Part shown: in pieces, positions 1-37,833 of the stretch | How positions within the stretch are numbered: the stretch's first letter is position 1 | How the letters are laid out: each line of letters starts with the position of its first letter | NCBI GenBank assembly: GCA_016212705.1 | Contig: JACREU010000120.1 | Coordinates: forward strand, 1-37,833 | DNA length: 37,833 bases | Source: Deltaproteobacteria bacterium | Lineage (GTDB): Bacteria; Desulfobacterota; GWC2-55-46 | Direction of reading: 5' to 3' | Position numbers and translations under genes: made by a program | The notes under the pieces: generated by a model | Told to the model about the DNA's origin: nothing | Databases searched by the model: none | The model's input: only the letters and a program-made list of their open reading frames with translations

Positions 1-1
1 C

Positions 2-88
2 CTCGAGCATTGCAAGGGCTGCGGGATATGCGCGATGGAGTGCCCGGACAAGGTAAAGGCTATAAAGATGGAAGAGGAGGCCGACTGA
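2..88 (+). CDS. porD: 2-oxoacid:ferredoxin oxidoreductase delta (ferredoxin) subunit, C-terminal end (partial)
   Basis: Only the last 28 codons are in the window, in a frame the ORF track does not list. They read LEHCKGCGICAMECP..., a complete CxxCxxCxxxCP 4Fe-4S binding motif, and end in TGA at 86-88. The stop overlaps the ATG of the next gene (TGATG), so the two are translationally coupled. In four-subunit pyruvate or related ferredoxin oxidoreductases the delta subunit is a small two-cluster ferredoxin that carries electrons from the thiamine-diphosphate site to free ferredoxin. What is seen here is its second cluster motif. The gamma subunit would be expected upstream, outside the window. 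The role is inferred from the motif plus the adjoining alpha and beta genes. Confidence 0.85.
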   Translation, partial: LEHCKGCGICAMECPDKVKAIKMEEEAD

Positions 89-1278
89 TGGCGATAACGA
101 TGACAAAAGGCCAGGCCGGACTTACCGGGAACTCGGCTATCGCCTACGCGATGAAACAGATCAACCCGGACGTCTGCCCCGCCTACCCCATAACGCCCTC
201 GACGGCGGTTATCGAGGAGTTCGCAAGCTACGTCGCCGACGGCGCTGTTACGACCGAGCTCATAACGGTTGAGAGCGAGCACTCGGCGATGTCCGCCTGC
301 ATAGGCGCCGCCGCGGCAGGGGCGAGGGTCATGACCGCGACCTCGTCGCAGGGACTGGCCCTCATGTGGGAGATGCTCTACATAGCCTCGGGCATGAGGC
401 TCCCGATAATACTTACGGACGTCAACAGGGCGCTTTCGGCCCCTATAAACATACACTGCGACCACTCGGACTCGATGGGCGCGCGCGACTCGGGCTGGAT
501 ACAGCTCTACTCCGAGACCGTCCAGGAGGCCTACGACAAACTCATACAGGCGGTCAGGATAGCCGAAGACGAGACAGTTCAGCTCCCGGTCATGGTCTGC
601 CTCGACGGCTTCATCACGAGCCACGCGATAGAGAACATAACGCTCCTCTCGGATGAAGAGGTCCAGGGGTTCGTCGGCGAGTACAACGCGAAGACGACCC
701 TTCTGGACATAGACCACCCGGTCACCATGGGCGCGATGTCTCTGCCGGAAAACTACATTGACTTCAAATTCCAGCAGTCGCAGGCCATGGCCCGTTCAAA
801 GGATGCGGTCTTAAAGGTCGCCGGGGACTTCGAAAAGAGGTTCGGGAGAAAGTACGGCTTATTTGAGGGATACAGGCTTGAAGACGCGGAGATCGCTATC
901 GTGATACTTAACTCCGCGGCAGGCACCACCAAGGTCGCGGTGGACGAGCTCAGGAAAAAGGGGCTCAAGGCCGGGGTGCTCCGCCCCCGGCTCTTCAGGC
1001 CCTTCCCGGTTAAGGAGCTCGCCGAGGCGTTGAAGGACAAGAAGGCGGTAGCCGTACTCGACAGGGCGGACTCCATGAACGGTTTCGGCGGCCCGGTCTT
1101 CAACGAGCTACGCTCCGCGCTCTACGATGTTCCGAAGAGGCCGAAGGTCGTAAGCAGGATATACGGGCTCGGCGGCAGGGACTACAAGGTGAAGGACGCA
1201 ATCGCCGTATTCGAGGAGCTAAGGACCATAGCCGATACGGGCATGGTGGATACGCTCCAGAAGTACATCACCATCTAA
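88..1278 (+). CDS. porA: 2-oxoacid (probably pyruvate):ferredoxin oxidoreductase, alpha subunit
   Basis: This subunit of the enzyme that reversibly decarboxylates a 2-oxoacid to acyl-CoA and reduced ferredoxin is 396 aa long. The ORF track begins at codon 10, but the ATG at 88 is the better start: it overlaps the porD stop (TGATG) and follows GGAGG at 76-80. The N-terminal pyrimidine-binding domain is recognisable from CPAYPITPST near residues 30-40 and from ESEHSAMSACIGAAAAGARVMTATSSQG near 65-95. The C-terminal transketolase-like domain contains LRPRLFRPFP. The following beta gene shows MNTGIQRSSATP, typical of pyruvate enzymes, so pyruvate is the favoured substrate. A 2-oxoisovalerate or other 2-oxoacid enzyme cannot be excluded by eye. 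The enzyme is cytoplasmic and oxygen-sensitive in known cases, which fits an anaerobic lifestyle. Confidence 0.88.
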   Translation: MAITMTKGQAGLTGNSAIAYAMKQINPDVCPAYPITPSTAVIEEFASYVADGAVTTELITVESEHSAMSACIGAAAAGARVMTATSSQGLALMWEMLYIASGMRLPIILTDVNRALSAPINIHCDHSDSMGARDSGWIQLYSETVQEAYDKLIQAVRIAEDETVQLPVMVCLDGFITSHAIENITLLSDEEVQGFVGEYNAKTTLLDIDHPVTMGAMSLPENYIDFKFQQSQAMARSKDAVLKVAGDFEKRFGRKYGLFEGYRLEDAEIAIVILNSAAGTTKVAVDELRKKGLKAGVLRPRLFRPFPVKELAEALKDKKAVAVLDRADSMNGFGGPVFNELRSALYDVPKRPKVVSRIYGLGGRDYKVKDAIAVFEELRTIADTGMVDTLQKYITI

Positions 1279-1345
1279 GGCCTCACCCACGGCAAATAAA
1301 TAAAAACCGCGCCGGCCTTCAGGGCCGTGCTTAAAAGGACGAAAA

Positions 1346-2281
1346 ATGGCGACCCTTAAAGAGCTTTCGAAACAGAACGAACTCTTAACCGGAGGGCACA
1401 GGCTCTGCTCCGGGTGCGGCATCCCTCCGATAGTGAGGCTGGTGCTCCGGGCGGCCGGCGGGCCGGTCGTTGCCACCACCGCGACCGGGTGCCTCGAGGT
1501 CGGCACCACCATATACCCGTACACCGCGTGGAGGATCCCCTGGATACACTCCGCGTTCGAGAACGCCGCGGCGACCCTAAGCCGGATCGAGACGGCCTAC
1601 CGGGCGCTTACGCAAAAGGGGAAGCTCCCGGGCGGCGACAAGGACATAAAGTTCATCGCCTTCGGCGGCGACGGCGGCACCTACGATATCGGCCTTCAGG
1701 CGCTCTCCGGCGCCCTTGAGCGCGGGCATAACTTCCTGTACCTCTGCTACGACAACGGCGCGTACATGAACACCGGCATCCAGAGGTCGAGCGCGACCCC
1801 GTTCTTCTCGAACACCACAACCTCCCCGGCCGGGGAGGTGATACCCGGAAAGCAGGAGTGGAGGAAGGATCTGACGAGGATTGTGGCGGCCCACAACATC
1901 CCTTACGCCGCGCAGGCCTCCCCGCACAACTGGGCCGACCTCTCCAGAAAGGCCGAGAAGGCGTTGAGGATCCAGGGCCCGACCTTTATGAACGTCATGT
2001 CCCCGTGCCCGCTCGGCTGGTACACCAAGCCCGAGGACTCGATAAAGTGGGCGAAGCTCTCGGTAGACACCTGCTACTGGCCCCTTTATGAGATAGAGGA
2101 CGGCATACTTAAGATCACCTACAAGCCGAAGGAGAAAAAGCCGCTCGAGGAGTGGCTGAAACCCCAGGGCAGGTTCAAGCACCTGCTGAAGCCCGAGAAC
2201 AGGAACCTGCTTGACAAGTTCCAGGCGAGGGTCGACCTCGAGTGGCAGAGGCTCCTCGACCTCGACGGCAAGCGCATATAA
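1346..2281 (+). CDS. porB: 2-oxoacid (probably pyruvate):ferredoxin oxidoreductase, beta subunit (TPP-binding)
   Basis: The 311-aa product carries the thiamine-diphosphate and proximal 4Fe-4S site of the PorDAB complex. CSGCG at residues 21-25 supplies cluster cysteines. FGGDGGTYDIGLQALSGA and the downstream DNGAYMNTG form the Mg/TPP-binding motif. A further conserved-looking CPLGW segment lies near residue 220. It starts 67 nt after porA, with AAAAGGACGAAAA before the ATG, so it belongs to the same transcription unit. The string MNTGIQRSSATPFFSNTTTSPAG resembles pyruvate rather than 2-oxoglutarate enzymes; this is family knowledge, not proof. No frame break or missing motif is seen. Confidence 0.9.
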   Translation: MATLKELSKQNELLTGGHRLCSGCGIPPIVRLVLRAAGGPVVATTATGCLEVGTTIYPYTAWRIPWIHSAFENAAATLSRIETAYRALTQKGKLPGGDKDIKFIAFGGDGGTYDIGLQALSGALERGHNFLYLCYDNGAYMNTGIQRSSATPFFSNTTTSPAGEVIPGKQEWRKDLTRIVAAHNIPYAAQASPHNWADLSRKAEKALRIQGPTFMNVMSPCPLGWYTKPEDSIKWAKLSVDTCYWPLYEIEDGILKITYKPKEKKPLEEWLKPQGRFKHLLKPENRNLLDKFQARVDLEWQRLLDLDGKRI

Positions 2282-2292
2282 GGAAGGTATAG

Positions 2293-2775
2293 ATGCCTCA
2301 GAGTTCTTTCGTGATGTTCGAGGAGGAGTACCGCGAGATCACCGCCGCGGTCGAAAAGCTCCTCAGGGAATCCAACGCCAAGTGCGTCTACCTTGTAGAC
2401 AAGGACGGACAGCTCATCTCGTCGAGCGGGGACACGAAGGACATAGACGCGACATCGCTCGCCTCTCTCACCGCCGGGAACATCGCGGCGACCGGCGGGC
2501 TCGCCAAGCTCATAGGGGAGAAGGAGTTTTCGATCCTCTTCCACGAAGGGGAGCGCGACAACCTCCACATCTCGGTCGTGGGCCAGAGGGTCATCCTCCT
2601 CGTCATATTCGATAAGAGGTCCTCGCTCGGGCTCGTGAGGCTCCGGGTGAAAAAGGCGAGCGAGGAGCTCGGCAGGTCCATACAGAAGCTCCTGGACAGG
2701 ATGGCCGCCGACGTGGACAAGGAGAACCTCCTTAAGGAGATTACGGACGACGATATCGAGAGGCTCTTCCATTGA
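2293..2775 (+). CDS. Roadblock/LC7-domain protein, MglB-like GTPase regulator
   Basis: This 160-aa protein has the layout of a single roadblock/LC7 domain. A helix at residues 5-25 is followed by CVYLVDKDGQLISSSG, a central helix, then LHISVVGQRVILLVIFDKRSSLGLVRLRV and a C-terminal helix. Myxococcus MglB is almost the same length and is a GTPase-activating partner for the small GTPase MglA. The next gene on the strand encodes an MglA-type GTPase, which strongly supports an MglB-like role in polarity or motility control. It starts 11 nt after porB with AAGGAAGG as ribosome binding site, so it may be co-transcribed with the por genes. The domain assignment is firm and the cellular process is inferred. 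Confidence 0.85.
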   Translation: MPQSSFVMFEEEYREITAAVEKLLRESNAKCVYLVDKDGQLISSSGDTKDIDATSLASLTAGNIAATGGLAKLIGEKEFSILFHEGERDNLHISVVGQRVILLVIFDKRSSLGLVRLRVKKASEELGRSIQKLLDRMAADVDKENLLKEITDDDIERLFH

Positions 2776-2944
2776 GGGCCGGCCTTAAGTCCTTTTCTTA
2801 AATAAGCCAGTCAAATATAACCGGGCCAGGAGAGCGGCGCAGGGCGGACCCCCGGCGTTCGTCTCATCCGGCCCGCATCCTTAGCCGCGCGTTGAAAGAA
2901 AGCGCCGGACCGCCCCGCGGCCGTGCATAACCCGAAACCAAACA

Positions 2945-3059
2945 GCGATCCATGGATGGATCGCCAAATTGTGAGATCAAATCGAACAATTTGTAAGGCT
3001 TGGCCGAATTTACTTCGGCCAAGCCGTAGCGGAAAAAGCCATGGACGGACTTTTTCCGC
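2945..3059. repeat. Cluster of four tandem hairpins upstream of mglA
   Basis: Four inverted repeats follow one another with almost no spacing: 2945-2964 (GCGATCC/GGATCGC), 2965-2993 (CAAATTGT/ACAATTTG, 13-nt loop), 2997-3025 (GGCTTGGCCGAA/TTCGGCCAAGCC, 12 bp perfect, 5-nt loop) and 3029-3059 (GCGGAAAAAG/CTTTTTCCGC, 10 bp). The first and last share the sequence CCATGGAYGG at their centre. The last hairpin ends 8 nt before the chosen mglA start. None has a proper U-tract terminator form. The block looks like a mobile palindromic repeat or a structured leader; which of these cannot be decided from one copy. Confidence 0.8.
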
Positions 3060-3067
3060 ACCTTAAG

Positions 3068-3655
3068 ATGTCATTCATAAACTACTCCTCAAGGGAAATA
3101 AACTGCAAGATCGTTTACTACGGGCCTGGCCTTTGCGGCAAGACCACGAACCTGCAGTTCATCTACAGGAAGACCAGGCCGGAGGCGAAGGGGAAGATGA
3201 TAACCCTCGCGACCGAAACGGAGCGGACGCTTTTTTTCGACTTCCTGCCGCTATCGCTCGGCGACATCAAGGGCTTCAAGACCCGCTTCCACCTCTATAC
3301 GGTGCCGGGGCAGATATTCTACGACGCGTCCCGCAAACTCATATTGAAGGGCGTTGACGGCATAGTCTTCGTAGCGGACTCGCAGGTCGAGAGGATGGAC
3401 GCAAACATCGAGTCCTTCGACAACATGAAGATAAACCTCGAGGAGCAGGGTTACAGCTTGAGCGAAATACCCTATGTGGTGCAGTACAACAAGAGGGACC
3501 TCCCGAACATCGTCCCGGTCTCCGAGCTTAAAAAGATGCTGAACTCGAACGGCATCCCGGACTTCGAGGCCGTCGCTAGCGACGGCCTCGGGGTGTTTGA
3601 GACGCTCAAGGCCATCGTAAAGCTCGTCCTCATAGAGCTTAAAAAAGGGGCTTAA
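3068..3655 (+). CDS. mglA: MglA-type small Ras-like GTPase
   Basis: The product from the ATG at 3068 is 195 aa, matching Myxococcus MglA, and begins MSFINYSSREINCKIVYYG as this family does. The longer ORF-track start at 3041 lies inside a hairpin loop and adds a non-family extension, so it was rejected. The P-loop is GPGLCGKTT (residues 20-28), the G3-like segment is TVPGQ, and the base-specificity motif is NKRD. MglA switches between GTP and GDP states to set cell polarity and drive type IV pili or gliding; roadblock MglB proteins activate its hydrolysis. The MglB-like gene lies about 290 nt upstream, separated by the hairpin cluster. No obvious Shine-Dalgarno site precedes this start, so translation may depend on the folded leader or on coupling. 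Confidence 0.92.
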   Translation: MSFINYSSREINCKIVYYGPGLCGKTTNLQFIYRKTRPEAKGKMITLATETERTLFFDFLPLSLGDIKGFKTRFHLYTVPGQIFYDASRKLILKGVDGIVFVADSQVERMDANIESFDNMKINLEEQGYSLSEIPYVVQYNKRDLPNIVPVSELKKMLNSNGIPDFEAVASDGLGVFETLKAIVKLVLIELKKGA

Positions 3656-3745
3656 CGCGGCGGGGCCTGAAAACCCCGGCCTATCGGACAGGCGGGACTG
3701 CACGGCCCCGGCCTGCATTTATACACTTTCAAAGGAGCCGATCAG

Positions 3746-4192
3746 ATGGCACTGCGTGAAGACATTTCCAAGGACGTCTCTGTTGCGCTTAAGGCGGGGG
3801 AGAAGGAAAAGCTCTCGACTATAAGGATGCTCCTTAGCGCCGTTAAGTACAAGGAGGTCGATCTGAGGAGGCCGCTTAACGACGAAGAGGTGCAAGGCGT
3901 GGCCGGGACGCTCATCCGCCAGAGGCAGGATTCCGTCGAGCAGTTCAGAAAGGGCAACCGGCCCGAGCTCGCGGATAAGGAGGAGAGGGAGATAGAGGTG
4001 CTGAAGGCTTATCTCCCGCCTCAGATGACGGCCGAAGTTCTCCGCGCGCTCATAAAAAAGCTCGCGGCTGAAGCCGGCGCCTCCGGCCAGAAGGACATGG
4101 GCAAGCTCATGAAGGCCGTCATGCTGCACGTGAAGGGCAAGGCCGACGGCAAGCTCGTAAACGACATCGTAAAAGAGGTCCTCGGTCCCTGA
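3746..4192 (+). CDS. yqeY: GatB/YqeY-domain protein
   Basis: The 148-aa protein matches the YqeY family over its full length. Family marks are an N-terminal helical part with REDISKDVSVALKAGEKEKLSTIRMLLSAVK and a C-terminal part with LKAYLPPQM and GKLMKAVM near the end. The fold resembles the tail domain of the GatB amidotransferase subunit, and a tRNA-related role is often suggested, but the function is not well defined. An AAAGGAG ribosome binding site precedes the ATG. In many bacteria yqeY sits beside rpsU, dnaG and rpoD; here it leads the nif3-mutS2-dnaG-rpoD series while rpsU lies 9 kb downstream. Confidence 0.9.
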   Translation: MALREDISKDVSVALKAGEKEKLSTIRMLLSAVKYKEVDLRRPLNDEEVQGVAGTLIRQRQDSVEQFRKGNRPELADKEEREIEVLKAYLPPQMTAEVLRALIKKLAAEAGASGQKDMGKLMKAVMLHVKGKADGKLVNDIVKEVLGP

Positions 4193-4353
4193 AAAAGGGC
4201 CCCACTCTTTCTTAAAGAGGGGGGGGGATTATTGTCGCTCCTCCCCTTTATAAGGGGAGGCCGGGTGGGGTGTTTTTTGGACATTACATGTAAGGCGCGG
4301 CTTGCAGGACCTTTTTTAATCCCCGTGCGTAAAATCAAATCCAAGGGAATAAA
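4193..4353. repeat. Intergenic C/G-tract hairpin region
   Basis: The 160-nt gap after yqeY holds CTCTTT...AAAGAG, a run of nine G, and a perfect hairpin CCTCCCCTT-TAT-AAGGGGAGG at 4240-4260. The palindrome TTACATGTAA follows at 4275-4290. Similar C/G-tract sequence with CCCCTCCC...GGGGAGGGG recurs downstream of metH. No U-tract follows the hairpin, so it is not a clear terminator. Confidence 0.6.
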
Positions 4354-5310
4354 ATGAAGATAAGGGAATTATACGAGAAGGCCGTAGCAAAGGGGATCGA
4401 GCTCGACCCGAGGGGAGAGGCCGAGGTAAGGAAAGAGCTTGAGAGGGAGAAAAAGGACTTCGAGGGACTCAAAGACAGGGACAAGAGGTTCTTCGACAAG
4501 GACAAGCTAACGAACCCGTACGCCGACTCCCGCATACTCTACGGAGACCCTGAGAAGGACGTCAAGCGCGTCCTCGTCGGCATCGACATGGAGATCGGCG
4601 AGGTGTTGCTCGCCGACAGGCTCCGTGAGCGCGGCAGACCCATCGATCTGATACTCGCCCACCACCCCGAAGGCAGGGCGATGGCCAACCTTTATGACGT
4701 CATGGACATGCAGTCAGGGATACTCCTTAAGTACGGCGTGCCGATAAACATAGCCGAAGGCATAATGGATGAGCGGATAAGAGAGGTGGAGCGCAGGCTC
4801 ATGCCCGCGAACCACACGCGGGCCGTAGACGCCGCGCGGCTCCTTGACATCCCCATCATGTGCATACATACGCCCACCGACAACGCCGTTACCGAGTTCC
4901 TCCAGAGGGCGTTTGATGAGAGGAAACCGTACCTCATTTCTGATATAATCGAGACACTCAGGGATATACCGGAATACGCGGCATCTGCGGGCGAGACAGG
5001 CATGGGGCCCAAGGTCGTCTCAGGGTCTGAAAAGAGAAAGGCCGGCAAGGTCTTCGTGGACATGACCGGAGGGACCGGCGGCTCGAAGAAGGTCTTCGAG
5101 AGCCTTGCGACCGCCGGCATCGGCACGGTCGTCGGGATGCACATAAGCGAGGACCACAGGAAAGAGGCCGAAAAGCACCACGTCAACGTGGTCATCGCCG
5201 GGCACATCTCGAGCGACACGCTCGGCATAAACCTCCTCTTGGACAAGGTCCTCCCGAATGACGTTGAAGTTGTCGAGACCTCCGGCTTCAGGAGGGTGAT
5301 AAGGACTTAA
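4354..5310 (+). CDS. NIF3/DUF34-family protein (NGG1p-interacting factor 3-like)
   Basis: This 318-aa protein resembles the NIF3/DUF34 metal-binding family. LILAHHPEG (around residue 100) corresponds to the family's HH metal-binding motif, and VVIAGHISSDTLGIN near the C-terminus corresponds to its second, GH-containing metal motif. The middle carries FVDMTGGTGGSKKVFE. The N-terminal 60 residues are charged and helical, which is the longer arrangement I associate with deltaproteobacterial members. The family forms oligomeric rings; a GTP-cyclohydrolase-like or metal-insertase role is debated, so no function is assigned. It is followed after 5 nt by mutS2, so the two are very likely co-transcribed. 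Confidence 0.75.
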   Translation: MKIRELYEKAVAKGIELDPRGEAEVRKELEREKKDFEGLKDRDKRFFDKDKLTNPYADSRILYGDPEKDVKRVLVGIDMEIGEVLLADRLRERGRPIDLILAHHPEGRAMANLYDVMDMQSGILLKYGVPINIAEGIMDERIREVERRLMPANHTRAVDAARLLDIPIMCIHTPTDNAVTEFLQRAFDERKPYLISDIIETLRDIPEYAASAGETGMGPKVVSGSEKRKAGKVFVDMTGGTGGSKKVFESLATAGIGTVVGMHISEDHRKEAEKHHVNVVIAGHISSDTLGINLLLDKVLPNDVEVVETSGFRRVIRT

Positions 5311-5315
5311 AGACA

Positions 5316-7640
5316 GTGGACTCAACTACGCTTGAAACCCTCGAATACGGCGCTGTATTAAAAGAGATCGCCGCGTTCGCCTCAAACCCGCTCGGGGAGG
5401 CGAGGGTCTTTAACACAAGGCCCTTTGCCTCCATCCAGACAATAGAAGAGACCTTCCGTGAATTCAAAGAAGTAAGGGACTGCGTCCAGGAGGCAGGGAA
5501 GCTCCCGCTCTCGGGTGTCGTTGACCTCGCCCCCCTCTTTGCGCTCGTCGAGCCGGATGGGGCGTACCTCCTGCCTGAGGACCTCGTCGTCGTAAAGGGG
5601 AACCTTGAGGCAACGGTCGCGCTTAAGGCCCTCATAACCCCCGCCTTCGAGCGCGCATATCAGAGGACAGCCGAAAAAATAAACTCGTTATCCGAGGTCT
5701 CCTTCCCGTTATCCGAAATAGAGAGGACGCTGGACGAGCGCGGCGACATCAGGGACAACGCCTCTACAGAGCTCCGGAGGATCAGGAAGGAGATACGCGC
5801 CGGCAGGGAGCGGGCGCGCTCCATCATCGAGCGCGTCTCCACGGACAAAAAGACCAGGGAGATACTCCAGGACGATATTATTACGATAAGGGACGACCGC
5901 TATGTCCTCTGCATAAAGGCCTCGGCCCACACCGCGTTCGACGGGATCATACACGGAAGGTCCATAAGCGCCCAGACGTATTTCATAGAGCCGCTTGAGC
6001 TCGTGGAGCTCAATAATCGGGTCGCGGTACTTAAGAAAGAGGAGCGCGCCGAGGAGATCGAGATATTGAAGGCCCTCACCTCGGTCATAAAGGCGCACAG
6101 GGACGGCATATTAAACGACCAGGCGATAGCCGCCGGACTCGACGACCTCCAGGCAAAGGCGCTCTTCGGAAAAGAGACCGGGGCCGTCATACCGGCGATG
6201 AAGAGGGAAGGGGAGATAGGGCTTTACGGCGCGAGGCACCCTCTCCTCGTCCTGAAAGAAAGGCGCGGCGGCCCCCCTGTCGTGCCAGTCGACATAGCCA
6301 TACCCGGGGGCTGTATGGCCCTCGTCATCTCGGGCGCGAATACCGGCGGCAAGACCGTCGCGTTAAAGACGCTCGGGTTACTCACTCTCATGGCCCTCTC
6401 GTCTATCCCGGTCACGGCGGACGAAGGGAGCGTGGCAATCGTCTTCAGCGGCATATTCTCCGACATCGGCGACAGGCAGGATATTATCGCGTCTCTTTCC
6501 ACCTTTTCCGCGCATGTAAAGAGGCTGAAGGGTTTTCTATCCGAGGCCGGTCCGGGCTCGCTCATCCTTGTCGACGAGATAGGCGCGGGCACCGACCCCT
6601 CGGAGGGCGGAGCCTTGGCGCTTGCGGCGCTGGAGACGCTCCGCGCCCAGGGCGCCAAGACCATCGTGACGACGCACCTTAACCTCCTTAAAGCCCACGC
6701 CCAGGTCGACCGGGCTTACCTTAACGCGTCCGTGGAATTTGATGAAAAGACCTTAAAACCACTCTACAGGCTCAACTACGGGGTGCCGGGTCCGTCCCTC
6801 GGGCTCTCCATCGCCGAGTCCCTCGGCATCCCGCACGCAGTTATAGAGCTCGCGCGCAAAAACATCAGGGAGAAGGAAGGGGCGTTCATCAACTCAATCA
6901 GGCTCCTCGAAGAGGAAAAGGAAGAGATACGAGGCCTGAAGGAGCGCCTCTCGGCGCTCGAAGGCAGGAGGAACGAGGCGGTAAAGAAACTCCGGGGAGA
7001 GAGGGCCTTGATGCTTGAAAAGGCGCGCGCAAGGGTCGAGACGCTCGTCTCGGAGGCGAGGCGGGATATGAAAGAGGCCATGGAGAAGCTCCGGGAAGAG
7101 GGGGCGGACAGGGGCAGAAAGTCCGCTCAATCGAGGATAGAGGAGATATCCGCAAGGGCGCTCTCACGCCTGCGCGCGCCCGGAAAAGAGATATACGCGC
7201 CGGCCCCGGGCGACAAGGTCGCGATAGACGGCTCCAGCTCCAAGGGCACCGTATTGAGCGTGGACGCCAACGCCAGGAAGGCCGAGCTCTCGGTGGGGGG
7301 CTTGAAGGTATGGGTCGCCTTCGAGAAGCTCGTCAAAAGGGGAGGGATGGAGAGGGCAAAGGCCGCTCAAGGGATAACGATAAACGCCGATATGGATGTT
7401 GCCTCGACCATTAATGTGATAGGCCGGAGGGCGGAGCCCGCCCTCGAAGCGGTGGCTAAATTCCTCGACAACGCGCACGCAAACGGTCTGCAGATGGTGG
7501 AGATAATCCACGGCGTCGGCACCGGGAGGCTCGCGAAGGCCATAGAGGAGCACCTTAAGGGCAACGGGCTCGTAAAGGGCTTTTCCCACGGCGACAGCGC
7601 GCGCGGCGGGGCCGGGGTTACCTTAGTGGAGCTTAAGTAA
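5316..7640 (+). CDS. mutS2: Endonuclease MutS2 / ribosome-rescue ATPase
   Basis: The 774-aa length is typical of MutS2. After a helical clamp/lever region, the ABC-type ATPase has Walker A GANTGGKT near residues 341-348 and Walker B LILVDEIGAGTDPSEGG near 415. A long charged coiled coil (about 510-620) follows, then a linker and a C-terminal Smr nuclease domain with IIHGVGTGRL. It lacks the mismatch-recognition N-terminus of MutS1. MutS2 is known either to restrain recombination or to act on collided ribosomes. The start is GTG at 5316, 5 nt after the preceding stop, with AAGGA 10 nt upstream. It runs into dnaG after 11 nt. Confidence 0.95.
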   Translation: MDSTTLETLEYGAVLKEIAAFASNPLGEARVFNTRPFASIQTIEETFREFKEVRDCVQEAGKLPLSGVVDLAPLFALVEPDGAYLLPEDLVVVKGNLEATVALKALITPAFERAYQRTAEKINSLSEVSFPLSEIERTLDERGDIRDNASTELRRIRKEIRAGRERARSIIERVSTDKKTREILQDDIITIRDDRYVLCIKASAHTAFDGIIHGRSISAQTYFIEPLELVELNNRVAVLKKEERAEEIEILKALTSVIKAHRDGILNDQAIAAGLDDLQAKALFGKETGAVIPAMKREGEIGLYGARHPLLVLKERRGGPPVVPVDIAIPGGCMALVISGANTGGKTVALKTLGLLTLMALSSIPVTADEGSVAIVFSGIFSDIGDRQDIIASLSTFSAHVKRLKGFLSEAGPGSLILVDEIGAGTDPSEGGALALAALETLRAQGAKTIVTTHLNLLKAHAQVDRAYLNASVEFDEKTLKPLYRLNYGVPGPSLGLSIAESLGIPHAVIELARKNIREKEGAFINSIRLLEEEKEEIRGLKERLSALEGRRNEAVKKLRGERALMLEKARARVETLVSEARRDMKEAMEKLREEGADRGRKSAQSRIEEISARALSRLRAPGKEIYAPAPGDKVAIDGSSSKGTVLSVDANARKAELSVGGLKVWVAFEKLVKRGGMERAKAAQGITINADMDVASTINVIGRRAEPALEAVAKFLDNAHANGLQMVEIIHGVGTGRLAKAIEEHLKGNGLVKGFSHGDSARGGAGVTLVELK

Positions 7641-7651
7641 AACTTAACCGT

Positions 7652-9394
7652 ATGAACATTCCGAAGGAAAAGATAGAGGAGGTAAGGGAGAGGGCCAATA
7701 TAGTCCAGGTCATCTCCGAGTACCTACCGCTCGCGAAGCGGGGGCAGAACCACCTCGGCCTCTGCCCGTTCCATTCCGAGAAGACCCCTTCGTTTACCGT
7801 AAGCGAGACAAAGGGGATATACTATTGTTTCGGGTGCAACGCCACGGGCAACGTCATCACCTTTCTCATGAAGAGGGACGGCATGTCCTTCCCCGACGCG
7901 GTAAAGACGCTCGCGAGGCGCTACGGCGTGATTATCCCCGAGGTGGAGAGGTCCGGGCCCGACCCCCGCGACCTACTCTTCCAGGCGTTAAGGGCCTCGA
8001 TGGAATATTTTATGCGGGAGCTGAAAGGGCCGGGGGGGGAGGAGGCGCGCGAGTACATCAGGAGGCGCGGCTTCGACGGAGAGATAGCCCAGAGGTTCAA
8101 CCTCGGGTACGCCCCGGACGTCTGGGAAGGGCTCACCGGGTTCCTGAGGAAAAAAGGCATCGCGGATGAGGCGTCGCTCTCTTCGGGCGTCGTCATAAAA
8201 AAGGAAAAGGGCGTCTACGACAGGTTCCGCGGAAGGGTCGTATTTCCCATAACCGACGTAAGGGGCAGGATTGCCGGCTTCGGCGGCAGATCGATAAACG
8301 GCAAAGACCCCAAGTATCTCAACTCGCCGGAGTCCCAGGTATTCAAGAAAGGCGAGACGCTCTACGGCTTCTATCAGGCCAAACAGCAGATGGCTTCGGC
8401 GGGCGCGATATTCGTGGAAGGGTACTTCGACCTCCTCGCCCTCCACAAGCACGGGTTCACGAACGCCGTCGCCACGATGGGTACGGCGCTAACGAAGGAG
8501 CACCTGAGGCTCGTAAAGGGGCATACCAACCTCGTTTACGCGCTCTTTGATTCGGACGCGGCGGGCAGGAACGCCTCCATCAGGGCGCTGGACATCGCGA
8601 TAGACGAGGAGATGGACCTGCGGGCCGTGACATTGAAGGGCGGCAAGGACCCGGACGAGTTCCTCGTCAAATTCGGGGCAGAGGCGATGAAAGAGGCTAT
8701 CGCGAAGGCCGAGCCTTTGATGGAATTTTTTTTAAAGGACCTCGGCGCGAGGCTCGATCTCAAGACACCGGCCGGGAAGAGAAAGTACCTCGACTCCGCA
8801 GTCCCGATGTTATCGAGGATAAGGAATGTGGCGGAAAGGGGGCATTATGCCGCGTTTGTCGCCACCGTCCTCAACATCCCGCAGGGATCGGTCTACGAAG
8901 CGCTAAAGATACCGCAAGGAACAGCCGAAAAGCCGGTGAGGGGGGCGATGGAGGCGCGGGAGGCGGTGGACATGAAGGGCGCGAGGCTCTCGGAGCTTAC
9001 GGTCGTCAAAGTCGTGGCCAGACACCCCGAGCTTTTAACCGACGGAGTCACTGTCGCCATGGGATCCTTCAGCGACCCTGTTTTAAAGAAGGCGGGGGCG
9101 ATAATCGCCGGGTCCATCCTGCGGGGTAAGCCGCTCGACGCCTCTGCCCTCATGGACGAGGCGGACGACGAGCCGACGCGCATCCTCATAGCCGGGCTCC
9201 TCATAAAGGACGACGACGGGTTCATAGAGGACCCGGCACGGATGCTCGAGGACAGTTTGAAAAGGGTCATGAATAGGGGTAATATAAAAGAGACCACCAT
9301 GCGCATGATCGAGAGGCTCGAGGAGATGGGCAGGACCGAAGTCGCTTCCGACATAAGAAAAAGAATGTCCACGGGGGCTAAGAGACGGCCTTGA
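7652..9394 (+). CDS. dnaG: DNA primase
   Basis: The 580-aa primase makes RNA primers at the replication fork. The N-terminal zinc-binding domain is intact, with C38, H41, C59 and C62 in [11 protein letters not shown]...YYCFGC. The catalytic TOPRIM core includes [16 protein letters not shown] (about 253-268) and [12 protein letters not shown] (about 297-308). The C-terminal region (about 430-580) is the variable helicase-interacting part. It begins 11 nt after mutS2, with no strong ribosome binding site. Its last codons overlap the possible TTG start of rpoD, keeping the classic dnaG-rpoD coupling. Confidence 0.96.
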
Positions 9395-9402
9395 AGGCAG
9401 TT

Positions 9403-10956
9403 ATGATCGAAGACATAAAGGACATAGCCGAAGAGGAAGACTCCGAAGAGAACGGTCTCGAGCTCGACGAGGAAGAGATCGAGGAAGACGTCTCCGTTGA
9501 GCCTTCCGAGGAGCCCCGGCCTTCGGATTACGAGCACGCGCCGAGCGCGCTCGCCGACCCGGTAAAGGCGTACCTCCGGGAGATGGGGGCGGTCTTTCTC
9601 CTTTCAAGGGATGAGGAGGTGGGGCTTGCCAAGAGGATAGAGGAAGGCAAGCTCGCCATCACGAGGGAGTTCCTCGGCTCGAATATCATTATCGAAGAGC
9701 TCAAGAGCCTTGAGGCCCGCCTCTCAGAGAGGAGGGGGGGCGAAGAGGTCCTCGGCTTCGACGACGACGAGGGCTTTCTTACAGAGGACGAACAGGACCT
9801 CCGGGAGGTATTGGGCGAGATAAACGAGGCCGTAAAACTCTTCTCCAGGTCCTCGAACGCAAGGTACGCGGCCAAGGACGAGGCGAAGCTCGTAAAGGTA
9901 CTCCTCGATATCGAGAAGCGGGCCAATATCTGCGAGAGGACTATCGAGAGGCTCAAGAAAAGGGTCAACGAGATACGGAGGCAGAGGAAGAAGAAGGCCG
10001 CCGTGGAAAAGGCGCTCGGCATGACCGAGCGGGAGATATTGAAGGCGGCGGCGGACATCGCGAAGGGGAAGGAGCGCGCGCTCTTGGCGCGCGCCGGCGC
10101 ATTCGACGCGGGCCTTAAGGAGATAGAGTCTCTGAACGCCGAAATAGCCTCGCTCGAAGAGAGGAGCGGCCTCGACTACCACGGCCTGAGCGCCATGGTC
10201 AGGTCACTTTCCGTCTGGATAGGGCAGGTGGAGGCCGCCAAGGAAAAGCTCATAAAGGCCAACCTGCGCCTCGTTGTAAGCATCGCCCGCCGGTACACGA
10301 ACAGGGGCCTGCAGTTTCTCGACCTCGTCCAGGAGGGCAACATCGGCCTCATGAGGGCGGTCGAGAAGTTCGAGTACAGGAGGGGGTACAAGTTCTCGAC
10401 ATACGCGACCTGGTGGATACGCCAGGCGATATCGCGCTCCATAGCCGACCAGGCGCGGACCATACGCATCCCCGTCCACATGATAGAGACGATAAACAAG
10501 CTCGTCCGCATATCCCACTACCTCGTGCAGGATACCGGCAAGGAGCCGACGCCCGAGGAGCTCGCCGAGAAGATGAGCCTCCCCATAGACAAGATAAGAA
10601 AGATAATGAAGATAGCCAAGGAGCCGATATCCCTTGAGACGCCGGTGGGGGAGGACGGCGACAGCATGCTCGGCGACTTCATCGAGGACAAGGAGGCGGC
10701 GGTCCCGCACGACGAGATGATCTCGAACGACCTTACCGGCCACATGAACGAGGTGCTCTCCACCCTCTCCCCGAGGGAGGAGAAGGTCCTGCGCATGAGG
10801 TTCGGCATCGGCGAGAATAAGGACCACACGCTCGAAGAGGTCGGCGAGTACTTCAACGTGACGAGGGAGCGCATACGCCAGATAGAGGCGAAGGCGCTCC
10901 GTAAGCTCAGGCACCCGAAGAGGTGCAAGAAGCTCAAGACCTTCTCGGAGAGGTGA
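9403..10956 (+). CDS. rpoD: RNA polymerase primary sigma factor (sigma-70)
   Basis: Region 1.2 begins at [11 protein letters not shown]. Region 2 reads [17 protein letters not shown]...[14 protein letters not shown] near residues 285-340, and region 3 follows. Region 4 is [30 protein letters not shown] near 475, the -35 recognition helix. The non-conserved insertion between 1.2 and 2 is present. The ORF track starts at TTG 9391, overlapping dnaG; the ATG at 9403 has GAAGG five bases upstream and is preferred, giving 517 aa. The N-terminus is about 45 residues of acidic sequence rather than the globular helical region 1.1 seen in many primary sigmas. The promoters in this window fit the expected TTGACA/TATAAT specificity. 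Confidence 0.95.
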
Positions 10957-11122
10957 CAAGGATCTGTCGTTTTTTGAGGGCCGGCAGGCAGATTATAGCG
11001 GGCAAGGCCTTGGAACGCATGTTTATTGACACACTACCCGCCGTAAAAGCCCTCGAAATTCCATGCTATTTTAAGTTTCAGTTTCAAGCAAGTAGTTTCA
11101 TTAAAAAAATCTAAATTTTTCC

Positions 11123-11150
11123 TTGACATATTTTAATTTAGCGGTATAAT
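11123..11150 (+). promoter_or_regulatory. Consensus sigma-70 promoter for the cytochrome gene
   Basis: Perfect -35 TTGACA (11123-11128) and perfect -10 TATAAT (11145-11150) are separated by 16 nt in an AT-rich stretch. Transcription would begin near 11157, leaving a leader of about 120 nt. The preceding 160 nt downstream of rpoD hold no other recognisable gene. Confidence 0.85.
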
Positions 11151-11156
11151 TCGAAC

Positions 11157-11251
11157 AAGGTTTAAAGACCTGAAGGCTCAAGACGGGCCGCCAAGGTCAA
11201 GGCGATGGTGCCACAATACAACCTGCGAGTTGTATTGATGGCATTTTTTTT
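11157..11251 (+). promoter_or_regulatory. Structured leader with internal intrinsic terminator (candidate riboregulator)
   Basis: Between the promoter and the cytochrome start lies a strong terminator. TGCCA-CAATACAAC pairs with GTTGTATTG-TGGCA across a CTGCGA loop, one bulged A interrupts the stem, and eight T follow (11209-11251). Upstream, AGGT (11158-11161) can pair with ACCT (11168-11171), or GACCT can instead pair with AGGTC at 11194-11198. CGCC/GGCG also brackets that second site. Competing pairings before a terminator are the layout of an attenuator or riboswitch. By eye the sequence does not match the GEMM (cyclic dinucleotide), glycine, cobalamin or fluoride consensus. The ligand or trans-factor is unknown. 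Confidence 0.65.
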
Positions 11252-11279
11252 GGAAAAAAATGAAACATGAGGTCATACC

Positions 11280-12257
11280 ATGAAAAGAATACTTTTCAGC
11301 CTCCTCGCAGTATCAGCCATCGCCGTAACGGCAGGCCCGTCTTACGCGGTAAGCGTTAACGATTATCCGGCCGGACAGGCGGCGAGCGGCATAGCAGGGT
11401 CCAGGCACAACATGGGCTCTCTCGGAAGCGTCGTCTCAGCTAACGGCACTACGGAAATATGCGTCTTCTGCCACACCCCACATCACACGAACACGGCGAA
11501 CGGATTAAAGCCGATGTGGAACAGGGGCACATCGGCCCCGACCTCCTTCACCGCATATGGGAATACCATAGGCGGCACTACGATAAACAATACAGACATA
11601 GGCTCGACGACACTTGCGTGTCTTAGCTGTCACGACGGCGTAACCACCTTCGACAACCTTGTGAACGCGCCAGGCAAGGGCGGCGTCGTCTCGGGCGGCT
11701 CGGACCTCGGCTGGAGGTTCAGGATGCCTGTCGGCAGTTACTTGACTGCGGCCGCCGACCACTTCTCGGCATCCCAGTGTACCGCCTGCCACGGCACAGG
11801 CGGCCTTTATACGGACAACGACCTCACGTCGAGGCTCGTAATCGGCATGGACCTCTCGAACGACCATCCGGTCTCTGTCGCCTACAACACCAACAGGGCG
11901 GGCCTGCGCGCCACGAACACGACGATCAACTCCATAGACCTTACCAGCGAAATGGCCTCTTCCGCGGCCACCGCGTTTACCGGCAACCTCGCGCAGAACA
12001 GGTGGGCGGTCAAAGGGTTCATCTCCAGTACGGCGACTATATCGGACCTTCTCCGCGACGGCAAGGTCGAGTGCTCTTCCTGCCACGACCCGCACTTCAG
12101 GAACCTCTCATGGGACGAGGCTGAGCCGACCTGGGGCGACGAAGGCGGTTTCCTCACCTACTGTACGGCGGGCGAGGGTTGCGCGGACGGCCAGTTCCTG
12201 AGGCGTGTCGGCGGCAACACCGGCTCCGGCGTCTGCAGGACCTGCCACGAGAAGTAA
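11280..12257 (+). CDS. Multiheme c-type cytochrome (five CxxCH), exported
   Basis: The 325-aa product has a clear Sec signal peptide (MKRILFSLLAVSAIAVTAGPSYA). Five heme c attachment sites follow, with first cysteines at residues 61 (CVFCH), 114 (CLSCH), 167 (CTACH), 265 (CSSCH) and 319 (CRTCH). The histidine-bearing DHPVS segment near 200 is of the kind that often supplies a distal ligand. Heme spacing is wide, unlike compact c3 or c7 cytochromes, and resembles respiratory or extracellular electron-transfer cytochromes of Geobacter-like bacteria. The specific redox partner is unknown. TGAGGT lies 7 nt before the ATG. The gene has its own promoter, attenuator-like leader and terminator, so it is an independent, probably conditionally expressed unit. 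Confidence 0.9.
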   Translation: MKRILFSLLAVSAIAVTAGPSYAVSVNDYPAGQAASGIAGSRHNMGSLGSVVSANGTTEICVFCHTPHHTNTANGLKPMWNRGTSAPTSFTAYGNTIGGTTINNTDIGSTTLACLSCHDGVTTFDNLVNAPGKGGVVSGGSDLGWRFRMPVGSYLTAAADHFSASQCTACHGTGGLYTDNDLTSRLVIGMDLSNDHPVSVAYNTNRAGLRATNTTINSIDLTSEMASSAATAFTGNLAQNRWAVKGFISSTATISDLLRDGKVECSSCHDPHFRNLSWDEAEPTWGDEGGFLTYCTAGEGCADGQFLRRVGGNTGSGVCRTCHEK

Positions 12258-12304
12258 GCGGACCGGCGCCGGTTCTCCGGCGCGGACGCTATAAGATAAA
12301 TACC

Positions 12305-12338
12305 AAAGGCGACAGACCGAAAGGCCTGTCGCCTTTTT
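12305..12338 (+). terminator. Intrinsic terminator of the cytochrome gene
   Basis: AAAGGCGACAG pairs perfectly with CTGTCGCCTTT; the inner CC-GAAA-GG forms a tetraloop and five T follow. It lies 48 nt after the cytochrome stop. Confidence 0.93.
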
Positions 12339-12560
12339 ATTTGGACCGGATGATGGTAAGAGAGTCTCGGGGGGCAGGGGGGGGAGGGGGGACTTCAGGG
12401 CGCAGTCCCCGGTCCTTGCCCAAAAAAACATGGAGGTATTACAGCAGGTCCCTTTTGACGCGTTACAGTCCCTTGAAGGTTTCGCGGGTAACGGGGGCTT
12501 ACAGAAGCGCCTCGCGAGGCACGGAGGTCTTTTTATCGACGGGCAAGGGCTTGAATGCGC
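12339..12560. other. Intergenic stretch, no gene seen
   Basis: The stretch lies between the cytochrome terminator and the 3' end of the minus-strand lipoprotein gene. It contains long G-runs (12369-12391) and the palindrome GCCTCGCGAGGC near 12511. ORF-track lines here are low-complexity or shadow frames, and no functional feature is supported. Confidence 0.5.
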
Positions 12561-13043
12561 TCAGGGCGAGGCTGGGGCGGAAGCCGGGGCAACGGGGGCT
12601 TCGTCGGGGGGCGGCGCAGGCGCCGCGTTCTTCATCTCTGCCTCTTTTGTGAGGAGCCTGTCGACGCGCTTTTGCATGTTGTTAAGCTTTATCATCATCT
12701 CGTTCGCCTCGCTCCCCCTCATATTTGTGAATATGACGAGCTTCAACTCCGACATGTCCTTCATGAGCGCGTCGAGGTCGGCCTTCAAGCCGTCGAGCTT
12801 TGACTGGGCCGAGTCCTTCTCCGCCTTGAGCATGATGTACCTGCCGGTAAGGTCGCTCAAGGTCTTGCCGCGATCGGCAAGCCTCTGCTCAAGAATCTTA
12901 ACATCCGTAGACCTGGCGGTCTTCTCGGCCTTGAGCTTCCCGGAGATATTTCCAATGTTCTCTTCGTATGCGCCCCTGGAGACGCATCCGGCGAAAACGA
13001 GCGTTAATGCGGTAAAGAGGAGCAGGTATCGGGCCATATCCAT
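12561..13043 (-). CDS. Coiled-coil outer-membrane-type lipoprotein, function unknown
   Basis: The 160-aa protein starts MDMARYLLLFTALTLVFAGC, a lipoprotein signal with lipobox LVFAGC and acylated Cys20. The ATG two codons later is an equally possible start. The mature part is almost entirely charged heptad-like helix (about residues 30-140). It ends in a Pro/Ala-rich tail (APAPPPDEAPVAPASAPASP), as found in periplasmic spacer or wall-spanning lipoproteins. I do not recognise a named family. It is transcribed away from rpsU; a possible promoter (TTCACA-N17-TACTAT) lies upstream on the minus strand. No GNxSxxR-type OmpA motif is present, so peptidoglycan binding is not claimed. Confidence 0.75.
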   Translation of the reverse strand: MDMARYLLLFTALTLVFAGCVSRGAYEENIGNISGKLKAEKTARSTDVKILEQRLADRGKTLSDLTGRYIMLKAEKDSAQSKLDGLKADLDALMKDMSELKLVIFTNMRGSEANEMMIKLNNMQKRVDRLLTKEAEMKNAAPAPPPDEAPVAPASAPASP

Positions 13044-13066
13044 TCTCGCTGATATTTTTATTGTAG

Positions 13067-13095
13067 ATAGTACCAGAAAAACGCCTTTGTGTGAA
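13067..13095 (-). promoter_or_regulatory. Possible sigma-70 promoter for the coiled-coil lipoprotein gene
   Basis: On the minus strand, TTCACA (13095-13090) and TACTAT (13072-13067) are spaced 17 nt apart, about 25 nt upstream of the start. The match is moderate. Confidence 0.35.
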
Positions 13096-13182
13096 CAGGT
13101 TTCAGCTTGTCGGGGGCGGTCCGGAAAAAGCCGGATGTGATGGCCTGCGAGCCTTTACCGGGCGTCGTTTTCCTTATTTGAG

Positions 13183-13210
13183 TTGACTTTAGGGTCGCTT
13201 CTGGTATAAT
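13183..13210 (+). promoter_or_regulatory. Sigma-70 promoter for rpsU
   Basis: TTGACT (13183-13188) and perfect TATAAT (13205-13210) have a 16-nt spacer. The predicted leader to the rpsU start is about 120 nt, unusually long for such a short gene. Confidence 0.8.
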
Positions 13211-13337
13211 TCGTGGGTTCGGTGGCGAAAGACGGATATCCCTGATGACGCCCGTTGGAGGTTGCGTAAGGCATTTCTCGTAGCCGCGCCGTTGTTTTGA
13301 CAGACCAATATTTTTCCTTGCAGAGGGGGTGTTACTT

Positions 13338-13544
13338 TTGTCAGAGGTAAAGGTATACGACGACCAGCTCGAGAAGGCGCTTAAGATATTGAAGCGCAAG
13401 CTCGCGCAGGACGGGACCTTCAAGGAGATAAAGAAGAGAAGGTTTTATGAGAAGCCCTGCGTGAAGAAGAAGAGGAAACGTCAGGAGGCGGCAAAACGCC
13501 GCGCCAAGGCGTCGAAGAAGAGCGCGAGAAGGGTGCAGGAGTAA
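13338..13544 (+). CDS. rpsU: 30S ribosomal protein bS21
   Basis: The product is 68 aa from the TTG at 13338, of normal bS21 length. It starts SEVKVYDDQLEKALKILKRKLAQDGTFKEIKKRRFYEKPCVKKKRKR and ends in a Lys/Arg-rich helix, the family layout. The ORF-track start (GTG 13329) would overlap the ribosome binding site AGAGGGGG, which is correctly spaced for the TTG. bS21 binds 16S rRNA near the anti-Shine-Dalgarno region. It has its own promoter and terminator here rather than heading the dnaG-rpoD operon, with the cytochrome and lipoprotein genes in between. Confidence 0.95.
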   Translation: MSEVKVYDDQLEKALKILKRKLAQDGTFKEIKKRRFYEKPCVKKKRKRQEAAKRRAKASKKSARRVQE

Positions 13545-13564
13545 GCGCCCTCGACATTACACTT

Positions 13565-13596
13565 AAAAGCCCCGCCGAAAGGCGGGGCTTTTTTTT
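13565..13596 (+). terminator. Intrinsic terminator of rpsU
   Basis: AAAAGCCCCGCC-GAAA-GGCGGGGCTTTT is a 12-bp stem with a GAAA tetraloop and eight T, 20 nt after the rpsU stop. Confidence 0.96.
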
Positions 13597-13622
13597 GGCG
13601 CAGAGATTTATATTTCGTGCGA

Positions 13623-14023
13623 AAAGCCTTTTGCGCCCTGCCGGGCTTTTTTCGGCATGGGGCTTCTCGCTACGCCCTCCCCTGCCCACGCGCTCGCCTC
13701 CGCCTCCCTTAGGCGCTCTCCGCCATGCGCCTGTGTATTGGTAAAACAGAACAAAGAATCTTTTTTGTTTTTCAGAAATCCCAGGCATAGGGTGAAGCGA
13801 CCTTAAGGGAGGAAGTGATGAGCGAGCCGAGGAAGTAAAAAGGCGCGAAGCGCCCTAAGCGGCGAGCGGTCCTCGCCGGACTGGCAAATCCGTATCGGAC
13901 AACTGTGCTTCAGGTAGACTTAAGTAACCCGATTTGAAATTGGCCCCGCGCCGAGCGGGGGAGGGGGAGGACGGAGCGAGAAGCCCTATGCCGAAAAAAG
14001 CCCGGCAGGGCGCAAAAGGCCTT
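13623..14023. repeat. 49-bp long inverted repeat with embedded terminator hairpins, bracketing about 300 nt
   Basis: Positions 13623-13671 and 13975-14023 are reverse complements at 47 of 49 positions. Similarity decays into C-rich sequence beyond the inner ends. Each arm contains GCCC-TGCC-GGGC plus six T in the direction pointing inward from its flanking gene. One copy therefore backs up the rpsU terminator on the plus strand, and the other serves acs on the minus strand. The interior holds GGCGC-GAA-GCGCC at 13842-13854 and a repeat shared with 27.3 kb. No convincing coding frame is present in this gap. Confidence 0.8.
13866..13896 (+). repeat. Dispersed intergenic repeat, copy A
   Basis: GCGGTCCTCGCCGGACTGGC followed by AAATCCGTATC is identical at 30 of 31 positions to 27278-27308. 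About 230 nt downstream the gap ends with GAGATTGCTTCGCTCCGCTC then GCAATGACG, the counterpart of a similar end at 27.4 kb. This points to one dispersed element family. Confidence 0.75.
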
Positions 14024-14167
14024 GGGCAGAAGACTCGAATAAACAAGACCACGGTCATGTCGAGTACGAATTGCATGGTTTAGATTGCAAACCTGAACCC
14101 CGCAAGTATCGGGCAAAGGCCTGAGATTGCTTCGCTCCGCTCGCAATGACGAAGCGGAACCCCCCCC

Positions 14168-16150
<1,983 letters not shown>

Positions 16151-16195
16151 TTATGCCTCCTTATTTCAAGGTGAAATCGTCAGGGACCACCTGAA

Positions 16196-16224
16196 AAGAT
16201 ACCCCAACGGAAGCGGGGTGTCAA
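16196..16224 (-). promoter_or_regulatory. acs promoter with palindromic spacer
   Basis: On the minus strand, perfect TTGACA (16224-16219) and TATCTT (16201-16196) are 17 nt apart, about 46 nt upstream of the acs start. The spacer CCCCGCTTCCGTTGGGG is an inverted repeat (ACCCC-N9-GGGGT including flanks), a possible operator. Confidence 0.65.
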
Positions 16225-16344
16225 GAATCGGGTCCTCGTTGGACGGGCAAAGTCAGACCCAATGGTAATGGAATTGATATGGCAAAAGGTACGTTTTGAG
16301 AACCGGCCGTACGCCGAGTACCGCCGAGCGGTTGCATAAACCCC

Positions 16345-16366
16345 TATAATGTGTTAAAAATTTAAC
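16345..16366 (+). promoter_or_regulatory. Possible -10 box with adjacent operator-like palindrome
   Basis: TATAAT at 16345-16350 is followed at once by GTTAAA-AA-TTTAAC (16353-16366), a perfect 6-bp inverted repeat. No good -35 is seen, so an activator or repressor site upstream of the 95-aa gene and hisS is only a suggestion. Confidence 0.35.
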
Positions 16367-16397
16367 CTACGGGCCTGCATCCGCCCTGATTGCCCAT

Positions 16398-16685
16398 ATG
16401 AACTTCGGTCTCAACCAGAACATAAGCCATAACGGCGAGGTCTATCACATCCAGACCGAGGACGGCGGCAGAATGAACCCGGTCGTCACGACGGTCCTTT
16501 TCAAGGGCGGGTCGATAGTTACCTCAAAAAAGACCGCCTATGAGGACATACTCAAGTCGGAGAAGCTCGACGTCGTCATCAACGAGATAATCAGGGAACA
16601 GCATACGCTCGTCCTTAAGCAGTTGAAGTCAGGTCTTTTCGAGCGGAAAAAAACCGAGGAAGGCGAAGACAAGGGATGCCCATAA
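16398..16685 (+). CDS. Conserved-looking 95-aa protein, function unknown
   Basis: The sequence MNFGLNQNISHNGEVYHIQTEDGGRMNPVVTTVLFKGG reads like a small beta-rich N-terminal domain. It is followed by a charged helical C-terminus (LDVVINEIIREQHTLVLKQLKSGLF). It has no signal peptide or membrane segment and is probably cytoplasmic. I have an impression of similar short proteins in deltaproteobacteria but cannot name a family. Its last 10 nt overlap the hisS start, so it is translationally coupled to hisS. No good Shine-Dalgarno site precedes the ATG, which leaves the exact start uncertain. Confidence 0.7.
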   Translation: MNFGLNQNISHNGEVYHIQTEDGGRMNPVVTTVLFKGGSIVTSKKTAYEDILKSEKLDVVINEIIREQHTLVLKQLKSGLFERKKTEEGEDKGCP

Positions 16686-17920
16686 CGGCGATAAGGGGCT
16701 TTAACGACATACTCCCGGGCGATTCCGATATATGGAGGAGGATCGAGAGCGAGGCCTACCGGATATTCTCCGGGTACGGCTTCTCGGAGATAAGGACGCC
16801 GGTCGCCGAGAAGGCCGAGCTCTTTTTGCGCTCAATAGGAGAGACGACGGATATAGTCGAAAAAGAGATGTACACCTTCGAGGACAGGCACGGAGACCCG
16901 CTCGCCTTAAGGCCCGAGGGCACGGCCCCGGTCGTGAGGGCCTACATAGAGCACAAACTATATATTGCGCCGGTCTCAAAGCTCTACTACACGGGTCCGA
17001 TGTTCCGCTACGAGAGGCCGCAGAAGGGGAGATACCGCCAGTTCTACCAGATAGGGGCCGAGGTGATGGGCGACGACTCCCCCCGCGCGGACGCTGAGGC
17101 CTTGTCGATGCTCATGTCGTTTTTCGCGAATATAGGCGTAGCCGGCGTGGAGCTCCAGATAAACTCGTTGGGGGACGCCGATTGCAGGCCCGCGTATAAA
17201 GAGAAACTGAAGGCGTATCTCGCCGGGGTCAAGGGTTCTCTCTGTGAGAACTGCCTCCGGAGGATGGATACCAACCCCCTCCGTGCGCTCGACTGCAAGG
17301 CATCGGGTTGCATCGAGGCCACAAAGGACGCGCCGTCCATAGTGGACTCGCTCTGCGAAGGGTGCGCCTCTCACTTCGGGACCGTCAGGAAATACCTTGC
17401 CCTCTCCGGGATAGAGGCGCGGATAAACCCGAGGATGGTCCGCGGGCTCGACTACTACACGAAGACGACCTTCGAGATAACCTCAACCGCCCTCGGCTCC
17501 CAGAACGCGGTAGCCGCCGGCGGCAGGTACGACGGGCTGGTCAAGGAGCTCGGCGGCCCCGAGACCCCGTGCTTCGGCTTCGCCATAGGCATGGAGAGGG
17601 TCGCGCTCATACTCAAGGAGACCTCCGCTCTCGCGGGAAGGCCCCTTACGGTCTTCATCGCCTTAGGTGAAAAGGCCGAGGCGGCGTCCATCCCCATACT
17701 CAGGTCCTGGAGGGAAAAGGGGATCAAGGTGATGGAGGAGTTCTCGCCGGGGTCTTTAAAGAGCAGGATGAAACGGGCGGACAGGCTTGGCGCGCGATAC
17801 ACCGTGATAATGGGCGACGACGAGCTCGCCAAAGGCGAGGTCGCGGTAAAGGACATGTTGACCTCGGCGCAGGAGAGGTTGTCTTTTGACGCCGCTTTGA
17901 CGAGGATACTATCGGAATAA
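16676..17920 (+). CDS. hisS: Histidyl-tRNA synthetase
   Basis: This class II synthetase is 414 aa, of normal bacterial length. Motif 2 is YYTGPMFRYERPQKGRYRQFYQIGAE near residues 102-127. The histidine-specific segment GLDYYTKTTFEI starts near 258. Motif 3 lies in GGRYDGLVKELGG...CFGFAIGMERV. The C-terminal anticodon-binding domain begins at about 320. It charges tRNA-His and is cytoplasmic. The ATG at 16676 overlaps the upstream gene by 10 nt and has AAGGG just before it. The stop is immediately followed by the long palindromic element. Confidence 0.96.
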   Translation: MPITAIRGFNDILPGDSDIWRRIESEAYRIFSGYGFSEIRTPVAEKAELFLRSIGETTDIVEKEMYTFEDRHGDPLALRPEGTAPVVRAYIEHKLYIAPVSKLYYTGPMFRYERPQKGRYRQFYQIGAEVMGDDSPRADAEALSMLMSFFANIGVAGVELQINSLGDADCRPAYKEKLKAYLAGVKGSLCENCLRRMDTNPLRALDCKASGCIEATKDAPSIVDSLCEGCASHFGTVRKYLALSGIEARINPRMVRGLDYYTKTTFEITSTALGSQNAVAAGGRYDGLVKELGGPETPCFGFAIGMERVALILKETSALAGRPLTVFIALGEKAEAASIPILRSWREKGIKVMEEFSPGSLKSRMKRADRLGARYTVIMGDDELAKGEVAVKDMLTSAQERLSFDAALTRILSE

Positions 17921-18064
17921 AGGCTACCTCCAAAAATTAGATATTTTTTCTGAGGTCAAGGAAGGGCGGAAATAAAAAGCGCAGCATATATGGTAATATG
18001 TGAGCATTTTTGTTTCCGACCTGACGCAGAGATCAGGAAAAAGAGCAATTTTTAGATGTAGCCT
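17921..18064. repeat. 144-bp long imperfect palindromic element
   Basis: The ends are AGGCTACCTCCAAAAATT and the near reverse complement AATTTTTAGATGTAGCCT. Inner parts also pair: CTGAGGTC with GATCAG, GGGCGGAAATAAAAAGC with GCATTTTTGTTTCCGACC, and ATATAT-GGTA-ATATGT at the centre. The whole stretch folds on itself. It begins on the base after the hisS stop and ends 11 nt before the next ATG, filling the gap. It resembles repeats common between genes of Geobacter-like bacteria, which is recall rather than a search result. Confidence 0.8.
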
Positions 18065-18075
18065 AAAAGGTTAAA

Positions 18076-18336
18076 ATGGACCCGTCATACTTCAATTCGA
18101 CACTAGTAGTCCTCGGTGCGTTCGCCATATTCCTCCTCGTATCCGTAGGCGTCATACTCGTCCTCTGGATAGCCATGCCCTTCTCGGTCTTCGGCACCAA
18201 GCCGCTCCTTAAAAAGCTCATAGAGGAGCAGGAAAAGACGAACAGGCTTTTGAAGGCCCTCCTCGACGCGTCCATCTGCAGGGAGGCGTATAAAGAAAAA
18301 GACGAAATTGCCGAAAAAAGAGATGGACTGCATTAG
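18076..18336 (+). CDS. Small single-pass membrane protein, function unknown
   Basis: The 86-aa product MDPSYFNSTLVVLGAFAIFLLVSVGVILVLWIAMPFSVFG has one strong transmembrane segment (about residues 9-34). A short KPLLKKLIEEQEKTNRLLKALLD coiled-coil-like cytoplasmic helix and a charged tail follow. No family is recognised. A positive, charged C-terminal side suggests N-out/C-in topology. It sits 60 nt upstream of the gspE/pilB-like gene in the same direction, so an accessory role for that machinery is possible but unproven. A weak AAAAGGTTAAA precedes the ATG. Confidence 0.7.
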   Translation: MDPSYFNSTLVVLGAFAIFLLVSVGVILVLWIAMPFSVFGTKPLLKKLIEEQEKTNRLLKALLDASICREAYKEKDEIAEKRDGLH

Positions 18337-18396
18337 CGGCGGGTTTAGAGGGATTTAAGCGTTTTTAATGCGCCGCGAGGCGAAGAAAGCCGTAGG

Positions 18397-20184
18397 ATGA
18401 CCGAAAAGAAGGCCCTTACAATCGAGTTCGTAACATCGCTCCTCAGGAAAAAGAAGCTTATCGGAGAGGCCGAGGAGAGGGAGATACTTATCCGCGGCGA
18501 GGGGCAGAGGGCGCGGATCAAAAAGTCCCAGGAGTCGATGTACTCCGCCAAGAGACAGACGGTTGCCGAGTTTGTCTCGCCCGCCGAGGTCGTCGCCTCA
18601 TTAGGCCTTCCGCTCGTAACCGACCCCAAAAAGACCCTCACCGAGGACATGATAACCGAGGTCATCGCCGAAGAGGTCGGCCTCCCGTACAGGAAGATAG
18701 ACCCGTTAAAGCTAAACCTCGACATCGTCACCTCGCACATACCGAGGCCGTTCGCGCAGAGATACCTCGTCGTCCCGATAGAAGAGAAAGACCGCGTCGT
18801 GACGCTCGCGGTCGCCGACCCTTTCAACCTCGAGGCCGTGGAGAGCCTTAAGGCCACGAGGAAGATGAAGGTCGACCTCGTCTTGAGCTCGAAGTCCGAC
18901 ATACTGAAGATCGTCCGCGAGTTCTACGGCTTCAGGTACTCCGTCGGCGCGGCTGAAAAAGAGTTCTCGCACTCGACCGAATTAGGCAACCTCGAGCAGT
19001 ACGTGAGGCTCAAGGGGGCGGTCGAGCTCGACGCGACGGACCAGCACATCGTAAACGCCGTCGAGTACCTCCTCCATTACGCCTACGACCAGCGGGCGAG
19101 CGACATCCACATCGAGCCCAAGAGGGACCGCTCGCACGTCCGGCTCCGCATAGACGGCGTCCTCCACTACATACACACGATACCGAAGGTCGTCCACCCG
19201 TCGATCCTCTCGCGCATAAAGATGCTATCGAGGATGGATATAGCTGAAAAGAGAAAGCCGCAGGACGGGCGCATCAAGACCGAGTCGAGGGGGAGGGAAA
19301 TAGAGCTCAGGGTCTCTACGCTCCCGACGGCGTTCGGAGAGAAGGTCGTAATAAGGATATTCGACCCCGAGGTCCTCTTCCAGGACTTGAGCGGCCTCGG
19401 GTTTTTCCCGTCAGAGCTCGACGTCTTTAACTCGTTCATCAAAAGGACGTACGGCATCGTGCTTGTCACAGGCCCTACCGGGTCCGGCAAGACGACTACG
19501 CTGTACTCGGCGCTCAAATCGCTTTCATCGCCTGAAGTGAACATCGTTACGATCGAGGACCCGATAGAGATGATAGTGGAGGAGTTCAACCAGGTCGGGG
19601 TCCAGCCCCAGATAGGCGTAGACTTCGCCGGGTCGCTCCGCACCATACTCCGCCAGGACCCGGACATCATCATGGTCGGCGAGATAAGGGACAAGGAGAC
19701 CGCGGATAACGCCGTGCAGGCCGCGCTCACCGGACACCTCGTATTCTCAACGCTCCACACGAACGACGCGCCCTCATCCGTCACGCGGCTCATGGACCTG
19801 GGCGTCCCCGGGTTCCTCATAAACTCGACTGTCGTCGGCATCATAGCCCAGCGGCTGGTGCGGAAGATATGCTCGAACTGCAGGAAGACGAGGGTCCTGA
19901 AACCCGAGGAGGTCGAGTACTTAAGGCTCAAGGAAAAGGAGTACAGGGTCTATTACGGCGAGGGTTGCACGGAGTGCAGGGGGACGGGCTACAAGGGCAG
20001 GACCGGCGTATTCGAGATAATGGATTTTTCAGACAAGATAAAGGCGATAGTCGCCAAGACCTCCGACTCTACTGTAATACAAAAGGCCGCGCGCGCCGAA
20101 GGCATGTCGGTCCTCCGCGAGTCGGCCATAAGGAAGATGCTGCAGGGCGTAACCACTTACGAGGAGGTCATCTCCGTCACATGA
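18397..20184 (+). CDS. GspE/PilB-family secretion or pilus-extension ATPase
   Basis: The 595-aa protein has the full type II secretion/type IV pilus motor layout. An N-terminal MshEN-type domain (about 1-160) is followed by the N2 domain. The RecA-like ATPase carries Walker A GPTGSGKTTT near 358, Asp box IVTIEDPIE, Walker B-like DPDIIMVGEIRD and His box STLHTND near 451. The zinc-binding tetracysteine module (CSNC near 492, CTEC near 525) is complete. GspE and PilB cannot be separated safely by eye, and no other secretion or pilus genes are in the window, so it is an orphan here. MglA upstream in the window would fit type IV pilus motility. Confidence 0.9.
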   Translation: MTEKKALTIEFVTSLLRKKKLIGEAEEREILIRGEGQRARIKKSQESMYSAKRQTVAEFVSPAEVVASLGLPLVTDPKKTLTEDMITEVIAEEVGLPYRKIDPLKLNLDIVTSHIPRPFAQRYLVVPIEEKDRVVTLAVADPFNLEAVESLKATRKMKVDLVLSSKSDILKIVREFYGFRYSVGAAEKEFSHSTELGNLEQYVRLKGAVELDATDQHIVNAVEYLLHYAYDQRASDIHIEPKRDRSHVRLRIDGVLHYIHTIPKVVHPSILSRIKMLSRMDIAEKRKPQDGRIKTESRGREIELRVSTLPTAFGEKVVIRIFDPEVLFQDLSGLGFFPSELDVFNSFIKRTYGIVLVTGPTGSGKTTTLYSALKSLSSPEVNIVTIEDPIEMIVEEFNQVGVQPQIGVDFAGSLRTILRQDPDIIMVGEIRDKETADNAVQAALTGHLVFSTLHTNDAPSSVTRLMDLGVPGFLINSTVVGIIAQRLVRKICSNCRKTRVLKPEEVEYLRLKEKEYRVYYGEGCTECRGTGYKGRTGVFEIMDFSDKIKAIVAKTSDSTVIQKAARAEGMSVLRESAIRKMLQGVTTYEEVISVT

Positions 20185-20191
20185 GGAAATC

Positions 20192-20782
20192 TTGAAGATA
20201 ACATCAGCCGAGTTCATCACAAGCGCCGTCGCCGCGCCGGGCTGGCCAAAGGACGGGCTCCCCGAGATAGCCCTCATCGGCAGGTCGAACGTGGGGAAGT
20301 CCTCGCTCATAAATTCGCTCACCATGAGAAAGGGGCTCGCGAAGACGAGCTCCACGCCGGGAAAGACGCGGACCATAAACTTCTACGCCATCAACCTGGA
20401 GTTCCGCCTCGTGGACCTCCCGGGTTTCGGCTACGCCAAGGTCTCGCACGAGGAGAGGCGCTCGTGGGAGGGGATGATCGGGGAATACCTCTCGGAGAGG
20501 CGGAACCTCAAGGGCGCGTTCCTCATCCTCGATCCGAGGCGCGACGCCGGAGAGGCGGAGTTGAAGCTCTGCGACTGGATAGAGGGCTTCGGCATCCCGG
20601 TCACAACGGTCTTTACCAAGATAGACAAGCTGTCGAGCAACCAGCTCTCGTCCCGGCTGAAAGTGCTTAAGAAGATCATCCCGGCGCACGAGGCGGTCCT
20701 TTTTTCGGCCACAACCGGCGCGGGAAAGCTCGACCTTGGAAAAAAGATATTCGAGATGCTCTCGGCCCCGGACCGGCCGTGA
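20192..20782 (+). CDS. engB: Ribosome-biogenesis GTP-binding protein EngB (YsxC/YihA)
   Basis: The 196-aa circularly regular TRAFAC GTPase needed for 50S assembly has G1 GRSNVGKSS at residues 30-38 and the switch region SSTPGKTRTINFY. G3 is DLPGFG and G4 is TKID. The start is TTG at 20192, with GAGGAAAT just upstream, 7 nt after the preceding stop. This gives the expected N-terminus (KITSAEFITSAV), so the TTG is trusted. It is likely co-transcribed with the gspE/pilB-like gene. Confidence 0.95.
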   Translation: MKITSAEFITSAVAAPGWPKDGLPEIALIGRSNVGKSSLINSLTMRKGLAKTSSTPGKTRTINFYAINLEFRLVDLPGFGYAKVSHEERRSWEGMIGEYLSERRNLKGAFLILDPRRDAGEAELKLCDWIEGFGIPVTTVFTKIDKLSSNQLSSRLKVLKKIIPAHEAVLFSATTGAGKLDLGKKIFEMLSAPDRP

Positions 20783-20818
20783 TAGCGGTCACTGATTTCA
20801 AGGCCCTTTAGGGCTAAA

Positions 20819-20947
20819 TATAATATGAGGCGAAGGCCTCGCCGAGGTAGCCTGCCCAGGGGCGTACGGAAGGGCAAGGGATACCCCTGCTTCATCATCA
20901 GTTGATTTCACTTGACAGAAAGGGCCTCCGAAGGATATTTTTGGAAA
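20819..20947 (+). promoter_or_regulatory. Candidate promoter and structured leader upstream of the ybgF-like gene
   Basis: A perfect TATAAT (20819-20824) with only a weak -35 is followed by GAGGC-GAAG-GCCTC. Next come two interleaved pairings: TGCCC (20853-20857) with GGGCA (20872-20876), and CAGGGG (20857-20862) with CCCCTG (20884-20889). Interleaving of that kind is the geometry of an H-type pseudoknot. No known riboswitch consensus is recognised. Confidence 0.4.
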
Positions 20948-21658
20948 ATGAAAAACAGACCGATTATTTTAAGCATTGCCGCGTTGTTGCTCTTTGCGGG
21001 TTGCGCCGGCATGGGCGAGCACGAGAAGAAGGTCGACGAGCTCGGGAGAAAGGTGACGGAGCTCAAGGCGTCGATTGACGAGCGCGACGCGAAGGTCGAG
21101 GACCTCAACAACAAGTTTAACCTCCTCCACGAGAAGCTCGAGACCGCGAAGGCCGACATAGAGAAGCTCTCGCGCCCGTTGGTGCCCGAGGGGCTTAAAG
21201 TCGTGCCGTTAGAAGAAGAGCCGTCGTCCGCGGCAACTCCCGTGGTTGAGGCCCCGGTCCCGCCCCCGGTAAAGGCCGAGGGGCCTGACGAGCTTTACAA
21301 CAAGGGGCAGGACCTTTTCCTTAACGGCAACTTCGAGGAGTCGAGGAAGGTGTTCGCAAGGTTTTTGAAGGCCTATCCGGACCATACGCTTTCGGATAAC
21401 GCCCTTTACTGGGTAGGCGAGTCGTACTACTCGCAGAAGGACTTCGTTGCGGCGCTATCCAGGTTCAGGGAAGTAGTCGACAGGTATCCCGGGGAGAACA
21501 AGGCCCCGGACGCGCTTCTAAAGGCGGCGTACTCATGCCTGGAGATGGAAGATATTGAGAAGGGAAGAGAGTATCTCGAAAAGGTCGTAAGGAAGTACCC
21601 GGGCACGGAGGCCGCTTCCAAGGCCAGGAAGGCGCTTGACAGGCTCGCCAGGCGCTGA
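20948..21658 (+). CDS. YbgF/CpoB-like TPR lipoprotein
   Basis: Starting at the ATG at 20948 (236 aa), the protein begins MKNRPIILSIAALLLFAGC, a lipoprotein signal with Cys19. The ORF-track TTG adds 12 residues before the signal and is rejected. A coiled coil (about residues 25-85) is followed by a Pro-rich linker and three TPR-like repeats (about 125-236) with LYNKGQDLFLNGNFEESRKVFARFLKAYP and two further copies. This is the YbgF architecture, which coordinates outer-membrane constriction with peptidoglycan synthesis in the Tol-Pal system. E. coli CpoB is soluble; a lipid anchor here is a difference. No tol or pal genes are in the window. Confidence 0.85.
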   Translation: MKNRPIILSIAALLLFAGCAGMGEHEKKVDELGRKVTELKASIDERDAKVEDLNNKFNLLHEKLETAKADIEKLSRPLVPEGLKVVPLEEEPSSAATPVVEAPVPPPVKAEGPDELYNKGQDLFLNGNFEESRKVFARFLKAYPDHTLSDNALYWVGESYYSQKDFVAALSRFREVVDRYPGENKAPDALLKAAYSCLEMEDIEKGREYLEKVVRKYPGTEAASKARKALDRLARR

Positions 21659-21695
21659 CCGGCACGGGGAAGGGGTTGACCCTTAAGGAGGGGTG

Positions 21696-22838
21696 ATGAA
21701 AAGGAATCTTATAACGGCGTTTGCTTTTGTCCTGGTTCTCTCCGCGTCTGCCGCGGCCTCTGCTGACGACGCCGTGGTCAAGGACGCGGATAAGGCCGTC
21801 GAGGCGGCGGGTCCGGCCGAATACAAAATAGTGCCGAGAGACACGCTCTGGGACATCTCCGGGAAGTTCTTGAAGAACCCTTTCAAGTGGCCCTCCATCT
21901 GGAAGATAAACCCGTACATAAAGAACCCGCACCTCATATACCCGGGCGACATCGTGAAGATCACGCCGGACGGGATAGAGATAGTGAGCAAAAAAGAGGC
22001 GGGGGCCGAGACCCTGCCAATCGTGACCCTTGAGGACGCTGTCGCTGGTCCAGAGGGCAAGGTGGTGGTGCTGGAGCCTGGCGTTGATAAGGCCGTTGTG
22101 GCTGAGCCGGTGGAGGCGTTGCCGGCGCCACCCGCAGTGGAAGCGCCCTCGAAGCCGTCCGTAAAGTCGAATAACATCCAGAGGAGGGGCTTCATTTCCG
22201 CAAAAGACCTCATTGCTACAGGGTCGATAGCCGCGGCCAAACTGGACAGCAACGTCTATGTAAGCCAGGGCGACTACGTCTACGCCGCGTTCAAGGGGCC
22301 CGTAAAAGAGGGGGACAGGTTCGCCATATTCCTTGAGGAAGCGGATGTGAAGCACCCCGAGACCGGCGGCAGGATAGGCTCGATCATCGACGTGCTCGGC
22401 GAGCTCGTCGTCACGGGCTTGAAAGGCGAAGTCGCTGAGGCGCGTATAGAGGTCTCCTACAAGGAGATACCGACGGACGCGAAGCTCGACGCGGTGAGGC
22501 CCGTCCTGACCGAGGTCGAGATCACCGAGGCCGAGAAGGACCTCTCCGGCTTCGTCGTCTTCGGCGCCGATGGGACCGAGAACCTGGTCAGCGGCGACAT
22601 CGCGTATGTGGACAAGGGCGAGAGGGACGGGCTCAAGAAGGGCAACCTGCTCCGGGTCTACAGGCCCGTAGAGGCCGTGAGCGACCCGAATGACGGCAGG
22701 GACGTAAACCTGCCCCCCATTGAGCTCGGCGCGGCCGTCGTACTGGAGGCCGGCGAGACCACTTCGTCCTGCATAGTTATAAAGAGTTCCCAGCCCATAA
22801 ACTGGGGCGACAGGATATCCACGCTCCGCACCAATTGA
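21696..22838 (+). CDS. Secreted LysM-domain protein
   Basis: The 380-aa product has an N-terminal signal peptide (KRNLITAFAFVLVLSASAAASA) and one LysM domain at about residues 44-90 (YKIVPRDTLWDISGKFLKNP...IYPGDIVKI). The motif carries an insert FKWPSIWKINPY common in this subgroup. A Pro/Ala/Val-rich linker follows, then a roughly 190-residue beta-rich C-terminal region with SNVYVSQGDYVYAAF and GDRISTLRT, which I cannot assign. LysM binds peptidoglycan, so envelope attachment is likely. AAGGAGGGG precedes the ATG; the GTG one codon earlier overlaps that site. It follows the ybgF-like gene by 37 nt, suggesting an envelope operon. Confidence 0.85.
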   Translation: MKRNLITAFAFVLVLSASAAASADDAVVKDADKAVEAAGPAEYKIVPRDTLWDISGKFLKNPFKWPSIWKINPYIKNPHLIYPGDIVKITPDGIEIVSKKEAGAETLPIVTLEDAVAGPEGKVVVLEPGVDKAVVAEPVEALPAPPAVEAPSKPSVKSNNIQRRGFISAKDLIATGSIAAAKLDSNVYVSQGDYVYAAFKGPVKEGDRFAIFLEEADVKHPETGGRIGSIIDVLGELVVTGLKGEVAEARIEVSYKEIPTDAKLDAVRPVLTEVEITEAEKDLSGFVVFGADGTENLVSGDIAYVDKGERDGLKKGNLLRVYRPVEAVSDPNDGRDVNLPPIELGAAVVLEAGETTSSCIVIKSSQPINWGDRISTLRTN

Positions 22839-22877
22839 CCGCCGGAAGCGAGGGCGTTAAGGCCTCGCCTCCGGTCT
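22837..22877 (+). terminator. Hairpin after the LysM gene, possible weak terminator
   Basis: GACCGCCGGAAGCGAGGGC and GCCTCGCCTCCGGTC form an imperfect long stem that starts within the stop codon. No U-tract follows, so intrinsic termination is uncertain. Confidence 0.35.
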
Positions 22878-22919
22878 TCGCTCCAGTATTTCCTTAAACC
22901 AGCACGGCCAAGGTCATTT

Positions 22920-24008
22920 ATGGATGCTGAAAGCGGATTGAAGCACTGGCTTGCCTTGAGCCGGGTAAAGGGGATAGGGCGTTTTCCCGTATCCGGGATA
23001 CTGGAGAGGTTCGGTGCGCTCGAGACGGTCTTCGCCGGGTCGAGCGCCGCCCTCGGCGCCTATTCAACGGAGTTTGCGGCCTCGATAAAGGCCTTCGGCG
23101 ACTGGGACTGGGTGGATAGGGAAATAGCGCTCGTAAAGGAGGCCGGGGCTCGCGTAGTCCCGTTCGACGACCCCGAGTACCCGCCGCTTTTACGCGAGAT
23201 ACCTGACGCGCCCGCGCTCCTGTATATGAAGGGCAGGAGAAGCGATTACGGGGCGCCCGTTGTCGCCATAGTCGGCACGAGACGGCCCACGCACTACGGG
23301 CTCAAGGTCTCGGAGACGCTGGCCAGAGACCTCGCATCCGCCGGGGTGACTATCGCAAGCGGCATGGCGCGCGGGTGCGACACCTGCGCGCACAGGGGGG
23401 CGCTCTTTGCGGGCGGCAGGACCGTCGCGGTCCTCGGCACGGGCGTGGACGTGCCTTACCCCGGCGAGAACGCGAAACTCTATAACGAGATAATTGAAAA
23501 AGGGCTCGTAGTCTCCGAATACCCTATGGGGACCCCGCCAGTGGGCTACAATTTTCCGAAGAGGAACAGGATAATAAGCGGCGTCTCCGACGGCGTCGTC
23601 GTAGTTGAGGCGCCCTTAAGGAGCGGCGCGCTCATGACCGCGAGGCTCTCGCTCGATTATAACAGAGAGGTGCTCGCGGTGCCCGGGCAGATGACCTCCG
23701 GCAGGTCCGCCGGGACGAACAGGCTCATAAGGGAAGGCGCGGCGATAGTCACTTCAGTTGATGACATATTCGAGGCGCTCTCAATAACGATAGCGCCTGA
23801 GGAAGATAATGACGCTCAAAAGGGAAAGAGGGAGATAGCCGGGGACGAGCTCCTTATATGGAAGGCGCTCAAGGACGAGTCGCTCCACATAGACGACATC
23901 GCCGGCATGACGAGCCTGAGCGCCGCAAAGACCTCGGCGCTCCTCCTCCAGATGGAGCTCAAAGGGCTCGTGAGGCAGGAGCCGGGGAAGAGGTTTTTAA
24001 AGAGGTAG
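22920..24008 (+). CDS. dprA: DNA-processing protein DprA
   Basis: The 362-aa protein loads RecA on incoming single-stranded DNA during natural transformation. After an N-terminal helical domain, the Rossmann core shows VAIVGTRRPTHYGL, SGMARGCDTCAHRGAL, VAVLGTGVDVPYP, NRIISGVSDGVVVVEAPLRSGALMTARLSLDYNREVLAVPG and GTNRLIREGA, all family hallmarks. The C-terminal 60 residues form a winged-helix (DML1-like) domain. Only DprA of the competence set is visible, and many non-competent bacteria also keep it. It precedes topA, a common pairing. Confidence 0.94.
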   Translation: MDAESGLKHWLALSRVKGIGRFPVSGILERFGALETVFAGSSAALGAYSTEFAASIKAFGDWDWVDREIALVKEAGARVVPFDDPEYPPLLREIPDAPALLYMKGRRSDYGAPVVAIVGTRRPTHYGLKVSETLARDLASAGVTIASGMARGCDTCAHRGALFAGGRTVAVLGTGVDVPYPGENAKLYNEIIEKGLVVSEYPMGTPPVGYNFPKRNRIISGVSDGVVVVEAPLRSGALMTARLSLDYNREVLAVPGQMTSGRSAGTNRLIREGAAIVTSVDDIFEALSITIAPEEDNDAQKGKREIAGDELLIWKALKDESLHIDDIAGMTSLSAAKTSALLLQMELKGLVRQEPGKRFLKR

Positions 24009-24032
24009 GCGCGCTCGTAAAAAACGCGTCTG

Positions 24033-24041
24033 TGTTATACT
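24033..24041 (+). promoter_or_regulatory. Possible extended -10 promoter for topA
   Basis: TGTTATACT has the TGn extension before a 5/6 match to TATAAT. No -35 is seen at the right distance. It lies about 80 nt upstream of topA. Confidence 0.35.
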
Positions 24042-24118
24042 AATCAGCGGCTGGCGGCTTTGGTTATCCATCAGCAAGGAAATATAAAAAGAACATATTG
24101 GGAGAAACAGGGACCGAC

Positions 24119-26257
24119 ATGGGAAAATCGCTCGTAATAGTCGAGTCGCCCGCTAAGGCGAAGACGATAAACAAGTTCCTCGGCAAGGACTTTACGGTCC
24201 TCGCATCCGTCGGCCATATAAAGGACCTCCCCAAGAGCAAGCTCGGGGTCGAGATAGATAACGGCTTCGAGCCCCATTACGAGGTCATAAAGGGCAAGGC
24301 CAATACGATAAAGGAATTGAAGAAGGCCGGGAAGGCCGCGGAACGCATATACCTCGCCCCTGACCCTGACAGGGAGGGCGAGGCCATCGCCTGGCACATA
24401 GCCGAGGAGATCGACAAGAAGAACGAGAAGACGCTGCGCGTCCTCTTTAACGAGATAACCGAAAAGGCGGTGAGGGAGGCGATAGAGCACCCGATCGCGC
24501 TCGACAGGAACAAGTTCGACGCACAGCAGGCGAGAAGGGTCCTCGACCGGCTCGTCGGCTACCAGGTAAGCCCAATACTCTGGGACAAGGTGAGGCGGGG
24601 GCTGAGCGCCGGGAGGGTCCAGTCCGTCGCCGTGCGCCTCATCTGCGACCGCGAGAGGGAGATACAGGCGTTCGTGCCCAGGGAGTACTGGTCGATCGAG
24701 GCCGAGCTTCTTACCGGCTCCGGCTCCGGTTTTACCGCGAAGCTCGCCAAAAAGAACGGGGAGAAGATAGAGCTCGGCAACGAATCCCAGGCGAAGCAGG
24801 TCCTCTCGGACCTCGATGGCGCGGCGTACAAAGTGGCGGAGGTCGAGACGAGGGAGACGAAGAGGAACCCGGCGGCGCCGTTCACCACGTCCAAGCTCCA
24901 GCAGGAGTCGGCGAGGAAGCTCGGGTTCACGGCGAAGAAGACTATGATGCTCGCCCAGCAGTTGTACGAGGGGGTGGATCTGGGCGACGAGGGGCCGGTC
25001 GGGCTCATCTCGTACATGAGGACGGACTCCACAAGGGTGTCGAATGAGGCGATAGCCTTTGCGCGCGCGCACATAGGCGAGAGGTACGGGGTGGACTTCC
25101 TCCCGGCCAAGCCAGCGATATACAAGTCGAAGAAAAAGGCGCAGGACGCGCACGAGGCGATAAGGCCGACTTATTTCCAGTACACGCCGGACGCCGTAAA
25201 GAAGCACCTCTCAAAGGACCAGTTCAGGCTCTACCAGCTCATCTGGAACCGTTTCATCGCGTGCCAGATGTCGAGCGCGCTCATCGACCAGACGAGGGCG
25301 CAGATAACGGCGGGCGATTACTTGTTTACCGCCTCCGGCTCGACGATAAAATTCCCGGGCTTCATGGCCGTCTACATCGAGGGGCAGGACGTCGAGGAGG
25401 AGAAGGAGGAGAAGCTCCCGCAACTCAAGAAGGACGAGCCCTTACAGCTCTCAAGCCTCACCCCGGCCCAGCACTTCACACAGCCGCCCCCGAGGTTTAC
25501 AGAGGCGTCGCTCGTAAAGGAGCTCGAGGAAAACGGCATAGGGAGGCCCTCGACCTACGCGGCGATAATCTCAACCATTCAGGACCGGGAGTACGTGGTC
25601 AAGGACAAGACGCAACTCAAGCCGACTGAGCTCGGCTTCACGGTCATTGGGCTCCTCATAGGGTCCTTCCCCGAGATACTCGACATCGAGTTCACCGCCC
25701 ACATGGAAGAGGAGCTCGACCAGATAGAGGAGGGGCAGGTCCAGTGGAGAAAGACGATGGAGGAGTTCTACGCGCCCTTTAAAGAATCCCTTGAGAGGGC
25801 CAAGAAGGACATGAAGAACCTGAAGGCCGAGGAGACGCCGACGGACATATCCTGCGAGAAGTGCGGAAAGCAGATGGTGATAAAATGGGGGAGGAAGGGG
25901 AAGTTCCTTGCCTGCTCCGGGTACCCCGAGTGCAAGAACACCAAGGACTTCACGACAGACAACGACGGCAAGGTCGTCGCCATCGAGCGCGTCGCCGAGA
26001 CGGTCGAGACGCTCTGCCCCAAGTGCGGGAAACAGATGACTGTAAAGAGCGGCAGGTTCGGACGTTTTCTCGCGTGTTCGGATTATCCGAACTGCAAGTC
26101 TACTCTCCCGGTATCGACCGGCATACCGTGCCCGAACGACGACGGCGGGATGCTCGTCGAGAGGAGGACTAAAAAGGGCAGGGTATTTTTCAGCTGTTCC
26201 AAGTACCCGAAGTGCAGTTACGCGACATGGGAGATGCCCAAGCCCGCCGCGGATTGA
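24119..26257 (+). CDS. topA: DNA topoisomerase I (type IA)
   Basis: The product is 712 aa from the ATG at 24119; the ORF-track TTG at 24098 adds seven residues not typical of the family. The TOPRIM domain starts KSLVIVESPAKAKTINKFLG and contains DPDREGEAIAWH, the metal-binding DxD/E set. The active-site tyrosine is Y299 in ISYMRTDS. The C-terminus has three zinc-ribbon repeats of the CxxC...CSxYPxC type (about 575-705). The third begins CPNDDGG and so lacks the second cysteine of its first pair. It relaxes negative supercoils. Confidence 0.96.
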   Translation: MGKSLVIVESPAKAKTINKFLGKDFTVLASVGHIKDLPKSKLGVEIDNGFEPHYEVIKGKANTIKELKKAGKAAERIYLAPDPDREGEAIAWHIAEEIDKKNEKTLRVLFNEITEKAVREAIEHPIALDRNKFDAQQARRVLDRLVGYQVSPILWDKVRRGLSAGRVQSVAVRLICDREREIQAFVPREYWSIEAELLTGSGSGFTAKLAKKNGEKIELGNESQAKQVLSDLDGAAYKVAEVETRETKRNPAAPFTTSKLQQESARKLGFTAKKTMMLAQQLYEGVDLGDEGPVGLISYMRTDSTRVSNEAIAFARAHIGERYGVDFLPAKPAIYKSKKKAQDAHEAIRPTYFQYTPDAVKKHLSKDQFRLYQLIWNRFIACQMSSALIDQTRAQITAGDYLFTASGSTIKFPGFMAVYIEGQDVEEEKEEKLPQLKKDEPLQLSSLTPAQHFTQPPPRFTEASLVKELEENGIGRPSTYAAIISTIQDREYVVKDKTQLKPTELGFTVIGLLIGSFPEILDIEFTAHMEEELDQIEEGQVQWRKTMEEFYAPFKESLERAKKDMKNLKAEETPTDISCEKCGKQMVIKWGRKGKFLACSGYPECKNTKDFTTDNDGKVVAIERVAETVETLCPKCGKQMTVKSGRFGRFLACSDYPNCKSTLPVSTGIPCPNDDGGMLVERRTKKGRVFFSCSKYPKCSYATWEMPKPAAD

Positions 26258-26282
26258 AGGATTTTGCTTTTTCAGCTATAAT
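26254..26282 (+). promoter_or_regulatory. Sigma-70 promoter upstream of the receiver-PilZ gene
   Basis: TTGAAG (26254-26259) and perfect TATAAT (26277-26282) are spaced 17 nt apart. The -35 overlaps the topA stop codon. It implies a leader of about 220 nt, in which no gene or clear structure is seen. Confidence 0.65.
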
Positions 26283-26511
26283 TCCTCTGAGGATGGCGGC
26301 GGGGACGGCGACGGCAGACCCGTTTCAAGGCGCAATAGATTTTCCGAGGTCTTGACGGCGGCCTTTAGGTCCTTGTCTTCATACGCCTGAAATTAATATG
26401 TTGGGCCGGACGCACCCTCGCCTCCAAGACTCTCCAGCAAGTAATCTTCCCCGGCCTGGTTTTTATTCCTCATATGATTCCCGAAAGGGATAACCCTCAG
26501 AAGGAAGCGGT

Positions 26512-27252
26512 ATGATCACAAAAGACTCAAGGAACGTCCTTGTCGCCGACGACTCCGTCTTCTTCAGGACCAAGCTCTCGGACATACTCGTCGAGGCCGG
26601 CCACAAGGTCAGGTTCGCCAAGGACGGCAGGGAGCTCATAAACGAGGTAAGGATAGACTCGAACGGCATAGACCTCCTCATCCTCGACCTGCAGATGCCG
26701 GATATAGACGGGTTCGGGGTCTTGAAGTGGCTTAACGACAACGGGTACAGGGGAAAGTTCCCGGTACTCGCGCTGACAGGCGTATACGAGCCGGGCAACA
26801 TCGTGGAGAAGCTGAAGGGTTTAGGGGCCTCCGGGCTGATGACAAAGGGCTACACCCCTGAGCAGATAATTTTCAGGGTCAACAGGACGCTATTCCCGGA
26901 CAAGGCCTCCAAGGGCATATGCAGGGAGAGGGTCCCGGTCTCCATCCCCGTGGACTTCATACTGGGCGACCGCGCGAGGACCGGCTTTCTCCTTAACCTC
27001 AGCGAGACCGGAGCGTTCCTCCACACCAAGGCGGACCTCTTGACCGGGGCGATGCTCCGGCTTAAATTTACGATCCCCGGCGCGGACAAGGTCATAGACC
27101 TTAAGTGCATAATAAAGTGGTCTACCTCCGAGGTCGCCTCGAAGACGCTATTCGGGGGCTACGGCCTCATGTACACGTCCGTAACGGACGAGGACCAGGA
27201 GATACTGAAAACCTTTATCGCTAACGAGAGCAGGAAGCTGGCTGAGGGGTAG
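26512..27252 (+). CDS. Response regulator with receiver and PilZ domains
   Basis: The 246-aa protein joins a CheY-like receiver to a PilZ domain. The receiver has acidic pair D13/D14, phospho-acceptor D59 in LLILDLQMPD, T89-like LALTG and K112 in MTKG. The PilZ domain (about 132-240) has NLSETGAF, matching the (D/N)xSxxG half of the cyclic-di-GMP motif. The arginine half is unusual: the sequence ends ICRER-VPV, with Ile where the first Arg of RxxxR is expected and an Arg two residues later. Cyclic-di-GMP binding is therefore uncertain. GAAGGAAG lies before the ATG. No partner kinase is nearby. Confidence 0.88.
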   Translation: MITKDSRNVLVADDSVFFRTKLSDILVEAGHKVRFAKDGRELINEVRIDSNGIDLLILDLQMPDIDGFGVLKWLNDNGYRGKFPVLALTGVYEPGNIVEKLKGLGASGLMTKGYTPEQIIFRVNRTLFPDKASKGICRERVPVSIPVDFILGDRARTGFLLNLSETGAFLHTKADLLTGAMLRLKFTIPGADKVIDLKCIIKWSTSEVASKTLFGGYGLMYTSVTDEDQEILKTFIANESRKLAEG

Positions 27253-27440
27253 AGGCGGTTTGTTGCCATTGCGAGGAGCGGTCCTCGCCGGACCGGCAAA
27301 TCCGTATCAAAGCGCCTCAGCCCGGAAAAGTCTACAGGCGCCGATTCGGCTTTGGCCGTGCGCCGAGCACGCGACGAGGCAATCTCCGGGTTATGACGTG
27401 CTTAAAGGATGAGATTGCTTCACTTCGCCCACAATGACAA
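27253..27440. repeat. Dispersed intergenic repeat, copy B (GCCATTGCGAG...CACAATGAC ends)
   Basis: The stretch contains TTGCCATTGCGAGGAGC and the 31-nt block shared with copy A (27278-27308). It also contains CGGCTTTGGCCGTGCGCCGA, then GCAC (27347-27370), which recurs inverted at 30869-30892 with one mismatch. It ends GAGATTGCTTCACTTCGCCC, then ACAATGAC. The ends are roughly inverted relative to each other, as in MITE-like elements. Confidence 0.7.
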
Positions 27441-27462
27441 GGTAAGGATTGGAAGGGGTTTA

Positions 27463-27502
27463 CCCGGGAGTTTCCTTTAAGGAGGCTTCCGGGTTTTGTT
27501 TT
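27463..27502 (+). terminator. Intrinsic terminator of the receiver-PilZ gene
   Basis: CCCGGGAG pairs with CTTCCGGG (one G-T wobble), with an inner TCC-TTTAA-GGA stem. TTTTGTTTT follows. It lies just before the lspA 3' end. Confidence 0.75.
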
Positions 27503-27526
27503 ATAGAGACATGCGGCAGAGGGCGC

Positions 27527-28009
27527 TCAGCCGCGCCTTAAGTAGTAGAAGACTGCGGCAAGTCCCACGCCGGACGTTATCGCGGAGTCCGCGATATTGA
27601 AGGCGGGCCAGTAGTAGGGGCCCGCGTGGAAGTAGAGGAAGTCGACGACCGAGCCGAACCTGACCCTGTCTACGAGGTTCCCTGCCGCGCCCCCGGCGAC
27701 GAGCGAGAGGCCGAGCGCGACGATGGAGTCCTTCGTTTCCTTCAGGAGAAAGAATATAACGGCGAGCGCCGCGCCGGAAGTCGCGATGAGGAAGACCCTG
27801 CGCGCGACGCCCCCCTCGTTGAATATCCCGAAGGCCGCGCCTGGGTTCCTGAAGTGTACGAGGTCGAAGAACCCTGCGATGATCTCGACGGACTCTCCCT
27901 CCTGGAAATAATGGATGACAACGAGCTTGGATATCTGGTCTATCACAAGCACGGCGAGCGCAATTATGACGAGGAGCCGGAGGTTTTTTATCTGAGCGCC
28001 TCCGTGCAT
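27527..28009 (-). CDS. lspA: Lipoprotein signal peptidase (signal peptidase II)
   Basis: This 160-aa polytopic membrane aspartyl protease cleaves prolipoproteins after lipidation. Four hydrophobic segments are visible. The catalytic aspartates are D114 in GNLVDRV and D141 in [20 protein letters not shown] is the conserved loop. The ATG at 28009 is used; a TTG three codons earlier is the ORF-track start. Either way it overlaps the end of ileS by 22-31 nt, the widespread ileS-lspA arrangement. Its substrates would include the three lipoproteins encoded in this window. Confidence 0.94.
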
Positions 28010-30792
28010 CTGTCGCAAAGCGTGGGGTGCGCGGCGTTATCTCCCACGCGGGGGCTGTAATGCCAGCACCTCTCGCACTTGTTGCCGGAGGCCTTTCTAA
28101 CCACGAAGTCCGCAATGTCGGTTGAGTAGAGGTGCGCCTCCCCGGCTGTATCCGTTGGGCCCGAGCCGATAGTCAGCCTCGATATGATGAGTACCTCTTC
28201 GAGCGCGCGGGCCTCTTCTTTTATGAGGGCCTCGTCCTTTTTAGGGTATACGACGACCTCGGCGTCAAGCGGGTGCCCTATGAGCTTTGTCTGCCGCGCC
28301 CCTTCGAGGGCCTTCGATATGTCGGCCTTTACGCGCGCGAGCTCGTCCCACTTCTCCTCGAGCTTGTCGTCTATCCAGGAGGCGTTCGGAACAGGCATCG
28401 CGGAGAGGTGGACGCTCTCCGCCTTTTCCCCCGGCATGAACGACCACGCCTCTTCAGAGGTGAAGACGAGGACCGGGGCGGTGAGCCGCACGAGGTGGTC
28501 GAGGACGTGGTATATCGCCGTCTGCGCGGCCCTCCTGCCCCTGGAATCCGCCCTGCAGGTGTAGAGCCTGTCCTTTATGACGTCGAGGTAGAAGGCGCTC
28601 AAGTCCACTGAGCAGAAGTTGTGGACTGAGTGGTATATGACGTGGAACTCGAAGGTCTTGTAGGCCTCGAGGACCCGTTCCGTAAGCCTTGAGAGCTTGT
28701 GGAGCGTCAGCCTGTCGAGCTCCTCGAGCTCCTCGAGCTCATTGAACGGGACGAGGTCCTTGACAGGGTCGAAGTCGTAGAGGTTGCCCAATATGTACCT
28801 GAATGTGTTCCTTATCCTCCTGTACGCCTCGGAGAGCCTCTTTAAAATCTCCTCAGAGATGCGGATATCCTCCCTGTAGTCCTCTGCCGCGACCCAGAGC
28901 CTCAATACCTCGGCGCCGTACTTGTTAATCACCTCCTGAGGGGCGATAACGTTGCCGATGGACTTGGACATCTTGCGCCCCTCGCCGTCGACGACGAACC
29001 CGTGCGTCAATACCGCCTTGTACGGGGGTGTCGAGCGCGTGCCAATGGAAGCGAGCAAGGACGAGTGGAACCAGCCCCTGTGCTGGTCGCTCCCTTCGAG
29101 GTAGAGGTCCGCCGGGAATTTGAGGTTTTCTCTCTTCTCCAGCACGGCAGAGAAGGAGACGCCGGAGTCGAACCAGACGTCGAGTATGTCCTCTTCTCTC
29201 TCAAAATCGGTTTTACCGCACTTCGGGCACTTAATGCCCTCTGGGATGAGGTCTTTAAGCTCCCTCTCGAACCATATGTCGGCCCCGTCTTTCTCAAAGT
29301 CGTCGGCGAGTTTCTCCGTCACCTTTACGTCGAGGAACGAATGCAGGCAGGACTTGCACCGTAGCGCCGGTATCGGCACGCCCCACGCCCGCTGTCTCGA
29401 TAAGCACCAGTCCGGCCTGTTCACGATCATGTTGTATATGCGGTCCCGGCCCCACGAGGGTATCCATTCGACCTGCTTGTCTATCGCTTCAAGCGCCTTC
29501 TTTCTTAAGTCCCCGGCCTCCATCGAGGCGAACCACTGCTCGGTGGCGCGGAATATGATGGGAGACTTGCACCTCCAGCAGTGCGGGTACGAGTGTCTTA
29601 TATCCTCTTTCAGAAGGAGCGCGCCTTTTTCCCTTAAGACAGTTATGATATTCTCGTTTGCCTTGAATACGAACTGGCCTTCGAACTCCGGGACCTCTTT
29701 CGTGAACTTGCCGTGGTTGTCGACCGGGTTGTAGATGTCGAGTCCGTATTTCAGGCCAATCTCGTAGTCATCCTGGCCGTGGCCGGGGGCGATGTGTACG
29801 CAACCCGTGCCTGCCTCCAGCGTAACATGCCCGCCGGGGAGCAGGACGGATGCGCGGTCGATGAAGGGGTGTTTCGCCTTAAGTCCTTCGATATCCGAGT
29901 AGCGGAATTTTTTTACGACCTTCGCGTCAGTCCAGCCGAACTTGGCTGATACGGTCTCAAGGAGCCCCTCTGCTACGATATACGCGTCCTTGTCATGTAC
30001 GACAAGGACGTAGTCGAGCTCCGGATGAAGCGCGACTGCGAGGTTCGCGGGCAGGGTCCACGGGGTAGTCGTCCAGATGACGACAAAGGCCTTTCCGGAG
30101 ATATTCACCTTGAGCCTGTCAGAGAGCTCCTGCCGGTCGAGCGCGAACCTTACGAATATCGAAGGCGACGTCTTGTCGGCGTACTCTACCTCGGCTTCGG
30201 CGAGAGCTGTCGCGCACGATGAGCACCAGTGCACGGGTTTTTTCCCCTTGTAGACGAGGCCTTTTTCTTTGAACCTTCCGAGCTCCCTCATTATCGAGGC
30301 CTGGTAGGAAAAATTCATGGTGAGGTAGGGGTTTTCCCACTCGCCGAATACGCCGAGCCTCTTGAAGTCCGCGCGCTGGACGTCGATGAACTTCGAGGCG
30401 TACGCCCTGCACCGTTTTCTTATCTCCGCTTTTGAGAGAGACTGCTTCTTGCCGCCGAGCTCCTTTTCGACCTGGAGCTCTATGGGGAGGCCGTGGCAGT
30501 CCCACCCCGGCACGTAGTCTGCCGCGAAACCCGTCATGGACCTCGATTTGACGATGAAGTCCTTTAGGAGTTTGTTCAGCGCGTGGCCTATGTGGATGTT
30601 CCCGTTCGCGTACGGCGGGCCGTCGTGGAGTATGTACTTCTCCCGGCCCTTGCCTGCAACGGTTATCTTCCCGTAAAGCCCGTTCTCCTCCCAGGCCTTC
30701 AGCATCTCAGGCTCTTTTTTCGGGAGCTCGGCCCTCATCTGGAAGTCGGTCTTCGGGAGGTTGAGCGTGTTCTTATAGTCTATTTCCGCCAC
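27988..30792 (-). CDS. ileS: Isoleucyl-tRNA synthetase
   Basis: The product is 934 aa, full length for the bacterial enzyme. The ATP-site motifs are HIGH (residues 67-70, in GNIHIGHAL) and KMSKS (in [10 protein letters not shown] near 605). The editing domain contains [10 protein letters not shown]. The C-terminal zinc finger is [12 protein letters not shown]...CDRCTEAL, complete. The start is GTG at 30792, with GAGG 8 nt upstream, and gives the usual [13 protein letters not shown] opening. It is transcribed with lspA and divergently from uvrB. Confidence 0.97.
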
Positions 30793-30868
30793 TTTTTTGG
30801 CCTCTTTCTCGTATTTATCAGGATGTATTCTAATAACATAAGGGAGGCGAAATTAAAACAGCTTTTTG

Positions 30869-30892
30869 GTGCTAGGCGCACGGCCAAAGCCG
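30869..30892 (-). repeat. 24-nt repeat shared, inverted, with 27347-27370
   Basis: The reverse complement reads CGGCTTTGGCCGTGCGCCTA, then GCAC. It is identical to 27347-27370 except one base. It sits in the ileS-uvrB divergent gap. Confidence 0.65.
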
Positions 30893-30900
30893 TTGGATAC

Positions 30901-31022
30901 CTCTTAGGAGTTCGAGTACTATAGCAGCTTGATTTAAATTTTGCCATCCGGCCAGGGTGGACGGCGCACGGCTCTTTAGAGGTTTGTATACTACAACCGC
31001 TTGATTTGAATTTTGCCCATCC
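30901..31022 (+). repeat. Two direct repeats of about 50 bp (period about 72)
   Basis: Copy 1 (30901-30949) and copy 2 (30972-31022) share the order CTCTT-AG, then a TACTA or ATACTA box, then GCTTGATTTRAATTTTGCC and CATCC. They precede uvrB, and copy 2 ends just upstream of its ribosome binding site. They may be duplicated regulatory sites or an intergenic repeat. Confidence 0.6.
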
Positions 31023-31033
31023 CCGAGGATTTC

Positions 31034-33055
31034 ATGATATTTTATAGGGATATGGATACCCCGTTCAGGATAAGGACCGACTTCGTCCCAAAGGGCGACC
31101 AGCCCAGGGCGATAAAGGCGCTCGCCGAAGGGCTCAAGAAGGGGTATCCACACCAGATACTCCTTGGCGTCACAGGTTCGGGCAAGACCTTCACGATGGC
31201 CAAGGTCATCGAGGAGACGGGCAGGCCCGCGCTCGTCATCGCGCCGAACAAGACGCTCGCCGCCCAGCTCTACGCGGAGTTCAAGGACCTCTTTCCCGAG
31301 AACGCCGTAGAGTACTTCGTCTCGTACTACGATTACTACCAGCCCGAGGCGTATGTGCCGACGACGGACATGTTCATCGAGAAGGACGCCTCTATAAACG
31401 ACGAGATAGACAAACTCCGGCACTCGGCGACCCACTCACTCCTTACGAGGAGGGACTCCATCATCGTCGCGTCGGTCTCCTGCATATACGGCATAGGCTC
31501 GCCCGACGACTACGGCAAGATGCAGGTCTACGTCGAGCGCGGCATGGAGACGGATAGGGGGGCGCTCTTAAACCGCCTCATAGAGATGCAGTACGCGAGG
31601 AACGACTACGACTTCCACAGGGGCGCCTTCAGGGTAAGGGGCGACGTCGTAGACATATTCCCGGCCTATGAGGCCGACACCGCCGTGAGGATAGAGTTCT
31701 TCGGAGACACCGTCGAGACGATAACCGAGATAGACCCTATGAGGGGGAAGCCGATAAGGAAGGTCGAGCGCGCCCTCATCCACCCGGCGAGCCACCATGT
31801 GACTACGCGGGACAACCTCCACCGCGCGATAGGGGCTATAAGGGCGGAGCTCCGGGAGAGGCTCGTCTTTTTAAAGTCGCAGAACAGGCTCCTGGAGGCG
31901 CAGAGGCTTGAGCAGAGGACCCAGTTCGACCTCGAGTTCATGGAGGAGATGGGCTACTGCCCCGGCATAGAGAACTATTCGCGGCACATTACCGGAAGGC
32001 TCCAGGGCGAGCCGCCGTACACGCTCATAGATTATTTTCCCGATGACTTCATCCTCTTTATCGACGAGAGCCACATAACGGTCCCCCAGCTGAACGGCAT
32101 GTACCACGGCGACAGGTCGAGGAAGGAAACGCTCATAGAGTACGGCTTCAGGTTGCCGTCGGCCCTCGACAACAGGCCGCTTAAGTTCGACGAGTTCGCG
32201 CGTAAGATCAAACAAACGGTCCATGTCTCGGCGACCCCGGCCGCTTACGAGTTCTCGGCAGCCGACGGGCGCGTCGTGGAGCAGATAATAAGGCCGACTG
32301 GGCTCATGGACCCTGAGATAGAGGTGAGGAGCGCGGCCCACCAGGTCGACGACCTCCTCGTTGAGATAAGGAAGCGCGTGAAGAAGGGCGAGAGGGTCCT
32401 CGTGACGACACTTACGAAGAGGATGGCCGAGGACCTTACCCAGCACTACGCCGAGGCGGGGCTTAAGGTAAAGTACCTCCACTCGGACATAGAGACGCTC
32501 GAAAGGATCGAGATATTGCGGGACTTAAGACTCGGCGAGTTCGACGTCCTCGTGGGCATAAACCTGCTGCGCGAGGGGCTGGACATTCCCGAGGTCTCGC
32601 TCGTAGCCATTCTGGACGCCGACAAGGAAGGGTTTCTCCGTTCCGCCCGTGCTCTCATACAGACCTGCGGCAGGGCCGCGAGGAATGTGAACGGCAGGGT
32701 CATCATGTACGCGGACAGGGTAACGGACTCGATGCGGACTGCGATAGGCGAGACCGAGAGGAGGAGGCTCATACAGGCGGGCTACAACGAGGCGAACGGG
32801 ATAACGCCTGAGACGATAAAGAGCAGTATAAAGGACATACTGAGCTCCATATACGAGGGGGACTACTATACGGTGAAGGGGCCGGCAGCGGCCGAGGATA
32901 CGGCGGAGTACGTGCCGCCGCACGAGATACCGAAGCTCTTAAAGGCGCTCAGGAAGGAGATGGAGAGGGCGTCGAAGGGGCTCGAGTTCGAGAAGGCCGC
33001 CGAACTGAGGGACAGGATCAAGGACCTCGAGGACATGGAGCTTAAGCTCGGCTAA
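31034..33055 (+). CDS. uvrB: Excinuclease ABC subunit B
   Basis: The product is 673 aa from the ATG at 31034, chosen because GAGGA lies just upstream; TTG 31013 and ATG 31052 are alternatives. Walker A is GVTGSGKTF near residue 45. The beta-hairpin region is [21 protein letters not shown], used to clamp damaged DNA. The DEAD-like box is FIDESH near 343. The C-terminal UVR domain ([28 protein letters not shown]) binds UvrC. It acts with UvrA and UvrC, not in this window, in nucleotide excision repair. Confidence 0.97.
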
Positions 33056-33074
33056 GCCTCCCCTTTTCCGCGTC

Positions 33075-33260
33075 TCATCTCCAGAGCCTCCGTTTAACGA
33101 TCGCCTTTGCCGGGACACTCTGGACCCAGAGATAGACGAACGGGTGGACGATGTACTCCCAGAGCCTTGAGAGCCTTATCGCCGTCGCCTTGCTCAAACC
33201 CAGTGCGCGGAGCCTGCAAAATATGTGCAGGCTGTTCAAATGGTGCTGTAAGTACGGCAT
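33075..33260 (-). CDS. Small basic protein, function unknown
   Basis: This 61-aa ORF, MPYLQHHLNSLHIFCRLRALGLSKATAIRLSRLWEYIVHPFVYLW and a basic tail, is supported by an excellent ribosome binding site. GGAGGTGA lies 4 nt before its ATG on the minus strand. The sequence is mostly helical and amphipathic, with many Arg/Lys and aromatic residues and one hydrophobic stretch (HPFVYLWV). It may be membrane-associated. I cannot name a family. It ends 19 nt past the uvrB stop, convergent with it. Confidence 0.65.
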   Translation of the reverse strand: MPYLQHHLNSLHIFCRLRALGLSKATAIRLSRLWEYIVHPFVYLWVQSVPAKAIVKRRLWR

Positions 33261-33562
33261 ATGCTCACCTCCATGTGATTTGCGCTTACATCCTTGTACT
33301 TAGTTTATATATCGGCAGGTTGAAAAACGGGCTTTACGCGAATCAGGGGAAAGGGGCTTTTTTTAATACTGCGTTAATCAAAGTGTATGGTTTTTATACA
33401 GCGTAGTCCCTTTGGCGGATGGGCCGGTTAGTCCGGGGGTCTATTGGAAGACAATAAAAGGGCGGGGCCTTTGAGGGCCCCCGCCCTTTTTGGTGTTTTG
33501 TATGTCATTGCGAGGATTCAGTAACCTGCCCGTTCAAGACTCTGGGCGCGCGCCTGGCGTCC
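33261..33562. other. Intergenic region upstream of the small minus-strand gene
   Basis: An AT-rich stretch (33295-33400) holds TATATAAAC on the minus strand, a possible promoter for the small gene. A terminator lies at 33456-33491. Just beyond it, TATGTCATTGCGAGGATTC (33499-33517) is a short remnant of the same GTCATTGCGAG repeat ends seen near 14.1 and 27.3 kb. No coding frame is supported. Confidence 0.5.
33456..33491. terminator. Bidirectional intrinsic terminator
   Basis: AAAAGGGCGGGG pairs with CCCCGCCCTTTT plus one more T. It can serve the minus-strand PilZ gene, whose stop is 72 nt away, and stop plus-strand transcription from uvrB. Confidence 0.88.
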
Positions 33563-34243
33563 TCACTCCCTCGGCTTTACCGCTGAAATAAGGGTGAGGA
33601 ATGAGGAGAGCTTGCCTTCGGATTTATCGTCCGCCTCCTTGAAGAGGAGCCCGACTACGGCGCGCTCGCTGTCCTTCGACAGGTTCTTCACCTCGCCCTG
33701 GAAGCGGAGCTTCTCCTCGGCGCCCGGCAGTTGCACCGTGACTGCGAGCCCTTTCCCGATGTCGAGCGCGCCGAGCGACTTGTCCCTGTCCCTGATATCT
33801 CCGGTGTTTATGATCGCCCTGCACCCCTTTGTGCTTATGTCTATGACGACTATCTCGACGGTCTCATCCCCGAGCTCGGCTGACCCCGGCAGGATGCACT
33901 CGTACCTCGGCGTGTTCCTTACCTTGAATTCTTCGACCTTCTCCGGGTAAGCGACGAAGGCGAGTCTGAAAGGCGAGGCGAGCGTCTGCACGACCTCTGA
34001 TTTGAACCCGTAGACCGAGCCCTTGAAGAGGTAGCGGAGGATCATCTTGGAGCCCTTGAGGGAATCGACGCTGAAGCCGAGGTCATCGTCCGGGAGTTTT
34101 ACGATCAGGTATCTGCGGTGCTCGCCTCCAGCGAGCTCGCCGCGCATCTTGAGCTTGAGATCGACGAGCTCAAGGAGGAGCTCGGTCCCTACGGTGATGG
34201 GTATGTCGGGGTGCGCTGAGACGGTGTGCGCCTGATGGTTCAT
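33563..34243 (-). CDS. PilZ-domain protein, YcgR-like
   Basis: The 226-aa cytoplasmic protein has an N-terminal beta-rich domain (about 15-105) like the flagellar-brake YcgR N-domain. A C-terminal PilZ domain follows. Here the cyclic-di-GMP motif is canonical: R109-NTP-R113 for RxxxR, then D135-I-S137-TK-G140 for DxSxxG. Binding is therefore expected and would link second-messenger level to motility or envelope output, though the target is unknown. AAGGAGAAG lies just before the ATG. It follows the small lipoprotein gene by 10 nt in the same direction and ends at a strong terminator. Confidence 0.9.
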   Translation of the reverse strand: MNHQAHTVSAHPDIPITVGTELLLELVDLKLKMRGELAGGEHRRYLIVKLPDDDLGFSVDSLKGSKMILRYLFKGSVYGFKSEVVQTLASPFRLAFVAYPEKVEEFKVRNTPRYECILPGSAELGDETVEIVVIDISTKGCRAIINTGDIRDRDKSLGALDIGKGLAVTVQLPGAEEKLRFQGEVKNLSKDSERAVVGLLFKEADDKSEGKLSSFLTLISAVKPRE

Positions 34244-34253
34244 CCGCTTCTCC

Positions 34254-34589
34254 TTATCTGCTGTGGCACGGGTCGCACGGCCACTGGGTGTAGGTAGTCT
34301 CCCTGACGACGAGTTTCGTCTCCTTGTCAGTCACCTTGTAGTCGGCCTTTGCTATGGGGCACGAGCCGTACATCCGGTTCGTGTTGTCGAACTCGCCCTT
34401 TACGACGTAGTCGAACTTCGCGTCGTAGACGAACCACTTGTCCTCGTGCGTGAGGAGCGTCTCTCCGGGGACCTTGTACGTCAAGACCCGGGGGAAGGAG
34501 AGCTCTTTTTTCACCTCTTTTTCCTCAACCGCCTTCTGCGCGGCGCAGGCCGTGAGCATGAGCAGGAGTATTACGGAGAGTTGTTTCAT
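34254..34589 (-). CDS. Small lipoprotein with C-terminal CxxCH
   Basis: The 111-aa product has a lipoprotein signal MKQLSVILLLMLTAC (Cys15), then a charged stretch and a beta-rich domain (residues 35-100). At its extreme C-terminus it has CDPCHSR, a CxxCH at residues 105-109 of 111. In an exported protein that motif could bind one heme c, but so terminal a site is unusual and it may instead be a metal or redox site. Another cysteine occurs in YGSCPIAK. No family is recognised. GGAG precedes the ATG. It is first in a two-gene unit with the PilZ protein. Confidence 0.75.
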   Translation of the reverse strand: MKQLSVILLLMLTACAAQKAVEEKEVKKELSFPRVLTYKVPGETLLTHEDKWFVYDAKFDYVVKGEFDNTNRMYGSCPIAKADYKVTDKETKLVVRETTYTQWPCDPCHSR

Positions 34590-34620
34590 AGGCGGCTCCG
34601 GTGTGTTTGAAATTTAAGGT

Positions 34621-34650
34621 ACTATATCCGCAATCAGGGGGCGATTTCAA
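34621..34650 (-). promoter_or_regulatory. Promoter of the lipoprotein-PilZ unit
   Basis: On the minus strand, TTGAAA (34650-34645) and TATAGT (34626-34621) are spaced 18 nt apart, about 30 nt upstream of the lipoprotein start. Confidence 0.65.
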
Positions 34651-34683
34651 TGGAATGTTTAATGCGCGTCCCAAAACTCTTTC

Positions 34684-34712
34684 TTGCCTGCGGGCGCGTA
34701 AAAGTATAAAAT
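34684..34712 (+). promoter_or_regulatory. Probable metH promoter
   Basis: TTGCCT (34684-34689) and TAAAAT (34707-34712) have a 17-nt spacer. The leader of about 30 nt is too short for a cobalamin or SAM riboswitch. Confidence 0.5.
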
Positions 34713-34747
34713 AAACGATTTAACCCCCTTTTGGAGACCTGACGTTG

Positions 34748-37162
34748 ATGAAAAACAGATTCCTTGAAGCCTTGAACGCGCGCCCTCTCCTCTTTGACGG
34801 AGCGACCGGCACCATGCTCCAGAGGCTGGGTCTGAAGCCCGGCGGGTGCCCTGACGAGCTATCCCTCAAAGACCCGGCGATGGTAAGGAAGGTCCACGCC
34901 GCCTACATCGAGGCGGGCTCGGACATCGTTACGACCAACACCTTCGGCGCGAACAGGGCCAAGCTCGCCGAGTACGGCCTCGAAGGGAAGTTGAAGGAGA
35001 TAAACGTCGCGGCGGCGCGGTGCGCTCGCGAGGAGGCGGGGAAGGACCGGTTCGTCGCCGGAGGCTTCGGCCCCACCGGGAGGTTCGTTGAGCCGGTCGG
35101 CGACATGACCTTCGACGAGGCGTTCTCCATTTACGCCGAGCAGGCCGAGGCGCTCAAACTCGGCGGCGCAGACCTCGTCATCATCGAGACGATGATGGAC
35201 ATAAAAGAGATGAAGGCCGCGATAATGGCCGCAAAGTCCGTAGGCCTCCCGGTCGTCGCCACCATGACCTTCGACCAGACGATGAGGACGGTCCTCGGCA
35301 CGCCGCCGGAATCTTTCGCGATAATGGCCGCGGCCGTGGGCGCCGACTGCATAGGCGCCAACTGCTCATTGGGGATAGAAGGCATATACCAGGCCGTAAG
35401 CGCGATGTCGAGGGTGGTGGACACCCCGCTGATCGCGCAACCGAACGCGGGCCTGCCCGTGCTCAAGGGGACTGAGACCGTATTCCCGGCCTCCCCCGAG
35501 GAGATGGCGTCGTTCGTGCCGAAGCTCGTGGACTCCGGCGTCCGCGTCCTCGGCGGGTGTTGCGGGACGACGCCGGAGCATATAAGGAAGATGGGGACGA
35601 TTTTCAAGTCGCTCAAGCCGGTCCGGCGGGAGAGGAAAAACTTCACCGCGCTCGCCAGCAGGACGTCCTTTACTCTCTTCGGCGGAGGGCTCCCTGCGAT
35701 AGTCATAGGCGAGAGGATAAACCCGACGGGCAGGAAGGCGCTCGCGCAGGAGATAAAAGAGGGGAAGACCGCCGGCATCAGGAACGAGGCGCGCGCGCAG
35801 GCGGTAAGCGGCGCGCACGCCCTCGACGTCAACGTCGGCGTCCCCGGCATAGACGAGACGGAGTCGATGGGCAGGGCCGTATTCGCGGTGAATGAGAACT
35901 CGACGCTCCCCATAGTCATAGATTCGTCAAGCCCCGAGGCGATCGAGGCCGGGCTAAAGGCCGTTGACGGCAGGCCGCTCGTAAATTCGATAAGCGGGGA
36001 GGAGAAAAAGCTCGCCACCATCCTCCCTCTCGCCAAAAAGTACGGGGCCGCCGTCCTGGCGCTTACGCTCGACGATGCCGGCATACCGGATACCGCAGAG
36101 GGGAGGGTAGCCGTCGCCGAACGCATATTGAAGAGGGCGATAGAGGCCGGGATGAGGAAAGAGGACCTTATCTTCGACTGCCTCGCCATGACGGTATCCG
36201 CCGCGCCGTTGAGCGCGATAGAGACGCTCAAGGCCATAAGGCTTTTAAAGGAGAGGCTCGGGTTGACGACCGTCTTAGGCGTATCGAACATATCGTTTGG
36301 CCTGCCTGCCCGCGAGGTGATAAACGCGTCGTTCCTTACGATGGCCATAGCCGCGGGGCTGGATTCGGCCATCATCAACCCGAACAACAAGGCGATGATG
36401 GACGCGTACCACTCGTCCCTCGTGCTCCTCAATCAGGACATCAGGGCGGAGAGGTACATAAAGAGGCACCAGGCGCAGACGGCAGAGGCCGGCGCTGATA
36501 AAGGGACGGCCGCGCCTTCAGCAAGCGCACCGACGACGCTGGAGGCGAGGCTTAAAAAGGCCGTCATCGAGGGCGACGAGGAGAATATAGTCGCTCTTGT
36601 CGAAGAGGCGCTGAAAGATGGCTGGGACCCGATAAAAATAAGCGGGGAGGGGCTCGTCCCCGGCCTCGAAGAGGTCGGGAGGCTCTTTGGCTGTAACAAG
36701 TATTATCTGCCGCAGGTGATGCTCTCGGCAGAGACCATGAAGAAGGCCTTCGCGAGGCTCAAAAAGGAGCTCAAGGGAAAGAGCGGCCCGTCGCTCGGCA
36801 AAGTGATACTCGCGACCGTCGAGGGCGACATTCACGACATCGGCAAGAACATCCTCGCTACGCTCCTTGAGAACCACGGGTTCGAGGTAATTGACCTCGG
36901 CAAGAACGTATCGTCGGCGCGGATAGTAGAGGAGGCGGTGAGTAAAAAGGCCGATATCGTCGGCCTCTCCGCCCTCATGACGACGACGGTCATGGAGATG
37001 GACAAGGTAATAAAGGAGCTTAAGGACAGGGGCGTAAAGGTCATGACCATCGTCGGCGGCGCGGTCGTCACAAAGGAGTTCTCGGACAAGGTCAAGGCCG
37101 ACGAGTACGGAGGCGACGCCCTTTCCGCCGTTGAGAAGATGAAGAGGATGATGAGGCAGTAA
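34748..37162 (+). CDS. metH: Cobalamin-dependent methionine synthase, short form
   Basis: The 804-aa protein methylates homocysteine using methyl-cobalamin and methyl-tetrahydrofolate. The N-terminal homocysteine domain carries the zinc cysteines C206 (GANCSLG) and C271/C272 (GGCCGTT). The pterin-binding domain starts IVIGERINPTGRKAL (about 318). A linker of Ala/Thr/Ser leads to the cap and B12 domains. DIHDIGKN (about 695-702) supplies the cobalt-ligating histidine. It stops after the B12 domain, so the C-terminal SAM-dependent reactivation domain of E. coli MetH is absent. A separate reactivator would be needed. The ATG at 34748 is used; TTG 34745 is better spaced from GGAG and equally possible. 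Confidence 0.94.
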   Translation: MKNRFLEALNARPLLFDGATGTMLQRLGLKPGGCPDELSLKDPAMVRKVHAAYIEAGSDIVTTNTFGANRAKLAEYGLEGKLKEINVAAARCAREEAGKDRFVAGGFGPTGRFVEPVGDMTFDEAFSIYAEQAEALKLGGADLVIIETMMDIKEMKAAIMAAKSVGLPVVATMTFDQTMRTVLGTPPESFAIMAAAVGADCIGANCSLGIEGIYQAVSAMSRVVDTPLIAQPNAGLPVLKGTETVFPASPEEMASFVPKLVDSGVRVLGGCCGTTPEHIRKMGTIFKSLKPVRRERKNFTALASRTSFTLFGGGLPAIVIGERINPTGRKALAQEIKEGKTAGIRNEARAQAVSGAHALDVNVGVPGIDETESMGRAVFAVNENSTLPIVIDSSSPEAIEAGLKAVDGRPLVNSISGEEKKLATILPLAKKYGAAVLALTLDDAGIPDTAEGRVAVAERILKRAIEAGMRKEDLIFDCLAMTVSAAPLSAIETLKAIRLLKERLGLTTVLGVSNISFGLPAREVINASFLTMAIAAGLDSAIINPNNKAMMDAYHSSLVLLNQDIRAERYIKRHQAQTAEAGADKGTAAPSASAPTTLEARLKKAVIEGDEENIVALVEEALKDGWDPIKISGEGLVPGLEEVGRLFGCNKYYLPQVMLSAETMKKAFARLKKELKGKSGPSLGKVILATVEGDIHDIGKNILATLLENHGFEVIDLGKNVSSARIVEEAVSKKADIVGLSALMTTTVMEMDKVIKELKDRGVKVMTIVGGAVVTKEFSDKVKADEYGGDALSAVEKMKRMMRQ

Positions 37163-37199
37163 AGAATCATCGAGTTTCATATTGGTTAACACTTGGCTG

Positions 37200-37351
37200 T
37201 CTATCATTTAAAAATCTCCTCCCCCTGACGGGGAAGCGGTGTTGGGGGGGGGGTGAACGAGATTTCACCCTCTCCTCTATCCCCTCCCGATATTTAAGAT
37301 AAGGGGAGGGGAAGTTTAGAGATACCCCGCGGAGATTGCGCGGGGTATCTC
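37200..37351. repeat. Intergenic C/G-tract region with perfect 13-bp hairpin
   Basis: It begins with a run of ten G and CCCCTCCC...GGGGAGGGG (37281-37310), as after yqeY. Then GAGATACCCCGCG pairs perfectly with CGCGGGGTATCTC (37319-37351, 7-nt loop). No T-run follows, so it is not a standard terminator. It stands about 40 nt upstream of the RNA methyltransferase fragment. Confidence 0.7.
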
Positions 37352-37391
37352 ACTTAGGCGCTTGGCAGGCCACAATTTTTCAGGGAGCATC

Positions 37392-37703
37392 ATGGAACAC
37401 ATCGTTGATATAACATCCCTCGCCTTCGGGGGCAGGGGCATCGGCAGGATTGACGGCAAGGTCGTATTCGTCCCGTTTACCGCGCCGGGGGACAGGGCGC
37501 GAGTAGAGGTCGTCACGGAGAAGAAGGGGTTCTCGGAGGGGGCGCTCGTCGAGGTCGTCTCGCCCTCTCCCCAGAGGGTTTCGCCTTCCTGCCCGGTCTT
37601 CGGCGCGTGCGGAGGGTGCGCGCTCCAGCACATCTCCTACGATGGGCAGGCCGAGTGGAAGGAGCGTATATTCGAGGAGACCCTTAAAAGGAATGGGTCT
37701 TAG
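37392..37703 (+). pseudogene. RlmD/TrmA-family RNA methyltransferase, N-terminal fragment interrupted by an IS end
   Basis: From the ATG at 37392 (AGGGAG just upstream; the ORF-track start at 37362 is not needed), 103 residues are readable. The TRAM RNA-binding domain is MEHIVDITSLAFGGRGIGRIDGKVVFVPFTAPGD. The iron-sulfur cysteines C67, C73 and C76 follow in CPVFGACGGCALQH. These enzymes are about 400-450 aa and methylate uridines of 23S rRNA or tRNA. Here the frame hits TAG after LKRNGS. The sequence beyond encodes, on the other strand, the end of a transposase. The methyltransferase domain is therefore missing from the window and the gene is probably disrupted. Confidence 0.85.
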
Positions 37704-37833
37704 GAAGCAAACAAGGTTATAAAGGGGTCTTGCGGAACATTTTTAACAGTTCCAAATATATGTTATCGCATCTGAGATTGAAACGAAACTCAGTTTCCTT
37801 CAGGTGCAGGTAGAAAGTATGTTTGTGGAGCCC
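37694..37833. mobile_element. End of an insertion sequence (IS1595-like) inserted in the RNA methyltransferase gene
   Basis: The boundary is estimated from the loss of RlmD-like coding sequence and the start of AT-rich DNA. GGGTCTTAGGAAGC (37695-37708) is a candidate terminal repeat. The exact end and any 8-bp target duplication cannot be shown because the other end is outside the window. Confidence 0.6.
37717..37833 (-). CDS. IS1595-family (ISXO2-like) transposase, C-terminal end (partial)
   Basis: This minus-strand reading frame is too short for the ORF track. It is open from the window edge to TAA at 37719-37717 and reads GLHKHTFYLHLKETEFRFNL, then RCDNIYLELLKMFRKTPL. The pattern H..FYLHLKE.EFRFN.R followed by a short helix and PL-stop is what I recognise as the C-terminus of IS1595/ISXO2-type DDE transposases. 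Its local base composition is clearly more AT-rich than the surroundings, consistent with an acquired element. The catalytic residues would lie off the window. Confidence 0.75.
   Translation of the reverse strand, partial: GLHKHTFYLHLKETEFRFNLRCDNIYLELLKMFRKTPL

Follow-up and report, generated by a model that had tools for sequence, protein, structure and literature searches.

The window, that is, the whole 37,833-nucleotide stretch of DNA analyzed here (contig JACREU010000120.1 of a Deltaproteobacteria bacterium), carries a gene for a multihaem cytochrome that is preceded by a promoter, a leader, and an intrinsic terminator. The features of this locus, in window coordinates, are as follows.

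11123-11150 (+): sigma-70 promoter, TTGACA-N16-TATAAT, 12/12 match to the consensus
11123-11128 (+): TTGACA, the -35 box
11145-11150 (+): TATAAT, the -10 box, after a 16-nt spacer
11167-11198 (+): outer helix P1, GACCT (11167-11171) with AGGTC (11194-11198), enclosing hairpin A; from covariation and the MFE fold
11175-11189 (+): hairpin A, GGCTC-[AAGAC]-GGGCC, core C-ANGRN-G; loop conserved, stem covarying
11201-11212 (+): hairpin B, the putative antiterminator, GGC-[GATGGT]-GCC; from motif search and the MFE fold of nascent RNA
11209-11251 (+): intrinsic terminator including the T run; TGCC of its 5' arm overlaps the 3' arm of hairpin B
11209-11222 (+): terminator 5' arm, TGCCACAATACAAC
11229-11243 (+): terminator 3' arm, GTTGTATTG-A-TGGCA
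11244-11251 (+): run of eight T (T8)
11269-11272 (+): GAGG, probable ribosome-binding site, read from the sequence directly
11280-12257 (+): multihaem cytochrome gene, 325 aa, five CXXCH motifs, signal peptide-like start

The original prediction for this locus, a consensus promoter upstream of the cytochrome and a 14-bp terminator stem with eight T before the start codon, was borne out. The promoter is the sole 12/12 sigma-70 match within 15 kb, and the 14 pairs of the terminator stem are interrupted by a single bulged A. The leader is about 90 nt long, the promoter-to-terminator distance is about 100 nt, and 28 nt separate T8 from the ATG start codon at 11280. The cytochrome matches Paired_CXXCH_1 over the curated cut-off, and the upstream neighbor gene (9391-10956) encodes a sigma-70 factor. 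For the RNA spanning 11154-11250, the folding energy is -37.8 kcal/mol, compared to -23.0 ± 3.6 kcal/mol in shuffles (z -4.1). Promoter, leader, and terminator are all conserved in relatives, indicating that this array is not a product of chance. A second strong sigma-70-like promoter (TTGACT-N16-TATAAT, 11/12, with TG before the -10 box) lies at 13183-13210 (+), 3' of the cytochrome gene.

Within the genus, five of five genomes kept the leader, and at the blastn level matches reached the family and the order; one match (L012) lay inside a coding sequence and was dropped from the relatives. Covarying helices were visible in the aligned leaders (alignment A1). Of the 48 genomes of the order, 32 contain the element according to a covariance model (R1), with one to seven copies each and three in the window's own genome. 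A core model from which the terminator was left out (R2) gave hits at E-values up to 0.05 in at most 47 of the 63 class genomes, an upper figure that includes chance among its weakest matches, some of them inside coding sequence. Beyond the class, only nine weak matches were obtained among 395 genomes of the phylum, and these were judged from their sequences and neighbors to be due to chance; the element is thus confined to one class in the sample examined. Named carriers, among them GWB2_55_19 and GWA2_54_12, are groundwater 'Deltaproteobacteria' that have not been cultured. A search of Rfam 15, which had been proposed as a check, returned no match at the gathering score for the window leader or for 20 loci with other copies, and only chance matches at E-values up to 10. 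The RF01051 (GEMM-I) covariance model also gave no match at the element leaders (window and 20 relatives), in agreement with the earlier observation that this sequence does not fit the GEMM consensus.

The original prediction hinged on conservation or covariation of the segment 11157-11208 in relatives, and both were found. Two competing pairings had been suggested there: GACCT/AGGTC corresponds to P1 and is kept with compensatory changes, while AGGT/ACCT is not preserved in relatives, L006, L007, and L008 among them. P1 covaries among relatives and is restricted to part of the family, where it lengthens hairpin A. The loop core of hairpin A was near-invariant among 80 copies; its ANGRN loop is closed by U-G and C-G pairs, and the outer stem pairs change together. 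Most hairpin A stems have at least 5 bp, with only 3 in a few copies. In 32 diverse sequences, double-change cells numbered 41, compared to 20.9 ± 4.1 after shuffling (0 of 500 shuffles reached the observed value), and the covariation score was 0.314, compared to at most 0.127 when slid. Nearly all of this signal came from the hairpin A stem. A possible leader peptide, with the ATG in GGCGATGG as its start codon, was considered and rejected, since relatives such as L006 do not keep its frame, which closes early in them.

Hairpin B has the general form GGC-xANGR(N)U-GCC with a stem of 3-4 bp. It accompanied the hairpin A core in 76 of 80 copies, as determined by a motif search that required its three stem pairs, so these pairs do not constitute independent evidence. 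Three of its pairs are near-constant and one covaries weakly. The case for hairpin B comes mainly from conservation and from its overlap with the terminator, whose 5' base is formed by the same GCC that closes the hairpin on its 3' side. The linker between hairpins A and B spans 6-17 nt across the family; in the window it measures 11 nt, which drops to 2 nt when P1 is counted. The MFE fold of nascent RNA up to 11216 consists of hairpins A and B (-20.5 kcal/mol), and the full leader favors the terminator (-36.5 kcal/mol versus -30.0 kcal/mol with hairpin B forced); hairpin B is therefore placed to act as an antiterminator. Of the 56 cytochrome-type copies, 53 have a T run after the terminator. 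Neither a third helix nor a pseudoknot was seen, and conservation was limited to the loops of the two simple hairpins. Many of the terminator hairpins (L063, L073, L116, and others) contain a third A-N-G-R loop (CC-GAYGNN-GG), a possible third binding site. In some cases a single gene is preceded by several copies in tandem, either of the whole element or of just hairpin A, at L074:1758-1957 (-), L086:297-433 (-), L094:2899-3085 (-), and L156:6502-6671 (+).

Paralogous multihaem cytochromes with 4-6 haems follow 56 of the 84 copies in the order, and PocR-GAF-GGDEF proteins of about 525 aa (one read by Pfam, the rest assigned by sequence likeness) follow another 21, so that 77 copies lie in cis to one of these two gene types. 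Sigma-70 promoters were present ahead of 44 of 56 cytochrome copies versus two of 21 PocR-GAF-GGDEF copies. Judged from these sequences, the leader is probably what had been proposed, a conserved regulated attenuator tied to respiratory cytochromes. The GGDEF domains read carry a GGEEF motif and canonical N and D at the signature positions, and the PocR-GAF-GGDEF proteins therefore resemble diguanylate cyclases rather than cGAMP (Hypr) enzymes. The Hypr type, for which a recognition rule reportedly comes from one published study, was rejected given the canonical N and D in the domains read. Possible further regulon members, named from sequence only, are FTR1-like permease genes (L242, L245) and a possible PilZ protein (L237). 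In family f7, hairpin A-like elements lie behind promoters and before the FTR1-like iron permease genes, at L242:2099-2140 (-) and L245:568-617 (+), which may possibly link the regulon to iron.

ANTAR targets are defined by a pair of hairpins with similar loops, of which the second overlaps a terminator (PMC3369931). The element resembles known targets (EutV eut leaders, NasR nasF, and AmiR amiE; PMC3369931, PMC8934654) in its two small hairpins and short linker, in an A-N-G-R loop core whose G is kept, and in a second hairpin that overlaps an intrinsic terminator upstream of the gene. The A-N-G-R core is also common to the element and the 13-mer recognized by EutV, AGCAANGRRGCUY with the loop AANGRR (PMC3369931). 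Both element hairpins have at least 3 bp, their linker falls within 2-25 nt, and hairpin B and the terminator are mutually exclusive. Multi-copy regulons are known for ANTAR targets (PMC3369931, PMC8934654).

The differences lie in the loops and in the genes controlled. Canonical ANTAR loops are hexaloops with A at position 1 (A1) and G at position 4 (G4), whereas hairpin A is C-[ANGRN]-G, with a 5-nt loop in 80 of 80 copies from a motif search that itself asked for a 5-nt ANGRN loop with C-G closure. The hairpin B loop, xANGR(N)U, is mostly 6-7 nt. Counted from the nucleotide before ANGR, the loop G is kept at position 4 and the A at position 2, and all four bases occur at position 1. Relatives L111, L243, and L248 can be read as CU[GANGRN]GG hexaloops. 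Since hexanucleotide loops in both hairpins and A1 were not found, we do not file the element as a canonical ANTAR target. It also precedes multihaem cytochrome and PocR-GAF-GGDEF genes, whereas ANTAR targets are mainly nitrogen genes. ANTAR antitermination of respiratory genes has been described for NasT control of nos and nap in Bradyrhizobium diazoefficiens (PMC6759348). According to the available part of that account, the system differs in relying on nitrate-sensing NasS-NasT for denitrification, and this part describes neither a family of paralogous cytochromes nor stand-alone ANTAR genes beside the targets (PMC6759348).

Every genome of the order (48 of 48) encodes an ANTAR domain (PF03861), versus none of 14 control genomes. 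In seven genomes (G009, G010, G019, G024, G026, G027, and G028), stand-alone ANTAR genes adjoin a paralogous cytochrome, and in G009, G010, G019, G026, and G028 the modelled element is present at that locus. One or two stand-alone ANTAR genes start about 80-150 nt after the element-led cytochrome in G009, G019, and G026. The same arrangement occurs in G028, with one copy decayed, and in G010 the pieces of the cluster are split over two contigs. The cytochrome-ANTAR pairs of G024 and G027 are without a modelled element. Stand-alone ANTAR genes directly 3' of multihaem cytochromes were located at the following positions.

L155:7027-7758: stand-alone ANTAR gene or genes
L156:7914-8222: stand-alone ANTAR gene
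L158:1513-1788: stand-alone ANTAR gene
L161:5299-5619: stand-alone ANTAR gene

In the decayed duplicate of the element-cytochrome-ANTAR cluster of G028 (contig C23, L157:12728-14213), the cytochrome has a broken frame and the ANTAR gene is reduced to a fragment. The stand-alone proteins have about 90-110 aa and no receiver domain, and several carry an N-terminal cysteine pair; the proteins are possibly redox-responsive. Most element-bearing genomes are without a stand-alone ANTAR gene, and the window's own genome showed none next to a cytochrome. The pair of hairpins, with hairpin B reaching into the base of the terminator, and the ANTAR genes beside several copies point to a protein-dependent (ANTAR) antiterminator and not to a new attenuator class for a small ligand. 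The suggestion of a diverged or new attenuator class stood as regards a conserved attenuator, but the two small hairpins differ from a riboswitch-like aptamer with the competing pairings named there.

The window's genome encodes two ANTAR response regulators, an N-type (contig C115) and a C-type (contig C6). The N-type gene is near glnK and amt genes, where the leaders have canonical A1/G4 dual hexaloops with the second hairpin overlapping a terminator.

L154 (G000:C115): canonical dual hexaloops upstream of glnK (2802-3140, -) and of 4714-5463 (-)

One of these leaders reads GGCCAC[AUCGGC]GUGGCC with GGC[AAAGGC]GCC, and the other GGUUAC[AAUGGC]GUAACC with GGC[AAAGGC]GCC. Such hexaloops ahead of glnK and the amt-region operon make it probable that a nitrogen regulon in this genome is controlled by ANTAR antitermination. 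The C-type gene adjoins an upstream gene for a 703-aa membrane protein without a Pfam match; pairing of the C-type regulator with an HK was rejected on these grounds, and the protein was classed as an orphan regulator.

In the EutV-RNA structure, the conserved loop G is flipped out and forms the sole base-specific contact, and M172 is proposed as a loop plug and size gauge (PMC8934654). When aligned with EutV, 29 of 29 C-type proteins sampled keep the G4 pocket that holds the flipped G (R142, K149, E160, and an aromatic residue at 164), and all 29 carry R168Q, M172Q, N173K (R in one), R175N, and R177K. Five sampled N-type sequences retain M172 and R175. This residue pattern, a correlation only, fits a reader that keeps G recognition and takes a different loop. 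The C-type paralogue occurs in most genomes of the class and turns up commonly in genomes that yielded no element as well. In G061 the element is present with no C-type hit. Co-occurrence of element and C-type among good genomes (Fisher p = 0.16) is weakly informative and confounded by phylogeny.

Building on what can be read in these genomes (promoter, both hairpins, terminator overlap, conservation, recurrence, gene association, and ANTAR adjacency), we consider it probable that the leader controls transcription by antitermination in the manner of an ANTAR target and represents a variant class used for electron-transfer genes. RNA polymerase would start at the 11123-11150 promoter, and the emerging leader would form hairpin A followed by hairpin B. 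Unless a regulator is active, the second hairpin would melt into the more stable terminator and transcription would stop at T8, before the cytochrome. An active ANTAR-domain protein would bind the A-N-G-R loops, hold hairpin B, and remove the base of the terminator, allowing the cytochrome to be transcribed. ANTAR binding of the leader and the resulting switch-on of expression are what this model predicts, and the usual reader would be the orphan response-regulator paralogue (G000 C6, P0001). Repeated before several cytochromes and a PocR-GAF-GGDEF protein, the element would define an electron-transfer regulon in each genome.

The main rival is a small-molecule riboswitch in which a ligand, for example a cyclic dinucleotide, stabilizes hairpin B and prevents termination, with the PocR-GAF-GGDEF protein providing feedback. 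The 21 of 84 copies that precede PocR-GAF-GGDEF genes with GGEEF and canonical N and D would suit such a switch, as would the leader-terminator layout. There is also the precedent of Geobacter, where cGAMP GEMM riboswitches control cytochromes (PMC6456294, PMC8835794); GEMM-I/cGAMP riboswitches (RF01051) are likewise leader-terminator switches tied to cytochromes and extracellular electron transfer in deltaproteobacteria. However, GEMM-I differs from the element in sequence and fold, and its matches across the order (L277-L296) precede TPR, adhesion-like, and other genes and not these cytochromes, so GEMM was rejected as their regulator. GEMM-I matches number up to six in one family (f4) and zero to two in f1, which is rich in the new element. 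The bare two-hairpin anatomy described above matches no Rfam riboswitch, and a riboswitch would leave the adjacent ANTAR genes unexplained. We therefore regard a riboswitch as improbable and as less likely than the ANTAR reading.

Control of termination by another RNA-binding protein that binds the paired hairpins, such as CsrA/RsmA or another factor, seems very unlikely. CsrA recognizes the motif ANGGA, and many hairpin B loops are AUGGA and hence ANGGA-like, but hairpin A loops are without GGA in nearly all copies (AUGGC, AAGAC, ACGAC, AUGAA), and the elements are located at terminators rather than at ribosome-binding sites. Lowest of all we rank a stand-alone small RNA that ends at the terminator, with the cytochrome expressed only by read-through or from a second promoter. 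A strong promoter and a strong terminator about 100 nt apart would be expected of such an RNA, yet the T8-to-ATG gap is only 28 nt, 77 of 84 copies are kept in cis to cytochrome or PocR-GAF-GGDEF genes, and hairpin B is positioned for competition with the terminator.

Within the preferred reading of an ANTAR-type antitermination switch, we tentatively suggest, as a possibility we would not yet favor, that there is a second ANTAR code. The plug-swapped paralogue (M172Q with R168Q, N173K, R175N, and R177K) would read the compact ANGRN loop pair and run an electron-transfer regulon parallel to the canonical A1/G4 nitrogen regulon, and in some genera the stand-alone cysteine-pair ANTARs would be redox-sensitive partners or competitors. 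ANTAR antitermination is known mainly from nitrogen metabolism. If the leader functions as proposed, this mechanism would extend to a multi-copy regulon of multihaem cytochromes and a PocR-GAF-GGDEF protein, and ANTAR would fill in these bacteria the role held in Geobacter by cyclic-dinucleotide riboswitches. Two target classes and two paralogous readers within a single genome would also make ANTAR RNA specificity directly testable, through the exchange of five residues or a few loop bases.
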